Assembly (NCBI RefSeq): GCF_011044495.1
Contig: NZ_CP049143.1
Span: 5,952,001-6,016,000, forward strand
DNA: 64,000 nucleotides
Direction of reading: 5' to 3'
Source of the DNA: Roseimicrobium sp. ORNL1
GTDB taxonomy: Bacteria > Verrucomicrobiota > Verrucomicrobiia > Verrucomicrobiales > Verrucomicrobiaceae
Shown: positions 1 to 64,000 of the stretch, in pieces
Numbering within the stretch: position 1 is the first letter of the stretch
How the letters are laid out: each line of letters begins with the position of its first letter
The notes under the pieces: model-generated
Databases searched by the model: none
What the model was told of the DNA's origin: nothing
Seen by the model: the letters and a program-made list of their open reading frames with translations, nothing else
Translations under genes and position numbers: made by a program

Positions 1-1984
1 TGTCCGGACGCGCCTTGATCTCGCTGTACGGCACCTCCTGCCAGGAAACGTGGGAGTTCTCCACGATGCGCTCATTCACCAACTTCTCCACATCACGCAC
101 CTGCTGGGGCGTGAGCGCAGCGTTGTTGAAGTCAAACGTGAGCTTATCAGGCCCCACGAAGGAACCCTTTTGCGTTGCCTCCTTGGAGACCACTTCATGC
201 AGCGCCCAGTGCAACAAGTGCGTCACCGTATGATGACGCTCGATGGCATTGCGACGGTCCGCGTTCACTTCAAGCTCTACCTTGGATCCTTTTGCGGGAG
301 CTTCATCTCCGTCCACGAAGTGCAGCCAGGTGTTGCCAGACTTCTGGGTATTCGTCACGCGCCAGGAGTCCGCGCCATGGATGAGCACGGCGCTGTCGCC
401 CACTTGACCACCCATTTCCGCATAGGCAGTGCTGTGATCCAACACCACTGCGGTCTTGTCCTTCATGGATACCACTTCCAACACCGTGGCAGGCGTGGTG
501 AGCTTGTCGTAGCCGATGAACTTCGTGGGCTCCTTGGTTTCGATCTCACTGAGCGCAATGACCTGCCTCACTTGAGCGCCTTGAGAGCGCTTCCTCTGCT
601 CTTCCATGAGAACTTCGAATCCCGCGATGTCGACTTTCAGGCCACGCTCGCGGGCCATCAGTTCGGTCAGGTCCAACGGAAATCCCTGTTCATCATACAA
701 CTTGAAGGCAAACGCCCCCGTGATGGTCTTCGCTTCCTCCACCTCAGCTTCGAAAAGCGCAATACCCTTGTCCAGCGTGCGATTGAAGGATTCCTCTTCC
801 GTCTTCAGCACGGACTTCACATGCTCCTTCCGCGCGCGAATCTCGGGAAACACATCTCCCATGTTCTGGGCGAGCACGTCGACAAGCTTGTAGAAGAAAG
901 GCTCCTTGAAGCCGAGAGTACGGCCATAACGCACCGCGCGGCGCAGGATGCGACGCAGCACGTAATTGCGATTCGTGTTACCAGGCTGAATGCCATCCGC
1001 AATCGCGAAGCTCAGGGTGCGGATGTGGTCCGCAATCACGCGGAAGGCCACGTCTTCCTTCTCCTGCTCGGTGTCACCGGTCGAGCCGCTCTTCGGCAGC
1101 GTGCTGCCATACTTCTTGCCGCTCAGCTTTTCGATCTCGTCGAAGATGGGGCGGAAGACATCGGTCTCGTAGTTGCTGATCTTCGCGTTCTTGAAGTCCG
1201 CAAAATTCTTCGTGCCCTGGATGATGGACGCAAGGCGCTCAAAGCCCATGCCGGTATCCACGTGCTGCGCGGGCAGCGGGGTGAAGGTACCATCGGGATT
1301 GGCGTTAAACTGGATGAACACGTTGTTCCAGATCTCAATGCACTCGGGCACGCCGGCATTCACCAGCTTCGCGCCACGCTTCTCGAGTTCCTCGGTACGG
1401 TCTTCCGGAGTGAGGTCGATGTGGATTTCGCTGCACGGGCCGCAGGGGCCGGTCTCACCCATCATCCAGAAGTTGTCCTTCTTGTTCCCGTTTACGATGT
1501 GGATGTCGGGGTCCAGACCCACGCCACGGAACTTCTCCGCCCAGAGGTCCCACGCCTCCTGGTCGCGCTCGGAGGGGTCGCCAGGGTCAGGCTGATAGAT
1601 GCTCGCGTACACACGCTGCGGCGGGAACTTGAAACGCTCCACGATGAGTTCCCAGGACCACGCAATCGCCTCCTTCTTGAAGTAGTCGCCGAAGGACCAG
1701 TTCCCCAGCATCTCAAAGAAGGTGTGGTGGTAGGTATCCAGACCCACGTCATCCAGGTCATTGTGCTTGCCGCCGGCGCGAATGCACTTCTGCGTATCCG
1801 CCGCGCGGCCCGGCTTGTAGGGGCATTCGATCTGGCCCAGGAAGATCGGCACGAACTGGTTCATCCCCGCGTTCGTGAAGAGCAGGTTCGGCGAATCCGG
1901 CATCAGGCTGGAGGAGGGCACGATGGTATGCTGCTTCTCCTTGAAGAAATCGAGGAAGGCTTGGCGGATTTGCGCGGAGGTCAT
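1..1984 (-). CDS. alaS: alanine--tRNA ligase, 3' end cut by window edge
   Basis: Cytosolic class II synthetase that charges tRNA-Ala and edits mischarged Ser/Gly. About 661 N-terminal residues are present of a family length near 870-950; the remainder lies before base 1. The N-terminus (MTSAQIRQAFLDFF) and the segment TFFEMLGNWSFGDYFKK are typical AlaS catalytic-core sequence. Near residue 590 the editing-domain zinc motif HxxxH is visible as HTVTH. The second editing motif (CxxxH) and the C-Ala domain would be off-window. The ATG at 1984 matches the usual family start. A long plus-strand open frame over the same bases is a shadow of this gene. Identification is secure. Confidence 0.97.
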   Translation of the reverse strand, partial: MTSAQIRQAFLDFFKEKQHTIVPSSSLMPDSPNLLFTNAGMNQFVPIFLGQIECPYKPGRAADTQKCIRAGGKHNDLDDVGLDTYHHTFFEMLGNWSFGDYFKKEAIAWSWELIVERFKFPPQRVYASIYQPDPGDPSERDQEAWDLWAEKFRGVGLDPDIHIVNGNKKDNFWMMGETGPCGPCSEIHIDLTPEDRTEELEKRGAKLVNAGVPECIEIWNNVFIQFNANPDGTFTPLPAQHVDTGMGFERLASIIQGTKNFADFKNAKISNYETDVFRPIFDEIEKLSGKKYGSTLPKSGSTGDTEQEKEDVAFRVIADHIRTLSFAIADGIQPGNTNRNYVLRRILRRAVRYGRTLGFKEPFFYKLVDVLAQNMGDVFPEIRARKEHVKSVLKTEEESFNRTLDKGIALFEAEVEEAKTITGAFAFKLYDEQGFPLDLTELMARERGLKVDIAGFEVLMEEQRKRSQGAQVRQVIALSEIETKEPTKFIGYDKLTTPATVLEVVSMKDKTAVVLDHSTAYAEMGGQVGDSAVLIHGADSWRVTNTQKSGNTWLHFVDGDEAPAKGSKVELEVNADRRNAIERHHTVTHLLHWALHEVVSKEATQKGSFVGPDKLTFDFNNAALTPQQVRDVEKLVNERIVENSHVSWQEVPYSEIKARPD

Positions 1985-2075
1985 GAGCGTGTTGTCTGGG
2001 CTGGGAAAAGGGCGCGCAGACTAGCGCGGGATCGCCTCGCGTCATAGGAAAATGTGGTGCCGCCGGAGCGTGAAC

Positions 2076-2225
2076 GTAGCAGGCTTCTCCAGAAGCCTTT
2101 CCACGCCGCATTCCCCCCTGACTTTCAATGACTTTTAACACACTCAGAGGCACGGTTGTCCGCTCGGAATAATTCAAGATCAACCCGGCTCCTGTAGCAG
2201 CAAGGCTTCTGGAGAAGCCTGCTAC
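2076..2225. repeat. 24-bp perfect inverted repeat, hairpin-forming element
   Basis: The 24 bases at 2076-2099 are the exact reverse complement of 2202-2225. Each arm also folds on itself (GGCTTCT, 2-base loop, AGAAGCC), and the right arm has an extra outer GTAGCA/TGCTAC stem starting at 2194. The element occupies most of the 288-bp space between the alaS start and the next gene. It could be a REP-like element or a small non-autonomous mobile element; no transposase is nearby. Confidence 0.75.
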
Positions 2226-2272
2226 TTTCTGCTACCCGCAGTACACCGTTTCTACTACGCTGGGATACCATC

Positions 2273-2614
2273 ATGGACGAAACTCCCACCACCACTGAGG
2301 CCCGAGCGGAGGAAAAGAAGGACATGCTTGATGCCCTGCTGGACCTCTCCTTCCGCACCGCCATCACCCCGAAGATTGCCCGCTGGCTGTACATCATGGG
2401 GCTGGTCGTCTCCGGCCTGCTGGCCGCCAAGTGGGTACTCGCGGCATTCAGCGTGGGCCAGGGCGGCGGCCTCTTTGCAGGTGTCATGTCGCTGTTTTTC
2501 GCCCCCGTCCTGTTCGTCATCTACGCGCTCATCACCCGCGTGTTTTTGGAGGTCGTCCTGGCCATCTTTTTCATCGCGGATACGCTCAAGGAGATCGAGC
2601 GTGGGAAGAGGTAA
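2273..2614 (+). CDS. DUF4282-type small membrane protein
   Basis: 113 residues: an acidic/charged N-terminus with a segment like DALLDLSFRTAITPKIARWLY, then two hydrophobic spans (about 40-60 and 73-102). The LSFRxxITPKIARWLY pattern before the first span is characteristic of DUF4282 proteins, small two-helix inner-membrane proteins without known function. The ATG at 2273 is just downstream of the inverted-repeat element. The next gene begins 82 bases later on the same strand, so the two could be co-transcribed. Function is unknown. Confidence 0.8.
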   Translation: MDETPTTTEARAEEKKDMLDALLDLSFRTAITPKIARWLYIMGLVVSGLLAAKWVLAAFSVGQGGGLFAGVMSLFFAPVLFVIYALITRVFLEVVLAIFFIADTLKEIERGKR

Positions 2615-2696
2615 CCTCGCGTGGGATACGGCAGAAAACCGTCCGGAGGCAAAGTCTGGGATTGGTTTCCTCGTGCCAGTGTGATTCCATCCGCCC

Positions 2697-3677
2697 ATGT
2701 CCATGACAAACCGCCAGCGCGCGCAGCTTTTCCATGAAATGGGGAAACTCCTGCGCGCAGGGGTGCACATGGACCGCTCCGTGGATCTCCTTCTGGAGCA
2801 GCGCCCTGCAGCGCCCGTGCGGAGCTGGCTCGAGGGCCTGCGCCAGGGTCTTGCCGCGCGACTCACCGTGGCGGATGCCGTGGCCAAAAACGGCTCCACA
2901 CGTGCCTTGGAAACCAGCCTCCTCGCGGCCGGGGAAAAGGGCGGCAAGCTGGAGGATTCCTTCGACCATCTGGCGCGCTATTACGACCTGCGCCAGCGGA
3001 GCCGGGACAAGGCGATTGGCGCACTCATCTACCCCTTCATCCTCCTGCACCTCGGCCTCTTCGTGCCGGACTTCGGCGGCATCATGCGCGGAGAGGGATT
3101 CGGCGGACTGATTCCGGACTTCGTGAAACGGCTAATCATCGCCTGGGTCCTGATTCTCGGCGTGGCCGTCATCGCGAAGGCGGCCTTGAAAGCCGCAGGC
3201 ACGTCCACAGCAGTGGACGGGCTGCTGAACTCCATTCCTCTCGTCGGAGGCGTCCGTCGTCACTGGGCATTGGCACGCTTCTGCCAGGTGTTTCAGACCT
3301 GCCTGCTCGCCGCTCTGCGAGTCTCAGACTCCTTGAGGCTGGCGGGAGACGCCTCTCAAAGCGCCGTGCTGAACGACGCCGGAAAAACGGCGGCAGCAAA
3401 GGTCGAACAAGGAGAGCAGCTCACGCCCTCCATGCGCGGCACCGGTGCCTTTCCCGTCACCTTCATGCAGTCCGTGGCCACTGCGGAAGAAACTGGCACC
3501 ATGGACATCGAAATGGGCCGCTGGGCCGCCGCGGAGTCTGAATTGGCCGCCCAGGCGCAAAACCGGGCAGCAGAGTGGCTGCCACGCATCTTCTACGTCA
3601 TTGTCGTCTTCTACGTCGCGTACCGGATCGTCAGTTCATTTTCGAGCTATTTCACCGAGCTCAACAAGATGTTATGA
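2697..3677 (+). CDS. GspF/PilC-like type II secretion F-domain protein
   Basis: 326 residues. It resembles the inner-membrane platform protein of type II secretion/type IV pilus systems: a helical F domain at about 8-100 (FHEMGKLLRAGVHMDRSVDLL, AAGEKGGKLEDSFDHLARYY), membrane spans at about 107-123 and 146-166, a second F domain at about 185-290 with the ATAEETGTMD signature, and a last span at about 295-318. It is shorter than usual GspF proteins (about 400 aa). No GspE ATPase, pseudopilin or secretin gene lies in the window, so it is an orphan here. It may serve a pilus machine encoded elsewhere or a specialised role. Confidence 0.85.
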   Translation: MSMTNRQRAQLFHEMGKLLRAGVHMDRSVDLLLEQRPAAPVRSWLEGLRQGLAARLTVADAVAKNGSTRALETSLLAAGEKGGKLEDSFDHLARYYDLRQRSRDKAIGALIYPFILLHLGLFVPDFGGIMRGEGFGGLIPDFVKRLIIAWVLILGVAVIAKAALKAAGTSTAVDGLLNSIPLVGGVRRHWALARFCQVFQTCLLAALRVSDSLRLAGDASQSAVLNDAGKTAAAKVEQGEQLTPSMRGTGAFPVTFMQSVATAEETGTMDIEMGRWAAAESELAAQAQNRAAEWLPRIFYVIVVFYVAYRIVSSFSSYFTELNKML

Positions 3678-3938
3678 CGCTGGGCCCATGCGGCTCATAC
3701 TTGCGTGACAATTTAGTTCTTCGCGCGGGCAACCGCGCGCACGATGTTGTACGATATGATGGAAAATCTTGGGCCGGTCATTCTTTGTCCGGCGGCAAGG
3801 TGAGCAAATGTTCCTTCAGGTGCCGCTTTCGTAAAACGCGCGACGATCATGAAGACTCCCCCTCCCCCGCTCTGCCACACGCCGTCGATATCCACGCCCA
3901 TCCATTCATTCACGTCCGGCATTTAACCCCCGAGAACC

Positions 3939-5120
3939 ATGGAATGGATCGTCCTGGCGATTCTGGCGCCCCTGATTGTGGTGCCAGTGGTTCTTCTTTT
4001 TGGCTACGCGGGATGCGGTGACTTCATCGCCACCGACATCATCAGCGTGCCAAAGCTGACCTTCTCTTACAAGATCGATGGCACCACGGTCACCCTCACC
4101 TGGAGCGCCGGTCCCCCGGGCACCACGAAATACCGGCTCCTCAGGGGACTTGAGGGTGAAAACCTGGAGGAAATCACTCCCGGCCCGGATGCCCAGACGC
4201 AGTACGCGGACACCGGTCGCACCGAACTGGCGCGTTACTTCTATGTCGTCTACGGCAAGGATGGCGCCAACAAAACCACCTGCGAGTCCAAGCAGTTGAT
4301 CGTGGACATCCCTCCGCTGCCCCCGACCAACGTCGCCGCGGCTGCCACCGGGCCCAATACAGTTCACCTCACGTGGAAAAATAATCCAGACGCACGCATG
4401 GATCGCGTGGTCATCCGCCGCTTGCACGTGAGCACTGCTGCGGAAGAGGAGACGGACATTCCACGCGCGGAGACCTACGATGACACCACACCCTCCGCAG
4501 TGACGGACTTCTCCTACCAAGTCGCTGCCCGCTACAGTGCGGATGATGGCACTGGAATCTCGCTCACCTCCATTTTCGCGCCCGAGCCGCCATTGAGGGT
4601 CGATGGCCTGCCGCCTGAGAACTTCACGCTGGCATTTCCCTCCACACCAAACACTCCCAACCGCGTATCTCCCAGCCTTGGAGGCGACTGCATCATCCAA
4701 CGCATCTCCAAGGACGAACTGCAGGCCGGCGGGAACAGGTTGCGCATCACCTTCCGGGCCACCAATGGGCTGGGCTTCACTGCGGTCACCATCTCCCAAC
4801 CGGCAAGCACAGGCAACGATTGGGACTCCCACACGGATCTCACCGTGATCGCCACCAATCTCGATCTCTCGGGTGCCCAGCCCATGGTGCGCACGCTCGA
4901 CTACACCCTGGACGAGGATCAGGACGTTCTCATCGCGTTCAACATGCGACCGGAGGATGATCTCGCCAATGCGCCCATCACGGACAACGTGCCCGGGTGC
5001 ACCGTCTACTACCTGGCGGACAACCGGGACGCGGTCAAAATCGGCGCTCGCGATCCGAATTTTGCGACGTTCACCAACACCCTGGCGATCGTGGAGAAAA
5101 TCGAAGTCGTAGTCGCATAA
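3939..5120 (+). CDS. membrane-anchored FN3-like domain protein, function unknown
   Basis: 393 residues. A strongly hydrophobic N-terminus (residues 4-24) ends at Cys26 (FGYAGC); this could be a lipoprotein signal, but the -3 position is a poor lipobox, so a simple membrane anchor is equally likely. Two beta-sandwich repeats resembling fibronectin type III follow at about 35-125 (TVTLTWSAGPPGTTKYRLLRG) and 127-225 (TNVAAAATGPNTVHLTWKNNP). The C-terminal 165 residues are beta-rich and unrecognised. It probably acts at the cell envelope. The stop is 10 bases before the next gene, so the two are very likely one operon. No homologous function is recognised. Confidence 0.75.
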   Translation: MEWIVLAILAPLIVVPVVLLFGYAGCGDFIATDIISVPKLTFSYKIDGTTVTLTWSAGPPGTTKYRLLRGLEGENLEEITPGPDAQTQYADTGRTELARYFYVVYGKDGANKTTCESKQLIVDIPPLPPTNVAAAATGPNTVHLTWKNNPDARMDRVVIRRLHVSTAAEEETDIPRAETYDDTTPSAVTDFSYQVAARYSADDGTGISLTSIFAPEPPLRVDGLPPENFTLAFPSTPNTPNRVSPSLGGDCIIQRISKDELQAGGNRLRITFRATNGLGFTAVTISQPASTGNDWDSHTDLTVIATNLDLSGAQPMVRTLDYTLDEDQDVLIAFNMRPEDDLANAPITDNVPGCTVYYLADNRDAVKIGARDPNFATFTNTLAIVEKIEVVVA

Positions 5121-5130
5121 CCAACCAGCC

Positions 5131-7893
5131 ATGGCAAACCAACTGACGGGAGTTTTCGATGCGGCCCTGCAGATCAGCGTGCAGCGCCTCAATGGTCTGC
5201 TGGCCACCATGCATCAAAACCGCTGGGAGAAGGAGCAGAACGCAGCCTCCAAGCTGCCCACCTTCCCGCACGCGGACAAGATTCGCCTGGGGCCGCCGCC
5301 CTTTGGCATCGATCCTCACCTCCTGCGCCTGGCAGTGCAAGCTCATCACCACCAGATGGAGCAAACAGGAAAAGGCTCTGGAATCGGCCTTCCCAGTGTC
5401 TCCAGCATGCTGGAAAGCCTGCCTCCAGAGATAGCCGCAGTGGCGGGGGAGAACCTTCCAAATTGGGAGAATCTCACCTCCCTCTCGGCAGACAGCACCA
5501 GCATCGCACGCGGGCTGGCTGAGGTACAAATCTCCGCGCCTTTCGTGATCCTCGCCAATGGCGACATCAACAAGGTCACGGTGCATGTCTTCGTACGCGC
5601 ACGATACCTCGCGGACACTCCCAGCCATCTGCTACCGGAGCGTATTCATGGAGAGGTGCGCATCGGTTATGAATTGAAGCGCGAGGGCAACTCTCTCAAG
5701 GTCGTGCCCCCGGAAGACGACAGCAAGGTTTCCTTCATCTCCAACACCACGCTGCCCCACGTCGTCACCGCTGCCATCACGAAGGAAATCGGCATCCTCG
5801 TGCGCGAACGCTTCCGTCCCAGCCTGGTGGATTTCACCAGCGACTTTGGCTTCGCGGGCTCATTCAAGGCGATCGGCAGCGGCACCAGCCAGGTGCTCGC
5901 GATCCCGATATCCCTCACGGGCGGGGTGCCTGTGGGAAGCGCGAACAGCCTCAACAATGCCTGGCTGGGAAATCAGGACTTCGCCCTCGCGGTGAGCAAG
6001 GAGTTCGTGGGAACGCAATTCGAGCCTGCGCTGGCTCCGCTGCGCGGTTTCAGCGTGAGGATCACGGTGAATGTGGATGCCCTGATTTTCGGTTTCAGTG
6101 TCGCTCAATTCACGCTGCGCATCCTGGACGCGAGGTTGGAGTGGAGTGCCGGGCTCGTGACGCTGCGAGTCGATGCCAAGCTCCTGGCCTCCGCCATATT
6201 TGGATCGATTCAAGAATCGTACGACATCGCCATCACCCAGGGGATGCACTTTCAGTTGGCGCCGCGCACGATCACCCTCACGGCCGTGGACAGCGATCTG
6301 AAAGTCACGGGCGCACCAGACGAGTTCGGCATCCCTGACGCAGCGTGGAAGGCGGCACGCGATGCCCGCAATCGAGCCCTGCCCGCGGTGCAGCAGATGG
6401 TTCCAAAGATCTTTCAGAACGCCGAGTCCCCTGAGATCGGCAAGGGAGCGCTCCTGCGCATTGGAATCGCCCTGCGTCGGTTCGACCCGGTTCTCGCGGT
6501 GGAATACAAGAACATCGAGGTCAATACCAATGGCCTGATTGTGCGCGGCTCCATCTCCGGCGGGAAGCGCATGGCGCCGATTGCCGACATCCGAAGCGCC
6601 GACGATGGCGACAGTTACACGGCACTGCATAGCTGGATACCTGGAGGTCGTATCGAAAAGCTGGTCTGGGGCATGTACGAAAAGGTGCCCTTCCAGAAGG
6701 CACTCGCGGGCACAGGGCTGTTGTGGACCCTTCCGTGGGAAGGCATGCCCAAGTTCTCCGGAGAGGAGACGGAGCATTTCATGTTCCCCCATGCATGGAC
6801 GCTGCCTCGCAGCACCACCGTGTGCCTCACCATCTATGGCTCCCGGAGAAATCTCAGAGGCGTGGTGGAAGACGGAGACGAGGTGTGGGGAGCAGACAAC
6901 ACCCACGGGCTGTGCGCGCCGGTCGTGCTCCCACCGATCTTCATTCTGCCGAACTGGAAGAAGTTCGAGATCCCCAACATCTGGCCGGACTTCACCGGTG
7001 AACTGATTCTCGAAGATCTCGTCTTTGCCCACATCGACGCCGCCGCACATGACTGGCCCGCGGGTGAACTAACCACCAATCACCTTGTGCATTTCCTGGA
7101 CTGGAATGCGGAGCAACCCATGCAGGCCATTCATGAGGCCCTGGCTTTGATGAAGAAGAAAAGGTTCGCCCTCACCCTCGTGGTCGTGGTGCCTCAAGGA
7201 AGCCTCAAGGTGCATCGCACCGAAATGGAAGCGAAGCTGGGCCTCGACGGGCCGCACGAGAAGGTCGGGCAAAAGGAAGGCCAGTCTCCGGTGCACATCC
7301 AGATCGCGGAAGATCTCAACCAGGGCTGGTCCGAGATGTTCCACGCGAGCAGCACACCCGCCACCTTCTTTGTGAATGCCCGGCAGGAGCCTGTCTGGGG
7401 CGTCGATGGCGCAGTGGATCCTGGGGAACTCGCAGCCGTGCTGGACAAGGAAATCGTGCCTGCCCCCGCCGCCAAAGGCCGGCTCCCGGAGCCTGCCATC
7501 CGCCCCGGCAACCTCCTGCCTTCTATCAGCTTCATCGATGACCAGGGCAGCTTCATACGGCTGGAGGACTTTTCCGAGAAGGAACTGATGCTCTGCTTCT
7601 GGAAGTCGACGTCCCAACCCTCTCTCCGCGAATTGCAGCGCTTGCAGGAGATTCAGAAAACCGACGGCGAGCTCATCATCGTGGGACTTTGCGGCGACGA
7701 GGACGCGGAGGTCATCTCGCGCATTCGTGACCAGTACCAACTCTCCTTCATCCTGGGGCAGGATCCAGACCGGCACATTGCCCGCAGCCTGAAGGTGCGC
7801 TGCTGGCCCACCACCCTGCGTGTCGGGCGGGAAGGCATCCTTCACAGCACCCAGTTTGGCTATCCCATGAAGCAGGGCTTGGGGAAGGAGTGA
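5131..7893 (+). CDS. large protein with two cysteine-less thioredoxin-like C-terminal domains
   Basis: 920 residues with no signal peptide. The first ~640 residues are unrecognised and appear beta-rich. From about residue 640 there are two consecutive redoxin-like stretches. The first, near 651, has VHFLDWNAEQPM where a TlpA-type protein would have its WCxxC active site. The second (about 785-918) has LMLCFWKSTSQPS near 820, followed by a typical IVGLCGDE...ILGQDPDRHIARSLKVRCWPTTLRV pattern. In both, the CxxC redox motif is missing, so neither should act as a disulfide oxidoreductase; a binding or scaffold role is inferred. Likely co-transcribed with the upstream FN3-like gene. Confidence 0.7.
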   Translation: MANQLTGVFDAALQISVQRLNGLLATMHQNRWEKEQNAASKLPTFPHADKIRLGPPPFGIDPHLLRLAVQAHHHQMEQTGKGSGIGLPSVSSMLESLPPEIAAVAGENLPNWENLTSLSADSTSIARGLAEVQISAPFVILANGDINKVTVHVFVRARYLADTPSHLLPERIHGEVRIGYELKREGNSLKVVPPEDDSKVSFISNTTLPHVVTAAITKEIGILVRERFRPSLVDFTSDFGFAGSFKAIGSGTSQVLAIPISLTGGVPVGSANSLNNAWLGNQDFALAVSKEFVGTQFEPALAPLRGFSVRITVNVDALIFGFSVAQFTLRILDARLEWSAGLVTLRVDAKLLASAIFGSIQESYDIAITQGMHFQLAPRTITLTAVDSDLKVTGAPDEFGIPDAAWKAARDARNRALPAVQQMVPKIFQNAESPEIGKGALLRIGIALRRFDPVLAVEYKNIEVNTNGLIVRGSISGGKRMAPIADIRSADDGDSYTALHSWIPGGRIEKLVWGMYEKVPFQKALAGTGLLWTLPWEGMPKFSGEETEHFMFPHAWTLPRSTTVCLTIYGSRRNLRGVVEDGDEVWGADNTHGLCAPVVLPPIFILPNWKKFEIPNIWPDFTGELILEDLVFAHIDAAAHDWPAGELTTNHLVHFLDWNAEQPMQAIHEALALMKKKRFALTLVVVVPQGSLKVHRTEMEAKLGLDGPHEKVGQKEGQSPVHIQIAEDLNQGWSEMFHASSTPATFFVNARQEPVWGVDGAVDPGELAAVLDKEIVPAPAAKGRLPEPAIRPGNLLPSISFIDDQGSFIRLEDFSEKELMLCFWKSTSQPSLRELQRLQEIQKTDGELIIVGLCGDEDAEVISRIRDQYQLSFILGQDPDRHIARSLKVRCWPTTLRVGREGILHSTQFGYPMKQGLGKE

Positions 7894-8059
7894 AGTGTCC
7901 GTTGAACCAGCCTGCGTACCAAGGCTTGGGTCACCAGCCAAAAAGATCTCGGTAGGCATTGCCAGCCAAAGACAGGTCGGTTAATGCTCGGACTCCCCCC
8001 GGGGAGGTATCAATTTTCCCGGTGTCCGGCGAATATTTGCAATTTGCCCTTGCGTTTTC

Positions 8060-8073
8060 TGTTCATTCGAACA
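8060..8073. promoter_or_regulatory. LexA-type operator upstream of recA
   Basis: A perfect 14-bp palindrome TGTTC-ATTC-GAACA whose right end is 50 bases before the recA ATG. TGTTC-N4-GAACA is the LexA-binding motif reported for Verrucomicrobia, and recA is a core SOS gene, so SOS control is the natural reading. The sequence match is direct; binding is inferred. Confidence 0.85.
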
Positions 8074-8123
8074 TCATCGGCAAATTACGAGAACCCGTCC
8101 ACTGAACACTAATCCGACACATT

Positions 8124-9239
8124 ATGGCCCGCGCACCGAAAGAAGCACCCTCCTCTGAAACCGCCGCACAGAACAAGATTGCCGAGGCGCGGGCGCGGAA
8201 CCTGGACCAAGCCATCCAGCAAATCCAGAAGGACTACGGCGAAGGCGCCATCCTCCGCATGGATGACAGCTCCAAGGTAGACGTGAGCGTCATCCCCACC
8301 GGGAACCTCCTCATCGACCAGGCCCTTGGCGTGGGCGGCTTCCCCCGCGGCCGTATCGTAGAAGTGTACGGCCCGGAATCCTCCGGTAAGACGACCCTCA
8401 CCCTGACGGTCATCGCCCAAGCCCAGAAGACAGGCGGCCTCGCCGCCTTCATTGACGTGGAGCACGCCCTCGACCCCGGCTACGCCCGCAAGCTCGGCGT
8501 GAAGATGGAGGAGCTCCTCGTCTCCCAGCCCAGCAGCGGTGAAGAAGCCCTGCGCATCTGCGAAACTCTCGTGCGCTCAAACGCGCTGGACGTCATCGTC
8601 ATCGACTCCGTGGCCGCCCTCGTGACGCGGCAGGAACTCGAGGGTGAAATCGGCGACGCCACCGTGGGCGCCCAGGCCCGCCTCATGAGCGCCGCCCTGA
8701 GAAAACTCACCGCCATCATCAGCAAGGCCCGCACCTGCTGCGTCTTCACGAACCAGATTCGTGAGAAGGTGGGCATCATGTTCGGCAATCCCGAAACGAC
8801 CCCGGGCGGCAAGGCCCTGAAATTCTACGCCAGCACCCGTATCGACATCCGCCGCATCGGCGCCATCAAGTCCACGGATGGCACGGTCACGGGCAACCGC
8901 ACCAAGGTGAAGATCGTGAAGAACAAGCTCGCGCCTCCCTACACGGAAGCCGAGTTCGACCTCATGTACAACGAGGGCATCAGCGGCGTTGGTTCCTTGC
9001 TGGACCTTGCGCTGGAGTTCGACATCCTACAGAAGCGCGGCTCCTGGATCAGCTACAAGGGCACGCAACTCGCCCAAGGCCGCGACGCCTGCAAGGAAGC
9101 CCTGAAGGGTGACGCCACGCTCTACGCCGAGGTCGAAGTCGCCGTGAAGGAGAAACTCGCTGAGAAGAATGGAACCGCCGCAAGCAAGGGCGGTGGCGGT
9201 AGCAGCAGCAGCAGTGACGGTGAGTCCGCTGGAGAGTAA
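8124..9239 (+). CDS. recA: recombinase RecA
   Basis: 371 residues, normal for RecA. It forms the ATP-dependent ssDNA filament for strand exchange and stimulates LexA self-cleavage. Visible motifs are Walker [10 protein letters not shown] (about 78-86), Walker [13 protein letters not shown] (about 154-165) and loop 2 [18 protein letters not shown]. The N-terminal [20 protein letters not shown] is classic. The C-terminus differs from the usual acidic tail: after residue ~345 it becomes a Gly/Ser-rich low-complexity tail encoded partly by AGC repeats. A LexA-type palindrome lies upstream and an intrinsic terminator downstream, so it is probably monocistronic and SOS-regulated. Confidence 0.98.
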
Positions 9240-9276
9240 TCGCGCCTGGCACATTTCAATTTCCTCGTTGCTGGGG

Positions 9277-9308
9277 ACACCGCCTGCATGCCAGGCGGTG
9301 TTTTTGTG
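9277..9308 (+). terminator. intrinsic terminator of recA
   Basis: A 10-bp perfect stem (ACACCGCCTG at 9277-9286, loop CATGC, complement at 9292-9301) is followed immediately by a T-rich run, 38 bases after the recA stop codon. It is the clearest rho-independent terminator in the window. Confidence 0.9.
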
Positions 9309-9473
9309 TTTTGTGATGGCTCACCCTATCCATGTTTTGCAGACGGAAGGGCACGTCGATTCTGATGACTGGTGGGCGGGGCGGTCAAAGATTGGTCTTG
9401 TCGACAGTGTCCGCGTGCAGTGAAACTTCACGCAACCTACCGGCTTCGAAGTCCGGTCCTACGACGCCTTCTG

Positions 9474-10322
9474 ATGAAAACACTCATCCTGCTCCTGTGC
9501 CTGTCGGTGAGCCTGAGCATGGCCCAAGCTCAAACTGCACCTCCGCGTCTGCTCGTTCGCGCAGATGACATGGGCTATTCCCACGCGGGGAACGAGGCCA
9601 TCCTGAAAACCTACAAGGAGGGTATTGCGACCTCCGTGGAAGTGATCGTGCCCTCTCCCTGGTTTCCTGAGGCTGTGGCGATGCTCACCGAGCATCTCGA
9701 GGTCGATGTTGGCATTCATCTTTGCCTGAGCAGCGAATGGGACAACGTGAAGTGGCGGCCTCTCACGGAGTGCCCCAGCCTGCGCGATGCGGACGGCTAT
9801 TTCTTCCCCATGATCTTCCCGAACAAGAACTATCCGGGACGTGCGATCGCGGAGAATAAGTGGAAGCTCGAAGAAATTGAAAAGGAGTTCCGCGCCCAGA
9901 TTGAACTGGCTCTGAAAAAGATCCCCCGCATCAGCCATGTAACACATCACATGGGATGCTCGGAGCTGAACAGTGAAGTCTCATCCATGGCACAACGGTT
10001 GGCGAGCGAATACAAGCTTGCTCTTGGGCCGGGTAGTCTGGGAGTGAAACGAGTCAGCTATCAGGGGCCGAAAGGGACCTCTGAAGAGAAGATTTCCAGC
10101 TTCATCAAGATGCTCGAAGGCCTCGAGGCAGGGAAGACCTATCTCTTCGTGGATCACCCCGGTCTGGATGTGCCGGAGGTGCGGGCCATCCATCACATTG
10201 GCTATGAGAACGTGGCTGTGGACCGTCAGGGGGTGACCGATACCTTCACCAGTCCCCAAGTGCGTGAGGCCATCAAAGCCCGGGGTATCCAGTTGATCGG
10301 CTACCGCGACCTGAAGCGGTAG
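9474..10322 (+). CDS. ChbG/YdjC-family carbohydrate deacetylase, exported
   Basis: 282 residues from the ATG at 9474, chosen because it starts a clean signal peptide (MKTLILLLCLSVSLSMAQA). The mature part has the YdjC fold hallmarks: an Asp pair in LLVRADDMGYSHAGNEAI near 28-45, a metal-binding His in VDVGIHLCLS near 82, and a His cluster THHMG near 160. Family members remove N-acetyl groups from oligosaccharides such as chitobiose or act on hopanoid glucosamine. The signal peptide suggests periplasmic or secreted action on a polysaccharide. The gene is monocistronic-looking, after the recA terminator and about 100 bases before an SDR gene. Confidence 0.85.
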   Translation: MKTLILLLCLSVSLSMAQAQTAPPRLLVRADDMGYSHAGNEAILKTYKEGIATSVEVIVPSPWFPEAVAMLTEHLEVDVGIHLCLSSEWDNVKWRPLTECPSLRDADGYFFPMIFPNKNYPGRAIAENKWKLEEIEKEFRAQIELALKKIPRISHVTHHMGCSELNSEVSSMAQRLASEYKLALGPGSLGVKRVSYQGPKGTSEEKISSFIKMLEGLEAGKTYLFVDHPGLDVPEVRAIHHIGYENVAVDRQGVTDTFTSPQVREAIKARGIQLIGYRDLKR

Positions 10323-10425
10323 CCGACGTGAGGTCGCGACAGCCACGGGACAACCATGCTCGTTCCCCACTTGCATTCAGGGAGGCCTTCGCCAACGTCC
10401 CCACCCTTTTCCATCTCTCCATTTC

Positions 10426-11220
10426 ATGAACACCCCTTCCTTCTCTCTCGCGGATCGTGTCGCCTTTGTTTCCGGAACTTCCCGCGGTCTGGGAGAGCGG
10501 TTCGCCCTCACGCTGGCGCAGGCGGGGGCGGATCTGGTGCTGACGAGCCGCACGCTGAAGTCGCTCGATGACATCAAGAAGCGCATCGAGGACATGGGGC
10601 GCAAGGTGCTGCCGCTGGAGCTGGACGTACGTTCGCTGGACAGCATCGTGAACGCCGTGCAGGAGGCCAAAGCCTGCTTCAGCAAGCTGGACATCCTGGT
10701 GTGCAACGCCGGCTGCAATGTGCGCAAGCCCGCCGTGGATGTGACCTGGGATGACTGGAACCTGATTCTCGATACCAACCTGCGCGGCTCCTTCTTCCTC
10801 GCCCAGCAGGCCGCCAAGGAACTCATGATCCCCGCGCAGTACGGCCGTGTGATCCTCATCGGCTCCGTGACCTGCGTGGCAGGTTACGCCGGTCTGGCCC
10901 CCTACGGCGCCAGCCGCGGCGGCGTGAAGCAGATGGCCATGGCCCTCGCGGATGACTGGGGTGTCCACGGCATCACCGTGAACGTGCTGGCTCCCGGCTG
11001 GTTTAAGACGGCCCAGAACGCCGTCATGTACCAGGACGCCGAATGGGTGGAGTACCTCAGCGACCGCATCCCGCTCAAGCGCCCCGGCTCCATGGACGAC
11101 CTCGAAGGGCCACTCGTCTTCCTCGCGAGCGAGGAAAGCCGTTACGTGACCGCCCAGACCCTGCTGGTGGACGGCGGCATCAGCGGCGGCGCCACCCGTG
11201 CCCTGCCGAAGAAGAAGTAA
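10426..11220 (+). CDS. short-chain dehydrogenase/reductase with Lys-to-Arg at the active site
   Basis: 264 residues, classical SDR length. A cofactor loop SGTSRGLG lies near residues 16-23 and the NAG motif appears as CNAGCN near 101. The catalytic Ser is in ILIGSVTC near 145. The Tyr motif reads YGASR instead of YxxxK, so the normally essential Lys is an Arg. The C-terminus has the usual PLKRPGSMDDLEGPLVFLASEES and VDGG. The layout resembles gluconate/2-deoxygluconate dehydrogenase-type SDRs, but substrate cannot be fixed. Lys-to-Arg may lower or alter activity. Confidence 0.85.
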   Translation: MNTPSFSLADRVAFVSGTSRGLGERFALTLAQAGADLVLTSRTLKSLDDIKKRIEDMGRKVLPLELDVRSLDSIVNAVQEAKACFSKLDILVCNAGCNVRKPAVDVTWDDWNLILDTNLRGSFFLAQQAAKELMIPAQYGRVILIGSVTCVAGYAGLAPYGASRGGVKQMAMALADDWGVHGITVNVLAPGWFKTAQNAVMYQDAEWVEYLSDRIPLKRPGSMDDLEGPLVFLASEESRYVTAQTLLVDGGISGGATRALPKKK

Positions 11221-11345
11221 ACCGCAGAGGGACAAGGGGTAAGAGAAAAGGGGCAAGGGAAGGGGGCTCATGAATGCTCCCCTCCCCCGGCGTTTGATTT
11301 GCGAAAAGCGCCAGATGACGCATGATGCCTGCCCCAATTCCCACT

Positions 11346-12776
11346 ATGCCTGAAGACGTCATCTCCAATGTTCTCGCTGAGCGCTACGCCACCGCCCCGA
11401 TGAGGGCCATCTGGTCCGGCGAAGGCAAGGTGCGGCTTGAACGTGAACTCTGGATCGCCGTGATGAAGGCGCAGAAGGACTTGGGCATCAGCATCCCGGA
11501 CGGAGTCATCGAGAGCTACGAGCGCGTGAAGAACCAGGTGAACCTGGAAAGCATCATGCAGCGCGAGCGCGTCACGCGCCATGACGTGAAGGCGCGCATC
11601 GAGGAGTTCTGCGACCTCGCCGGGCACGAGCACATCCACAAGGGCATGACCAGCCGTGACCTCACGGAGAACGTGGAGCAGCTCCAGGTTTTCCGCTCCC
11701 TGCAGGTCATCCGCGACAAGGCCGTGGCAGCACTCACGAAGTTCGCCGCTCGCGCCAACGAGACCCGCGACATTCCTTTCACCGCCCGCACGCACAACGT
11801 GGCCGCGCAGGTCACCACAGTGGGCAAGCGCATCGCCATGTTCGGCGAGGAAATGCTGGGCGGCCTGCAGCAGCTTGAGAACGTCATCGCCACCTATCCC
11901 GCGCGCGGCCTGAAGGGCGCCGTGGGCACACGCCTTGACCAGATCAGCCTCTTCGGTGGAGACGCCGCGCAGGCCCGCTCTTTGGATGCGAAGATCGTAG
12001 CGCACCTCGGCCTTCCCGCTTCGCTGGATGCCGTGGGCCAGGTCTATCCCCGCAGTCTCGACTTTCGCGTCATCAGCGCGCTGTGCGACCTCGCCAGCGG
12101 CCCTGGAGATTTCGCCCGCACCCTGCGCCTCATGGCCGGGCACGAACTTGCCAGCGAAGGTTTTGCGAAGGGCCAGGTCGGCTCCTCCGCGATGCCGCAC
12201 AAGATGAACAGCCGCTCCTGCGAGCGCATCAATGGCCTGCACGTGGTGCTGAAGGGCTACCTCGCCATGGCCGCCGGACTTGCCGGTGACCAGTGGAATG
12301 AAGGCGATGTCTCCTGCTCCGTGGTCCGCCGCGTGATGCTGCCGGATGCCTTCCTCGCGATGGACGGCCTGCTGGAAACCCTGCTCACCGTGCTGAACCA
12401 GATGGAAGTCTTCGAGGCCGTCGTCGCCCAGGAGCTTCAGCGTTACCTCCCCTTCCTCCTCACCACCACCGTGCTCATGGAAGCCGTGAAGACCGGCGCT
12501 GGCCGCGAGGAAGCCCACGAGGCGATCAAGGAACACGCCGTGGCCGTGGCCAAGGACCTGCGCACCGGCAAGGTGAGCACGAACAATCTCTTCGACCGTC
12601 TCGCTGCCGACTCCCGCTTGGGACTTTCCACGGACCAGTTCGATGCGGTCTTCGAGAAAGGCCGCGCTAACTCCGGAGACGCCGCCGCCCAGGTAGATCA
12701 CTTCGCGGCAAAGGTCGCCACCCTGGCTGGCAAGCACCCCACGGCGGCTGCCTACGAGCCCGGCTCCATCCTTTGA
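11346..12776 (+). CDS. purB: adenylosuccinate lyase
   Basis: 476 residues from the ATG at 11346; in-frame ATGs at 11322 and 11325 would add up to eight residues. The chosen start matches the family beginning (MPEDVISNVLAERYAT). The enzyme cleaves SAICAR and adenylosuccinate in purine synthesis as a cytosolic homotetramer. Visible signatures are the TSRDLTEN segment near 103, TARTHNVAAQVTT near 143, and the fumarase/aspartase-superfamily signature GSSAMPHKMNSRSCERI near 279. The gene stands alone between an SDR and a small membrane protein. Identification is secure. Confidence 0.95.
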   Translation: MPEDVISNVLAERYATAPMRAIWSGEGKVRLERELWIAVMKAQKDLGISIPDGVIESYERVKNQVNLESIMQRERVTRHDVKARIEEFCDLAGHEHIHKGMTSRDLTENVEQLQVFRSLQVIRDKAVAALTKFAARANETRDIPFTARTHNVAAQVTTVGKRIAMFGEEMLGGLQQLENVIATYPARGLKGAVGTRLDQISLFGGDAAQARSLDAKIVAHLGLPASLDAVGQVYPRSLDFRVISALCDLASGPGDFARTLRLMAGHELASEGFAKGQVGSSAMPHKMNSRSCERINGLHVVLKGYLAMAAGLAGDQWNEGDVSCSVVRRVMLPDAFLAMDGLLETLLTVLNQMEVFEAVVAQELQRYLPFLLTTTVLMEAVKTGAGREEAHEAIKEHAVAVAKDLRTGKVSTNNLFDRLAADSRLGLSTDQFDAVFEKGRANSGDAAAQVDHFAAKVATLAGKHPTAAAYEPGSIL

Positions 12777-12902
12777 TCCCCGCAGATTGGTATTTTCACC
12801 GGGACTGAAACAGGGCAACATGATTCAACGCCCCATTTAATCCCGGGTCCAATCCTCCCCCTCTTCCCACCCTTTCACTTCAGAGACACCGCTGCATCCT
12901 GC

Positions 12903-13556
12903 ATGAAAATCGTCGCCATCGTACTTGTCTGCACTCTTATCGGCGTCATGGGCTGGCTGCTTTTCGAATCGAACTCAAAGGCCCGGGGCTTGAGCAACAA
13001 ACTGGAAATGCTCACGCGTGCGCATGGCAATGATGCCGCAGCCCCCGGCGGCCAGCCTCCGAGCGTGGCTGAGCAGGACTTGATTGCCGGCAAGGAACAG
13101 GAACTTTTGAACCAGATGTCGCGCAATCAAGGCTCGCCTGGCGCCATTCCTCCCCCTGTCGGTCGTCCCGCGGGCTCCTACTCCGCACCTGCTGGTTCCC
13201 CGGTTGGATCGCTGCCGGGCGCAATGTCGCTGCCTCCCGGGATGAATCCTGCGGATATCGCCCCGCCTCCCATGAGTCCCCGCCAGCGCATGATCTCGGC
13301 GGCTCCCACCCTGGCCAAGGTGACGGAGTATCAGAAGGAATTCGGCTTTGTGGTCATCAATGCCGGCAGCAAGCGCAAGCTGGAGAAGGACATGATCTTC
13401 TCCATCCGCCGTGGCGGTGCCATCATCGGCCGTATCAAGGTCACGGAAGTGAGTGACGAAGGCTCCGTGGCGGACCTCCCCGTGGATACCGTGCCTGTGG
13501 GCGTGACGATTGAAGTCGGTGATGAAGTCATCCAGGACATGCCGCCCGAGGCCTGA
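12903..13556 (+). CDS. single-span membrane protein with Pro-rich linker, unknown
   Basis: 217 residues. Residues 3-20 form an N-terminal membrane helix, followed by a short helical stretch, a Pro/Gly/Ala-rich linker (about 40-130), and a compact beta-rich C-terminal domain (about 135-215; GFVVINAGSKRKLEKDMIFSI, EVSDEGSVADLPVDT, VEVGDEVI). The C-terminal part resembles small beta-barrel domains seen at the end of FlgT-like and other envelope proteins; this is a loose resemblance only. The topology suggests a periplasmic domain tethered to the inner membrane. The stop is 33 bases before the tlyA gene, so co-transcription is possible. Confidence 0.7.
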   Translation: MKIVAIVLVCTLIGVMGWLLFESNSKARGLSNKLEMLTRAHGNDAAAPGGQPPSVAEQDLIAGKEQELLNQMSRNQGSPGAIPPPVGRPAGSYSAPAGSPVGSLPGAMSLPPGMNPADIAPPPMSPRQRMISAAPTLAKVTEYQKEFGFVVINAGSKRKLEKDMIFSIRRGGAIIGRIKVTEVSDEGSVADLPVDTVPVGVTIEVGDEVIQDMPPEA

Positions 13557-13589
13557 GCCACAGGTGACACGCAGGATCGCTAAAAGCAC

Positions 13590-14324
13590 ATGAAGCAGCG
13601 GCTCGACCACCTGCTCGTGGCGCGTGGCCTTTGCGAATCACGCGAGAAAGGCAAACGCCTCATCCTTGCTGGCGATGTGCTGGTGAATGATGAGCCCGTC
13701 ACGAAGGCGGGCCAACTGGTGCCTGATGACGCCGAGATCCGCATCAAGGCCCAGCCAAAGTTCGTGAGCCGTGGCGGGTTCAAGATGGAAGGCGCGCTGG
13801 AGCATTTCGGCATCGACGTCACCGGCATGACCTGCCTCGACGTGGGCGCTTCCACCGGCGGCTTCACCGACTGCCTTCTGCAACGCGGTGCTGCGAAGGT
13901 GTATGCCTTCGACGTCGGCACCAATCAACTCGTGTGGAAGCTGCGCAGCGATCCCCGCGTGGTGTCCCGGGAAAACTACAACGTACGTCACCTCAACAAG
14001 GAGGATGTGCCAGAGCCCGTGGACCTCATCGTGGCGGATGTCTCCTTCATTTCTCTCACCCTTGTACTGCCGCCAGCCTTCCAGACATTGCGCCCGGGCG
14101 GCCACGCGGTGGTGCTGATCAAACCCCAGTTCGAGTTGAGCAAGGAGGAGATTGGGCGCGGCGGCATTGTGCGTGAGAAAACGCTTCACGAGAAAGCGTG
14201 CAAAAAGATCGAGGACTTCGCACGCGCCCAGCCCGGTTGGGAATGGCGCGGCCTCATGGAGTCCCCCATCCAGGGCACTGATGGCAATCGCGAGTTCCTC
14301 GCGTGGATTGGCTACCACGCCTGA
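13590..14324 (+). CDS. tlyA: TlyA-family rRNA 2'-O-methyltransferase
   Basis: 244 residues. An S4 RNA-binding domain covers residues 1-60 (QRLDHLLVARGLCESREKGKRLILAGDVLVN), then an FtsJ-type Rossmann methyltransferase. The SAM motif CLDVGASTGGFTDCLLQRGA is near 82-100, an acidic/catalytic VADVSFISL segment near 150, and the conserved K in VVLIKPQFE near 175. TlyA enzymes methylate cytidines in 16S/23S rRNA; older annotation calls them haemolysins. Domain order and length match the family well. Confidence 0.92.
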   Translation: MKQRLDHLLVARGLCESREKGKRLILAGDVLVNDEPVTKAGQLVPDDAEIRIKAQPKFVSRGGFKMEGALEHFGIDVTGMTCLDVGASTGGFTDCLLQRGAAKVYAFDVGTNQLVWKLRSDPRVVSRENYNVRHLNKEDVPEPVDLIVADVSFISLTLVLPPAFQTLRPGGHAVVLIKPQFELSKEEIGRGGIVREKTLHEKACKKIEDFARAQPGWEWRGLMESPIQGTDGNREFLAWIGYHA

Positions 14325-14330
14325 AGGGAA

Positions 14331-14411
14331 GGTCTTTGAAAGACCACGGAACAAATCGAGTTCCCATGTCGTTACACCCAGCAGCCCTGGGAGCGCTGGC
14401 CTCCGGCCGGC
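14331..14411. repeat. two REP-like hairpins between tlyA and the next gene
   Basis: A short palindrome (GGTCT...AGACC, 14331-14345) lies just after the tlyA stop. Then a GC-rich hairpin (GCTGGCC, TCC loop, GGCCGGC, 14395-14411) sits within a GGGAGCGCTGG context. No T-tract follows either, so they are better read as dispersed repeats than as terminators, though the first could aid termination. Confidence 0.5.
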
Positions 14412-14466
14412 GTATTCCACGCTCAACTCGCTAGAGACCATTCCTATCCGGCAGCACTTTCACCAC

Positions 14467-15207
14467 ATGAAGGCCCTTCTCACCCTCACGATCCTCGCCG
14501 CCTTCATCACTTCTCTTCCCGCGCAGGAGACCAAACCCATCCGCGTCGCGCTCTACGATGACGCAGGCTCTACTGGAAAAGGCGTGCCGCGTGTCACGGA
14601 ACTTCTCGGCAAGGACTTCGCCTTCAAACTTACCATCCTTAAAGGCACGGACATCGCCACGGGCGCGCTCAAGGATCAAGACGTGGTCATCTTCACCGGC
14701 GGCAGCGGCAGCAAACAAGCCGCAGGGCTCGGCGAAGCAGGCAAAGCAGAAGTCCGCAAGTTCGTGGAAAACGGAGGCGGTTACGTCGGCATTTGCGCGG
14801 GAGCGTATCTCGCCTGTGCAGGCTTCGATTGGAGCCTCGGAGTGCTCGATGCCAAGACCGTTTCCAACAAATGGAAGCGCGGCATCGGTGATGTGAAAAT
14901 CGAAGTGCACGAGAAGGCTCCCGCGGCCACAGGCATCAGCGCCGGCGAGCAATCGATCCGGTACGCGAACGGCCCAATCATCAAGCCCGCCGAACTCGCA
15001 GATATTCCCGACTACGAAACCCTCGCCACCTTCCGCACCGAACTCGCGGAGAATGGCAGTCCCAAAGGTGCGATGGTCAACAGCCCCGCATGGGCGCGCA
15101 GCACCTTCGGCAAGGGTCGCGTCATCATCTCCAGCCCGCATCCTGAGCAGACAGCGGGCATGGATGCCTTCGTGGCGAGCGCGGTGAAGTGGGCCGCAGG
15201 GCGATAA
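14467..15207 (+). CDS. exported BPL_N/glutamine-amidotransferase-like protein
   Basis: 246 residues from the ATG at 14467, which begins a signal peptide (MKALLTLTILAAFITSLPA). The mature part has the class I amidotransferase-like fold of the BPL_N family: IRVALYDDAGSTGKGVPRV, DVVIFTGGSGS, a nucleophile elbow GYVGICAGAYLAC with Cys near residue 117, and a late GKGRVIISSPHPEQT. BPL_N domains form the N-terminal part of some biotin-protein ligases and stand-alone secreted proteins with unknown activity; no ligase domain is present here. Substrate unknown. Confidence 0.75.
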   Translation: MKALLTLTILAAFITSLPAQETKPIRVALYDDAGSTGKGVPRVTELLGKDFAFKLTILKGTDIATGALKDQDVVIFTGGSGSKQAAGLGEAGKAEVRKFVENGGGYVGICAGAYLACAGFDWSLGVLDAKTVSNKWKRGIGDVKIEVHEKAPAATGISAGEQSIRYANGPIIKPAELADIPDYETLATFRTELAENGSPKGAMVNSPAWARSTFGKGRVIISSPHPEQTAGMDAFVASAVKWAAGR

Positions 15208-15272
15208 ATTCATGGGGCCATGAGCCATCGAAATCGGTGGTTTATGCAGGCAATCGTGGTTAGGCTCCGCCC

Positions 15273-16049
15273 ATGTCGATTGACATTCTTGCCTACAATC
15301 GTGAAGCCTGGAATCGCCGAGTTACCCAAGGCAACGAGTGGACAGTGCCCGTCACCGCAGAAGCCATCGCCAAGGCGCGCGAGGGAGACTGGAGCATCGT
15401 ACTGACTCCACTCAAGCCCGTCCCTGCCGATTGGTTTCCGTCTCTCCAAGGAAAGAAGGTCCTGGGCCTCGCAGCCGGTGGCGGGCAGCAAGGTCCCCTT
15501 CTCGCGGCGGCAGGAGGTGAAGTGACCATCTTCGACAACTCCCCCGCCCAACTGGCCCAGGATGATCTGGTGGCGAAGCGTGAAGGCTTGCCCCTCCGCA
15601 CGGTGCAAGGCGACATGGCTGACCTCTCCATTTTCGGCGACGAAACCTTCGACCTCATCATCCACCCCTGCTCGAACTGTTTTGTACCGGACATCAAACC
15701 CGTGTGGCGCGAGGCCCACCGCGTGCTGAAGAAAGGCGGGGTGATGCTCTCCGGCTTCTGCAATCCCATCACCTGGGTGCTCGATCCGGATCTGGAAGCC
15801 AAGGGCGTACTTCAAATCAAATACCGCGCGCCGTACTCTGACCTCGAACTCACGGAAGAAGAACGCAGACGTTATACGGATTCGGGTGAGCCGCTCGGGT
15901 TCGGGCACACCTTGGAGGATCAAATCGGAGGCCAGATCGCCGCCGGATTTTCCATCACAGGATTCTATGAAGACGCCTGGGCTCCGGAGAAACACCCCCT
16001 TTCCGCGAAGATGCCCTGCTACGTGGCTACCCGAGCGCTGAAGGCCTGA
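15273..16049 (+). CDS. class I SAM-dependent methyltransferase
   Basis: 258 residues, cytosolic. The SAM motif is VLGLAAGGGQQGPLLAAAGG near 62-80, followed by acidic EVTIFDNS, GDMADLSIF and DLIIHPCSNCFVPD, and motif LKKGGVMLSGF. The pattern is that of small-molecule methyltransferases of the Methyltransf_11/25 type. The N-terminus (YNREAWNRRV) is frequent in this group. It precedes the dehydratase gene by about 65 bases; no specific substrate is indicated. Confidence 0.8.
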   Translation: MSIDILAYNREAWNRRVTQGNEWTVPVTAEAIAKAREGDWSIVLTPLKPVPADWFPSLQGKKVLGLAAGGGQQGPLLAAAGGEVTIFDNSPAQLAQDDLVAKREGLPLRTVQGDMADLSIFGDETFDLIIHPCSNCFVPDIKPVWREAHRVLKKGGVMLSGFCNPITWVLDPDLEAKGVLQIKYRAPYSDLELTEEERRRYTDSGEPLGFGHTLEDQIGGQIAAGFSITGFYEDAWAPEKHPLSAKMPCYVATRALKA

Positions 16050-16114
16050 ACAAGAGGCCAGCGCCCATTCATTGATGCTTGACCGGCGGCCTTCGGACCG
16101 TTGACTCTTTTCCC

Positions 16115-17893
16115 ATGCCTCACCCCACCCCTCACGGTCTCCGCAGCGAACTCTGGCTCAACAATCCGGACAACCCCGGCATGACCGCGCTCTATGTGGA
16201 GCGCTTGGTGAACTACGGCATCACGCGCAAGGAACTGCAAAGCGGCCGCCCGGTCATCGGCATCTCGCAGACCGGCGGCGATATCGCGCCGTGCAATCGC
16301 ATCCACCTCGAAACGGTGGAGCGTGCCAAGGCTGGAGTGCGTGATGCAGGCGGCATTCCATTCGTGTTCCCCGTGCATCCCATCCAGGAAACCGTGCGTC
16401 GCCCCACCGCTGCGCTGGATCGCAATCTCTCCTACCTCGGCATGGTGGAGGTGATTCACGGCAATCCCTTCGACGGTGTCATCTTCACCACGGGTTGCGA
16501 CAAGACCACGCCCGCTGCGCTCATGACGGCAGCCACGGTGAACCTTCCGAGCATCATCCTCAGCGGCGGCCCCATGCTGGATGGCTGGCACAAGGGCAAC
16601 CTCGCAGGCAGCGGCACCATTGTGTGGGAGTCTAGAAAACTCTACGCTGCGGGTAAGATCGATTACGAAGAGTTCATGGATCGCTCCTGCGCGAGTGTTC
16701 CCAGCGCGGGCCACTGCAATACCATGGGCACCGCGCTCTCCATGAACAGCCTTGCCGAAGCGCTCGGCATGAGTCTGCCCGGCTGCGCCAGCATTCCCGC
16801 GCCCTATCGGGAGCGTGGCCAGATCGCCTATGAAACGGGCCTGCGTATCGTGCAGATGGTGCGGGAAGATCTCACGCCACAGAAGGTGCTCACGCGCGAG
16901 GCCTTTGAGAACGCCATCGTGGTAAACTCCGCCATCGGCGGCAGCACGAATTGCCCGCCTCACCTCGTCGCCATCGCGCGCCACATGGGTGTGGAGCTGG
17001 ACACCGTGGACTGGCAGAAGGTTGGCTATGATGTCCCACTGCTGGTGAACTGCATGCCCGCCGGCAAGTGGCTTGGTGAAGCATTCCATCGCGCCGGTGG
17101 TGTGCCTGCTGTGCTGGGCGAACTCATCCGCGCCGGTCGCATCCACGAAGGAGCAATCACCGTGAACGGCAAGTCCATCAGCGAGAACTGCTCGAAGGTG
17201 GAAGTCGCCAACACCGACGTCATCCGTCTCTACGCCACGCCTCTGCGTGAGAAGGCGGGCTTCCTGGTGTTGAGCGGCAATCTCTTCGACTGTGCCCTCA
17301 TCAAGACCAGCGTCATCGGCGAAGACTTCCGCCGCCGTTATCTTTCCAAGCCCGGCAGCGAGAATCGCTTCGAAGGCCGCGCCATCGTATTTGAAGGCAC
17401 CGAGGACTACCACGAGCGCATCAATGACCCTGCACTGGATATCGATGAGAACTGCTTCCTCGTCGTGCGCGGCAGTGGCAGCATCGGCTATCCCGGCGCT
17501 CCTGAAGTGGTGAACATGACACCGCCTGACTATCTCGTGAAGCGCGGCATCACCGAACTGCCCTGCGTTGGCGATGGACGCCAGAGCGGCACCAGCGCCA
17601 GCCCCAGCGTACTCAACGCGTCACCAGAGTCCGCTATCGGTGGTGGACTTGCGTTGCTGCAAACCGGTGATCGCATGGTCATCGACCTGAACACCTGCCG
17701 CTGCGATGCTCTCGTGCCCGAGGATGAATGGAACACCCGCCGCGCTGCTTGGAAGCCGCCGGTGCTGGAGAACCAGACCCCCTGGCAGGAAATCCACCGC
17801 AAGTGCAGCGGCCAGCTCAGTACTGGCATGTGCCTCGACTTCGCGACCTGCTACCGGAATGTGGGTGCCGCGGTGCCGCGGGACAATCATTGA
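16115..17893 (+). CDS. IlvD/Edd-family sugar-acid dehydratase (arabinonate/xylonate type)
   Basis: 592 residues from the ATG at 16115. The three cluster-ligand cysteines are clear: Cys60 (DIAPCNRIH), Cys128 (TTGCDKTTP) and Cys201 (GHCNTMG). Their positions correspond within one residue to those I recall for characterised L-arabinonate and D-xylonate dehydratases, and the length is the same. These [2Fe-2S] enzymes remove water from a sugar acid to give a 2-keto-3-deoxy acid. The nearby SDR genes and a ketoglutarate-semialdehyde-type dehydrogenase support sugar-acid oxidation rather than branched-chain amino acid synthesis. The exact substrate is uncertain. Confidence 0.88.
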   Translation: MPHPTPHGLRSELWLNNPDNPGMTALYVERLVNYGITRKELQSGRPVIGISQTGGDIAPCNRIHLETVERAKAGVRDAGGIPFVFPVHPIQETVRRPTAALDRNLSYLGMVEVIHGNPFDGVIFTTGCDKTTPAALMTAATVNLPSIILSGGPMLDGWHKGNLAGSGTIVWESRKLYAAGKIDYEEFMDRSCASVPSAGHCNTMGTALSMNSLAEALGMSLPGCASIPAPYRERGQIAYETGLRIVQMVREDLTPQKVLTREAFENAIVVNSAIGGSTNCPPHLVAIARHMGVELDTVDWQKVGYDVPLLVNCMPAGKWLGEAFHRAGGVPAVLGELIRAGRIHEGAITVNGKSISENCSKVEVANTDVIRLYATPLREKAGFLVLSGNLFDCALIKTSVIGEDFRRRYLSKPGSENRFEGRAIVFEGTEDYHERINDPALDIDENCFLVVRGSGSIGYPGAPEVVNMTPPDYLVKRGITELPCVGDGRQSGTSASPSVLNASPESAIGGGLALLQTGDRMVIDLNTCRCDALVPEDEWNTRRAAWKPPVLENQTPWQEIHRKCSGQLSTGMCLDFATCYRNVGAAVPRDNH

Positions 17894-17996
17894 GGCCACC
17901 TAACTTGATGAGATGCCAGCCACGACTCAAAAGTAGGAGAGCAGGCAACCTGCGCATGCAAACCTTGGCATGTCGCTCCGTTAGCTCGGTTCGCAC

Positions 17997-18749
17997 ATGA
18001 ACAACCTCGACCTCACCGATCAAGTCGCCGTCATCACCGGAGGCGCACGCGGCATTGGCTACGCCATTGCCCAACGCCTGCTTCAGTCCGGAGCCTCTGT
18101 CTCCCTTTGGGATGTGGATGATGCTGCTCTCGAAAGCGCGAAAGCAAAGCTCTCGTCCCTGGGCGCTGTCCATACTGCGAAGGTCGATGTCACTTCGGAG
18201 GCTTCCACCCAAGCGGCTGCGGACGCGACAGCAGAGCACTTTGGCTCCATCTCTGTGGTCGTGAATAACGCTGGTATCGCAGGCACCAATGCCAAGACCT
18301 GGGAGTTGGATGTCGCCGATTGGCGACGCGTGGTGGACATCGATCTCACCGGCGTCTTCCTCGTCTGCCGCGCGACCATTCCCTATTTGCTGAAGAACGG
18401 CTACGGACGTGTCGTGAACATTGCGAGCGTCGCGGGCAAAGAAGGCAATCCCAACGCTGCTCACTACAGTGCGGCGAAGGCGGGTGTGATTGGTTTGACG
18501 AAATCTCTCGGCAAGGAACTCGCCACTTCGAACATCTGCGTAAACTGCGTCACGCCTGCCGTGATTGAGACTGATATTTTGAAGCAGCTTACCCAGCAGC
18601 ACATCGATTACATGCGCTCCAAAATTCCGATGAACCGCTTCGGGAAGGTCGAGGAAGCAGCGTCGCTGATAGGCTGGCTGTGCTCAGCTGACTGCTCGTT
18701 CAGCACGGGTGCAGTGTTTGATTTGTCGGGTGGTCGAGCAACCTACTAA
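17997..18749 (+). CDS. short-chain dehydrogenase/reductase
   Basis: 250 residues, classical SDR. It has TGGARGIG near residue 15, NNAGIAG near 90, the catalytic Ser in VNIASVAG, and YSAAK near 157-161. The C-terminus contains the common MNRFGKVEEAASLIGWLCS pattern. It lies 103 bases after the dehydratase on the same strand, so a role oxidising a sugar lactone precursor or a 2-keto-3-deoxy acid is likely but inferred. All catalytic residues are intact. Confidence 0.87.
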   Translation: MNNLDLTDQVAVITGGARGIGYAIAQRLLQSGASVSLWDVDDAALESAKAKLSSLGAVHTAKVDVTSEASTQAAADATAEHFGSISVVVNNAGIAGTNAKTWELDVADWRRVVDIDLTGVFLVCRATIPYLLKNGYGRVVNIASVAGKEGNPNAAHYSAAKAGVIGLTKSLGKELATSNICVNCVTPAVIETDILKQLTQQHIDYMRSKIPMNRFGKVEEAASLIGWLCSADCSFSTGAVFDLSGGRATY

Positions 18750-18763
18750 TCCGTTGAATCTAC

Positions 18764-18997
18764 ATGAGTAGAAGTGGGACCGCAGCCTTACTAGTCTCGG
18801 CGTTCCTCGTCGGATATGTTGTGTCCTTCCTTTTCTACAAGAAGGAACACTATTACCCTGGTCTTGGTGCCGGTCCCAGTCCCATCTCTACTCTTCGCTG
18901 GCGTATTCCAGACACACCAGCTCACCGTGCAATGATGACCCTCTATTGGCCGATGAGACAGATCCCAGTGTTCAGCGGCCCAATAGACTGGATTTGA
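18764..18997 (+). CDS. small single-span membrane protein, hypothetical
   Basis: 77 residues; a hydrophobic N-terminal span (about 8-25, LLVSAFLVGYVVSFLFY) then a short polar Pro/Trp-containing tail. It begins 14 bases after the SDR stop and its stop abuts the stop of the convergent SDR gene on the other strand. Spacing and a believable membrane segment favour a real gene, but no family is recognised. Confidence 0.45.
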   Translation: MSRSGTAALLVSAFLVGYVVSFLFYKKEHYYPGLGAGPSPISTLRWRIPDTPAHRAMMTLYWPMRQIPVFSGPIDWI

Positions 18998-19771
18998 TCA
19001 CCTCAAGTACAGCGTCCCACCGTCAACGGGATACGCCACGCCAGTGATAAAGCTCGCTTCGTCACTGCACAAGAACACCGCAGCAGCAGCCACTTCCTCT
19101 GGCGTTCCCATTCTCCCAATGGGCTGCGTCTTCGACAGCTTCTCAAACATCTCGTCCACCCTGTCCGGATAGTTCTTCTTAATGAAGCCATCCACAAAGG
19201 GCGTGTGGATGCGGCCGGGGCAGAGGGCGTTGCAGCGGATGTTCTGCTTCATGTAGTCCTGCGCCACGTTGTAGGTCATGGCAAGGACGGCGCCCTTGCT
19301 CATGCTGTAGGCAAAACGATCGCCGATCCCCATGAGCGCGGCGATGGAGCAGAGATTCAGCACCACACCGCCACCATGCGTGAGCATGCGTTTCACGCCC
19401 GCTTTCAAACAATGCGCCACGCCTTTCACATTCACGTTGTAGATGCGATCAAGATCGGTCTCTGAAGTATTCAGTACATTGCCCACATGCGCGATGCCCG
19501 CGTTGTTCACGAGAATGTCGAGACGCTGCTGGCGTTTCCACGCGGCTTCAAACGCGGCTTCCACGGAACCCGCATCGGCCACATCGCAGGAGCTGGCGGC
19601 AGCGCTGCCTCCGGCACTCTTGATTTCCGCCACCACCTCAGCGGCCGTGGATTCATTCAGATCCAGCACCTCCACATGTGCACCTTGTTTTGCAAAGGCC
19701 ACGGCAATCGCCTTGCCAATTCCGCTGCCTGCACCCGTGATGATTGCTGTTTTGCCGGAGAGAGAGAACAT
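18998..19771 (-). CDS. short-chain dehydrogenase/reductase
   Basis: 257 residues from the ATG at 19771; upstream in-frame starts would add a non-SDR tail. It has TGAGSGIG near 12, NNAGIAHVG near 90, Ser in LNLCSIAAL, YSMSK near 152-156, and a C-terminal GRMGTPEEVAAAAVFLCSDEASFITG...DGG. It is divergent from the sulfatase gene across 80 bases and convergent with the preceding small gene. It is a second candidate dehydrogenase for the same sugar pathway; substrate unknown. Confidence 0.87.
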   Translation of the reverse strand: MFSLSGKTAIITGAGSGIGKAIAVAFAKQGAHVEVLDLNESTAAEVVAEIKSAGGSAAASSCDVADAGSVEAAFEAAWKRQQRLDILVNNAGIAHVGNVLNTSETDLDRIYNVNVKGVAHCLKAGVKRMLTHGGGVVLNLCSIAALMGIGDRFAYSMSKGAVLAMTYNVAQDYMKQNIRCNALCPGRIHTPFVDGFIKKNYPDRVDEMFEKLSKTQPIGRMGTPEEVAAAAVFLCSDEASFITGVAYPVDGGTLYLR

Positions 19772-19851
19772 AAGAAGAGATGTGGAGGCGAGCATGACGG
19801 GGACTTTCAGTTCGTGCAAGCGCGCACCGCATCTTCACGTTTCCTCCCGCG

Positions 19852-21321
19852 ATGCTTTCTCGTTTCCTTCCCACGATTGTCGCTTGTCTCGCCACTTTTG
19901 TGGCAGCGCCATCCATGGCCGCTGAGCCGCCGCCGAACATCGTGCTCATCGTGGCGGATGACCTGGGCTACTCGGACGTTGGGTGCTTTGGTGCACAAGG
20001 CATCAAGACGCCCAATCTGGATCGACTGGCAGGCGAGGGCACGCGATTCACCAGCTTCTATGTTTCCCAGGCCGTGTGCACCGCCTCCCGGGCTTCGCTC
20101 ATGAGCGGATGCTATGCAAACCGCATCGGCCTGCAGGGTGCCTTGAATCACACCAGCCCCAACGGCATCAGTCTGGAGGAACTGCTCCTGCCGGAAGTTT
20201 GCAAAGCGCGTGGCTACATCACCGCCTGCTACGGCAAGTGGCACCTCGGGCTCGCTGGTCTTGGTCCGAACTACCATGGGTTCGATGACTTCTTCGGCAT
20301 TCCGTATTCGAACGACAACGGCCCCTTCCATCCCACCATCAAGAACATGCCTGATCTGCCCCTGCTTGAAGGAGGCGAAACCATTGAGCTCAATCCCGAT
20401 CAGTCGCAGTTCACCCGTCGGTTCACCGAGAAGGCGGTGTCCTTCATCCGAAAGAGCAAGGGCCGGCCCTTCTTCCTCTATGTGCCCCATGTCATGCCTC
20501 ATGTACCCATTTTCGTTTCCGAGAAATTCAAAGGACATAGCACCGCGGGATTGTATGGCGATGTGGTGGAAGAACTGGATGACGGCATCGGCCAGATCCT
20601 CGCCACGTTGAGGGAACTGGATCTGGAGAAGAACACGTGGGTCATCTTCTTCTCCGACAACGGCCCCTTCCTCAGCTACGGCACCAATGCAGGCACCGCA
20701 CAGCCCTATCGTGAAGGCAAGCTCACAGCTTTCGAAGGCGGTGTTCGCACACCCTGCATCATGCGCTGGCCCGGGCGCATTCCCGCGGGACGCACCTGTA
20801 ATGAAATGCTCTCCACCATGGACCTCCTGCCGACCCTGGCGGCGCTGCTCGAACAACCACAGCCCAAGCTCAAGATCGACGGCAAGAACATCCTCCCCAT
20901 ACTGACCAACGAGCCCGGAGCCAAGTCGCCTCACGAGGCCCTCTTCGTTTACAGTGGCACGGAGTTGCACGCCGTGATCAGCGGTCCATGGAAGCTGCAC
21001 TTCCCTCACCCCTACCTCACCGTGGCTGCCGAACCCGGCCGCGACGGCAAGCCTTCCAACTGGGCGAATCTCAAGCCCGACTCCATCACCCAATCCGGCG
21101 TCGAAGGCATCGCCTCACGTCATGGTTATCGCGTCGAGAAGCTGCCGCTGTCTCTCTACAACCTCTCAGACGATCCCGGCGAGCAGAAGAACGTCGCCGA
21201 GCAGCATCCTGATGTTGTCGCCCGCCTCAGCGCGCTCGCGGAAACGATGCGCGCGGATCTGGGTGACTCGTTGCAAGGACGCACGGGCGAAGGCGTGCGT
21301 CCCGCGGGGAAAGTAGAGTGA
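19852..21321 (+). CDS. secreted type I sulfatase
   Basis: 489 residues with a signal peptide (about 1-23, ending SMAA). It has the metal-binding DD in IVADDLGYSDVG and the formylglycine motif CTASR at Cys76-Arg80, a Cys-type C-x-A-x-R variant acceptable to formylglycine-generating enzyme. It also has YGKWHLG and the VIFFSDNG segment. Family members hydrolyse sulfate esters from sulfated sugars; the N-terminus and length fit arylsulfatase A-like S1 enzymes. The neighbourhood of sugar-acid oxidation genes suggests desulfation of algal or host polysaccharide. No maturase gene is seen in the window. Confidence 0.92.
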   Translation: MLSRFLPTIVACLATFVAAPSMAAEPPPNIVLIVADDLGYSDVGCFGAQGIKTPNLDRLAGEGTRFTSFYVSQAVCTASRASLMSGCYANRIGLQGALNHTSPNGISLEELLLPEVCKARGYITACYGKWHLGLAGLGPNYHGFDDFFGIPYSNDNGPFHPTIKNMPDLPLLEGGETIELNPDQSQFTRRFTEKAVSFIRKSKGRPFFLYVPHVMPHVPIFVSEKFKGHSTAGLYGDVVEELDDGIGQILATLRELDLEKNTWVIFFSDNGPFLSYGTNAGTAQPYREGKLTAFEGGVRTPCIMRWPGRIPAGRTCNEMLSTMDLLPTLAALLEQPQPKLKIDGKNILPILTNEPGAKSPHEALFVYSGTELHAVISGPWKLHFPHPYLTVAAEPGRDGKPSNWANLKPDSITQSGVEGIASRHGYRVEKLPLSLYNLSDDPGEQKNVAEQHPDVVARLSALAETMRADLGDSLQGRTGEGVRPAGKVE

Positions 21322-21352
21322 AGGAACTGACTGCAGACTCACTGCCATCTAC

Positions 21353-22945
21353 TCACACATCCCCCTTCGTCATCTCTCCGTCCACCATGCGCCAGGCGCC
21401 GGTGACATTCTTGTTCTGGATCGCCTGGGGCAGGCAATCATCCGGGAAGCCCTGGTAGCAGACGGGACGGACGAAGCGGTAGATCGCTGCGGTACCGATG
21501 CTGGTGAAGTGGCTGTGCGTGGACGAAGGATAGGGACCGCCGTGATGCATGGAGGGACAGACCTCGATGCCGGTGCCGAAGCCATTGAAGATGATGCGGC
21601 CTGCCTTGCGCTCAAGAATGCGCACGAGGCGCGCATGCTCGCGGAGGTCATCCTCCGTGCCATGGATAGCGGCGGTGAGCTGGCCATCGAAGCTCTCGGC
21701 GATGCGTTCGAGTTCTTCCTTGCTGCCCACATGCGTCACCACACTGCTGGGGCCGAAGACTTCCTCACGCAGGGACTCCTGTCTTTCGAAGTTGGCGGCA
21801 TCCGTGCTGAAGAGCGCTGCCGTGGCCTGGGAGGCTTCCTTGCTGGCGGGCGTCTGCGAGCGCGCCACGAGGTCCACACCTTGAGTGGCAATCACACGGG
21901 CGACACCGGTGTCGAAGGAGTTTGAGATACCGGCATGCAGCATGGAGGTGGGCTGCCATGCCTTCACGAGGAAAGAGGTCTTCTCCATGAATTGCTTCAG
22001 TCCATCGCTCTGCACGCCGAAGACGAGGCCGGGATTCGTGCAGAACTGACCCACACCCATGGTGAGCGAAGTGACAAACGCCTCCGCGATCTGCGGCGCC
22101 CGCTGCTGCAAGGCGCCGGGCAGGAGGAAGACGGGATTCACGCTGCCCAGTTCACCATAGAAGGGAATCGGATTCGGGCGTGACGACGCCGCATCGAAGA
22201 GCGCGCGACCGCCTTTCAACGAGCCCGTAAAGGCCACCGCCGCGGTGAGCGAGTGCTTCACCAGCGCCATGCCGATCTCACTACCCTTGCCATGCACCAT
22301 GGAGAATACACCGGCAGGCATGCCAGTCTTCTCCGCAGCTTCCGTGATGACGCGCGCGATCATCTCGCTCGTGCCGGGGTGTCCGGGATGCGCCTTCACC
22401 ACCACGGGACAACCTGCGCCGAGTGCGCTCACGGTATCCGTGCCTGCAACGGAAATGGCGAGGGGGAAATTGCTCGCACCGAACACCACCACCGGTCCCA
22501 CGGGCACCATCATGCGGCGCACATCCGGCTTCGGCAAAGGAGCACGGTCCGGGATGGCCTTGTCGATGCGAGCCTCCAACCACGTGCCTTCACGGACGAG
22601 CTTGGCAAACAGCCGGGCCTGACTGGTCGTACGGCCGCGCTCTCCCGTCACGCGTACCATGGGCAGACCGGTTTCTTCATTGGCCCGCTTCAACAAGTCG
22701 TCGCCCAGCGCATCGATGCCATCTGCGATGGCTTCCAGAAAGCTGGCGCGCTCCTCGGGGGTCTTCGCGCGGAACTCATCAAACGCCGCATCCGCCGCCT
22801 TCAGCGCGGCATCCGCCTGATCGACCGGGGACTCGTGGAAGACAGGCTCCAGCGACTTCCCCGTGGCCGGATTGGTGGCCGTGAAAGCCTCCCCCGTGGA
22901 ATCGACTGTCTTGCCTGCGATGATGGACTGTCCGTGAAGCGTCAT
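21353..22945 (-). CDS. aldehyde dehydrogenase, 2-ketoglutarate semialdehyde type
   Basis: 530 residues, cytosolic NAD(P)-dependent ALDH. Catalytic Glu265 is in FYGELGSVNP and Cys302 in GVGQFCTNPG; the cofactor region VVVFGASNFPLAISVAG is near 152-168. The GQFCTNPG and YGELGSVNPVF variants, plus the length, are typical of the alpha-ketoglutaric semialdehyde (2,5-dioxovalerate) dehydrogenases that finish non-phosphorylative pentose and hexarate oxidation. The IlvD/Edd dehydratase 4 kb away supports this. The product would be 2-oxoglutarate, feeding the TCA cycle. It is convergent with the sulfatase. Confidence 0.88.
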   Translation of the reverse strand: MTLHGQSIIAGKTVDSTGEAFTATNPATGKSLEPVFHESPVDQADAALKAADAAFDEFRAKTPEERASFLEAIADGIDALGDDLLKRANEETGLPMVRVTGERGRTTSQARLFAKLVREGTWLEARIDKAIPDRAPLPKPDVRRMMVPVGPVVVFGASNFPLAISVAGTDTVSALGAGCPVVVKAHPGHPGTSEMIARVITEAAEKTGMPAGVFSMVHGKGSEIGMALVKHSLTAAVAFTGSLKGGRALFDAASSRPNPIPFYGELGSVNPVFLLPGALQQRAPQIAEAFVTSLTMGVGQFCTNPGLVFGVQSDGLKQFMEKTSFLVKAWQPTSMLHAGISNSFDTGVARVIATQGVDLVARSQTPASKEASQATAALFSTDAANFERQESLREEVFGPSSVVTHVGSKEELERIAESFDGQLTAAIHGTEDDLREHARLVRILERKAGRIIFNGFGTGIEVCPSMHHGGPYPSSTHSHFTSIGTAAIYRFVRPVCYQGFPDDCLPQAIQNKNVTGAWRMVDGEMTKGDV

Positions 22946-23013
22946 AGTGCCCCAGTGTCACGATTCACGAGCGCAAGTCAAACGCGCGGGTGAAGTCGGG
23001 TTCCCACCGGGAG

Positions 23014-23619
23014 CTAACGGTGCGCAAATCGCAGCGCCTCGAAGACAAAACCTATCGCGATGGGCACCCCTACGAACAAAAACCACCGGACCCACAGATA
23101 AGCCAGCAGCCCCATCCACCGGCTCCCGTCCCAAATCACCAGAGGCACCATACAAAGCTTGAGGACCGCGGCTGCAACCACCCCACCGACCGGCACCACG
23201 ACCACGAGATACAGCATCATTTCAACCGCGCTGATCCTTCCCCCACCATGATGCCCACCAAACCGGTGATCTGTGAGCTCGTCCACCACCGTGGCGACCA
23301 CGTGTGAAGCACCCGCGAGCAATAGCACTGCTGCAGCAGTGATGGCCCAATCAAGAAACGCCGGATATTTTTGAAAGGGCGGCACTGTTTCTACCAGGCC
23401 CTCCTCGGGAAGCGGCTCCTCCGGTCGCGCATTCATGACTTCCAGCGCCGCCTCCACTTCCTCCTCCGGGATCATGACGGAGCACGGCTCCCATCCAGGC
23501 GTGTAAAGATGCGCAGCCTCCTCATGCCAGACTTCCACGGGAATGCCGTGAGCCTCCAACACTCCCCGCACCACATGGGCACGATGCGGTTCATACGCAG
23601 ATCCCAGTCGGACGAACAT
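23014..23619 (-). CDS. DUF2007-like domain fused to membrane helices
   Basis: 201 residues. The N-terminal ~65 residues (FVRLGSAYEPHRAHVVRGVLEAHGIPVEVW, then SVMIPEEEVEAALEVM) match the DUF2007 putative signal-transducing fold, which is often fused to membrane parts. Three hydrophobic segments follow (about 87-110, 130-158, 170-195). It is divergent in arrangement from its neighbours and has no obvious partner. Function is unknown. Confidence 0.75.
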   Translation of the reverse strand: MFVRLGSAYEPHRAHVVRGVLEAHGIPVEVWHEEAAHLYTPGWEPCSVMIPEEEVEAALEVMNARPEEPLPEEGLVETVPPFQKYPAFLDWAITAAAVLLLAGASHVVATVVDELTDHRFGGHHGGGRISAVEMMLYLVVVVPVGGVVAAAVLKLCMVPLVIWDGSRWMGLLAYLWVRWFLFVGVPIAIGFVFEALRFAHR

Positions 23620-23703
23620 GCGCCCCAGATTGCATGAACCGCGATACGACGTCGAGAGAGTTTTCAGATAAAGAGATGCGATCGCGAGAACCGATCCCCG
23701 ATC

Positions 23704-24663
23704 CTACTTCTCCACCTGACCGAAGAGCCACTTATGCACCTCGGGATCATCGAAGACCTTTGTCGCAATCCCGTGTCCTCCCGTCGGGAACTCCGTGTAC
23801 TTGAAGGTCTTCTCTGAACGCTCCAATGCCTTCGCCAGAGTTTGCGACACCGAGACTTTCACGACTTCATCATCCACCGCGTGGAAGATCCACAGCGGAC
23901 GTTTCTTGAAGGTGTTCGCCGTCTCCGGTCCTGAGCATCCCGACACCGCCACTCCGGCGGTGAAGAGACGCGGTTCCGCATTCATCAGGTGGCAGGTGCC
24001 AAATCCACCCATCGAGTGACCGATGACATAGATGCGCTTTTCATCGATCGGCAGGGACTTGATCAACTTCTTCACCAGGTCCACCGCCTCCGTGCCCGGC
24101 TTGTCATACCAGCCAGCTCCCGTGCCGCCGAAAGGCTGGTAGCAAAGTGGCGCCAGGATGATGCACGGATGCGCTGCGTAGTTTTCCGTCTTGGTGAAGG
24201 ACTTCATCCAGCCGTTTACCTGCTTGCCGTTCTCGTCGTTCTGGCTCTTGCCGTGGAGGGCCAGCACCAGTGGGTACTTCTGCGAGGCGCTGAGTTCCTT
24301 GGAGGCATACAGGGCAAAGGGAAGATCCTCGTGCTTGGAGAGCGCCCAGTCACCGGTGACAAGAGAAGCGTATGTTCCTTCGATGGGCTTGTGCGGTGCA
24401 TTTGCCGTCGGCGATGCTGGAGCACCGGGCTTCGCTGCCGGTGGAGTGGCGCCATTGGACTGCACCCATTTCCGGTCTTCTTCAGACAAACGTTCCAGGG
24501 GAATGGTGAAGGTCTGGCCTGCGGCATTTTTTACAGTCACTGCAGCAGCCGTGGCGCTGACGAGGTCCGCCTCCAGCTTGCGACCATCCGCAGCGGTCCA
24601 CGTGCGGGCGCTGGCGAGCATGGGCAGGCCCATGGCAGTGAGAAGGGCAATCAGACGTTTCAT
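23704..24663 (-). CDS. exported SHD1 domain-alpha/beta hydrolase fusion
   Basis: 319 residues from the ATG at 24663, which starts a signal peptide (MKRLIALLTAMGLPMLASA). Residues ~20-68 form an SHD1-like module (RTWTAADGRKLEADLVSA...ITLERLSEEDRKWV-like spacing) common in Planctomycetes and Verrucomicrobia. A Pro/Ala linker follows, then an esterase domain of the CE1/PHB-depolymerase kind with nucleophile GHSMGGFG, Asp in HAVDDEVV and His in GGHG. It probably cleaves esters on polysaccharide outside the cytoplasm. A TGTAAC sequence at 24785-24790 precedes it, weakly similar to the ECF promoter elements described at 27.8 and 28.7 kb. Confidence 0.82.
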   Translation of the reverse strand: MKRLIALLTAMGLPMLASARTWTAADGRKLEADLVSATAAAVTVKNAAGQTFTIPLERLSEEDRKWVQSNGATPPAAKPGAPASPTANAPHKPIEGTYASLVTGDWALSKHEDLPFALYASKELSASQKYPLVLALHGKSQNDENGKQVNGWMKSFTKTENYAAHPCIILAPLCYQPFGGTGAGWYDKPGTEAVDLVKKLIKSLPIDEKRIYVIGHSMGGFGTCHLMNAEPRLFTAGVAVSGCSGPETANTFKKRPLWIFHAVDDEVVKVSVSQTLAKALERSEKTFKYTEFPTGGHGIATKVFDDPEVHKWLFGQVEK

Positions 24664-24813
24664 GGTGAGGATAGGCTCAACGTTCGGTTTCCTGGACTCC
24701 ATGGGCACAACGCACGAGAGAGCTCAGTCTTTACGATTTTGCGCAAAGACCTGCCCAGTCATACTTTGGCATTCCGGGAGGAATGTTACAAAATCGATGC
24801 CGATTCTTCCAGA

Positions 24814-25176
24814 CTACGGCTCTGTGGGAATAGGCAACCCATGCATCTTGAGGAACGACAGCTTGTCCCAATACCCACGCTGAAATTTGATGCGCCCCTC
24901 CACCACGTGGAAAAATCCACACCCGCGGAGCCCGAGAGGATCCTTCCACTCCAACACGGCCCACTCTCCGTCGCACAAGATGTTGTCTGGAATACACACC
25001 ATTTCCGCCTGGGCAAACTCACGGCGAAACATCTCACGAATCGCCTCCTTTCCCTCCACTGGCGCATTCGCCACCTGATGATTCACTGCGTCATCATGGT
25101 AGAGCGCGACAAGTTTGTCCGCATCGGCAGCATTGAAAGCATCGATCCATGATCCGAGAGTTTCGCGGGGACTCAT
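24814..25176 (-). CDS. SnoaL/NTF2-like small protein
   Basis: 120 residues from the ATG at 25176 (an extension to 25200 is possible but adds Cys/Met-rich sequence). The pattern SPRETLGSWIDAFNAADADKLVALYHDDAVNHQVANAPVEGKEAIREMF is the typical N-terminal half of SnoaL-like proteins, cone-shaped NTF2 folds acting as isomerases, hydrolases or binding proteins on small molecules. The C-terminal half (WAVLEWKDPLGLRGCGFFHVVEGRI) completes the fold. Substrate unknown. Confidence 0.8.
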   Translation of the reverse strand: MSPRETLGSWIDAFNAADADKLVALYHDDAVNHQVANAPVEGKEAIREMFRREFAQAEMVCIPDNILCDGEWAVLEWKDPLGLRGCGFFHVVEGRIKFQRGYWDKLSFLKMHGLPIPTEP

Positions 25177-25247
25177 GCAACCGTGCATACACGCAAGCAC
25201 CTCACGGCACCAGAGCTGGATGATTCACTCATGTCTTGTTCGGACTT

Positions 25248-27839
25248 TCAGTGCGGCGGCATCTTGGAATACCAAGCCTTGATCGCACTCGCGAATTCAG
25301 GCGGCATGATGCCAGCGATCTCCCTGGGAATATCCGGCGGGGACAACCAAACGCGGTAGCTGTCGCCAGCCTCCGCACCCAGTTCATGCCACGCCAGGTA
25401 GCTTGGCGATCCCAGCCAGAGACAGTTGGTCCCCTGATTCCAGAAAGCGACGAAAGGCTCATCCTCACGGCCCAGGGGGCCGTAGCCTCGCAAGGTTTGT
25501 GTGGCATCGGCATGCTTCCATACGATTTGATAGCGTCTCTGTCCTGGCTGGTTGGGGATGGACCTGTCGGGGGACGGGATGAGGAGCGAGACCCCACCCG
25601 CCAGTGGGTGGGCACCTTCCGCGGTGATGAGTTTCGATTCTCCCGGCACTGGCCCCAACTCCGCCATCGTGACCGGGCCCAGGGTGACCATCTGCGTTTC
25701 GATGCGCGGCACCCCGGCATCCCGAAGTCGGCGGGCCACCTCCTCGACTCTCTGATGCGGACAGCCACGTGGGGCCACCACCCGCGCCATGAATCCCGCA
25801 TCCTCCACGCGAGAGATGCTCACCTGCACCACGCTCATGAGTTGCAGAGCCTGCATGGCTTTGTTGATCTGCTCCATCGGAATATCTTTGCCGACCTTAA
25901 GCTGCACTTCGACATCGGGCGCTGGTAAGACGACCTGCGGCGGGAGAATCTCCGGAAATGCCTCTCGCGCCGGAGCTGGCGCCTTCCGCACTGTAAGAAA
26001 CCACAGGCCCATCAGCATCGGGGTAATCATCAGGAATCCCACCACGGCCACCACCAGGCAGCCAATCCCCACGATCAATCCATGATTTCCACCCGATGCC
26101 ACAGCGGCGGCCTGCTTTGCTCCGGGCACGGCACCCGAGCGCAGCCAGCGCCACGTGGCGTGCATGATCCACCACACGGCCCCACCAAAGGCCACTACTG
26201 CCAGCGGGCCTGCGCCGCGAACCAAGCCAAGGACGGCGCAAATCAGCAGCATCAGCAGGGCCGCCAGTCCTCCTCCCAGGAAACACGGCCACACCCATGA
26301 GGCAAACAATCCGCTCGCGAGATGCTCAAACGGCGGCCCGCGCCGGCGCTGGGCAGACAGGTGGGACCAGCCCAGCAGCGTGCCAGCGATCATGCAGCCC
26401 AGTTCCAGTACGAGACAGAATGCCAGAATGGGCCCCAGCACCACCGCCTCCCAAGGTGTGCTGGAAATTCCGAAGGGTACCACCACCTTCGGTGAAGTTG
26501 CGGGTAGATTCCCCTCTCCATGGCCGGCGGGTTCATGCCCCGACGCTGCGGGAGGATTCACAACAACACCGCCACTGCTGAACGTCCCGCTGCCGTTGAC
26601 ATGAAACGATGCCGTCGGGGTGCTCATGGAAAGGGAGCGAACCCCTCCAAACACAATCAACAGCAAAAAGGGAATGAGCAGACTCACGGACACCATCACC
26701 GCCGCCGCTCGCGGATACGTTCGTGATGGTGCCGCGACCAAACGACGCGGCATCGGAGGCGGCGGGGACGGCGGCATCGGAGGCACAGGCGGAGCACTTC
26801 CAGCAGCACCACCACCGGAGCTCACCACACCCCCCACGCCTGCTAGATCTGGAGGAGAAGCAGCCTCATCATCATCGGCTGCATCCGCCTTCCCCAGCGT
26901 CATGATCTGCGTACGCAAATCCGCCGCTGTCTGCCAGCGCAGCTCGGGAGAGCGGTCCAGAGCACGCAACACGATTTCATCCAGCCGCACATCCACATGA
27001 ACTTTTTTCGATGGTGGCTCAAGTCGCTTCGCGGGCAGCTCTCCGGTGAGCATCTCATACAGCACCACGCCGAGTGAATAGATATCCGCCCGATGGTCCG
27101 TGCGCTGGGGTTGCTCGCGCTGCTCGGGCGCCATGTACTGCGGCGTGCCGGCAGGCTGCGAGTCGCCGGGCACCACTTCATCCGTGGGTGTATCGAGCAT
27201 CTTGGCGATGCCGAAGTCGGCGATCTTGATCCGCCCATCTTTGCTCAGCAGGAGATTTTCCGGCTTGATGTCTCGGTGCACAATGCTGTGCTCATGCGCG
27301 TACTGGAGCGCCTCGCAGATCGGTGGCACCACCGTCAGCGCCTGCTCTGGCGTGAGTTTTCCACCGCGCATGGCCTGGCGGAGATTCACGCCGTCCACGA
27401 ACTCCATGAGCAGGTAGAAAAAGGACCCTGCCTGCCCGAAGTCATGCACCGTGACGATGTGCGGATGACTCAGCGCCGCCAGCGCCTCCGCCTCCCGGGC
27501 GAATCTCGCGGCAAACGCAGGATCCTGCACCCGCTCCGGAGCCAGCAGCTTTAGCGCAACGAAACGCTTCAGCGATTTCTGCCTCGCCTTGTATACCACC
27601 CCCATGCCTCCACGCCCGAGACACTCCAGGATTTCAAGCTGTGGAAAATGCGGTGCAAGCTCCTCCGTAGTGGGTATCGGGACAGGAGGTGGCGAAGGTT
27701 GCGTCGCATCCAGGCCAGTGAGCAAGGTGGGTTCCTCCAGGTTCAGCGCCATCAGGCAGCGCGGGCACAAACCTTCAGGAGCAGAGGCTGGTAGAGGCGC
27801 TCCGCATTTGGGACATGCGTGGGATGGTGTGTCGCTCAC
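25248..27839 (-). CDS. transmembrane Ser/Thr protein kinase with N-terminal zinc ribbon
   Basis: 863 residues, GTG start at 27839. A zinc ribbon CPKC...CPRC (residues 9-28) is followed by a Hanks-type kinase domain (about 68-315): Gly loop GRGGMGVVYKA, Lys97, HRD with Asp190, DFG at 208-210, and APE in YMAPEQ. Gly/Pro/Ala-rich linker follows (about 330-370), then four to five membrane spans (first about 379-399, last near 620-645) and a C-terminal ~210-residue domain of alternating beta/alpha character. Kinase residues are complete, so it should be active. It follows the ECF sigma gene by 71 bases and shares its promoter-like element, suggesting a sigma-kinase signalling pair. Confidence 0.93.
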   Translation of the reverse strand: MSDTPSHACPKCGAPLPASAPEGLCPRCLMALNLEEPTLLTGLDATQPSPPPVPIPTTEELAPHFPQLEILECLGRGGMGVVYKARQKSLKRFVALKLLAPERVQDPAFAARFAREAEALAALSHPHIVTVHDFGQAGSFFYLLMEFVDGVNLRQAMRGGKLTPEQALTVVPPICEALQYAHEHSIVHRDIKPENLLLSKDGRIKIADFGIAKMLDTPTDEVVPGDSQPAGTPQYMAPEQREQPQRTDHRADIYSLGVVLYEMLTGELPAKRLEPPSKKVHVDVRLDEIVLRALDRSPELRWQTAADLRTQIMTLGKADAADDDEAASPPDLAGVGGVVSSGGGAAGSAPPVPPMPPSPPPPMPRRLVAAPSRTYPRAAAVMVSVSLLIPFLLLIVFGGVRSLSMSTPTASFHVNGSGTFSSGGVVVNPPAASGHEPAGHGEGNLPATSPKVVVPFGISSTPWEAVVLGPILAFCLVLELGCMIAGTLLGWSHLSAQRRRGPPFEHLASGLFASWVWPCFLGGGLAALLMLLICAVLGLVRGAGPLAVVAFGGAVWWIMHATWRWLRSGAVPGAKQAAAVASGGNHGLIVGIGCLVVAVVGFLMITPMLMGLWFLTVRKAPAPAREAFPEILPPQVVLPAPDVEVQLKVGKDIPMEQINKAMQALQLMSVVQVSISRVEDAGFMARVVAPRGCPHQRVEEVARRLRDAGVPRIETQMVTLGPVTMAELGPVPGESKLITAEGAHPLAGGVSLLIPSPDRSIPNQPGQRRYQIVWKHADATQTLRGYGPLGREDEPFVAFWNQGTNCLWLGSPSYLAWHELGAEAGDSYRVWLSPPDIPREIAGIMPPEFASAIKAWYSKMPPH

Positions 27840-27845
27840 GTTCGA

Positions 27846-27874
27846 TTCCTAAGTACGGACGGACAAACGTTACA
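27846..27874 (-). promoter_or_regulatory. ECF-type promoter of the kinase gene, leaderless arrangement
   Basis: On the minus strand TGTAACGTTT begins at -35 from the kinase GTG, and TAGGAA (within CTTAGGAA) lies at -12 to -7, with a 17-base spacer. The spacing is identical to that upstream of the sigma gene. AAC in the -35 element is typical of ECF promoters. If real, transcription starts at or next to the start codon. Confidence 0.6.
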
Positions 27875-27910
27875 CAATTGGCCGCGATGTGGCACCATTT
27901 TGCTGCCCCA

Positions 27911-28681
27911 TCATGGGGAAGTGACACTGCCATGGGCGAGCACCGTGATCAGATGCCGGATTTCATCTTCCAGGTCCTCCTCGTTCGCCACCGTTTGCGC
28001 GATCTCTTCGCGGAAGATTTCCCGGAAGCGCTTTCGAAGCCGGTGCACCGCCACACGCGCGGCCCCTTCGGTGCTGCCCAACTGTGCAGCGAGGTCTGCG
28101 TAGGAGTTTTCTCCGCGTGGAGCCACCAGTTGAGGTTTCAGAACCGTGAAGTCGTGCTCGCGCCCCGATCGCTCAAATTCTGCACGGAGCCTGCCGAGAG
28201 TTTGCTCCAGAAGCGTCAGCGCCCAGCGACGGTCATACGCCTCATCTGCCGAGGCCTGCGGTGAGGTTTCTTCACGATAAAGCTTTTCACCCAGTACCGT
28301 ATCCAGCGGCACGGCATGCTGCCCACCTCCACGCTTCAATCGGCGTGAGCGGTCCCATTCGTTGGCCAGATGCCGCTGAAACGCCATCAGCATGAACTGG
28401 CGAAAGCGTCCCCGCTCCTGCTGCACCGCCTGGAGGAATCCTTTCTCCAGGAGTCTTGCGAAGAATCCCTGCGTGCCATCTTCTGCGTCCTGGGGACTGT
28501 GCCCGCGCCGCCGGGCGTAGATGTACAGCGGCTGCCAGTAGGTCCTGCACAGGAACTCCATCGCCTGCTGTGCATGGTCATTCCCCACGTCCCGTGCCGC
28601 AAGCACCACAGACCACCGCGTGGTCAGAAAGAGCGTTTCATGTCGGAATGATTTTTGCGCAGCGTCGTGATCCGAAGCCAT
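27911..28681 (-). CDS. ECF RNA polymerase sigma factor (STK-associated type)
   Basis: 256 residues. Region 2 is visible around 37-105 (AMEFLCRTYWQPLYIYARRRGHSPQDAEDGTQGFFARLLE), and region 4 near 195-235 (SYADLAAQLGSTEGAARVAVHRLRKRFREIFREEI). The N-terminal FLTTRWSVVLAAR segment and the extended length are typical of planctomycete/verrucomicrobial ECF factors found next to Ser/Thr kinases. No anti-sigma gene is adjacent; the kinase gene downstream is the presumed partner. Upstream, TGTAAC-N17-TATGAT sits at exactly -35/-10 from the ATG, suggesting autoregulation. Confidence 0.92.
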   Translation of the reverse strand: MASDHDAAQKSFRHETLFLTTRWSVVLAARDVGNDHAQQAMEFLCRTYWQPLYIYARRRGHSPQDAEDGTQGFFARLLEKGFLQAVQQERGRFRQFMLMAFQRHLANEWDRSRRLKRGGGQHAVPLDTVLGEKLYREETSPQASADEAYDRRWALTLLEQTLGRLRAEFERSGREHDFTVLKPQLVAPRGENSYADLAAQLGSTEGAARVAVHRLRKRFREIFREEIAQTVANEEDLEDEIRHLITVLAHGSVTSP

Positions 28682-28687
28682 CCCCGG

Positions 28688-28716
28688 ATCATAAGCTCTC
28701 TGGAGGAAACGTTACA
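28688..28716 (-). promoter_or_regulatory. ECF-type promoter of the sigma gene, leaderless arrangement
   Basis: Minus-strand TGTAACGTTT starts at -35 from the sigma-factor ATG. TATGAT lies at -12 to -7, 17 bases after TGTAAC. The ten-base upstream element and CTTA at -14 to -11 are shared with the kinase promoter. The gene probably drives its own transcription; the leaderless start is inferred from spacing. Confidence 0.65.
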
Positions 28717-28795
28717 AGGCCTCCTCTTGCCCTCTGCCCATTCTTCTCCAGCCTTTCGCAATCACGTCCAAGTCGTTCTCTGCTCCCCCTCCGGT

Positions 28796-29131
28796 ATGAA
28801 CTACATCGAACTCCCCCACAACAAGAAGCTGAACCTCCTCAACGAACATGACGGTGACTGGGAAAATCTGGAGCAGAGCAAGTGGTGCCTGCACTGCAGC
28901 CAGAGTTTTACCGGCCTCGCGGCTCGTGTTTGGAAAGATGCGGAGGATGGCCGCCTGTGGCTGGAATGCGGCACGCCGGGCTGCGATGGCTCCCCCATCG
29001 ACTGGGCACCCTATCCCTGGTGGGACGACAATCATCCCGCCACGATTGAATATCACAAAAAGAATCCCCGATCCGAAGACGGACCGGGGTTCCTGGATGA
29101 TGATTTGGAGGATGAAGACGTGAAGCCTTGA
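28796..29131 (+). CDS. small zinc-ribbon-like protein, hypothetical
   Basis: 111 residues from the ATG at 28796; longer in-frame starts overlap the sigma-factor promoter region. Cys31-x2-Cys34 (WCLHC) and Cys58-x4-Cys63 (CGTPGC) could bind a metal. A Trp/Pro-rich stretch (SPIDWAPYPWWDDNH) and an acidic C-terminus follow. The gene is divergent from the sigma-factor gene across about 115 bases. Domain type suggests nucleic-acid or protein binding, but no family or function is known. Confidence 0.65.
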   Translation: MNYIELPHNKKLNLLNEHDGDWENLEQSKWCLHCSQSFTGLAARVWKDAEDGRLWLECGTPGCDGSPIDWAPYPWWDDNHPATIEYHKKNPRSEDGPGFLDDDLEDEDVKP

Positions 29132-29312
29132 TGTTCGGTCCCAGTTCCCTGGCACTCATACCAAGTTCAGATGAAAACAGGTTAAATGAGGGAGGCGCTA
29201 TCACTCAAGGGAGCACTCCTGCCATACGCATGAACCAAAATGAGAGCGTGCCTTTCGCAGTGGGTTATGAGGCACAGTCGAAGCAGTTCCGCGGACTACG
29301 CCCTTCAAGGCA

Positions 29313-29494
29313 AACGCCCTTCCACAAAATGGGACGGTAGGGATGCGCTCCTGCGCGTCCGACTTTGGGCGGGCGGAGGGTGTGGAACTGCGACACGAAA
29401 CGGCCTCGCCATGTGGCATCTCCCTCCGCCTCCGCCCGCCATAAACGGACGCGCAGGAGCGCATCCCTACCGTCCCATTTTGTGGAAGGGCGTT
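29313..29494. repeat. MITE/REP-like element with 49-bp perfect inverted repeats
   Basis: Bases 29313-29361 are the exact reverse complement of 29446-29494. After a short mismatch the pairing resumes with GGCGGGCGGAGG (about 29368-29379 against the strand opposite 29429-29440). The whole 182-bp unit could fold into one very long hairpin. There is no transposase, no obvious target-site duplication, and no open frame inside. Confidence 0.85.
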
Positions 29495-29605
29495 AAGATG
29501 CTGAGCCAATAGTGCCTCAGGGGCTCGAGAGTGTGTTCGTTTCGACGATGAACTCGCGGGCTATTGCACCTCCGGCACAAATGAAATCCTCAGGTTAATG
29601 CCTAT

Positions 29606-29734
29606 GGCAGGAATGCCCCCACTTGGGATGGCTGTCGATAGAATGAGGAATCGCTCGGGTGCTCCTCTACGCTTCAGAAACGGTTTCCAAGCGTCATTCC
29701 CGGTTCACCCTGAAATGGGGGCAGGAGTGCCCCC
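29606..29734. repeat. two diverged copies of a short hairpin repeat
   Basis: GGCAGGAATGCCCCC at about 29606-29620 and GGGGGCAGGAGTGCCCCC at 29717-29734, each followed within a few bases by CTTGGG-type sequence. The second copy is a clean hairpin (GGGGGCA/TGCCCCC with a GGAG loop). Confidence 0.55.
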
Positions 29735-29819
29735 GATCCTTGGGGACAGGGATCTCTCCACGAGCGAGAACCAAACTACCCATTCATCAATCGAATTGGT
29801 ATCAGGACGCGGGCATCCA

Positions 29820-30065
29820 TCATTCCAAAACACTATCCCGCGGAAACTCCTTGAAGCGCTCAAACAGGAGTTCATCGTAAATTCCATGAGCGTCCACGAG
29901 AACCTGCTTCAAGATATCATACCTCGTGTCACTCTCTGAGGAAGCAAGCACGCTCTGAAGGATGCGGCGGCGCTCCTCTTCGACCGACACGCCATGGACC
30001 ACCACCCGCTCTTCCAAGCGGCGGATCAAAGCAGGATCCAAATTGCGAACGACTAGCTGTGCCAT
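29820..30065 (-). CDS. orphan FitA-like ribbon-helix-helix antitoxin
   Basis: 81 residues from the ATG at 30065; an in-frame ATG at 30083 would add six residues. Residues 1-38 (MAQLVVRNLDPALIRRLEERV, then HGVSVEEERRRIL) match the FitA/VapB ribbon-helix-helix type: a DNA-binding strand followed by two helices. In such systems the C-terminal part neutralises a PIN-domain RNase toxin encoded immediately downstream. Here no toxin frame follows, only repeats. A perfect palindrome covers the start codon and is the probable autoregulatory operator. It may be a remnant or a stand-alone regulator. Confidence 0.8.
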   Translation of the reverse strand: MAQLVVRNLDPALIRRLEERVVVHGVSVEEERRRILQSVLASSESDTRYDILKQVLVDAHGIYDELLFERFKEFPRDSVLE

Positions 30066-30086
30066 GCTATCAAATGATAGCATGGC
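30061..30086. promoter_or_regulatory. 12-bp perfect inverted repeat over the antitoxin start
   Basis: GCCATGCTATCA, two bases, then its exact reverse complement. Both possible start codons of the antitoxin (30083 and 30065) lie within the arms, so binding or mRNA folding would mask translation initiation. The position fits an RHH-family operator. Confidence 0.75.
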
Positions 30087-30111
30087 GAACCGAAGGTCAA
30101 GAGGCTGCCTT

Positions 30112-31020
30112 TCAGGCCTTCCCCATCGCGCGCAACAGCGTGATCGCCATGTCTGCAGGCGTCTCGGAGACGGCGATGCCGCACTCGGCCAGAATACGCT
30201 TCTTGGCTTCGGCGGTGTCATCCGCGCCGCCTACGATGGCGCCGGCGTGGCCCATGCGGCGTCCGGGAGGAGCGGTGGCTCCGGCGATGAAGCCAGCGAT
30301 GGGCTTCTTGCAGTTGTCCTTGGCCCAGCGGGCGGCTTCCGTTTCCGCGTTGCCGCCGATTTCGCCGATCATGATGATGGCTTCAGTCTCGGGATCTTCG
30401 TTGAAGAGCCTCAGCACGTCGAGGTGGCTTGTGCCGTTCACCGGGTCACCACCGATGCCTACGCAGGTGCTCTGGCCGTAACCACGCGTCGTGAGCTGCC
30501 ACACGGCTTCATAGGTGAGGGTGCCTGAGCGGGAGACCACGCCGATGTTGCCACGCTTGTGGATGTAGCCCGGGGCGATGCCGATGCGGCATCCACCATG
30601 GGAATCCTTGCCGGTGCCAGGAGTCACGAGGCCGGGGCAGTTCGGGCCGATGAGACGGGTCTTGGATCCAGCCATGGCGGACTTCACCTTCACCATGTCA
30701 TTGATCGGAATGCCTTCCGTGATGGCCACCACGAGATCGAGTCCTGCGTCCACACCTTCCAGGATGGCATCCGCCGCGAAGGGAGGCGGAACGAAAATCA
30801 CGCTCACGGTCGCGCCGCTTTCCTTCACCGCTTCCGCGACGGTGTCATACACCGGCACCTTGTGCGAGCCGTGGTCAAAGCTCTGGCCACCTTTGCCCGG
30901 GGTCACACCGGCCACCAGCTTGGTGCCGTAGTCGAGGGAGGCCTTGGCGTGACGAGAGCCAAAGTCACCAGTGATGCCTTGGACGAGAATGCGGGTATCT
31001 GAATCAACAAGAATGGCCAT
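30112..31020 (-). CDS. sucD: succinate--CoA ligase alpha subunit
   Basis: 302 residues. TCA-cycle enzyme interconverting succinyl-CoA and succinate with nucleotide formation; the alpha subunit binds CoA and carries the phospho-His. Motifs: [19 protein letters not shown] (CoA/Rossmann), [17 protein letters not shown], and the active-site loop [16 protein letters not shown] with the phosphorylated His near 250. It belongs to a minus-strand unit sucC-VOC-sucD with gaps of about 50 bases. Confidence 0.97.
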
Positions 31021-31072
31021 GGGGAATGTCTGTGAGAGTGATGTCGTAAAAAATGTTCGTGCTCAGCTTGGC

Positions 31073-31450
31073 TCAGCTGTGTCCGGGTTTGCGCTTGTGA
31101 ATGATGAGCGGGTTCCCTTCCGGGTCGCTGACAAAAAGCATGTGGCATACCGGCGTCTCCATGGGGCCCATGGTGAACGGCACGGAAGCGTCCTGCAGAG
31201 CTTTGACTGCGGCGTCGAAGTCCTCGACCTCGAGACCGACGGTGCAGCCGTCCTTGGTGGGCGTGAATCCGGCGTACTTGCCGAGACCCAAGGTGGCAGG
31301 ACCGATGTCGAACTCGACCCAGTGTCCGCTTTCCCCCATGTCGTGGTCCATGGTCTTCTTAAGACCAAGCACGCCCTCGTAAAAGGCGCAGGCGCGAGCC
31401 ATGTCCGTTACGGGGTAACAGGAGAAAGCGATTTCAGAAACTTTAAGCAT
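31073..31450 (-). CDS. VOC-superfamily protein between sucC and sucD
   Basis: 125 residues, one glyoxalase-like beta-alpha-beta-beta-beta unit repeated twice (EIAFSCYPVTDMARACAFYEGVLGL; GLEVEDFDAAVKALQ; DPEGNPLIIHKR). The first metal-ligand position carries Ser where metalloenzymes commonly have His, so catalytic metal binding is uncertain. It sits in the suc operon, 47 bases after sucC and 52 before sucD, an unusual insertion. A role in CoA-linked metabolism (as for methylmalonyl-CoA epimerase) is possible but not shown; the sequence looks more like generic bleomycin-resistance/glyoxalase members. Confidence 0.85.
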   Translation of the reverse strand: MLKVSEIAFSCYPVTDMARACAFYEGVLGLKKTMDHDMGESGHWVEFDIGPATLGLGKYAGFTPTKDGCTVGLEVEDFDAAVKALQDASVPFTMGPMETPVCHMLFVSDPEGNPLIIHKRKPGHS

Positions 31451-31497
31451 GGTAACTCTCCTTCTGAAAAACTGAGCTCTTCAAGCGAAGGCGGAGA

Positions 31498-32682
31498 CTA
31501 GGCAGCCACCGCCGCGACAATCTTCTTCGCCGCATCCGCGAGGTCATCCGCACCGGTGATGGCAAGACCGCTCTCCGCGAGCGTCTTCTTGCCAGCCACC
31601 ACGTTGTTGCCTTCGAGGCGCACCACGAGCGGAATGGAAAGGCTGGTCTCTTGCGCCGCAGCGATGATGCCCGTGGCGATGATGTTACAGTCCATGATGC
31701 CGCCGAAGATGTTCACCAGGATGCCCTTCACATTCGGGTCACCGAGGATGATCTTGAAGGCGGCCGTCACCTGCTCCTTGGAAGCGCCACCACCCACGTC
31801 GAGGAAGTTGGCAGGCTCACCACCGGAGAACTTGATGATGTCCATCGTAGCCATGGCCAGACCGGCGCCGTTCACGAGGCAGGCGATGTTTCCGTCCAAG
31901 CCGATGTAGTTCAGGTTGTATTCGCTGGCAGCGACTTCACGAGGATCTTCCTCGGTCTTGTCACGCATCGCCACCACGTCCTTCTGACGGTAAAGGGCGT
32001 TGTCATCGAAGTTGAACTTCGCATCGAGCGCCACGAGCTGGCCGTCCGTGGTGATGGCCAGCGGATTCACCTCGACCATGGAGCAGTCTACCTTGATGAA
32101 GAGATTGTAGAGCGCGGTGAAGAGCTTCACCGCCTGGTTCATGAGCGGCCCGCGGAGGCCGAGCGCCGCGGCCACTTTGCGACACTGGTAGGCCTGCAAG
32201 CCCAGCGTGGGGTGGATGCCTTCCTTGATGATCTTCTCCGGGGTCTTCTCGGCTACTTCCTCGATGTTCACGCCACCTTCGGTGCTGGCGATGATGGAGT
32301 GACGGCTGTTTGCTCGGTCGAGCAGGATGGCAAAGTAGTATTCCTTGGCAATGTCCACGGACTTGGCCACGAGCACCTTGCTCACCAGCTTGCCGTCCGG
32401 CCCGGTCTGGTGCGTCACCAGCGTCTGGCCCAACATCTTGCCAGCGATGTCCTGCGCTTCATCAGCGGTGTTGATGACGTGCACGCCACCTTTGAATCCA
32501 TTTTTAAAGGTACCCTTGCCGCGTCCACCTGCGTGGATCTGCGCTTTCACCACAAGTCCCTCACCACCAAGCTCACGCGCTGCAGCTCCCGCCTCTTCCG
32601 CCGTGCCGGCGACCTTTCCTTTGGGTGTGGCGACGCCGAATTTCTCAAAAAGCTCCTTGGCCTGGTATTCGTGAATGTTCAT
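31498..32682 (-). CDS. sucC: succinate--CoA ligase beta subunit
   Basis: 394 residues from the ATG at 32682 (family start [17 protein letters not shown]); a longer frame upstream adds unrelated sequence. The ATP-grasp domain binds nucleotide and Mg; typical segments are [46 protein letters not shown] (in pieces) and [13 protein letters not shown]. It pairs with SucD in the TCA cycle. First gene of the minus-strand suc unit, divergent from the RsbW-like gene. Confidence 0.97.
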
Positions 32683-32840
32683 GGAAGGGAAAGTGTCAGC
32701 GGAAAGGGAACGGAAAGAACGAGCCGCGAGCATAGGGACACGCCTCGCAGCGTCAAGGCGCAGAGTTGGAAGAATCCGCCCAGTGCAACTTTCGAGCCAG
32801 TCACCCTAAAGAGGCAACCGGGGCATCGCGAAACGCGTAC

Positions 32841-32869
32841 TTGCGCGATTCATTCAACGGGAGTTTATT
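32841..32869 (+). promoter_or_regulatory. possible promoter of the partner-switching operon
   Basis: TTGCGC (32841-32846), a 17-base spacer, and TTTATT (32864-32869), ending 8 bases before the ATG at 32878. This would again imply little or no leader. The elements match the consensus only partly. Confidence 0.3.
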
Positions 32870-32877
32870 ACTTGTCC

Positions 32878-33300
32878 ATGCGTCCGGGAAATTTCAGCAC
32901 GCGACTCAATGTGAACCTCGGGGAGACTGTCCTCGTCGGGAAGATTGTGCGTGAGTTCGGTCAGTGGCATGGAATCCCGGAGGATGCGCTCTTTGTGGTG
33001 AATCTTTCACTCGACGAGCTGGTCACCAACATTGTGACCCACTCGCAGAAGCAGCCACCCCCTCCCAAGGAAATCGTCCTGCGCCTCAGCACCGTGAAAG
33101 ATGAAGTGCGTGCGGAAGTCGAGGACGATGGATGCGCCTTCAATCCTCTCAGCATGCCAGCCCCCGATGTGGGCGCTCCCCTGCAGGAGCGCAATCCGGG
33201 AGGACTCGGCATTCATCTGGTTCGCAGTTTGATGGATACTGTGAACTACCAGCGCATCGGCACGCGCAACCGCCTGACCATTTCGAAAAAAGTCGCCTGA
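32878..33300 (+). CDS. RsbW/SpoIIAB-like anti-sigma factor kinase
   Basis: 140 residues. GHKL-type ATPase: N box LSLDELVTNIVTHSQ near 40-54, G1 box EVEDDGCAFNP near 80, G2 box NPGGLGIHLVRSLMD near 107-121. Such kinases phosphorylate a STAS anti-anti-sigma protein and bind a sigma factor or other target. The adjacent STAS and PP2C phosphatase genes complete the partner-switching set. The controlled target is not encoded beside it. Confidence 0.9.
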   Translation: MRPGNFSTRLNVNLGETVLVGKIVREFGQWHGIPEDALFVVNLSLDELVTNIVTHSQKQPPPPKEIVLRLSTVKDEVRAEVEDDGCAFNPLSMPAPDVGAPLQERNPGGLGIHLVRSLMDTVNYQRIGTRNRLTISKKVA

Positions 33301-33325
33301 GCTAAATCTCCCACCGCCTCCCGCC

Positions 33326-33682
33326 ATGACCTTCAGCATTGAGACCCAGCCCGGACTTTCCATCGCCTGCCTTGGCGGTCACGTGGATACGCTGAATGCC
33401 GGGGAACTGGAGAATACTCTTGTCGCCCTGGCGGACACCGGGGAAAACCAGCTCCTCGTGGACTGCACCTCCCTGGAGTACATCAACAGCGCCGGCCTGC
33501 GTGTGTTTCTCCTCGTCGCCAAGCGCAAGGAAGCCACCGGCGGCAAATGCGCCTTCTGCGGGCTCACCATGAATGTGAAGCTGGTGTTTGAGACCATCGG
33601 TTTTGACCGCATCCTCACGGTGTATGACTCACGGGCGGCTGCCCTGGCGCAGATACAGCCGCTCTCACAGGCGGCTGCCTAA
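33326..33682 (+). CDS. STAS-domain anti-anti-sigma factor (RsbV/SpoIIAA-like)
   Basis: 118 residues, one STAS domain. The phosphorylatable Ser is in the conserved loop LEYINSAGLRVFLLVAKR near 50-66. It would be phosphorylated by the upstream RsbW-like kinase and dephosphorylated by the downstream PP2C protein. It begins 25 bases after the kinase stop, so the three genes form an operon. Confidence 0.93.
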   Translation: MTFSIETQPGLSIACLGGHVDTLNAGELENTLVALADTGENQLLVDCTSLEYINSAGLRVFLLVAKRKEATGGKCAFCGLTMNVKLVFETIGFDRILTVYDSRAAALAQIQPLSQAAA

Positions 33683-33697
33683 TCCCTCCTCGCGACA

Positions 33698-35644
33698 GTG
33701 TTTGCCAATCTGCTCAAAGGCTCGCTGAAGTCGCGGTTCACCCGCCTGATTGGCATTCCTGCCTCCGTCTTTCTTGTCCTGGCCTTCGGGCTGGTGACGT
33801 ATTTGACCTTCAGCCGCTCGGTCGAGTCCACGGCGGCCGAGGCCCTCGGCATGGTCCGCATCCATGCGGCAAAGCTCGATCAGGTGCTGGCCACCGCGGC
33901 CCAGGTGCCCCACATGCACGCGCGCCTCTTTGAGAGTGGCGCCATGAAGGATCAGGAGACGGTGAAGAAATACATCACCGACTCCCTGGCAAAGACACCC
34001 GGGATCTACGGTAGCTGCCTGGCCTTCGAGCCCAATACCTTCATCCCCGGCGTCACCAACTACTGCCCCTACGCCTACTGGAAGGATGGGCAGGCCACGT
34101 TCGAGAATCTGATCCCGCCCGGGTACAACCACTTCGAGTGGCCCTGGTACAACGATCCCAAGCGTCTCGGCCACGCTGTGTGGACGGAGCCCTACTTCGA
34201 CACCGGCGGTGGCAATGTCATCATGACCACGCGCAGCGTGCCCTTTCGCAAACCCAGCCAGAACGGATCCGAAGGGGAATTTTGGGGCGTGGCCACCATC
34301 GACATTTCTCTGGAGGCCCTGTTGGGTGACCTAAATGCCCTGACCGTGGGAGAAACCGGGTATGCCCTCCTCCTGAGCCCGGAAGGACGGATCCTGGGCT
34401 GCCCGGACAAGGGGAAGATCATGACCACGAAGCTTGAGCAGCTCAATCCCGAGCTCGCAGCTGCGCTCATGCCGGGCAGCGAAGGTTTCATCGCGGCCAC
34501 GGATCCCCTGCACAAACGTCCCGTGCGCGTGGCCTACTCTCCGGTGCCAGCGGCGAATTTCATGCTGGCACTCGTCTACCCCGAGCGGGAGGTCTTTGCG
34601 GACGCCAACCGGCTGCTGAATTACCTGATCATCATCGGTCTGCTCGGCCTCCTCTTCCTGTTCACCATCCTGTGGCTCGTCGCACGCTCTGTCAGCGAGC
34701 CGGTGGCGGAACTGGCCAGCGCCGCGCGGAAGATCGCGGATGGCGATCTCGTCCAGCGCCTGGAGTCGCGCTCCAACATCGACGAAGTGAAGGAACTGGC
34801 TTCCGCGTTTGAAAAGATGACCCGCGACCTGCGCATGCGCATGGAGGAGCTGCGCTACACCACCACGCTGAAGGAGCGCATGGCGGGTGAACTCAACGCC
34901 GCCCGCAGCATCCAGATGAGCATGCTGCCGCGCGAATGGCGGGACAAGTCCAACTGGCAGGGCCATGCCCGAGTAGCACTGCATGCCATCATCCAGCCCG
35001 CGCGCGAGGTGGGCGGCGACTTCTACGACTACCGGTTTTTGGATGAGCGGCGCCTCTCCATCTTGATCGGTGATGTGTCCGGAAAAGGGGTGCCCGCCGC
35101 CCTTTTCATGGCCATGACGCAGACGCTCTTCCAGGCGCACGCCGATGCCACACGCACCGTCACGGACGTCATGGCCCGGGTGAACAATGCCCTCTGCGCG
35201 GAGACGCACACGGGCATGTTCGTCACGCTGCTGTACGCCATGCTGGATGTGCAGAGTGGCACCCTGGAGATGTGTAATGCAGGGCACCTGGCCCCGTACC
35301 GCCTCGTACATGGCAAGCCGCCCGTGCCGATCGAGAGCGCGCGCAATCCCGCGCTGGGTCTGGTGAAAGACATCCAGTTCAAGACCGCCACCACACAGCT
35401 CAATCCCGCTGACCGCGTTTTCTTCTACACCGATGGCGTGACCGAGGCGTTTAACCAGAAGAACGAACTCTATTCCACCGCGCGCCTCGAGGCCCTGCTG
35501 GAGAAGAGCATGGATGTCTCCGTGGAAATGCTCACCCAGACAGTCATCGCCGATGTGCAACACCACGCCAGCGGCCACGAAGCCTCAGACGACCTCACCG
35601 TTCTGGCAGTGAACTTCAATCCCAAGGAAGTGTCGCGGGGATAG
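33698..35644 (+). CDS. membrane PP2C/SpoIIE phosphatase with CACHE sensor and HAMP
   Basis: 648 residues, GTG start at 33698, 15 bases after the STAS gene. Topology: membrane span about 16-36, periplasmic double-CACHE-like sensor about 45-300 (YFDTGGGNVIMTTRSVPF, GVATIDISLEALLGDL), span about 305-327, HAMP about 328-380, then a coiled linker and SpoIIE phosphatase about 430-645. Metal-binding Asp residues appear in REVGGDFYDY, IGDVSGKGVPAALFMA and ASDDLTVLAV. It senses an extracellular ligand and activates the STAS protein by dephosphorylation. Confidence 0.93.
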   Translation: MFANLLKGSLKSRFTRLIGIPASVFLVLAFGLVTYLTFSRSVESTAAEALGMVRIHAAKLDQVLATAAQVPHMHARLFESGAMKDQETVKKYITDSLAKTPGIYGSCLAFEPNTFIPGVTNYCPYAYWKDGQATFENLIPPGYNHFEWPWYNDPKRLGHAVWTEPYFDTGGGNVIMTTRSVPFRKPSQNGSEGEFWGVATIDISLEALLGDLNALTVGETGYALLLSPEGRILGCPDKGKIMTTKLEQLNPELAAALMPGSEGFIAATDPLHKRPVRVAYSPVPAANFMLALVYPEREVFADANRLLNYLIIIGLLGLLFLFTILWLVARSVSEPVAELASAARKIADGDLVQRLESRSNIDEVKELASAFEKMTRDLRMRMEELRYTTTLKERMAGELNAARSIQMSMLPREWRDKSNWQGHARVALHAIIQPAREVGGDFYDYRFLDERRLSILIGDVSGKGVPAALFMAMTQTLFQAHADATRTVTDVMARVNNALCAETHTGMFVTLLYAMLDVQSGTLEMCNAGHLAPYRLVHGKPPVPIESARNPALGLVKDIQFKTATTQLNPADRVFFYTDGVTEAFNQKNELYSTARLEALLEKSMDVSVEMLTQTVIADVQHHASGHEASDDLTVLAVNFNPKEVSRG

Positions 35645-35723
35645 TCCAGTCCTTGCGGTGCTCGCATCGGCTTGCATTTTCGCTGGGATCATCCTCCTTC
35701 GCAGACTCACACGTTCCCTCTTC

Positions 35724-35927
35724 ATGCAAGTCACCGTCAACGGCACGCCCACCCAATTTTCCGGCACCTCCTCCACCGTGGCGGCGCTCCTGGATTTCCT
35801 GGGACTGGCGGGCAAGCCGGTGGTGGTGGAGTTGAATCAGCGCGCGCTCTTCCCGCGCGAACTTGCATCCACGCCCCTTGCGGAGGGAGACGTGCTCGAG
35901 CTCGTGCAGATCACCGCCGGAGGCTGA
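35724..35927 (+). CDS. thiS: sulfur carrier protein ThiS
   Basis: 67 residues from the ATG at 35724; ends in Gly-Gly, as needed for adenylation and thiocarboxylate formation. Sequence MQVTVNGTPTQF...VVVELNQRALFPRE...LAEGDVLELVQITAGG is a standard ThiS beta-grasp. It supplies sulfur for the thiazole of thiamine with ThiF/ThiG, neither of which is nearby. Stands alone between the phosphatase and a convergent methyltransferase gene. Confidence 0.92.
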   Translation: MQVTVNGTPTQFSGTSSTVAALLDFLGLAGKPVVVELNQRALFPRELASTPLAEGDVLELVQITAGG

Positions 35928-35978
35928 TTGAGCAGCCCGGTGCGATGGATTCACGCCGGACTCAGGCGCGGCAACCTT

Positions 35979-36947
35979 CTATTTTGCCTGCGCGGCAGTT
36001 CCCCCATTGGCGGCAGCAGGCGCGAAACGTTTGGCGTGGTCACCGAGGATCGGTTCGATCTTCTGCATGACCAGCACCACCTCGATGCCCTGGCTCCCGA
36101 ATAGCTCAATTTCCAGTGGCCACCCCAGCTTGCGTTTGGCTTCGGTAAAGAACTCCAGCACCTCCGCCTGGGTCCACACATGGTGATGGATATCGGCCTT
36201 TGTCTGCAATGCCTTGTCCACGTCGAACGAGGCATCCACAAAGTCACGATACTCCTCATACATCTCGCGATCCTCCACCTGGCGATTGGAGCGATAGTCC
36301 TGCAGCACGTGTTCGAAGGGCGTCAGCGGCCTCTCCACATCGAAGGTAAATCGCTTGTCCGGAAGCGCGATGAAAAGCCGCCCTTCCGGTCTGAGCACCC
36401 GCAGGAAATGCTCGAGTGTCTTGAGCGGGTTCACGCAATGCTCCAACATGTGGTTGGCGATGACGAAATCCTGACTCTCATCCGCCATGCCCTCAAGCCA
36501 CTGACCATCCCCGATCCAGTGGGTCTCCACGATGTTCTTGCTCGCGAGCTCGGGAAAGGTGTCCTCGTTCTCCTTCTTGGTGCGTTTGTCCACATACCGC
36601 ACCTTCACGCCCGGCGGTACGCGCAGGGGATAATGCAAGGCGCCAATCTCAATGCCTTCGCCTTTTAGCTTGAGCGCAAACAGCGCACGCAGATCTCCGT
36701 TCACCAGCGACACCGGCGCAGGATTCACTGCTCCAGCTCCAGCTCCAGTTCCAGCCAACTGACCTTGCATGATTTCCAGAATGCCGAGCAACTCCGTGAT
36801 TCGGCCTTCCAGCTGCTTCACCTTCTTTTTCGCACGGTCGGCCGATTTCTTGGCACGCTTGCCGGACTCCTTGGCCTTTACACGGCGTGTCTTCTCATGG
36901 AGCAGCGAGGCCTCATGTTTCTTTCTGCGGACGAACGGGAGTTTCAT
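35979..36947 (-). CDS. class I methyltransferase with basic coiled-coil N-terminus
   Basis: 322 residues from the ATG at 36947, chosen because it overlaps the upstream glycosyltransferase stop as ATGA. Residues ~8-75 are very Lys/Arg-rich and probably coiled coil (RRKKHEASLLHEKTRRVKAK). The catalytic part has GIEIGALHYPLRVP near 105 as SAM motif, then FVIANHMLEHCVNPLKTLEHFLRVLRPEGRLFIALPD, a Methyltransf_11 pattern. The C-terminus is Ala/Gly-rich. Coupling to a glycosyltransferase suggests glycan methylation. Confidence 0.85.
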   Translation of the reverse strand: MKLPFVRRKKHEASLLHEKTRRVKAKESGKRAKKSADRAKKKVKQLEGRITELLGILEIMQGQLAGTGAGAGAVNPAPVSLVNGDLRALFALKLKGEGIEIGALHYPLRVPPGVKVRYVDKRTKKENEDTFPELASKNIVETHWIGDGQWLEGMADESQDFVIANHMLEHCVNPLKTLEHFLRVLRPEGRLFIALPDKRFTFDVERPLTPFEHVLQDYRSNRQVEDREMYEEYRDFVDASFDVDKALQTKADIHHHVWTQAEVLEFFTEAKRKLGWPLEIELFGSQGIEVVLVMQKIEPILGDHAKRFAPAAANGGTAAQAK

Positions 36948-39196
36948 AAGCTTCGAGATGGATTCTGGGACTGAAATGCCGCGCACGAGCCCTGGGCCTG
37001 CAACCAGGGCCACTCACGGCGGGGACGCGCCATGACGGGCAGTTCGACTTCCAGGGACAGGTTGACGTTGTAGCACGGATCGCGGTGAACCTGCAGAGGC
37101 CACCGGCGCATCAATTCATGAGCCTCAAGGGCCACGGCCGCCTTGCGCTCCGAAGTGGCCTCCATGGCGCCACGGCTTTGGGATTCGTGGTGCACAAGAG
37201 TGGCGAACGGTGTGTAGACATTCGTCAAACCCAGGCTCCGAAGGCGCAGGCAAAAGTCCACGTCGTTGTACGCGATGGGCAATGCCTCTTCGTCGAATCC
37301 TCCCGCCTGGATGAAAACGTCCTTCCGCACCGCCAGACATGCTCCGGTAACGGCGGACACCTCCCGCACGAGATCCGGCGGCCCACCAATGGAAGGTGCA
37401 TCCGGTGGCGAATGACGGAAAACATGCCCAGCAACTCCAGCCATGCTCAATACCACGCCGGCATGTTGGATGAGACCTTGATCATACAGCAAGCAGGCTC
37501 CCACGGCTCCCACGCCCTCCCGGCAGGACTGGCGCACGAGTTCGCGAAGCCAGTCAGGCGATGTGATACGCACGTCGTTGTTGAGGAACACGAGCACCTC
37601 ACCCGTGGTCTCCCCGGCTCCCAGGTTGTTCAAGGCAGACCAGTTAAACGCGCCTGTATGCCGGAGGATCTTGATGTTTGCATGCGTTCGTTCCAGCGAC
37701 TGCAAATAGCCCAGCGTGTCCGGACAGGTGGATTCATTGTCGACCACGATCAATTCCACATCCGGGTAATCCGTGATGCTCATGTGGGACTCGATGGCGT
37801 CGCGGAGCAGCGCATGCTGATCTCTCGTGGGAATGATGATGGAGACGCGAGGCGCCGGCTCTGGCAGAGGCCAGAGCACCTGCCATCTGCCACCATCCAG
37901 GGGCTGCAACACCGCTCCAGTGCCAGTGGCATGCAGATGATCTTCCACAGCGCGATATCCCGCCGAGGCGGCATAGGGCTTGGCCTCGTTGCTGGATGCG
38001 GTCGAAGTCGGAAGGGTGCGCCAGTGGTAGAGCACTCTGGGAATGTGCCGCACCTTGTCCCGGCCACAGCGAGTCACGGCGCGCAGAGTAATGTCCCAAT
38101 CCTGACTGCCCTCGTAACCGGGCCGGAATCCCCCCACCTCTCGAAGGAGGCTGGTGCGAAACGCTCCCAGGTGGCTCACACAGTTCTGCCCAAGAAGGAG
38201 GTCATAATTCCAGCCGGGCTTGAAATAGGGACCGCTTCGCACGCCGTTGGCATCGACCTTGTCTTCATCACTGAAAATGATGCCCACCTCGGGATCCTGC
38301 GCCGCCTCCCAGGCGATGTGGAACAGGGCGTGCGGCGGGAGTTCATCATCGTGATCCAGCAGCACGGTGAACTCGCCCGAGCACAACTCGAGCGCAGAGT
38401 TTGAAGCACGGCAGATGTGCCCATTGGCCGCGCGGAAACACAGCTTGATGCGCGGATCGAGCGCAGCCTGCTTTTGCAGGAATTCACGCACTCTTGGAGA
38501 AGGGGAACAATCATCTGCAATGCACAGCTCCCAGTTGGCATACACCTGCTTCTGGACGGACTGGATGGCACGGTGCAGCCAGCGCTCCGGCGAATCGTAG
38601 ACTGGCATCAAGACAGACAGCAACGGCTGGCTGGGCATGCGTCCCAAGGCGTCGCGCATGGCTTCCAGTTCCATCGCATCCGGATCCCCATAGCTGCGCA
38701 GCCAGCGTTCGTAACTGTTTGCAGGGGCGCGGCGGACGAAGCGCTTCATGAATCTCCAGGCCCAGGGAAGTTTCACATCGCACGTCGCAAAGGGCACCCA
38801 CTTCCGCTGCTCGGACTTGTATTGCAGTTCGAAACGGGTCCACCCCGATTCCAACGTCAACTCAATCGAAAAACCAGAATGAAGAGCTTCCGGCCTCCCG
38901 GGATTCTCCATCAGGGCCTCCGGACGGAATTGTTTGCGCCTGGCCACCAGGATGGTCTGGCCGGTGACCGCCCGGATGCCGAAAATGTCCGTCGAAGGCG
39001 CCGGCACGAACCAGCCCTGCAGGGTGCAGGAGTTGGACAGGGCCGTCACGCAGAGGTCCACACCCCGAAGCCGCGCCCGGCGTGCCAGCACGCCGGCGGA
39101 CTCTTCGCGAGCCGGCGTTACGGAAAAGGCAAAAGCATGCCCTGTATCCACCACAAATCCCTGCGGATCACGATGGTCCAAACCAGGGGAGTTCAT
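36944..39196 (-). CDS. two-domain family 2 glycosyltransferase
   Basis: 750 residues. An N-terminal ~190-residue beta-rich region precedes two GT-A domains: first about 194-400 (LLSVLMPVYDSPERWLHRAIQSV; DHDDEL metal site), second about 455-690 (VSIIIPTRDQHALLRDAIES; LVFLNNDV). Such tandem GT2 proteins assemble cell-surface polysaccharides such as rhamnans. Start ATG at 39196 overlaps the dxr stop by one base (TGATG); its own stop overlaps the methyltransferase start. Translation is therefore coupled along the operon. Confidence 0.9.
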   Translation of the reverse strand: MNSPGLDHRDPQGFVVDTGHAFAFSVTPAREESAGVLARRARLRGVDLCVTALSNSCTLQGWFVPAPSTDIFGIRAVTGQTILVARRKQFRPEALMENPGRPEALHSGFSIELTLESGWTRFELQYKSEQRKWVPFATCDVKLPWAWRFMKRFVRRAPANSYERWLRSYGDPDAMELEAMRDALGRMPSQPLLSVLMPVYDSPERWLHRAIQSVQKQVYANWELCIADDCSPSPRVREFLQKQAALDPRIKLCFRAANGHICRASNSALELCSGEFTVLLDHDDELPPHALFHIAWEAAQDPEVGIIFSDEDKVDANGVRSGPYFKPGWNYDLLLGQNCVSHLGAFRTSLLREVGGFRPGYEGSQDWDITLRAVTRCGRDKVRHIPRVLYHWRTLPTSTASSNEAKPYAASAGYRAVEDHLHATGTGAVLQPLDGGRWQVLWPLPEPAPRVSIIIPTRDQHALLRDAIESHMSITDYPDVELIVVDNESTCPDTLGYLQSLERTHANIKILRHTGAFNWSALNNLGAGETTGEVLVFLNNDVRITSPDWLRELVRQSCREGVGAVGACLLYDQGLIQHAGVVLSMAGVAGHVFRHSPPDAPSIGGPPDLVREVSAVTGACLAVRKDVFIQAGGFDEEALPIAYNDVDFCLRLRSLGLTNVYTPFATLVHHESQSRGAMEATSERKAAVALEAHELMRRWPLQVHRDPCYNVNLSLEVELPVMARPRREWPWLQAQGSCAAFQSQNPSRSL

Positions 39197-40470
39197 CACG
39201 CGAGATGGTTGATGGCGGCCCGACGAGCCCAGGCGTCCGCCTCGACCAGTTGGTCCAGCACGGGATGGGCCAGGATGTCGTGCGCCTGCATCACGCGCTC
39301 GACGGTCTGCCAGATGGCGGTGAATTTCACGCGCCCGGCGAGGAACGCCTCCACGGCCACTTCATTGGCCGCATTGAGTACGGCAGGCAAGGTCCCGCCG
39401 GCATCTCCCGCTTCACGCGCGAGACGCAGTGCGGGAAATACATCCTCCCGCGGCGCTTCGAAATGAAGCGAGGCCAGCTTGGCAAAGTCGAGCGGCGGAA
39501 GATTGTTGGTCACGCGATCTGGCCAGGTCACGGCATACTGGATCGGGAAACACATGTCGCTGTGGCTGAGTTGCGCGAGCACGGAGTTGTCCACGAACTC
39601 CACCATGCTGTGCACAATGCTCTGCGGATGCACCACGACTTCCACGCGTTTCATCGGCACGCCGAAAAGCCAGTGCGCCTCGATCATCTCCAGGCCTTTG
39701 TTGAACAGCGTGGCGGAATCAATCGTGATTTTCCGTCCCATGCTCCACGTCGGATGCTTGAGCGCCTGAGCCACGGTAACGCTCTCCAGATCCGCCGCAT
39801 TCGCCTTGCGAAATGGTCCACCGCTTGCGGTGAGCAGAAGGCGCCGGATGTGCGCAGGGTCCCGCTGCTCCAGGCATTGGAAGATGGCGTTGTGCTCGCT
39901 ATCGACAGGCAGCACGTTCACGTTCTTTCGTGCAGCGGAAGACATCACCGCTTCACCAGCCATCACCAGAATCTCCTTGCTGGCCACGGCGAGATCCATG
40001 CCGCGCTCGATGGCCTCAAGGGAAGGCGCGAGGCCGGCAATACCAACGATGGCCACCAGCACGATGTCTGCCTCAGATTCGCGAACGATTTCAACAAGAC
40101 CAGCATTGCCCGAGAAGATCCGCACATCGGGTGGCAGCAGTTCCCGCGCACGCTTGGCGGCATCTTCATCCGTCACGCACACTTGCTTCACCTTGGTCTC
40201 CACCACCTGTGCGACAAGCGCGTCCACACTGCGCTGGGCAGCCAGGCCCACGATCTCCATGCGATCCGGAATGTCCCGCGCCACCTTCATGGCACTGGTG
40301 CCAATGGAGCCGGTGGAGCCAAGGACGAGCACCTTGCGACGGCGAACCGGGTGCACGTCCCTTGCCGTGGATGCTGCACCCACGTTGACGTTGAGGGCGC
40401 CGCTTGAGGAGCGGGTGGTTTCCAACCCCTGTTGTGGGTGGGAGGTCATTCGATGCGAAAAGTCAGCCAT
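39196..40470 (-). CDS. dxr: 1-deoxy-D-xylulose-5-phosphate reductoisomerase
   Basis: About 424 residues from the ATG at 40470; starts at 40449 (ATG) or 40569 (TTG) are possible. It commits DXP to the MEP isoprenoid pathway. Motifs: GSTGSIGTSAM (NADPH), VDSEHNAIFQCL, LLTASGGPFR, PTWSMGRKITIDSATLFNKG, EVVVHPQSIVHSMVEF and NAANEVAVEAFL. About 35 extra residues precede the core. The gene follows cdsA, a common pairing for lipid-carrier and phospholipid supply. Confidence 0.95.
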   Translation of the reverse strand: MADFSHRMTSHPQQGLETTRSSSGALNVNVGAASTARDVHPVRRRKVLVLGSTGSIGTSAMKVARDIPDRMEIVGLAAQRSVDALVAQVVETKVKQVCVTDEDAAKRARELLPPDVRIFSGNAGLVEIVRESEADIVLVAIVGIAGLAPSLEAIERGMDLAVASKEILVMAGEAVMSSAARKNVNVLPVDSEHNAIFQCLEQRDPAHIRRLLLTASGGPFRKANAADLESVTVAQALKHPTWSMGRKITIDSATLFNKGLEMIEAHWLFGVPMKRVEVVVHPQSIVHSMVEFVDNSVLAQLSHSDMCFPIQYAVTWPDRVTNNLPPLDFAKLASLHFEAPREDVFPALRLAREAGDAGGTLPAVLNAANEVAVEAFLAGRVKFTAIWQTVERVMQAHDILAHPVLDQLVEADAWARRAAINHLA

Positions 40471-40578
40471 GCGGTCGATGCAGCCGCAACCCTTCGATTG
40501 CCGTAGCGGGGCCGCAAGCAGAAAGCGCTCCTGTAAATCAAATGCCCGGGACGTTTCGGGGTCCCTCAAATGGTTGGG

Positions 40579-41469
40579 CTAGGCAATGATGCGCAGGAAG
40601 AAATAGCAGACGGGCGCCGTGAAAAGAAGGCTGTCCGTGAGGTCCAATATGCCGCCGATACCGGGAAGCTTATGGCCGGAGTCCTTGATGCTGTGGCAGC
40701 GTTTCAGTACGGACTCCGCGAGGTCACCGATGACCGCCGCAATACAGAGTATTGGCGCGAGGAGAAGCGCCGTGGTCCAGGTGAGCGGCGCGAGCTTGTC
40801 CGGCACGATGAGCATCATGCTGCACATGGCGAGAAACGCCCCGGCAAACGCACCGCTCAACCCCTCCCAGGTCTTCGCCGGGCTGATGTGGGGGATCATC
40901 TTGTGCTTCCCGAACAAGGAACCAAAAGCATAGGCGCCCATGTCACTGAACTTCGTGACCATGATGATCATGAGCAGCAGGTGGGACCCGCTCGCGGCCT
41001 GCTCCATGAAGAGGATGCGCGCGAGGAAGCCCATCATCAGCGCGGTGTAGATCACCCCGAAGATGGTGAAATAGATGCGGAGCAGCGTCTCGCGACCTTC
41101 CAAGGTATGCGCGAGCGCGGGAAGGAAGGCAGCCTGGAGGGTGGCGGCAAGGAACGCCGCTTCCAGCCACCACGGAGGCTCAATGCCCTGCGGAATGGTC
41201 TGCCAGCCGAGGACGACCCAAAATGCCAGGCACAATCCAAAACCGACCCACCGATACGGCTTCGCCCGTGGATCCCGGGCTTCCAGGCGGAAATACTCCG
41301 CGGAGGTGCCGATGCCTGCCAAGGCGATCATCAGCACCAGCAGCCAGTCGAGCCCCATCAGAAGCCCAATCGTGATGAGCGTCCAAAGGGCGATCGTGCT
41401 TCCCAGACGGATGATAAACACCTTTCCCTTGCTGGGGGCGGTCTGTGGAGCGCTCTGGGGGGCAGACAT
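40579..41469 (-). CDS. cdsA: phosphatidate cytidylyltransferase
   Basis: 296 residues with about eight membrane spans. The CDP-diglyceride synthase signature is near the C-terminus: GDLAESVLKRCHSIKDSGHKLPGIGGILDLTD; an upstream SPAKTWEGLSGAF is also typical. It makes CDP-diacylglycerol for phospholipid synthesis in the inner membrane. First gene in the minus-strand unit cdsA-dxr-GT2-methyltransferase. Confidence 0.95.
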   Translation of the reverse strand: MSAPQSAPQTAPSKGKVFIIRLGSTIALWTLITIGLLMGLDWLLVLMIALAGIGTSAEYFRLEARDPRAKPYRWVGFGLCLAFWVVLGWQTIPQGIEPPWWLEAAFLAATLQAAFLPALAHTLEGRETLLRIYFTIFGVIYTALMMGFLARILFMEQAASGSHLLLMIIMVTKFSDMGAYAFGSLFGKHKMIPHISPAKTWEGLSGAFAGAFLAMCSMMLIVPDKLAPLTWTTALLLAPILCIAAVIGDLAESVLKRCHSIKDSGHKLPGIGGILDLTDSLLFTAPVCYFFLRIIA

Positions 41470-41653
41470 GTAGTGGTCGGAAAACGGCCATCAAAGCAAA
41501 TTGCGCCCGTGAGGCAAATAAGAGTTTGTGGCGATGTTCAGGACGAATCGCCTGCCCCCGCTCCACTGGTCTGCTCGGCAGACCAGCATTCTCCCCGCGA
41601 CGGCCCGGAACTCACGCCTAGGCTGAGGCTTTCGACCCCTGGTCACCTGCTCC

Positions 41654-42583
41654 ATGAATCTGCCCGAATCCCAGCGCCTGCTCGGTCTCACCCCCGCCAC
41701 CCACACGCCCTTCCAGCCTGATGGATCGCTCCATCTGGATGCCGTGGAGCCTCTCGCCGCCCACCTCCTGAAGTGGAACATCGGATCGGTATTCATCGGT
41801 GGCAGCACTGGGGAGAGTCACTCGCTGACCCTCGCGGAGCGAAACGCCCTCACCGAGCGCTGGATAAGCGTGGTGAAAGGCACACCCCTGCGCGTCATCG
41901 TCCACGTGGGGGCGAACTGCCTTGAAGACGCCGCCTCCCTTGCGGCACATGCCCAGCAGCACGGCGCCGCGGCCATTTCCGCGCTCTCGCCCTCCTATTT
42001 CAAGCCGCGCAGTGTGGATGTGCTCATCTCCTGTGCCGCCCGGATCGCGGCCGCCGCACCGGACACCCCTTTCTACCACTATGACATCCCCGCCATGACC
42101 GGGGTGTCCTTCTCCATGCCCGAGTTTCTTTCCAAGGCCGCCGAGCGCATCCCCACCCTGGCCGGTCTCAAATTCACGAATCCCGACCTGATGGCCTACC
42201 TGCAGTGCCTGCAGATGGACCCCGGCTACTGGGACATCCCCTGGGGCATGGACGAGTGGATGCTCGGTGCCCTGGCCACCGGGGCCCGCGGAGCCGTGGG
42301 CAGCAGCTTCAACTTCGCCGCCCCGGTGTACCAGCGACTGATGGCCGCCTTCGCCCGCAACGACCTGGAAGCGGCCCGCACGGAGCAACTCCGCAGCACG
42401 CAGATCATCGCCACGCTCGCCCGTCACGGGTACATGGGAGCCGCCAAGGCTACCATGGAGATGCTGGGCGTCCCCGTGGGGCCACCCCGCCTGCCCAACA
42501 GTACCCTGGATCACTCGCAAAAGAGGGTGCTCCAGAGCGAGCTGGAGTCCCTGGGATTCTTTGAGTGGCTGAAACCGGAGTAA
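41654..42583 (+). CDS. N-acetylneuraminate lyase/DapA-family aldolase
   Basis: 309 residues, TIM-barrel class I aldolase. Signature GGSTGES at 49-55, catalytic Tyr143 (FYHYDIP) and Schiff-base Lys173 (LAGLKFTN) are all present. The GSTGES and YHYDIP variants resemble N-acetylneuraminate lyases more than dihydrodipicolinate synthase. It may cleave sialic acid or another keto-sugar acid to pyruvate and an aldehyde. Divergent from the cdsA unit; convergent with the nitrilase-like gene. Confidence 0.87.
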   Translation: MNLPESQRLLGLTPATHTPFQPDGSLHLDAVEPLAAHLLKWNIGSVFIGGSTGESHSLTLAERNALTERWISVVKGTPLRVIVHVGANCLEDAASLAAHAQQHGAAAISALSPSYFKPRSVDVLISCAARIAAAAPDTPFYHYDIPAMTGVSFSMPEFLSKAAERIPTLAGLKFTNPDLMAYLQCLQMDPGYWDIPWGMDEWMLGALATGARGAVGSSFNFAAPVYQRLMAAFARNDLEAARTEQLRSTQIIATLARHGYMGAAKATMEMLGVPVGPPRLPNSTLDHSQKRVLQSELESLGFFEWLKPE

Positions 42584-42599
42584 TCTCCGGCTGCTCCTG

Positions 42600-43955
42600 T
42601 TACTTGGCAGTCGTCACCCAAGGGGGACGGTGGCTGGGGATCTGGGCCTTGAAATCGCCGAGGCTGTTCCAGTGCTCGCGCTTCTCCAGATCCACCTCCT
42701 GCACCACCACGGTGCTCCATTCCTTGGCGTAGTCCAGTACCGTGCCGTCGTGTCCATAGATGGCGGAGAGCATCCAGCCATCCTCGGGTTTCCCATAGGT
42801 GCTGCTCACTACATACACGTGGTTTTCGCAGGCGCGAGCCTGGGCCAGCATGGGATTGCATCCCCACACGGGCCACGCGATCACTTCTGCGCCATTGATG
42901 GTGAGCTGGCGCGCCACTTCAGGAAAAAATCCGTCATAACACACCATCATGCCGACCTTGCCAAAGCGGGTGTTGAAGACCGGGTACTCATGCCCCGGAG
43001 TCACACCGGCCTCCACCTCACTGCGAGGCAGGGCGCATTTGCGATACTTGCCCGCAACCTTGCCATCCGGGCCAATCAACACCGCCACATTGTACACCAG
43101 CGGGCCGTCGCGCTCGATGAGGCCGGCCACGATGTAGTTGTTATGCTGCTTCGCCAGCGTGCCGAAGTAATCCGTCACACTGCCCGGCACCGTTTCCGCG
43201 CACTCCACCATGGACTTGCCGCTTGCGTAGTAAGTGAGCGTTTCCGGCAGCACCACGAAGTCCGCTTTCTGTTTCGCCGCCTCGGCCAGCAGGGGCTCGA
43301 AGAGACGCGCCTTCTCCAGGATGGTCTTCCCTTCACGCGGCTGGAAATGAATCGTGGCCAACCGCACCTTGCGTGAGGGCATCTCCGCCACCTCCTCGAG
43401 ACTGATGCCGCTCCACTCCACCCGGGCGCCGGGCTGCCACTGCAAATACAGCTCAACAATGCCCTTGGTAGCTCCCGGTGGCACGAGATAGGTGTCACTC
43501 ATGCGTCCCCAATTTTTGACTTCCTCCTGACGACTCGGGTACTCGGGCTCGGCCTTGGGAGATTCACCTTTGCGATAGGCAGTGAAGGTGGGCTCGGCGT
43601 GCTTCAGCGGCTTGTCCTGAGCATCCCGCCACAGAATGCGGGCGACGACGCTGTGGTCCGCATTCTCCACACCACGAGCCTTGTACCAAACCAAAAAGCG
43701 ATGGGGCTTGCCACCCTGCACTGGAAACTCCCCCTTCCAGCAGCCCTGCTGCCCTTCTCGCTGCGCGGTCTTGATGATCCAGGCGCCTTTGCCATCGACC
43801 CCGGCCTTTTCCTCGAAAGAAAATTCCGGCGCAATCTCTTCACGAGGTGCCCAGCTCTGCCAGTTCGAGGGCGGAGACGCGCCCCGCAATACGGAACCAG
43901 AAAGAGCAAAAGACAGGAAAGCAGCACGGAGGAACCTTGCGTTCATGTTGGCCAT
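42600..43955 (-). CDS. exported carbon-nitrogen hydrolase with N-terminal beta-sandwich
   Basis: 451 residues from the ATG at 43955 (43946 also possible). A hydrophobic N-terminus looks like a signal peptide. Residues ~30-190 are a beta-rich region resembling a carbohydrate-binding module, and 195-450 form a nitrilase-superfamily domain with the triad Glu238 (VLPETL), Lys306 (YRKCALP) and Cys339 (MVCYDGFFPE). The enzyme hydrolyses an amide or nitrile, probably in the periplasm. The fusion suggests a sugar-linked amide substrate. Convergent with the aldolase gene. Confidence 0.85.
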   Translation of the reverse strand: MANMNARFLRAAFLSFALSGSVLRGASPPSNWQSWAPREEIAPEFSFEEKAGVDGKGAWIIKTAQREGQQGCWKGEFPVQGGKPHRFLVWYKARGVENADHSVVARILWRDAQDKPLKHAEPTFTAYRKGESPKAEPEYPSRQEEVKNWGRMSDTYLVPPGATKGIVELYLQWQPGARVEWSGISLEEVAEMPSRKVRLATIHFQPREGKTILEKARLFEPLLAEAAKQKADFVVLPETLTYYASGKSMVECAETVPGSVTDYFGTLAKQHNNYIVAGLIERDGPLVYNVAVLIGPDGKVAGKYRKCALPRSEVEAGVTPGHEYPVFNTRFGKVGMMVCYDGFFPEVARQLTINGAEVIAWPVWGCNPMLAQARACENHVYVVSSTYGKPEDGWMLSAIYGHDGTVLDYAKEWSTVVVQEVDLEKREHWNSLGDFKAQIPSHRPPWVTTAK

Positions 43956-44039
43956 ACGATGCTTAGAGTGGCAATTTTCCACCAAAGAGCCGGTTGCACT
44001 CCTCCTTTTCCAGAACGAAGCGTAGGCTGCACCGCTCTC

Positions 44040-44357
44040 ATGCCCTGCACGCTAGCCAAACTGCCCTGCGGCGTCATCTATACTGAGGCCTTTGCCGCCT
44101 ACCTCGCCGGCGTGTACCTGAAACACGCCGAGGCGCATCCCCGCCGGGTCATGACACTGGACTACATCCGCTGCGCGTCCGGTCCCATGAAGGGCCGAGC
44201 CTGGTGGCAGGTCCTCTGGGTGCCTCAGGAGACCGTGCCCGAATACCGCTGCTACCGCATGGGCCGCATCACGGTTCACATCCCCAAGAATGTGCAACAC
44301 GGACTCCGCGAACGATGTCTGGACTTCGAGGATGGTCGGGTCGTAGTGAAGCCTTGA
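44040..44357 (+). CDS. small protein, function unknown
   Basis: 105 residues from the ATG at 44040; a longer frame upstream is the shadow of the nitrilase gene. Sequence is Tyr/Trp/Arg-rich with an alpha/beta pattern (VIYTEAFAAYLAGVYLKHAEAHP; WWQVLWVPQETVPEYRCYRMG). No signal peptide, membrane segment or recognisable motif. It could be a small cytosolic protein of the glycan locus or unrelated. Confidence 0.55.
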   Translation: MPCTLAKLPCGVIYTEAFAAYLAGVYLKHAEAHPRRVMTLDYIRCASGPMKGRAWWQVLWVPQETVPEYRCYRMGRITVHIPKNVQHGLRERCLDFEDGRVVVKP

Positions 44358-44543
44358 TCAAGGCCTCCGTACGTGAGCACAATGACACGTGTTTTGTCTT
44401 TTCATTAAAGGCGGCTCAGTGTTAAGTCTGCGCCGCTCATGTGTAAAGCTTTGAGCCTCAACGACAATTGCTTTTTCCCGGGTCGCCGACCAATGGCGGC
44501 AGCTTGCCCGGAAAAGAGCGGAACAAGCATTTTCTACTAAACC

Positions 44544-46313
44544 GTGGCTCTTGTATTGGGAATCAATGCCTGGCACGGCGACTCGTCCGCCGCGATCATC
44601 AAGGATGGAAAACTCATCGCCGCCGTCGAGGAGGAGCGTTTCCTGCGAATCAAACACTGGGCTGGCCTGCCGGTCGAGTCCATGAAGTACTGCCTGAAGG
44701 AGGTAGGCGCGCAATTCGGCGACCTCGAACACATCGCCATCAACCTCAATCCGCGCGTCAACAACCTGCGCCGGTTGCTCCATTTGATACGGCATCGCCC
44801 CGACATCGGGCTGGTGATGGACCGCCTGCGTAAGCGCAGCAAGGCGAAGAGCGTGGGCGAGAAAATTGCAGACGCCTTTCCCCAGGAGAAGATGCGTGCC
44901 GAGGTGCATCACATTGAGCATCACCTGGCTCACCTGGCCTCCTCCTACCTGTGCAGTCCATTTCAGGAAGCGGTGAACCTCTCCGTCGATGGCATGGGCG
45001 ACTTCGCGAGTGCTGCCTGGGGCATGGGCCGGGGCCAGTCGCTCAACGTGGATGGTCGTGTGTATTTCCCCCACTCGCTCGGGATCTTCTACTCCGTCAT
45101 GACACAGTGGCTGGGCTTCCCCCACTATGGTGATGAGTATAAGATCATGGGACTCGCCCCTTACGGGAAGCCTGAGTATCTGAATCTCCTGCGCCAGATC
45201 GTGCTGGTGCAACCGGACGGCACGTTCGAGCTCGACCTCCGCTACTTCCGCCATCACCGTGAAGCCGTGCCCTACACCTGGGACAATGGCTCGCCTGAAG
45301 TCGGCACCCTCTACACCCCCGCCCTTGAGGAATTGCTCGGCCCGGCACGGAAAAAAGAAGAGCCGCTGGAGCAGCGACACAAGGACATGGCTCGCAGCGT
45401 GCAGGCGATGTACGAAGAGGCATTCTTCGCCATGCTGGCAGCGCTTCACAGGAAGTACCAGTGCGATGCCCTCACGCTCAGCGGTGGCTGCGCGATGAAC
45501 TCCGTGGCGAACGGCAAGGTCTTCTCACGCAGCCCCTTCAAGCAGCTCTACATCCAGAGCGCCGCGGGTGATGCCGGTGGTGCCATTGGCGCGGCCATGG
45601 TCGTAGCGCAGCAGCTCGGGGGCGCCCGTGTTTCGCGTCACCACTGCCTGCATGCTTACTGGGGTCCGCAATACAGCGAAGAAGACTACAAGGCGCTCCT
45701 TGATACTGAACAGGCACGCATTCGCGAAGCAGGCTGTGAAGTGACCATTTTTGCCGAAGACGAAACGGAAAAGCTCTGCGCCTCCACCGCGCAGGCCATC
45801 AGCGAAGGCAAGGTCATCGGCTGGTTCCAGGGACGCCTCGAGTGGGGTCCCCGCGCGCTGGGAAATCGCAGCATCCTGGGCGATCCGCGCCGTGCTGACA
45901 TGAAGGACATTCTGAACGCGAAGATCAAGCGCCGCGAATCCTTCCGCCCCTTTGCACCGAGTGTGCTGCGCGAAGCGGTCGGCGAGTGGTTCGAGACGGA
46001 CGATGATGTGCCCTTCATGATGCAGGTGTATCAGGTGCGTGAAGAACGCCGTGCAGCAATCCCTGCGGTGACACACGTGGATGGCAGCGGCCGCCTTCAG
46101 ACCGTCTATCGCGAGACCAATCCGATGTATCATCGGCTCATCGAGCACTTCAATACCCTTACCGGGGTGCCCATGGTGCTGAACACCAGCTTCAACGAGA
46201 ACGAACCTGTCGTGTGCCATCCGAAGGAGGCCCTCGATTGTTTCCTCCGCACGAAGATGGATGTGCTGGTACTGGGTCGGACACAAATACGACGCCAGCA
46301 ACCGGGTGCTTAA
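44544..46313 (+). CDS. NodU/CmcH-family carbamoyltransferase
   Basis: 589 residues, GTG start at 44544. N-terminal Kae1-like domain (VLGINAWHGDSSAAII at 4-19; VEEERFLRIKHW) with the metal-binding His cluster in VHHIEHHLAHLASSYLCSPF near 115-134. C-terminal carbamoyl-transfer domain has GWFQGRLEWGPRALGNRSILGDPR and NARIKRRESFRPFAPSV-like sequence. Members transfer a carbamoyl group from carbamoyl phosphate to a sugar hydroxyl. As the first gene of the long plus-strand cluster it probably decorates the exported glycan. Confidence 0.93.
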   Translation: MALVLGINAWHGDSSAAIIKDGKLIAAVEEERFLRIKHWAGLPVESMKYCLKEVGAQFGDLEHIAINLNPRVNNLRRLLHLIRHRPDIGLVMDRLRKRSKAKSVGEKIADAFPQEKMRAEVHHIEHHLAHLASSYLCSPFQEAVNLSVDGMGDFASAAWGMGRGQSLNVDGRVYFPHSLGIFYSVMTQWLGFPHYGDEYKIMGLAPYGKPEYLNLLRQIVLVQPDGTFELDLRYFRHHREAVPYTWDNGSPEVGTLYTPALEELLGPARKKEEPLEQRHKDMARSVQAMYEEAFFAMLAALHRKYQCDALTLSGGCAMNSVANGKVFSRSPFKQLYIQSAAGDAGGAIGAAMVVAQQLGGARVSRHHCLHAYWGPQYSEEDYKALLDTEQARIREAGCEVTIFAEDETEKLCASTAQAISEGKVIGWFQGRLEWGPRALGNRSILGDPRRADMKDILNAKIKRRESFRPFAPSVLREAVGEWFETDDDVPFMMQVYQVREERRAAIPAVTHVDGSGRLQTVYRETNPMYHRLIEHFNTLTGVPMVLNTSFNENEPVVCHPKEALDCFLRTKMDVLVLGRTQIRRQQPGA

Positions 46314-46331
46314 GAAATTCCACCTCCAGGC

Positions 46332-47165
46332 ATGCGCCACGAATCACTGGTTATAGAAGCCGGCCGCACGGAAGCCCACTACTGGCGCGACCTGTGGCGT
46401 TATCGCGAACTCTTTGGCTTCCTCGCCTGGCGTGATGTGCTGGTGCGGTACAAGCAGACTGCCGTGGGCATTGTCTGGGCAGTGCTGCGGCCACTGCTCA
46501 CCACGCTGATTCTGGTGTTCGCTTTTGGCAAGATCGCCGGACTCTCCTCCAATGGCGTGCCCTACCCCATCCTCGTACTCGCGGGCAATATCCCGTGGGT
46601 CTTCTTTGCCAGCGCGCTCGGGGAGTCGAGCCAGAGCTTGATTGGGAACTCGAATCTCATCTCGAAGATCTACTTCCCGCGCATGATCCTGCCGGCGAGC
46701 GCGGTGATCGTGGCGCTCATCGACTGCCTCATCTGCCTGGGCATCCTTCCCATCTTCATGGGCATCTACGGGTACTGGCCCACGTGGCGCCTGGTCACCC
46801 TGCCCATCTTCATCCTGCTCGCCCTGATTGCCGCACTGGGACCCGGCCTGCTGGTGACGGCGCTGAATGTGAAGTACCGCGACTTCCGGTACATCATCCC
46901 CTTCATCATGCAGTTCGGCCTCTATGTCTCCCCGGTGGGATTCTCCAGTTCCGTGATTGGTGAAAAGTTCGGACCCGTGTGGCAGATGGTCTACTCCCTG
47001 AATCCCATGGTGGGCGTCATCGATGGATTCCGCTGGGCGGTATGCCAGACCGCCCCCGTGCACCTTCCCAGCTTCTGCATTTCCACCACCCTGAGCTTCC
47101 TCATGCTGGCATGGGGCATCAGCTATTTCCGAAAGACGGAACGCACCTTTGCTGATGTCATCTAA
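46332..47165 (+). CDS. wzm: ABC-2 type polysaccharide export permease (Wzm/TagG-like)
   Basis: 277 residues, six membrane spans. The amphipathic N-terminus (WRYRELFGFLAWRDVLVRYKQTAVGIVWAVLRPLL) is the classic TagG/KpsM/Wzm start; the centre has YPILVLAGNIPWVFF, and a cytosolic loop is followed by YFPRMILP. It forms the inner-membrane channel that flips a lipid-linked polysaccharide, powered by the Wzt ATPase. It precedes the flippase gene by 14 bases and lies 18 bases after the carbamoyltransferase. Confidence 0.93.
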   Translation: MRHESLVIEAGRTEAHYWRDLWRYRELFGFLAWRDVLVRYKQTAVGIVWAVLRPLLTTLILVFAFGKIAGLSSNGVPYPILVLAGNIPWVFFASALGESSQSLIGNSNLISKIYFPRMILPASAVIVALIDCLICLGILPIFMGIYGYWPTWRLVTLPIFILLALIAALGPGLLVTALNVKYRDFRYIIPFIMQFGLYVSPVGFSSSVIGEKFGPVWQMVYSLNPMVGVIDGFRWAVCQTAPVHLPSFCISTTLSFLMLAWGISYFRKTERTFADVI

Positions 47166-47179
47166 TCGTCCCCATCGAC

Positions 47180-48517
47180 TTGCAGGACACGCCCTCCAGT
47201 GAGGCTTCCGCTTCAAATGCCGGACCTACTCCATCCGCGAAAGAACCGCCGCTTTCACGGTGGCAGCGGCTCGGGCTTCTGACCCTCCTTCAAGGCGGCA
47301 TCCAAGCCATCAGCATCGCCACCGGGTTTCTTCTCATCCGCTGGCTTACCAAAACCGATTTCGCATGGTACACCCTGGGCAACTCGAGCACGGCGGTCTT
47401 CACCACCCTGGTGGACCCGGGCACGGGACTCGGCATGCAGTCCGTGGGTGGAAAGGTGGCTGCGGAGCCTGCGCGTTTCCGGCAGGCACTCGCTTCCGTG
47501 CTGAGCCTGCGCTGGCGCCTGGGATGGGTGGCCGCGCTGCTGGCCTTGCCGATTCCCCTGGGGATGCTGCTGGTGAACGACGCACCGCTTCCCATCGCGC
47601 TCGCCATTCTCGGTGCGAACGTCCTCGGGTTCTTTGCCGTCCTTACCAATGGCACGCTCAGCGCCGCCCTGAAACTGCAGGGCCGCTTCCGGCAGGCGCT
47701 GCTCTCGGACTTCGCCGCGGTCATCGCGCGACTCTTGCTGGTGGGCGCTGCAGCCTTGTTCTGGCTGGATGCCATCGCGGCAACTCTCGCCGCGGTGATC
47801 GCCACGGCATGGCAGTACCTGATTCTGAAAAATGCATCCGCGGAGTGGCGGCAGGGACAGCCCCAACCCTCCTCCGACGATCAGACGCAACTGCTCCAGC
47901 AGGTGCGCTCGATGCGCTTCTACAACCTGTTCCAGTTTATCCAGGGGCAGGTGGGAGTGTGGCTGTTGAGCATCATGGCCAATGTGGCCGCCGTCGCCGA
48001 CTTCGGAGCGCTGAGCCGGCTCGGCTCCGTGTTCGCCGCGCTGACGCTGTTGTATTATCAGCTGGTCATTCCAATTTTGTCGCGCAGCCAGACGACACGC
48101 ATCCTTACGGGCAGGCTGACACTTTCGATCACCGCCTATGTCGCGGCGGTCGTCATCTTCGCCGTAGCGGGGTGGCTCGGCGCCGATTGGATTCTCTGGC
48201 TCTTCGGCGCGGACTATGCGCATCTCACAAAGGAAGTGCCCTGGATGATTGTCTTTCAGGGAATATATTCGTTCACCGTTATCCTGTGGTGGTTCAATAC
48301 CTCACGCGGATGGGTGGGCCTCTCCCGGCTGAATCCCCCCTTCACCGCCTTGGTCCAGTTGGCCGCCTATTTTGCGCTCCGTCCGGACAGCGTGCAGGGC
48401 ATCATCTGGTTCTCAATGGCCACCCTCGTGCCATCACTGCTGCTGGGATTGTCAGCGAGTGTTTCCGGCCTCAAGCGGATGGCGCGCACTGCAGAAGTCT
48501 CCTCTAAGAATGTCTGA
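47180..48517 (+). CDS. MOP-type polysaccharide flippase-like membrane protein
   Basis: 445 residues, TTG start at 47180; the next ATG would remove the first two spans. About 12 hydrophobic spans (for example LLTLLQGGIQAISIATGFLLI, LGWVAALLALPIPLGMLLV). The organisation matches the polysaccharide-biosynthesis MATE/Wzx group. It lies between the Wzm permease and Wzt ATPase genes, overlapping the latter by eight bases. This order is unusual because Wzx and Wzm-Wzt systems are normally alternatives. Confidence 0.85.
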   Translation: MQDTPSSEASASNAGPTPSAKEPPLSRWQRLGLLTLLQGGIQAISIATGFLLIRWLTKTDFAWYTLGNSSTAVFTTLVDPGTGLGMQSVGGKVAAEPARFRQALASVLSLRWRLGWVAALLALPIPLGMLLVNDAPLPIALAILGANVLGFFAVLTNGTLSAALKLQGRFRQALLSDFAAVIARLLLVGAAALFWLDAIAATLAAVIATAWQYLILKNASAEWRQGQPQPSSDDQTQLLQQVRSMRFYNLFQFIQGQVGVWLLSIMANVAAVADFGALSRLGSVFAALTLLYYQLVIPILSRSQTTRILTGRLTLSITAYVAAVVIFAVAGWLGADWILWLFGADYAHLTKEVPWMIVFQGIYSFTVILWWFNTSRGWVGLSRLNPPFTALVQLAAYFALRPDSVQGIIWFSMATLVPSLLLGLSASVSGLKRMARTAEVSSKNV

Positions 48518-49724
48518 ACCCATCATTCAGGTAGAAAATCTCGGCAAGAGATACCAGATCAAACACCAGTCTGGTGAACGGTATACGGCGTTGAGGGACG
48601 TCCTGGCGAGGAAGGTAGGCAACATTTTCAAAGGGCGTAAAAACGGGAATGCATCGCCCGCGAGTGAAGAGTTTTGGGCCCTCAAAGATGTGTCCTTCGA
48701 TATCATGCCAGGTGAGGTCGTCGGCATCATTGGCAGAAACGGGGCAGGCAAATCCACTCTGCTCAAGATCCTGAGCCGTATCACGGAACCAACGGTGGGC
48801 CGCATCACCCTGGGTGGGCGGGTGGCAAGCCTCCTGGAGGTGGGCACGGGATTCCATCCCGAATTGACCGGCCGGGAGAACATCTACCTCAACGGCGCCA
48901 TCCTTGGCATGACCAAGGACGAGATTCGCAGCAAATTTGATGAAATTGTCGCCTTCGCCGAAGTGGAGAAATTCCTCGACACTCCGGTAAAGAGATACAG
49001 CAGCGGAATGTATGTCCGCCTTGCCTTTGCGGTGGCTGCACATCTTGAACCCGAGATCCTCGTCGTGGATGAAGTGCTGGCGGTGGGGGATGCAGAATTC
49101 CAGAAAAAATGTCTGGGTAAGATGGACCAGGTGGCGAAAGGCGGGAGAACAGTGCTCTTTGTCAGCCACAACATCGATGCGTTGCAACGCATCTGCCAGA
49201 CTGGCATCGTTCTCCGAAACGGGAGCGTTGTGTGCCGGGATGACATCACCAGCGCCATCAACGTCTATCTCTCTGACAAGAACCTCACCACCAAGGTCTC
49301 TCGAGACCACCGTCCCGGTATTGTGAGTGCGGAGGTATCCACGTCTGAATTGCGCGAAGGAAGACTTAAACTGTCCATCGCCTTCAGTTACCCCTCCGCG
49401 ATCGCCAACCCCACCTTTGGGATGGTGGTCTACAATGAAAAGAACGTTCCGCTCTTTGGCAGCAATACGTTGTTTGACCCACCCAAGTCTCCTCTCCCTC
49501 CCTGCTCTGCAGGGCAGGCCACGGTCACTGCCGGGCCCCTGCCGCTCTGGTCCGGATCCTATCGCATTTCTTTGTGGCTCAGCGATGGCACCGCACCGCT
49601 GGATCATGCGGAAAATATTGTCGGATTCGACTACGTCAGTCCGGATGTTCCACCCTACGTTCCTCCACCGGCCTTGATTGGATCTACCAGGGTGCCGGCT
49701 ACTTGGGAATTGTCCCTTTCCTGA
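48510..49724 (+). CDS. wzt: polysaccharide export ATPase with C-terminal cargo domain (Wzt-like)
   Basis: 404 residues. Nucleotide-binding domain 1-255: Walker A GRNGAGKST at 75-83, ABC signature YSSGM at 163-167, Walker B ILVVDEV around 183-189, H-loop His220. Residues ~262-404 form a beta-rich extension like Wzt C-terminal domains that recognise the chain's terminal modification. This implies a capped polysaccharide, compatible with the methyltransferase and carbamoyltransferase genes. The start overlaps the flippase gene by eight bases. Confidence 0.94.
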   Translation: MSEPIIQVENLGKRYQIKHQSGERYTALRDVLARKVGNIFKGRKNGNASPASEEFWALKDVSFDIMPGEVVGIIGRNGAGKSTLLKILSRITEPTVGRITLGGRVASLLEVGTGFHPELTGRENIYLNGAILGMTKDEIRSKFDEIVAFAEVEKFLDTPVKRYSSGMYVRLAFAVAAHLEPEILVVDEVLAVGDAEFQKKCLGKMDQVAKGGRTVLFVSHNIDALQRICQTGIVLRNGSVVCRDDITSAINVYLSDKNLTTKVSRDHRPGIVSAEVSTSELREGRLKLSIAFSYPSAIANPTFGMVVYNEKNVPLFGSNTLFDPPKSPLPPCSAGQATVTAGPLPLWSGSYRISLWLSDGTAPLDHAENIVGFDYVSPDVPPYVPPPALIGSTRVPATWELSLS

Positions 49725-49728
49725 TCTT

Positions 49729-50499
49729 GTGAAGCCAGAGTATTCCCCCGCGCAACTGGAAAACATCAGGCAACGCCTCAATCCTTCCGTCAAGGATGTT
49801 TACTACCTGGTGTTGGCTGATCTTCGTTTATTCCTTCAGCGTTATGCCACTGCTGAACCGATCTCCGTCCTCGACTACGGCGCAGGCAATTCTCCATATG
49901 CCAGCCTGTTCCCGAACGCCGAGTACCGGCGGGCAGACTACATGGATTGCACGGCCATTGATTACAAGGTGGACGGAGACTCAAGGCTTCCAGTCGCTTC
50001 GAATACCTTTGATCTCGTGTGGTCCACACAAGTCGCCGAGCATGTTCAGAATCCCTCCACCTACTTTAGCGAGGCCCTGCGGGTTTTGAAACCGGGCGGC
50101 AGATTGGTCGTCACCACCCACGGCGTTTGGGAGGACCATGGGGTGCCTTATGACTTTCAAAGATGGACTGCGGAAGGCCTGCAACGCGATTTGGAACTCG
50201 CGGGCTTTTCCGTGAAGGGGACGTTCAAGATAACGACGTCGGGGCGCTTCTATTGGTTTCTGCTCCTGCAATGGCTCGAGCATGGAGGACTGAAAAAAAC
50301 CAACCTGAGCTACAGGCTCTGGCGACGCTTCTGCTGGGAGTTCGCAAAGTTCGCCCGCCCCATCGCCCATCGTTTTGCCGACTGGCGGTGGAGCGACTGC
50401 CAGGTGATTGAAGGTGAAGCATTGAGCCAGCATCGCATCTACTCGGTGATTGCCGCCGAGGCGATCAAGCCCCTGGCAACCGATCAGCCTGCTCCTTAA
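49729..50499 (+). CDS. class I SAM-dependent methyltransferase
   Basis: 256 residues, GTG start at 49729, four bases after the Wzt stop; a longer frame overlaps wzt. SAM motif VLDYGAGNSPYASLFPNAEY near 46-65; FDLVWSTQVAEHV and LRVLKPGGRLVVTTHG follow. The C-terminus is Trp/Arg-rich and may contact membrane. In Wzm/Wzt O-antigen systems such enzymes can add a terminal methyl cap that stops chain growth; this is a candidate by position only. Confidence 0.87.
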   Translation: MKPEYSPAQLENIRQRLNPSVKDVYYLVLADLRLFLQRYATAEPISVLDYGAGNSPYASLFPNAEYRRADYMDCTAIDYKVDGDSRLPVASNTFDLVWSTQVAEHVQNPSTYFSEALRVLKPGGRLVVTTHGVWEDHGVPYDFQRWTAEGLQRDLELAGFSVKGTFKITTSGRFYWFLLLQWLEHGGLKKTNLSYRLWRRFCWEFAKFARPIAHRFADWRWSDCQVIEGEALSQHRIYSVIAAEAIKPLATDQPAP

Positions 50500-51255
50500 G
50501 TGATCAACTACGACCATTCTCAAAACATCCACACGCTGGAGGGACCGCGTGCCGCATTTCCGTTACTTTTCCCCAAAGGCTTGCCTTCAAGCCTCATGGA
50601 TGTGGGCTGTGGCAGGGGGACGTGGCTGAAAGCTGCGAGCGATTGCGGAATCTCGGACCTCATGGGAGTGGATGGTGTCGCCATTTCACCCGAGGAGTTC
50701 CTGCTTGAGGGAGGTCGCTTTGAATGCCATGACCTCACGCGCTCATGGACCGTGGGTCGCCGGTTCGAAGCAGTACTCTGCCTGGAAGTGGGCGAACATC
50801 TCGCAGCGGCGCACGCGGATACCCTGGTACAATCTCTGACACGCCATGCGGATACCGTGATCTTCTCAGCCGCTTGCCCGGGACAGCCAGGCCAGCACCA
50901 CGTGAACTGCCAGTGGCCGGCATACTGGCAGGAGATTTTCAACAAGCATGGGTTTTCCTGTTACGATACCATTCGTCCCTCCATCTGGCAGGACACACGC
51001 ATAGAGCCATGGTACCGCCAGAACGTGTTCCTCGCATTGAACCAGCCGGACGTCGCAGGTAAGGAAGAACGGCTGCGGCCTTTGGTTCACCCTGACATGC
51101 TGCCTTATCTCCACGCCGCCATGCTGGACCAGGAACTGAAAAACAGGGTGATAACCGCCGGCTCTCACGACATACCGGTTTCCTGGCTCGCGTCTGCCCT
51201 CGTCAGGCGCATCGGATCGAAACTCTCCCGCCTTGTCCGTGGAGTTCGTGTTTGA
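50500..51255 (+). CDS. class I SAM-dependent methyltransferase
   Basis: 251 residues, GTG start at 50500 immediately after the previous stop. SAM motif SLMDVGCGRGTWLKAASDCG near 31-50, VDGVAIS, and CLEVGEHLAAAHADTLVQS. The C-terminal half has VNCQWPAYWQEIFNKHGFSCYD and a basic tail. Likely modifies a sugar nucleotide or glycan; specificity unknown. Confidence 0.85.
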   Translation: MINYDHSQNIHTLEGPRAAFPLLFPKGLPSSLMDVGCGRGTWLKAASDCGISDLMGVDGVAISPEEFLLEGGRFECHDLTRSWTVGRRFEAVLCLEVGEHLAAAHADTLVQSLTRHADTVIFSAACPGQPGQHHVNCQWPAYWQEIFNKHGFSCYDTIRPSIWQDTRIEPWYRQNVFLALNQPDVAGKEERLRPLVHPDMLPYLHAAMLDQELKNRVITAGSHDIPVSWLASALVRRIGSKLSRLVRGVRV

Positions 51256-51282
51256 GGGAATAAGCAGCCTCGCGGCAACTAC

Positions 51283-51396
51283 ATGAGCAAATTGATTTGT
51301 AATTTGCTGGCTCTGTTCAGCCTTGAACTCGCGTCGGCGCACACTGCATGCACCGGGGACGCGAGGCATCCTCTGCGCTCCAGCAATGCGTGGTAA
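51283..51396 (+). CDS. possible 37-residue signal-peptide-like small ORF
   Basis: The ATG at 51283 opens 37 codons: a basic start, a hydrophobic core (LICNLLALFSLELASA) and a short tail with one Cys, ending TAA at 51396. It occupies most of the 193-bp gap between a methyltransferase and a GT2 gene. It may be a small secreted peptide or chance; no homologue is recognised. Confidence 0.2.
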   Translation: MSKLICNLLALFSLELASAHTACTGDARHPLRSSNAW

Positions 51397-51448
51397 CCAG
51401 CCACTCAGGCCGCAGCTTTTCCCGCAACGTAACACCTAGTTCCTGGAG

Positions 51449-52402
51449 ATGTTAATTTCTGTCATCATCTGCACCCGAAATCCCCGCTCCGACTACCTCT
51501 CGAGGGTCTTGGAGGGACTGCGGCGGCAGACGCTTGAACTCAACCAGTGGGAGCTTGTGCTTGTCGACAATGATTCCGACGAGCCTCTGGCCGGGAAAAT
51601 CGATCTGTCGTGGCATCCCTTGTCCAGATGCGTGAGAGAGGAGATGCGCGGCCATGTTCCAGCACGCCTCAAGGGCATCGAATCCTCCGCAGGCGATTTC
51701 CTGATCTTTGTAGATGACGACAATGTCCTCCATGATGACTACCTGGAACAGGCATTGGAGATCGGCGCCAAGTGGCCCATGCTGGGCACCTGGGGAGCCA
51801 GCATCACCGGCGAGTTCGAAGTCCCACCGCCGACCTGCCTGGAACCCTACATTGATGGGCTCGCTATATGCGAGCTCGATCAAGCATACTGGTCCAACAT
51901 CCCTGTCTGGACGCGTGCCACTCCTTATGGAGCTGGAGTTTGTGTGAGGAAGGAAGTAGCCGCCTCGTATCTTCATGCCGCTCGTGAAACACCTCTTCGG
52001 CGCTCCCTGGGCCGAAGCGGAGCCAACCTGGGTGCCGGTGATGACAGCGATCTATCATGGACATCCACACGCCTGAACCTCGGATTTGGTCGATTCCCTG
52101 AGCTAAAGTTGACCCATCTGATTTCCGCACGTCGTCTTACCACAGAATACATGACATCGCTTTTCGCGGGCTTTGTCGGATCGGGCATCATTCTGGATCA
52201 TCTCTGGGGAAGACCCGTCAAGGAACCACCTCTTGTGATGCAAGTTCTCTCGCTTGTGAAGGCGCTCCTGAGGGGCGACAAGATACAGCGGATGATTGCC
52301 TGGCGCTCGTTCTCATCCAAGCGCCAGGCGTGGCAGCTTCTCAAAACGAATGCGGGCTCTGATGCCCCGCGCGGCGGCCCTGCTCTCAAAGCCACCATAT
52401 AG
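51449..52402 (+). CDS. family 2 glycosyltransferase
   Basis: 317 residues. GT-A fold: LISVIICTRNPRSDYLSRVLEGLRRQ near 2-27, donor/metal site DFLIFVDDDNVLHDDYL near 85-101. The acceptor part contains GAGVCVRKEVA and a later basic C-terminus. Cytosolic or membrane-peripheral sugar transfer from a nucleotide sugar is expected. Codon use and spacing fit the cluster. Confidence 0.9.
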   Translation: MLISVIICTRNPRSDYLSRVLEGLRRQTLELNQWELVLVDNDSDEPLAGKIDLSWHPLSRCVREEMRGHVPARLKGIESSAGDFLIFVDDDNVLHDDYLEQALEIGAKWPMLGTWGASITGEFEVPPPTCLEPYIDGLAICELDQAYWSNIPVWTRATPYGAGVCVRKEVAASYLHAARETPLRRSLGRSGANLGAGDDSDLSWTSTRLNLGFGRFPELKLTHLISARRLTTEYMTSLFAGFVGSGIILDHLWGRPVKEPPLVMQVLSLVKALLRGDKIQRMIAWRSFSSKRQAWQLLKTNAGSDAPRGGPALKATI

Positions 52403-52494
52403 CCAGGGGACGAAGGTGATCATCGTGCCCTGCCTGGTACAAGCCTTCGCCCAATAACCCTGCAAGTGAGCGCCCAGGAGACATATCGCATATA

Positions 52495-53679
52495 GTGTTT
52501 CCAAATCTCTTATATATCTCTGACGTCCCGGTGGAATCGTCTTACCACGGTTCCGCCCTCCTGTTCAGGCTTCTGGACAGCTACCCCCAGGATCAACTGT
52601 TCATCATGGAAAGTGGCCAGGACGTCTCCAAGGCAGAACGACGCCTCCCCGGAGTCAACTACTGTCAGGCCCCTCCATTGAGACTGTCCAGGCTGCTGAC
52701 CACGCGAGTACACCGGCTGGCGTCTCTCCTTCTCACTGCGGTTTCAGAGCGCCGCTGGCGTTTCATCCAGCGTCTCACAAGCCAGTTTAATCCCCAGGCA
52801 ATTCTGGCGGTCGCACACGGGTACGGATGGTTGTCAGCAGCGGCGTTCGCAAGGAAGAGACAACTGCCGTTGCACCTGATCGTGCACGACGACTGGCCGA
52901 CTTTCACGCCAGCCCCCTCCATGCTACGGCCTTGGGCCGCTGAAAAGTTTGCCGCGGTGTATCGGCAGGCCGCTTCCCGTCTTTGCGTTTCGCCCTATAT
53001 GATGGAGCGCTATCAGCACACCTGCGGCGTACCCGGCACGGTGTTGCTTCCCTCTCGGGCCAACAATTCCACGGTGTTCAGCGCTCCACCGGCCAGGCTC
53101 ACGCAGCAAAACGCGCCACTTACGGGGTTGTTTGGCGGCTCTCTCACCTCACCATCGTACATCCGTTCCCTCGGCACTCTGGCGCGCATGCTGCAGCCGG
53201 TAGGTGGGCGAGTGCTGATCTATGGGCCTACTCCCAAGTCCCAAGCTGCAATCGTGGGCGTCAATGAGCCAAACCTGGAATGGCGCGGCCTCGTGCCGCC
53301 CGAGGAAATGATTCGGATCGCACGTGAAGAGGCCGATTTTTTGTTTGTTCCCATGTCCTTTGAGGCGTCCGACCTCAAGACCATGGAGATAAACTTTCCA
53401 AGCAAGCTTGCAGATTACACAGCCATCGGGTTGCCGCTTTTGATTGCGGGTCCGCCTTCCACCTCAGCCGTCAAATGGGCTGAAGATAACCCCGGGGTCG
53501 CAGAAGTAGTGAGGGACGACAGCGCTGAATCCCTGGGCCGTGCCATTTCCAGATTGTCGGATCCCTCTCACAGAATGTCCCTTGCTTCCGCTGCGATTGA
53601 AGCTGGCGCGAGGCAGTTCTCCCATCAAGCGGCAGCCAAGGTCTTTTTGGATCGCGTGATGATAGCTTCGAAATCCTGA
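52495..53679 (+). CDS. GT4-like (GT-B fold) glycosyltransferase
   Basis: 394 residues, GTG start at 52495. N-terminal Rossmann half has NLLYISDVPVESSYHGSALLFRLL and a hydrophobic stretch VHRLASLLLTAVSE. C-terminal half contains LTGLFGGSLTSPSYIRSL, NLEWRGLVPPEEMIRIAREEADFLFVPMSFE and KLADYTAIGLPLLIAGP, resembling the nucleotide-sugar binding side of GT4 enzymes. The usual E-x7-E is not clear. Function as a glycosyltransferase is likely; sugar unknown. Confidence 0.78.
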   Translation: MFPNLLYISDVPVESSYHGSALLFRLLDSYPQDQLFIMESGQDVSKAERRLPGVNYCQAPPLRLSRLLTTRVHRLASLLLTAVSERRWRFIQRLTSQFNPQAILAVAHGYGWLSAAAFARKRQLPLHLIVHDDWPTFTPAPSMLRPWAAEKFAAVYRQAASRLCVSPYMMERYQHTCGVPGTVLLPSRANNSTVFSAPPARLTQQNAPLTGLFGGSLTSPSYIRSLGTLARMLQPVGGRVLIYGPTPKSQAAIVGVNEPNLEWRGLVPPEEMIRIAREEADFLFVPMSFEASDLKTMEINFPSKLADYTAIGLPLLIAGPPSTSAVKWAEDNPGVAEVVRDDSAESLGRAISRLSDPSHRMSLASAAIEAGARQFSHQAAAKVFLDRVMIASKS

Positions 53680-53712
53680 CCCACTTTCCATCACCTACTC
53701 AGACAGCCAGCC

Positions 53713-54720
53713 ATGGAAGCACTCGTCACCGTCATTACCACCATCCAGAAACCTACTCAGTGCGTGCAGGAACTCATGACGCACCTCGAGAAGCGCGAGG
53801 CACGCGCGGTTGTCATCGGTGACAAGAAGGGACCTTCCAGCTTCGAGAGCACACAGGCTGATTTCTATTCTCTGGAGCAGCAGTCCACGCTTCCGTTTCG
53901 CCTGGCGGCTCTCCTTCCGACCGGGCACTACGCCCGCAAGAATCTGGGATATCTCATCGCCTTCTCGAGAAGTGCCGCGTGCATCTATGAAACGGATGAC
54001 GACAACGCACCGCTGCCTTCCTGGGCACCACGAGAACTGCAGGTCTCTGCCCAAAAGGCAACTTCCCGGCCATGGCTGAATGTCTATCGCCTCTTCACCG
54101 AAGAGCTGATCTGGCCGCGGGGCTTTCCACTCGAATTGATCTGTTCGCCAGAAAGCTATGCCCATGATCACACCTTGCCGTCCGAGCGCGTCATTGCCCC
54201 CATCCAACAGGGTCTGGCGAACGGCTCCCCTGATGTCGATGCCATCTGGCGATTGATTCTCGACCAGGAGTTCGCCTTCAAAGAAGGCCCCAGCGTTTGG
54301 CTGCCGCCGCAGACGTACTGCCCATTCAACAGCCAGACCACCTGGTGGTGGCCCGAGGCTTACCCCCTGATGTATCTGCCGAGCTTTTGCTCTTTCAGGA
54401 TGACAGACATCTGGCGCAGCTTTGTCGCACAACGTTGCCTTTGGGAACTTGGATACGGCATGGTCTTCCACGGGGCTGAAGTCACCCAACTACGCAATGA
54501 GCACAATCTCCTGCGCGATTTTAGCGACGAAGTTTCCGGGTACTTGCAGAACGATCGAATTGTCGCCCTGCTCAACAACTGCAAGCTTTCCCCAGGTCCA
54601 GACCACGTGGCTGACAACCTGAGACTCTGCTATCAAGCTCTCATCAACGCGTCTGTCATACCTGGGTCCGAGCTACCACTGGTGGACGCGTGGATTGAGG
54701 ACCTGAAAGCCATCCTGTAA
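53713..54720 (+). CDS. STELLO-family (DUF288-like) glycosyltransferase-related protein
   Basis: 335 residues. It has the STELLO/DUF288 pattern: VTVITTIQKPTQCVQELMTHL at the start, GHYARKNLGYLIAF near 76, IYETDDDNAPL at 91-101, and RGFPLELI with later FRMTDIWRSFVAQRCLWELGY. STELLO proteins were described in plants as Golgi proteins that assist cellulose synthase, and relatives occur in bacteria. The DDD acidic motif fits a GT-A metal site. Located between a GT4-like gene and the fucosyltransferase gene. Confidence 0.78.
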   Translation: MEALVTVITTIQKPTQCVQELMTHLEKREARAVVIGDKKGPSSFESTQADFYSLEQQSTLPFRLAALLPTGHYARKNLGYLIAFSRSAACIYETDDDNAPLPSWAPRELQVSAQKATSRPWLNVYRLFTEELIWPRGFPLELICSPESYAHDHTLPSERVIAPIQQGLANGSPDVDAIWRLILDQEFAFKEGPSVWLPPQTYCPFNSQTTWWWPEAYPLMYLPSFCSFRMTDIWRSFVAQRCLWELGYGMVFHGAEVTQLRNEHNLLRDFSDEVSGYLQNDRIVALLNNCKLSPGPDHVADNLRLCYQALINASVIPGSELPLVDAWIEDLKAIL

Positions 54721-54750
54721 CGAGGGTTTCGCAGCTCCACTTTTTTCCGC

Positions 54751-55683
54751 ATGATCATCACACAGCTAAGCGGTGGCCTGGGCAATCAGATGTACCAGTA
54801 TGCTACGGGCAGACGACTCGCCCATGTCAGGGGAGTCCCCCTCAAACTGGACCTTACTGGCTATGGCCCGTTGGGGGATACCCAGGCGCCAGGCCTTGAG
54901 GAGTTCCGCCGCCATGTCAGAATCAAAAAGCTCAACATCTCGGCAAAAGACGCAACGCTGCAGGAGATCGCTGCTTTGCGGGATCCCTACACAGAAAATA
55001 GCAGAACGGTAAGCAGAGTCGTGAGACAACTCCGCCGCTTCATTCCTCGCCTGGGCTTGCCTCATACCCATTTCGCAGAAAAGCGTTATCGATTTGACCC
55101 TGAGGTCCTGTCGCTTGAATCCCCCTGTTTCCTGCAGGGATTCTGGCAATCAGAGAAATATTTCGAGGACATCGCGGACATCATCCGGACCGAGCTTCGG
55201 CCATCCGACCCACAAGTCCTTGAGTATGCTCGCAACCATGTCGACTCCATCCGGCGGCCCGGTGAAACGGTCGTGTCGCTGCATGTGCGCCGCGGTGAGC
55301 TGGCGGTTGCCCAAGAGAAGCTCAAATCGACCAAAGGCACCTTTGGCCCACCTACATCACTGAATTTCATCGAGCGCGCCCTGGCGGAGTTCCCCTCCGG
55401 TCACCGCTTCCTCGTATTTTCAGATTCCGCCCCGGACATCGAGTGGTGCCGGAAAAACATCCGGGCGGAAAAGCTCCACTTCTCAGAGGGGCATGACGAC
55501 ATCCAGGACATGACGTTGATGAGCGCCTGTGACCACCATATCATCGCCAGCACGTTCAGCTGGTGGGGAGCATGGTTGAACAACAGCCCGGACAAGCGAG
55601 TCGTCGCTCCGAGCCAGTGGGGACACCCGGGAGGGCCGATGGTCACGGACGATCTGATTCCGAAAACCTGGAAAATGGTATAA
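54751..55683 (+). CDS. GT11 alpha-1,2-fucosyltransferase-like
   Basis: 310 residues. The N-terminal GGLGNQMYQYATGRRLA (about 8-24) is the hallmark of GT11. HVRRGE is near 178-183 and STFSWWGAWLN near 267. Uses GDP-fucose (or a similar GDP-sugar) to add a fucose to a glycan acceptor. Starts 30 bases after the STELLO-like gene. No GDP-fucose synthesis genes are in the window. Confidence 0.92.
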   Translation: MIITQLSGGLGNQMYQYATGRRLAHVRGVPLKLDLTGYGPLGDTQAPGLEEFRRHVRIKKLNISAKDATLQEIAALRDPYTENSRTVSRVVRQLRRFIPRLGLPHTHFAEKRYRFDPEVLSLESPCFLQGFWQSEKYFEDIADIIRTELRPSDPQVLEYARNHVDSIRRPGETVVSLHVRRGELAVAQEKLKSTKGTFGPPTSLNFIERALAEFPSGHRFLVFSDSAPDIEWCRKNIRAEKLHFSEGHDDIQDMTLMSACDHHIIASTFSWWGAWLNNSPDKRVVAPSQWGHPGGPMVTDDLIPKTWKMV

Positions 55684-55764
55684 CCGGATCTTTGAGGCGG
55701 GCCCCCTTTGCAGTCCCGCGATTGTCTGGCGTGAGACGCTTTCTCCCCCGGTACAGGAAGGCAA

Positions 55765-56664
55765 ATGCTCTTCTCCATCATCATACCAACTTACAACCGG
55801 ATAGAGTATCTCAAGGCCACCCTTGATTCAGTCTGGCAGCAGACGTTCCAGGACTTCGAAGTAATCGTCGTCGATGATGGCTCCACTGACGGAACGGCAG
55901 CTTACCTTTCCTCACTGGAAGGAAAGGTCTCCCTGATCCAGCAGTCCAATGCAGGTCCCGGAGCTGCCCGTAATCGAGGCGCAGAAGCTGCCAGAGGTGA
56001 GTATGTTGTATTCCTGGACAGCGACGATCTGTGGTTTCCATGGACTCTTGAGCTTACCGCGGAGATCATTAATTCCGTTGGAAGGCCTTCTTTTATTTCA
56101 GGCAGAATCTTGCCATTCTCCGACCCCGCTGAATTGCAGCACGTGTCTGCGCAGCCATTGCAATACCGTCATCATCCAGACTACCTCTCCGCTGGCAGCA
56201 CCTTACCCTTCGCGGGTTCCTGTGCGATGATCGTTCGTCGGGACACGTTCATGGCCTCCGGCGGCTTTCTTCAAGGAAAGGTGAGCGCCGAAGATCATGA
56301 TCTTGCCCTGCGGATGGGTGTGGCGGGAGGGTTTGTCGAAATCATGGCTCCGACAACGGTCGGCTACCGCAGACACACCACCAACATCACAGGCTCCCTC
56401 TTGGCCATTGTGGAGGGGATTATGCGTCTTCTGCAGCGGGAGAGTTCAGGGGTGTATCCCGGAGGGAACACCCACAAGAAGAACCGTCATCAGATACTTG
56501 GCTCCCATCTGAGGCCTGTTGCGATTGCGTGCGCGAAAGCAGGCCTTCAAAGCCAGGGTTGGGAATTGTATCGCAAGTCCTTCCTTTGGCACGTCACTCT
56601 CTTGCGCTTGAAGTTCCTGTTCGGATTCCCGCTCATCTCACTGCGGAGCATGTTCACGAAATAG
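55765..56664 (+). CDS. family 2 glycosyltransferase
   Basis: 299 residues. LFSIIIPTYNRIEYLKATLDSV at the start, VIVVDDGSTDGT near 34, AARNRGAEAARGEYVVFLDSDDLW near 72-95 with the DSD metal site. Later sequence SAEDHDLALRMG supplies an acidic catalytic residue. A standard inverting GT-A enzyme of the cluster. Confidence 0.92.
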   Translation: MLFSIIIPTYNRIEYLKATLDSVWQQTFQDFEVIVVDDGSTDGTAAYLSSLEGKVSLIQQSNAGPGAARNRGAEAARGEYVVFLDSDDLWFPWTLELTAEIINSVGRPSFISGRILPFSDPAELQHVSAQPLQYRHHPDYLSAGSTLPFAGSCAMIVRRDTFMASGGFLQGKVSAEDHDLALRMGVAGGFVEIMAPTTVGYRRHTTNITGSLLAIVEGIMRLLQRESSGVYPGGNTHKKNRHQILGSHLRPVAIACAKAGLQSQGWELYRKSFLWHVTLLRLKFLFGFPLISLRSMFTK

Positions 56665-56756
56665 CAGCCCACCCGAGATCCATTCGGAACGCTTGCTGCC
56701 TGAGTGAACGATCCACCCACGAACACGGCTGCCCCTTCTCCATCTCCTATCCCTCC

Positions 56757-57434
56757 ATGATAACCCGAGTTTTTAAACATTTGCTTCCGGACCGTCCGTG
56801 TCCCACGACGGTTCTGCGTGGGCCGTTTCGCAGAGCACGCATCCTCATGAATCCGCGTGCATCTCTCCGGAAAGTGATGGGACTGTACGAACACGAGCTC
56901 AATGGGTGGCTGGATCAGGCGCTGCCCAAAGTGACGAGGATCCTGGATGTGGGAGCCAATGACGGCTACTTCGCCTTCGGTTGTGCTGCGGCATTCCAGC
57001 GGTTGAACATCGCCGGCGACATTATCGCTTACGAGCCCCAGTCGGTGCATTGTGACACTTTGCAAAAGACCATTCCTCTCCAAGCGCCAGGCCAGCCACA
57101 AGTGAAAGTGGTGCAAGCGTTTGTGGGAGCAAAGGATAACGGCATCGATACGGTCACGCTTGACGCCAGCGATGCTTCGGATCGAACCCGTACGCTCATC
57201 AAGATCGATGTCGAAGGGGCAGAAGAAGATGTGCTCGCCGGAGCGCAGTCCTGGCTTGCACCTTCCAACCTCTTTCTCATCGAGGTGCATGCCGAGCACT
57301 TTCTCGACACCATTCCGAAAATGTTCGCCAAACACGGACTTAAACTGAATCGTGTGGATCAGCAGCCGCTTCCGCTGCTGGGGCGTGAGGTCAGGGATGA
57401 ATCCAATTGGTGGCTGGTGTCCGACCTTTCCTGA
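56757..57434 (+). CDS. FkbM-family methyltransferase
   Basis: 225 residues from the ATG at 56757; longer in-frame starts overlap the GT2 gene. SAM motif TRILDVGANDGYFAFGCAAAF near 60-80 and the FkbM signature IKIDVEGAEEDVLAGAQ near 151-167. FkbM-type enzymes O-methylate sugars or polyketides. Lies between two glycosyltransferase genes, so it probably methylates a sugar in the exported glycan. Confidence 0.85.
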   Translation: MITRVFKHLLPDRPCPTTVLRGPFRRARILMNPRASLRKVMGLYEHELNGWLDQALPKVTRILDVGANDGYFAFGCAAAFQRLNIAGDIIAYEPQSVHCDTLQKTIPLQAPGQPQVKVVQAFVGAKDNGIDTVTLDASDASDRTRTLIKIDVEGAEEDVLAGAQSWLAPSNLFLIEVHAEHFLDTIPKMFAKHGLKLNRVDQQPLPLLGREVRDESNWWLVSDLS

Positions 57435-57485
57435 CCCACCGCGGCCTTTCGCCCCATCTTTGTTTCCAGCGATCTGAAACGTTCC

Positions 57486-58703
57486 GTGAGCAAGTCACGC
57501 TTCATCTGCGCTTTCCGAGGACGTCGTGACTCCTATCAGGTGCCACTGGCCCTTGAGGAAGCTGGCATGCTGGACGAGTTCATCACCGACGCTTACGCCA
57601 CCCCCACCCTTCGCTGGCTAGCGTCCCACCTCCCAGGAAGATTGCTGTCCAAGTTCTCCAGCCGCCGTGAGCCGGGCATCGCGGATGAGCGCGTTTCCTG
57701 CCTGTGGGGTACCACCGTACTGGAGCATGCACGGCACCAACTGGGCTACTCGCGAGTGGAAACATGGAACAAGCTCGACGGGCGCTTTTCATCAGCGGCC
57801 GGCGAACTCGCGGCACGGCACCAAACCGACTTGCTTCTCTATAGCCCGTACGCATGGGAGGCCTTCACAAGGTCGTACCGGCACCAGCCAAAGCGTGTAC
57901 TGTTTCAGTATCATCCTCACATTGGCACCGAGCGCCGTATTCTCGACGCAGACGCTGCTCGACATCCCGGATACGGTGAGTCCTTCGCGCAACATGAGGA
58001 ATACCAATTACCAGAACATCTCGCACGGCGTGAACGTGACGCCTGGAAGCATGCGGATCTGATTTTTTGCGCCAGCAGCTTCACCAGAGATTCGCTCCTC
58101 GCTGCGGGTTGTGATGCAAGCCGTTGCCGTGTCGTGCCCTATGGAATAGACGTCCTGCCGCCAGGAGAGTTGCAGCCACCGCCTCAAACTTTTCAGGCGT
58201 TGTTCGTTGGCTCAGGTGGCCAGCGCAAGGGACTGCACCACCTGCTCATGGCCTGGCGAAACGCAAAACTTCCGGCTGGCAGCAGGCTAACCCTGGTCTG
58301 TCGTGTGCTCGATCAGGGTATCAAAACGCTTCTTGAAGGTTTGAAAAACGTCACCCTGATCCAAGGTCTTGGAGCGCGGGAACTCCAGGAGCTCTACGCG
58401 AAAAGCACGCTGTTTGTGATGCCGTCTTTGGTCGAAGGATTTGGACAGGTCTATCTCGAAGCTCTCGCCCACGGATGTCCCGTGCTCGGCACCGCAAACA
58501 CCTGCCTGCCGGATATCGGGACAGAGCGTGAAGGGGTATTCCTGACTCCCTCCGCAGACGTTGATGCACTTGTTTCGCGTCTGGAGGCGCTTGGCCAAAA
58601 CCTCCCGGGGAATGCGGAAATCCGTCGGGCTGCCCGAGCTTTGGCAGCGGCTTATCCATGGCAGGGCTTTCGCAAGATGATCCGCCATCATCTGGCAGGC
58701 TGA
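57486..58703 (+). CDS. GT4-family glycosyltransferase
   Basis: 405 residues, GTG start at 57486. GT-B fold: donor-binding half contains QALFVGSGGQRKGLHHLLMAW and LYAKSTLFVMPSLVEGFGQVYLEALAHGCPVLGTA, including the E-x7-E motif of retaining GT4 enzymes. The acceptor half has FICAFRGRRDSYQVPLALEEAGML. Cytosolic retaining transferase of the cluster; donor unknown. Confidence 0.93.
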   Translation: MSKSRFICAFRGRRDSYQVPLALEEAGMLDEFITDAYATPTLRWLASHLPGRLLSKFSSRREPGIADERVSCLWGTTVLEHARHQLGYSRVETWNKLDGRFSSAAGELAARHQTDLLLYSPYAWEAFTRSYRHQPKRVLFQYHPHIGTERRILDADAARHPGYGESFAQHEEYQLPEHLARRERDAWKHADLIFCASSFTRDSLLAAGCDASRCRVVPYGIDVLPPGELQPPPQTFQALFVGSGGQRKGLHHLLMAWRNAKLPAGSRLTLVCRVLDQGIKTLLEGLKNVTLIQGLGARELQELYAKSTLFVMPSLVEGFGQVYLEALAHGCPVLGTANTCLPDIGTEREGVFLTPSADVDALVSRLEALGQNLPGNAEIRRAARALAAAYPWQGFRKMIRHHLAG

Positions 58704-58730
58704 CAGCCGGTAGTTTTTGCCCTGGTGCAA

Positions 58731-59621
58731 ATGAGCACAGCTTCAGGCACGGTCGATGTCACGGCAATCATGCCTGCCCACACACGGGTGCAGGAAACGC
58801 TCAAGAGCCTGGAGCGCATTCATGCGTGCAGTCCCTCACCGGCTGAAATTCTTGTGCTTGTAGATGGTGGCAACGAAGCCCTGGTCCGCGTGATCAGGAA
58901 TGCCTTCCCCGCGGTCACCATCCTCGAGTCCACGGAAACCCTTGGGCCAGGTGGAGCGCGCAACCGCCTTCTGCACACAGCCCGTCATGACCTGGTCGCC
59001 AGCTTCGATGACGACTCCTATCCGGCCCATGATGATTTTTTCGCGGCCCTGGTCACGGATTTCGAACAGCATCCGCACGCAGACATGCTTTCAGCAAATG
59101 TGCTCGAGCGCTCCCGGCCTGTAGACCCTGCTCTCACCTCAGTCCGCCGCGCCGCCACCTTTGTCGGATGCGGATGTGCCTACCGGCGCAGTGTCTTTCT
59201 GAAGACTTCCGGCTATGTGCCACTGCCTCTGGCCTACGGCATGGAGGAAGCCGACCTGGCCTTGCGGCTCTACGCCATGAACAGCGTGATACTTCAATCT
59301 CCCAATCTCAGGGTGTATCATGATACGAGCCTCGCGCATCGGTTCTCCAGCGACGTCAATGCTGCTGTGACTGCCAATTCCGCGCTCCTGGTGTTTCTTC
59401 GCTATCCAGTCATCCTTTGGCCATTGGGAATTTTGAAACTGGCGAGAACCATCATCGACCTCGCGAAGCAAAAGCGGTTTGCAGGCATCTGGCGCGGTAT
59501 TGCAAACATCCCTCGCGCGTGCGCGATCCATCGCGCGTATCGCAAGCCCTTGAGCAGTGTCACCATTTTCTCCTACCTGAAATTCAGAAGGCGCTGCGCT
59601 CTCGGGAACGTCGCTCCGTGA
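58731..59621 (+). CDS. family 2 glycosyltransferase
   Basis: 296 residues from the ATG at 58731 (GTG at 58725 possible). VTAIMPAHTRVQETLKSLERI near 7-27, LGPGGARNRLLHTARHDLVASFDDDSYPA in pieces near 76-105 with the DDD metal site. EEADLALRLY near 180 supplies the conserved acidic pair. Its stop overlaps the next start as TGATG, so translation is coupled. Confidence 0.9.
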   Translation: MSTASGTVDVTAIMPAHTRVQETLKSLERIHACSPSPAEILVLVDGGNEALVRVIRNAFPAVTILESTETLGPGGARNRLLHTARHDLVASFDDDSYPAHDDFFAALVTDFEQHPHADMLSANVLERSRPVDPALTSVRRAATFVGCGCAYRRSVFLKTSGYVPLPLAYGMEEADLALRLYAMNSVILQSPNLRVYHDTSLAHRFSSDVNAAVTANSALLVFLRYPVILWPLGILKLARTIIDLAKQKRFAGIWRGIANIPRACAIHRAYRKPLSSVTIFSYLKFRRRCALGNVAP

Positions 59622-60835
59622 TGTATTCAAGCGGATCACAGGACACCTCCAATGGGGGATTCGAAAACGTCACGCCGCGGGGTGTCGTGGGAATCTGCAG
59701 TTGGCAACGCGCATTCCGGCACGGCACCTTCAATGCGGGACTGGTGCATCTCGCGGCGCACGCGTTTCCCGGACACACGGTCCAATTCCATGCAGAGCAC
59801 TCCCACGTTCCTTTCCTGAAGGATGCGCTTTCGATGGCGCCCTCAGGTCCTCCATGCTCACTCGAAATACTCGGTCATGATTTGGGAGAAGCACGTACGG
59901 CACGAGGATCCTTTCAGCGCTTCCGCCTGCTGTTCCAGATGGTGCAATCCATGCGGCAACGGCAGGTTGCCTGCTGGATCTTCGCCGACATGGGAGGCTC
60001 TTCGCTCACGCTCTTGAGATATCTCATGCGCCTCGCGCAAGTGAGCGTGCCGGTCATTGTGATTGCACACGGCCTCTTTGAACCTCTGGGATGGAATCCT
60101 GCTCCTCTTCCGGAAAATCTTCCCGGGATGCGGGGGCCCTCACTGCCGAATCTGCGAATGGTGGTCCTGGGAGAGCATATCATGGAGGCACTGCGTGATT
60201 GCCCCTTGCACAGCCGGGAGGACATTCGCTTGCTGCCACATCCGGTGTTGGAGATTGCGCACTCTCAAGCTGCGTCACCTGCGACACACCACTTCGTCTT
60301 TCCCGGGGTACCGGACAAGGGGCTGGCTTCGTTCGCGGGCCTCGCTGCCAACGTGAATGAGGGAGCACAGCGTGCCAGCTTCTCCGTGGCGGGCTTTGCC
60401 TCAGGAGAAGAAGACGCGAACTCCCTGTCACATCTCACCGGCATTGCTCAATTCCCCCTTTCCGTCCGCGAATACTTCAGCCGCCTCTCCGAAGCGACGT
60501 ATGGAATCTGGTTCACCACGCACGAGCCGAATCCCTATCAATACCGCGCAAGTGGCACGATTCCGGATCTGCTCGCCAGTGGAAAGCCTGCGGTCTTTAA
60601 GCGGAACTCCATGGTCGACACGTACTTCCGCAACTACGGAGCAGTCGGGCACCAGTGCGATACGTGGCCTGAGTTGGTCCAGCGCGTGAAAGAGATGAGC
60701 GCGCAACCCCCTGCTGCCATCCTGCCTGCGCATCGCTCCGCAGTGGAACGCGCTCGCCAGGCTCTTCTGCCTCGTTCGTTGGCACCCGTATTCCGGGAGA
60801 TCGCGCTTGCTCCCAAGCTGGCAAATCATGTCTAA
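59621..60835 (+). CDS. GT-B-like glycosyltransferase, divergent
   Basis: 404 residues from the ATG at 59621, which overlaps the previous stop by one base. N-terminal half: GVVGICSWQRAFRHGTFNAGLVHLAAHAFPGH; middle: VIVIAHGLFEPLGWN. The C-terminal half (YFSRLSEATYGIWFTTHEPNPYQYRASGTIPDLLASGKPAVF) looks like the donor side of a GT4/GT-B enzyme, but the E-x7-E motif is lacking. Annotated by fold impression and context only. Confidence 0.6.
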   Translation: MYSSGSQDTSNGGFENVTPRGVVGICSWQRAFRHGTFNAGLVHLAAHAFPGHTVQFHAEHSHVPFLKDALSMAPSGPPCSLEILGHDLGEARTARGSFQRFRLLFQMVQSMRQRQVACWIFADMGGSSLTLLRYLMRLAQVSVPVIVIAHGLFEPLGWNPAPLPENLPGMRGPSLPNLRMVVLGEHIMEALRDCPLHSREDIRLLPHPVLEIAHSQAASPATHHFVFPGVPDKGLASFAGLAANVNEGAQRASFSVAGFASGEEDANSLSHLTGIAQFPLSVREYFSRLSEATYGIWFTTHEPNPYQYRASGTIPDLLASGKPAVFKRNSMVDTYFRNYGAVGHQCDTWPELVQRVKEMSAQPPAAILPAHRSAVERARQALLPRSLAPVFREIALAPKLANHV

Positions 60836-61775
60836 GTTGCGCCACCAGATCGCCCGGTTGGTGTACGGCTCCAGCCGACTCCAGCAGATTCGACTGATGT
60901 CCCAAGTCAAGAGTGCGCCGGACCTGTTGCGCTCCGTGCAATGGTTTCTGAAAGGACTCATTCAGTCAGAGACCGAGGTTGCCACGCCGCATGGCCATTT
61001 CCGCGTCTCCACGTTGGACACCGCTGTCGCGCGTGATCTTTACATCAGCGGAAAGTTTGAAGAGGACATCCTGACGCGCGCCTTCTCCATCTTGGAACAA
61101 CATGGACTACTCAAGGAACGCAAAGTAGATGTCCTGCTGGACGTGGGCGCAAACATTGGTGTAACCTGTATTTCACTCATGGAGATGGGTTTGGTCCGTC
61201 GGGCTGTGGCCATCGAGCCGGACAATCTCAATCACCGTCTCCTGGTGACCAACATCAAGAAGAACGGAAAGACCGAATGCATTGCAGACATCCAGGCTGC
61301 AGTCTCTGATTTTGAAGGAACTGCGGAGCTCGAAATCAGCGCCACCAACTACGGGGACCACCGCATCCGCATGGAGCAAGCCCATTCCCACAGAGATGTC
61401 TACGCGGAGAATTCCCGCAACATCTCCAAGGTGCCCGTGAAAATGCTCGACGGCATCCTGGCTGGGCTTCCCCCAGACTATCGCTCCGCCAGCACCCTGC
61501 TCTGGATGGACGTCCAGGGCCACGAGTGCCGCGTGATGGACGGCGCAGCAAACCTACTGCGCCAGGGCATCCCCACCGTGATGGAACTGTGGCCGTATGG
61601 CATGCAGCGTGCCGGTGTCACGTTGCAAGATCTTCACCAGCGCCTTGTGCAAAACTGGAAAAGCGTCGCTAATCTGAACGTGGATAAACGACCCACCCCG
61701 ATCCACGAGTGGCAGGCCATTGCCCACAACCTTACACGACCGGGTGACTACACGAACCTGCTACTGCTCCCCTAA
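60828..61775 (+). CDS. FkbM-family methyltransferase
   Basis: 315 residues from the ATG at 60828, overlapping the previous gene by eight bases. SAM motif VLLDVGANIGVTCISLMEMG near 96-115, IEPDNLNHRLL, and the FkbM-type WMDVQGHECRVMDGA near 225. The C-terminal part (HEWQAIAHNLTRPGDYTNLLLL) is family-typical. Second FkbM enzyme in the cluster, implying two distinct O-methylations. Confidence 0.87.
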   Translation: MSKLRHQIARLVYGSSRLQQIRLMSQVKSAPDLLRSVQWFLKGLIQSETEVATPHGHFRVSTLDTAVARDLYISGKFEEDILTRAFSILEQHGLLKERKVDVLLDVGANIGVTCISLMEMGLVRRAVAIEPDNLNHRLLVTNIKKNGKTECIADIQAAVSDFEGTAELEISATNYGDHRIRMEQAHSHRDVYAENSRNISKVPVKMLDGILAGLPPDYRSASTLLWMDVQGHECRVMDGAANLLRQGIPTVMELWPYGMQRAGVTLQDLHQRLVQNWKSVANLNVDKRPTPIHEWQAIAHNLTRPGDYTNLLLLP

Positions 61776-61949
61776 GGTGAGGTCTGAAACATCCAACCTC
61801 CAGCTCCCACCGATGACAGACGCAATTTCCCCTGCAAAAGCGGTGGACTGCGGGCGGGAAGGCGCAACACATTTCACCGTGCTTCCAACCTTGCGGAGCA
61901 TGCCAGGCCCGAGCCAGACGTGGTCTTCCTCAATTTAGAAAACTGTGCC

Positions 61950-62867
61950 ATGGACACTCAAAACAAGCTACCAGACGGCTTTGAAAAGCCGACTTCTCTA
62001 CCAACGGATCACGATGCCCAGAAGCGCTGGCAGGATCAAAACCGCACCTGGTGGGAGAAGAACCCCATGCGCTACGATTGGAACGAAGAGATCGGCGGCG
62101 CCGAACGCGAACGTGAGTTTTTCCTCGAAATCGACCGTCGTCACTTTTCAGATGCCGCGAGGTATTCACCGCCACGGTCGAAGCCTTTCGATGAGTTGAT
62201 CCCGTACGACAATCTCAAAGAGGCCGATGTGCTGGAAATCGGCGTGGGCAACGGAAGCCATGCGCAACTCATCGCGCCGCACTGCCGCTCCTACACCGGC
62301 ATTGACCTCACAGAGTATGCGATTACCAGCACACGCCGGAGATTCCAGCTGTGGGATCTGAAGGGGGACATCCGCAGGATGGATGCGGAGAATCTCGAAT
62401 TTCCCGATGCTTCTTTCGACTTCATCTGGACATGGGGTGTGATCCACCACTCCGCGAACACCGAAAAAATCCTGAGCGAGATGAACCGTGTGCTCCGCCC
62501 GGGAGGCAAGGCCGTGGTGATGGTTTACCACAGAAGCTTCCTCTACTATTACATCTTCAATGGTTTCTTCCGGGGGGTGCTCGCCGGTGGATTTCTCAAG
62601 ACTCCCTCACTGCACCGTCTCGTGCAACTCTCAACGGACGGCGCCATTGCAAGATTCTACTCCATTGAAGAATGGAAAAAACTTGTCAGCCCCTACTTCA
62701 AGGTGACGAAGACCCAGATCAAGGGCCAGAAATCTGAAATCCTCCCCCTTCCACCGGGTCGGGTGAAGAATGCGATCACCAAGATCGTGCCGGACTCCCT
62801 TGCCCGCCTGGTGGTGAATACATGCAAGCAGGGGTCGTTCCTCATCACGCATCTGGAGAAGATCTGA
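61950..62867 (+). CDS. class I SAM-dependent methyltransferase
   Basis: 305 residues from the ATG at 61950. SAM motif VLEIGVGNGSHAQLIAPHC near 88-106, GIDLTEYAI, then FDFIWTWGVIHHSANTEKILSEMNRVLRPGGKAVVM, a UbiE/Methyltransf_11 pattern. An amphipathic YYYIFNGFFRGVLAGGF segment follows and may bind membrane or a lipid-linked acceptor. A 174-base gap precedes it with no recognisable feature. Confidence 0.87.
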   Translation: MDTQNKLPDGFEKPTSLPTDHDAQKRWQDQNRTWWEKNPMRYDWNEEIGGAEREREFFLEIDRRHFSDAARYSPPRSKPFDELIPYDNLKEADVLEIGVGNGSHAQLIAPHCRSYTGIDLTEYAITSTRRRFQLWDLKGDIRRMDAENLEFPDASFDFIWTWGVIHHSANTEKILSEMNRVLRPGGKAVVMVYHRSFLYYYIFNGFFRGVLAGGFLKTPSLHRLVQLSTDGAIARFYSIEEWKKLVSPYFKVTKTQIKGQKSEILPLPPGRVKNAITKIVPDSLARLVVNTCKQGSFLITHLEKI

Positions 62868-62900
62868 ACCGGTAACCCTGATCAAAACCAGCCGCGGCAA

Positions 62901-64000
62901 ATGGGTTCTCCCGTCGTCGACATCGCCATCCTCACTCATTTTCTCTCTCCTTATCAGGCAGAGCTGTTCAATGAGATTTCGAATGCCGGGCATTTCTCCA
63001 TTCGGGTGCACTACCTGCACCGCAGCCACCACACACGGTACTGGAGCAGCTTGAACCTTTCGCATCAGGCAGTCTTCCTCCGAGAAGACACCAAGGCGCT
63101 CAGCGACGCCATGCGTGATTTCGAAACAGCACGGCTCGCCATCCTGAACTACTACAATGAGCGGATGGCTCAGAAACTGATCCACTGCCGGAGCAAGACG
63201 GGGCTGCCCTGGGTCTTCTGGGGGGAAAGACCCCGCCATCACTTCTATTATCTCGCCAGCCGCATGTATCGCCATTTGCGGTTGCGGGCCCTGCATCAGA
63301 GCAATGCTCCCATCTGGGGCATTGGACGACTCGCGGTGGACGGATACCGTCGTGAGTTCGGCCCGCGCCGCACCTACGCAAACATCCCGTACTTTTCGAA
63401 CCTCGAGCGGTTCAGCCGGAGCGCCGGCAGCGCATCGGCACGGCCCAATCGCGAGCGCACGATCCTCTATTCAGGTTCCCTCATTCCGCGCAAGGGGGTC
63501 GATCATGTGGCAGCCGCCTTTGCGCGCATCATTCGTGAAGGACTTTCAGCGAAACTGATTGTGCTCGGTTCAGGACCACTCGAGCAGATGATGCGAGAGC
63601 ACCTTGCCTCGTGCATGGACCGCGTCGAGTTCGTGGGCTTCCGGGATTGGGAGACGCTTCCAGACTTGTACGCCGTTTCGGACATTCTCTGTGTGCCATC
63701 CCGCTATGATGGGTGGGGTCTGGTGGTGCCCGAGGGTCTGGCTGCAGGTTTGCCAGTGATCAGCACGACCCAAACGGGTTCAGCCATGGAGTTCATCCAG
63801 CCTGGACACAATGGCTGGCTGGTACCGCCAGACAATGAGGATGCAGTGTACCGGGCCATGCGCCAGGCAGTCACGCTCACGGATGAGCAGTGGCGGGAAA
63901 TGTCCAGCCTCGCGGTCCGGTCGGTGGCGTCGCATACCCTCGCTCACGGTGCCCAGCGTTTCATCACCGCAGCCCTTGATGCCATCGAGTCTTGGAAGGG
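62901..64000 (+). CDS. GT4-family glycosyltransferase, 3' end cut by window edge
   Basis: 366 codons are present and the frame is open at base 64000. N-terminal half: VVDIAILTHFLSPYQAELFNEI. C-terminal half: RTILYSGSLIPRKGVDHVAAAFA, KLIVLGSGPLEQMM and ILCVPSRYDGWGLVVPEGLAAGLPVIST with the E-x7-E region. Typical retaining GT-B transferase, close to complete. Starts 33 bases after the methyltransferase stop. Confidence 0.93.
   Translation, partial: MGSPVVDIAILTHFLSPYQAELFNEISNAGHFSIRVHYLHRSHHTRYWSSLNLSHQAVFLREDTKALSDAMRDFETARLAILNYYNERMAQKLIHCRSKTGLPWVFWGERPRHHFYYLASRMYRHLRLRALHQSNAPIWGIGRLAVDGYRREFGPRRTYANIPYFSNLERFSRSAGSASARPNRERTILYSGSLIPRKGVDHVAAAFARIIREGLSAKLIVLGSGPLEQMMREHLASCMDRVEFVGFRDWETLPDLYAVSDILCVPSRYDGWGLVVPEGLAAGLPVISTTQTGSAMEFIQPGHNGWLVPPDNEDAVYRAMRQAVTLTDEQWREMSSLAVRSVASHTLAHGAQRFITAALDAIESWK

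Follow-up and report, generated by a model that had tools for sequence, protein, structure and literature searches.

An ECF sigma factor gene and the adjoining Ser/Thr kinase gene of Roseimicrobium sp. ORNL1 share a promoter-like element and probably form an autoregulated pair

Our analysis indicates that an ECF-type sigma factor of Roseimicrobium sp. ORNL1 probably controls both its own gene and the gene of a neighbouring Hanks-type Ser/Thr kinase. The two genes lie on the minus strand of the window (the whole stretch of 64,000 nucleotides that was analysed), at 27911..28681 (sigma factor, 256 aa, ATG start) and 25248..27839 (kinase, 863 aa, GTG start), and the same element precedes both of them, which is not due to chance. 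We read the two copies as the -35/-10 boxes of two promoters that would be recognized by the adjacent sigma factor, which would therefore activate its own gene and that of its partner kinase; the probability of this reading is, in our judgement, about 0.78. Since the same short promoter stands before both genes, the pair would probably switch on together.

Results

The shared part of the element, TGTAACGTTT, was read directly on the minus strand at 28716-28707 (sigma side) and 27874-27865 (kinase side). It had been claimed in an earlier note that it starts 35 bases ahead of the start codons at 28681 (sigma, ATG) and 27839 (kinase, GTG), that 25 bases separate it from each start codon, that CTTA occupies -14 to -11 in both cases and that -12 to -7 is TATGAT before the sigma gene and TAGGAA before the kinase gene; all of this was confirmed by reading the minus strand. 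The predicted sigma promoter combines a -35 element TGTAAC (28711..28716; with GTTT, 28707-28716) with a -10 element TTATGAT (28688..28694) 16 bases past it, and the kinase's own predicted promoter combines TGTAAC (27869..27874; with GTTT, 27865-27874) with TTAGGAA (27846..27852) at the same 16-base distance, all on the minus strand. TTATGAT, which resembles a sigma-70 -10 box, is also found before the sigma genes of loci L024, L026, L028 and L053. The spacers and flanks of the two sites differ from each other, which rules out a duplicated segment as the source of both elements and agrees with the conserved promoter architecture proposed before. The kinase promoter lies in the 71-base gap between the genes, and the kinase would be transcribed from there; because a minus-strand scan found no terminator-like site between the two genes, it may also be co-transcribed with the sigma gene.

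The earlier note had staked its reading on conservation in relatives, and the same layout was found in 16 related loci. These homologous loci form a monophyletic clade A (support 0.78), in which both genes carry a -35 hexamer, exactly 16 bases and then TTA or TGA, the relatives' form of the element being TGTAAC-N16-T(T/G)A; the AAC-type ECF -35 box suggested earlier is supported. GTAAC-N16-T(T/G)A stands ahead of 12/16 sigma and 11/16 kinase genes of the clade, the hexamer-N16-T(T/G)A rule being derived from the very loci on which it was counted, and shuffled regions contain it with a probability of at most 0.004. Outside clade A and its sister clade B, GTAAC forms precede 0/73 sigma genes and 1/56 kinase genes. 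A kinase match lay within the fetched stretch at 83 of 102 homologous loci, on the same strand in 80.

Comparison of our species with its sister species gave, on the kinase side, identity at 18/18 positions of the boxes (10/10 and 8/8), at 7/11 of the spacer and at 25/38 columns of the flank, the last figure coming from a gapped alignment (an ungapped comparison gave 14/36). The sigma side yields little footprint, because sequence upstream of that gene is almost entirely shared by these species (33/37 gapped columns). In another genus, eight loci show TGTAAC without variation ahead of both genes and spacers that drift. TGTAAC-N16-TGAAGTA was additionally seen in that genus at nine loci, 73-83 bases ahead of a conserved gene whose product has about 300 residues (locus L141 was left out of this comparison); this candidate third target was rejected, because four of the nine genomes (G028, G035, G044 and G050) are without a close sigma homologue, their best E values being only 9e-48 to 5e-46.

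The 10-mer TGTAACGTTT occurs four times in the 7.96 Mb of the own genome, twice at the locus and twice antisense within long ORFs, and the sister genome has two copies, each at the locus; the reversed-pattern control gave 5 and 6 copies, respectively. TGTAAC-N16-TTAKGA has two matches in each of the two genomes, only before the sigma and kinase genes (control 1 and 1), and the spaced pattern put forward in the earlier note returned the same two sites; with GTTT, it matched only both genomes of the genus among 68 genomes. We best read this as an autoregulated ECF sigma factor with exact matches in the genome solely ahead of its own gene and that of the kinase. In the window there are two exact copies of TGTAACGTTT and one copy with a mismatch. 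Allowing one mismatch gave 5 further sites in the own genome and 8 further in the sister genome, with higher reversed controls (40 and 42), and L161/L168 was the sole pair looking orthologous among the matches listed. It lies inside a 43-base patch of 91% identity between the species, near the start of an oppositely oriented ORF; at L161 a mechanically listed 501-aa same-strand ORF starts with TTG inside the pattern, and no counterpart of this ORF was found among the five longest ORFs of L168. The pair may be a third conserved regulon member of the genus, but it was not counted as one. A search based on the -10 box, AC-N14-GCTTATGATGA, gave one site in each of nine genomes (reversed control 3): three of these sites belong to clade A, as the sigma promoters of L026, L024 and L053, and the other six were, on a brief look, without a sigma homologue downstream. 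One of the six, L149, lies 47 bases ahead of a 494-aa ORF.

Both start codons are fairly secure. The sigma frame of the window holds no ATG, GTG or TTG from the upstream stop to the ATG at 28681, and in the kinase frame a stop codon leaves just nine open bases ahead of the GTG at 27839. In the sister species ATG stands at each of the two start positions, and its sigma frame (L011) has two additional upstream TTG codons. The exact -35 geometry claimed earlier holds within the genus and fails as a general rule: the element-to-start distance is 35-41 in 16/16 kinase genes and 14/16 sigma genes of clade A and 67-69 in the remaining two sigma genes, and it is identical for both genes at 4/16 loci, several start codons in this count having been picked by judgement. 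We therefore reject the idea that a strictly leaderless geometry is conserved as a rule. Leaderless mRNAs are nevertheless plausible in view of the promoter-to-start spacing, and in the genus transcription would start at, or a few bases from, each start codon. The AGGA within TAGGAA ahead of the kinase gene could alternatively be read as a Shine-Dalgarno core. Such cores precede 8/45 long ORFs of the window versus 12% by chance, a rough count because starts were chosen mechanically and that of the kinase wrongly, and they were rejected as a discriminator.

The sigma protein belongs to the ECF superfamily by sequence and fold. As a single protein it matches TIGR02937 with E 1.4e-9 and 37.8 bits, below the 42.9 cut-off; in an alignment of 27 sigma sequences Sigma70_r2 was found in 25/27 and Sigma70_r4_2 in 12/27, and the profile hit ECF SigE chains of the PDB at 7e-5. 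Its structure model (pLDDT 79) gave no Foldseek match at E <= 0.001, a result uninformative alone, and the nine best rows of a VIA search were all group IV sigma factors with Z 8.0-9.9, modest values for a helical protein; the rmsd exceeds 11 in some rows because the domains are differently placed. Region 2.2 carries a DAED motif followed by G69-T70 (residues 65-70, codons 28472..28489, minus strand), of which D65, A66, D68 and T70 are invariant in the 27 sequences. The kinase (Pkinase 2.9e-52) shows, by eye, an N-terminal Cys motif, CPKCG..LCPRC, and hydrophobic stretches in its second half. Three neighbouring ORFs were scanned for anti-sigma families, without a match.

The predicted reader of TGTAAC is the recognition helix of sigma region 4.2 (residues 205-218, EGAARVAVHRLRKR, codons 28028..28069, minus strand). 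Its V210 aligns with S172 of E. coli RpoE, which we take to lie at the -35 interface. Where both promoters have GTAAC, residue 210 is V (11/11 loci); it is S in three loci with GCCAC ahead of the kinase and A in both CCAAC loci; V210 is also present in sigma factors without GTAAC promoters (e.g. L041, L070, L005). Loci without GTAAC in either promoter keep matched pairs, TGCCAC/TGCCAC at L024, CGCCAC/CGCCAC at L026 and TCCAAC/CCCAAC at L004 and L012 (P 0.045 and 0.02), an alternative hexamer pair tying with the chosen one at L004. Pairing is weak at L028 (P 0.06) and broken at L053, with CGTAAC before the sigma gene and CGCCAC before the kinase gene (P 0.22). Changes of the promoter hexamer roughly track residue 210, a partial co-variation with the recognition helix. 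The loci are mutually related, with few independent hexamer changes.

Discussion

The data are consistent with both promoters being read by RNA polymerase that contains the ECF sigma factor of 27911-28681. A promoter of its own type stands upstream of the sigma gene, as in autoregulated ECF factors, and a Hanks-type kinase gene adjoins it, as in ECF-kinase pairs, so that the autoregulated ECF-kinase circuit postulated earlier is, on comparative grounds, well supported by the layout shared among 16 related loci. We infer binding of the sigma factor to both promoters, the transcription start sites, the sign of the feedback and modification of the sigma factor by the kinase, for which Thr70 is a candidate site.

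One could argue that the promoters are read by a paralogue and not by the adjacent sigma factor, for example by the clade B factor of L006, whose kinase gene also has TGTAAC; the own genome holds eight sigma matches, itself included. All 11/11 clade B kinase genes carry GTAAC-N16-TTCAGGA and the recognition helix is similar, EGAxKVA(V/I)HRLR in most, so the -35 specificities may overlap. However, the -10 boxes differ between the clades without overlap, T(T/G)A in A and TTCAGGA in B, and we consider this explanation unlikely. Control by the housekeeping sigma factor, with the hexamer as a generic -35 box and TATGAT as a sigma-70 -10 box, is in our view very unlikely. The sigma promoter does score 9/12 against the sigma-70 consensus (1 found versus 0.4 expected in shuffles), and several clade B sigma genes seem, by eye, to carry TTGAC-type boxes; however, a sigma-70 scan did not report the kinase -10 box TAGGAA, relatives carry TGAAGAA or TGAACTA in the -10 region of the kinase gene, and the exact pattern occurs, unlike a housekeeping box, at just two sites per genus genome. 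That TGTAACGTTT is an operator through which another regulator co-regulates both genes, as its palindrome AACGTT in the genus and its equal position at both genes might suggest, is highly improbable, since TGTAAC and a second box at the 16-base distance, but not the palindrome, are retained in the relatives examined and the hexamer changes roughly follow the sigma recognition helix.

Recognition by the adjacent sigma factor could be taken further, to a closed two-gene circuit in which the sigma factor is dedicated to transcribing its own gene and that of the kinase alone, kinase abundance, set by transcription, is the switch and the output is protein phosphorylation and not a regulon. We regard this extension as doubtful. 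If it were true, a sigma gene that lost or acquired an ECF box of its own, as between clades A and B, would turn a self-amplifying switch into an externally driven one, or the reverse.

ECF-kinase pairs and ECF autoregulation are already known, and the locus clearly adds a new member to an established type of control circuit. Titles and abstract openings among the literature matches listed held nothing on this locus family or on ECF promoters of Verrucomicrobia, which is no proof of absence. With ECF43 (EcfP-PknT of Vibrio parahaemolyticus, EcfK-PknS of Xanthomonas citri) it has in common an ECF sigma gene beside a Hanks-type kinase gene. According to passages of two papers, ECF43 has a replacement for DAED in region 2.2, and phosphorylation of this site activates EcfP and, together with that of a linker site, EcfK (PMC8999054, PMC13147305); the sigma factor described here, in contrast, keeps DAED (residues 65-68) in place of the uncharged replacement with a phospho-acceptor Thr that marks ECF43. 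Kinase linkage is likewise shared with ECF59, ECF61, ECF62, ECF217 and ECF283, other kinase-linked groups named in PMC8999054, where the examples listed for four of the five are planctomycete and groups other than ECF43 are said to retain DAED or a similar motif; in ECF59, by contrast, a serine replacement is described (PMC8103513). The latter paper puts the share of autoregulated ECFs at about 55%. As in such operons generally, an AAC-type -35 box precedes the sigma gene, whereas the -10 box is TTA/TGA and not CGT, and the partner is a kinase with a promoter copy of its own. DAED-bearing ECF sigma factors with a neighbouring Ser/Thr kinase are a recognised class, and this locus family offers a defined promoter for each partner, residue 210 as a candidate for specificity and a differently wired sister clade, which together make the logic of ECF-kinase pairs testable in reporters.

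Results

The earlier note had placed a shared element ahead of two neighbouring genes, and read on the minus strand this is correct: TGTAACGTTT lies at 28716-28707, starting 35 bases before the sigma ATG (28681), and again at 27874-27865, starting 35 bases before the kinase GTG (27839), with CTTA at -14 to -11 ahead of both. The first gene encodes an ECF-type sigma factor of 256 residues, the second a Hanks-type kinase of 863 residues (Pkinase, 2.9e-52). The sigma protein alone gives a sub-threshold score in the profile search and no Foldseek match at E <= 0.001; Sigma70_r2 is matched in 25 of its 27 aligned relatives, a PDB search with the sigma profile returns ECF sigma chains (7e-5), and in a structural second look group IV sigma factors fill all nine top rows (Z 8.0-9.9). 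The genes are separated by 71 bases, where no terminator-like site was found on the minus strand. Their start codons appear fairly secure from the reading frames: the kinase frame is open for just 9 bases upstream of GTG, the sigma frame holds no start codon between the upstream stop and ATG, and the sister species of the same genus has ATG at both positions, its sigma frame also containing two upstream TTG codons. A gene for a SnoaL-like protein (24817-25200) lies immediately 3' of the kinase gene on the same strand, and a small divergent plus-strand ORF (28848-29123; 91 aa, Cys pairs by eye, no Pfam match) shares its intergenic region with the sigma promoter.

Scanning with the pattern that the earlier note proposed (the 10-mer, a spacer of N13..15 and TWNGAW upstream of start codons) gave two matches in the 7.96 Mb genome, both before these genes, two more in the sister species, before the corresponding genes, and none in 66 other genomes of the family. 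TGTAAC-N16-TTAKGA occurs exactly twice in each of the two genus genomes (control, once each), and the bare 10-mer four times in our genome (two at the locus) and twice in the sister species, both at the locus. Judged from the sequence, the paired element is not due to chance. On the kinase side, the boxes of the two species are identical (18/18 bases), with 7/11 identities in the remaining spacer and 25/38 gapped columns in the upstream flank. The footprint comes mainly from this side and from more distant relatives, because the sigma side is conserved nearly throughout (flank 33/37 columns, spacer 10/11).

Sigma homologues at E <= 1e-40 are present in at least 58 of 68 family genomes among the matches listed, and 102 sigma-matching loci were analysed (40 + 2 from homologue searches and 60 further listed matches in order of score). 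Sixteen of them, including the window gene, form clade A (tree support 0.78; limits set by judgement from the tree), where sigma and kinase genes alike are preceded by a hexamer, exactly 16 bases and then TTA or TGA. Within 150 bases ahead of the protein match, GTAAC-N16-T(T/G)A precedes 12/16 sigma and 11/16 kinase genes of clade A, as against 0/73 and 1/56 outside clades A and B, a comparison that is descriptive since the rule was derived from clade A itself. Dinucleotide shuffles give the motif a probability of <= 0.004 per region.

The exact -35 geometry claimed earlier holds only within the genus and loosens across clade A. By best-judged starts the element begins 35-41 bases before all 16 kinase genes (five with an in-frame alternative at 32) and before 14/16 sigma genes, the other two having 67-69; distances at three loci were counted by hand, and the two distances are equal within a locus in 4/16. 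ECF promoters have a usual spacing to the transcription start, so the genus transcripts are predicted to begin at or within about 3 bases of the start codon, and we infer leaderless transcription. The window has no clear excess of Shine-Dalgarno-like sites (8 of 45 long ORFs, against 12% by chance in a rough count), and such sites being few before long ORFs suggests Shine-Dalgarno-poor initiation. Some Verrucomicrobia are described as poor in these sites (PMC10783764), a group to which our genome probably belongs, judging by two distant named relatives.

Where GTAAC is not shared by the two promoters of a clade A locus, the sigma and kinase hexamers mostly agree (TGCCAC/TGCCAC, CGCCAC/CGCCAC, TCCAAC/CCCAAC). 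The last pair occurs at two loci, both with a divergent kinase, and in one an alternative hexamer pair ties; at one locus, L053, the two hexamers differ (CGTAAC/CGCCAC, P 0.22), and the pairing at L028 is weak taken alone (P 0.06). Recognition-helix residue 210, aligned to E. coli RpoE S172, a residue at the -35 interface, is V in all 11 loci whose two promoters carry GTAAC, S in the three whose kinase has GCCAC upstream and A in both CCAAC loci, a set with few independent changes. V is not sufficient for GTAAC, since it also occurs in sigma factors whose promoters lack it.

The sister clade of clade A, clade B (13 loci, support 0.985), is wired differently. GTAAC-N16-TTCAGGA precedes 11/11 detected kinase genes (L006, L014, L029-L031, L038, L054, L055, L057, L059, L060), by 52-56 bases in the six measured, and 0/13 sigma genes, several of which have a TTGAC-type box by eye.

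Away from the sigma-kinase locus, the exact genus pattern has no match in either genus genome. Relaxed scans give a few additional sites, none established as a target, and it is conceivable that the regulon extends to further genes through looser boxes. Nine genomes of another genus (L119, L121-L123, L126, L129, L144-L146; around position 1500) have in common an upstream region TTGACAGAAAAATGTAAC...TGAAGTA, or near it, possibly a further ECF or housekeeping promoter. It precedes by 73-83 bases a gene whose product of ~300 residues begins MKSLFYTI and has an N-terminal hydrophobic stretch by eye. Our genome and the sister species also have in common a 43-base patch containing TGTAACGATGCGGAT (L161 and L168, around position 1501), which is 91% identical between them and lies near the start of an ORF of opposite orientation.

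Discussion

The autoregulation suggested in the earlier note is well supported by the comparative data, the promoter layout being kept before both genes in clade A. Basal transcription, perhaps driven by the housekeeping sigma, on whose consensus the sigma promoter scores 9/12, would supply some sigma factor, which would then boost transcription of its own gene and of the kinase gene. The kinase may act on the sigma factor, tuning or inhibiting it, or may have different targets. In clade B an ECF-type promoter precedes the kinase genes and is absent before the sigma genes; therefore, such control of the kinase is not always coupled to sigma autoregulation.

The sigma-kinase system belongs to an already known kind. 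In EcfP, the ECF43 sigma factor of Vibrio parahaemolyticus that is activated through its kinase partner PknT, core binding needs phosphorylation, whereas in the sigma factor described here phosphorylation may not be required for it, because a DAED motif is present.
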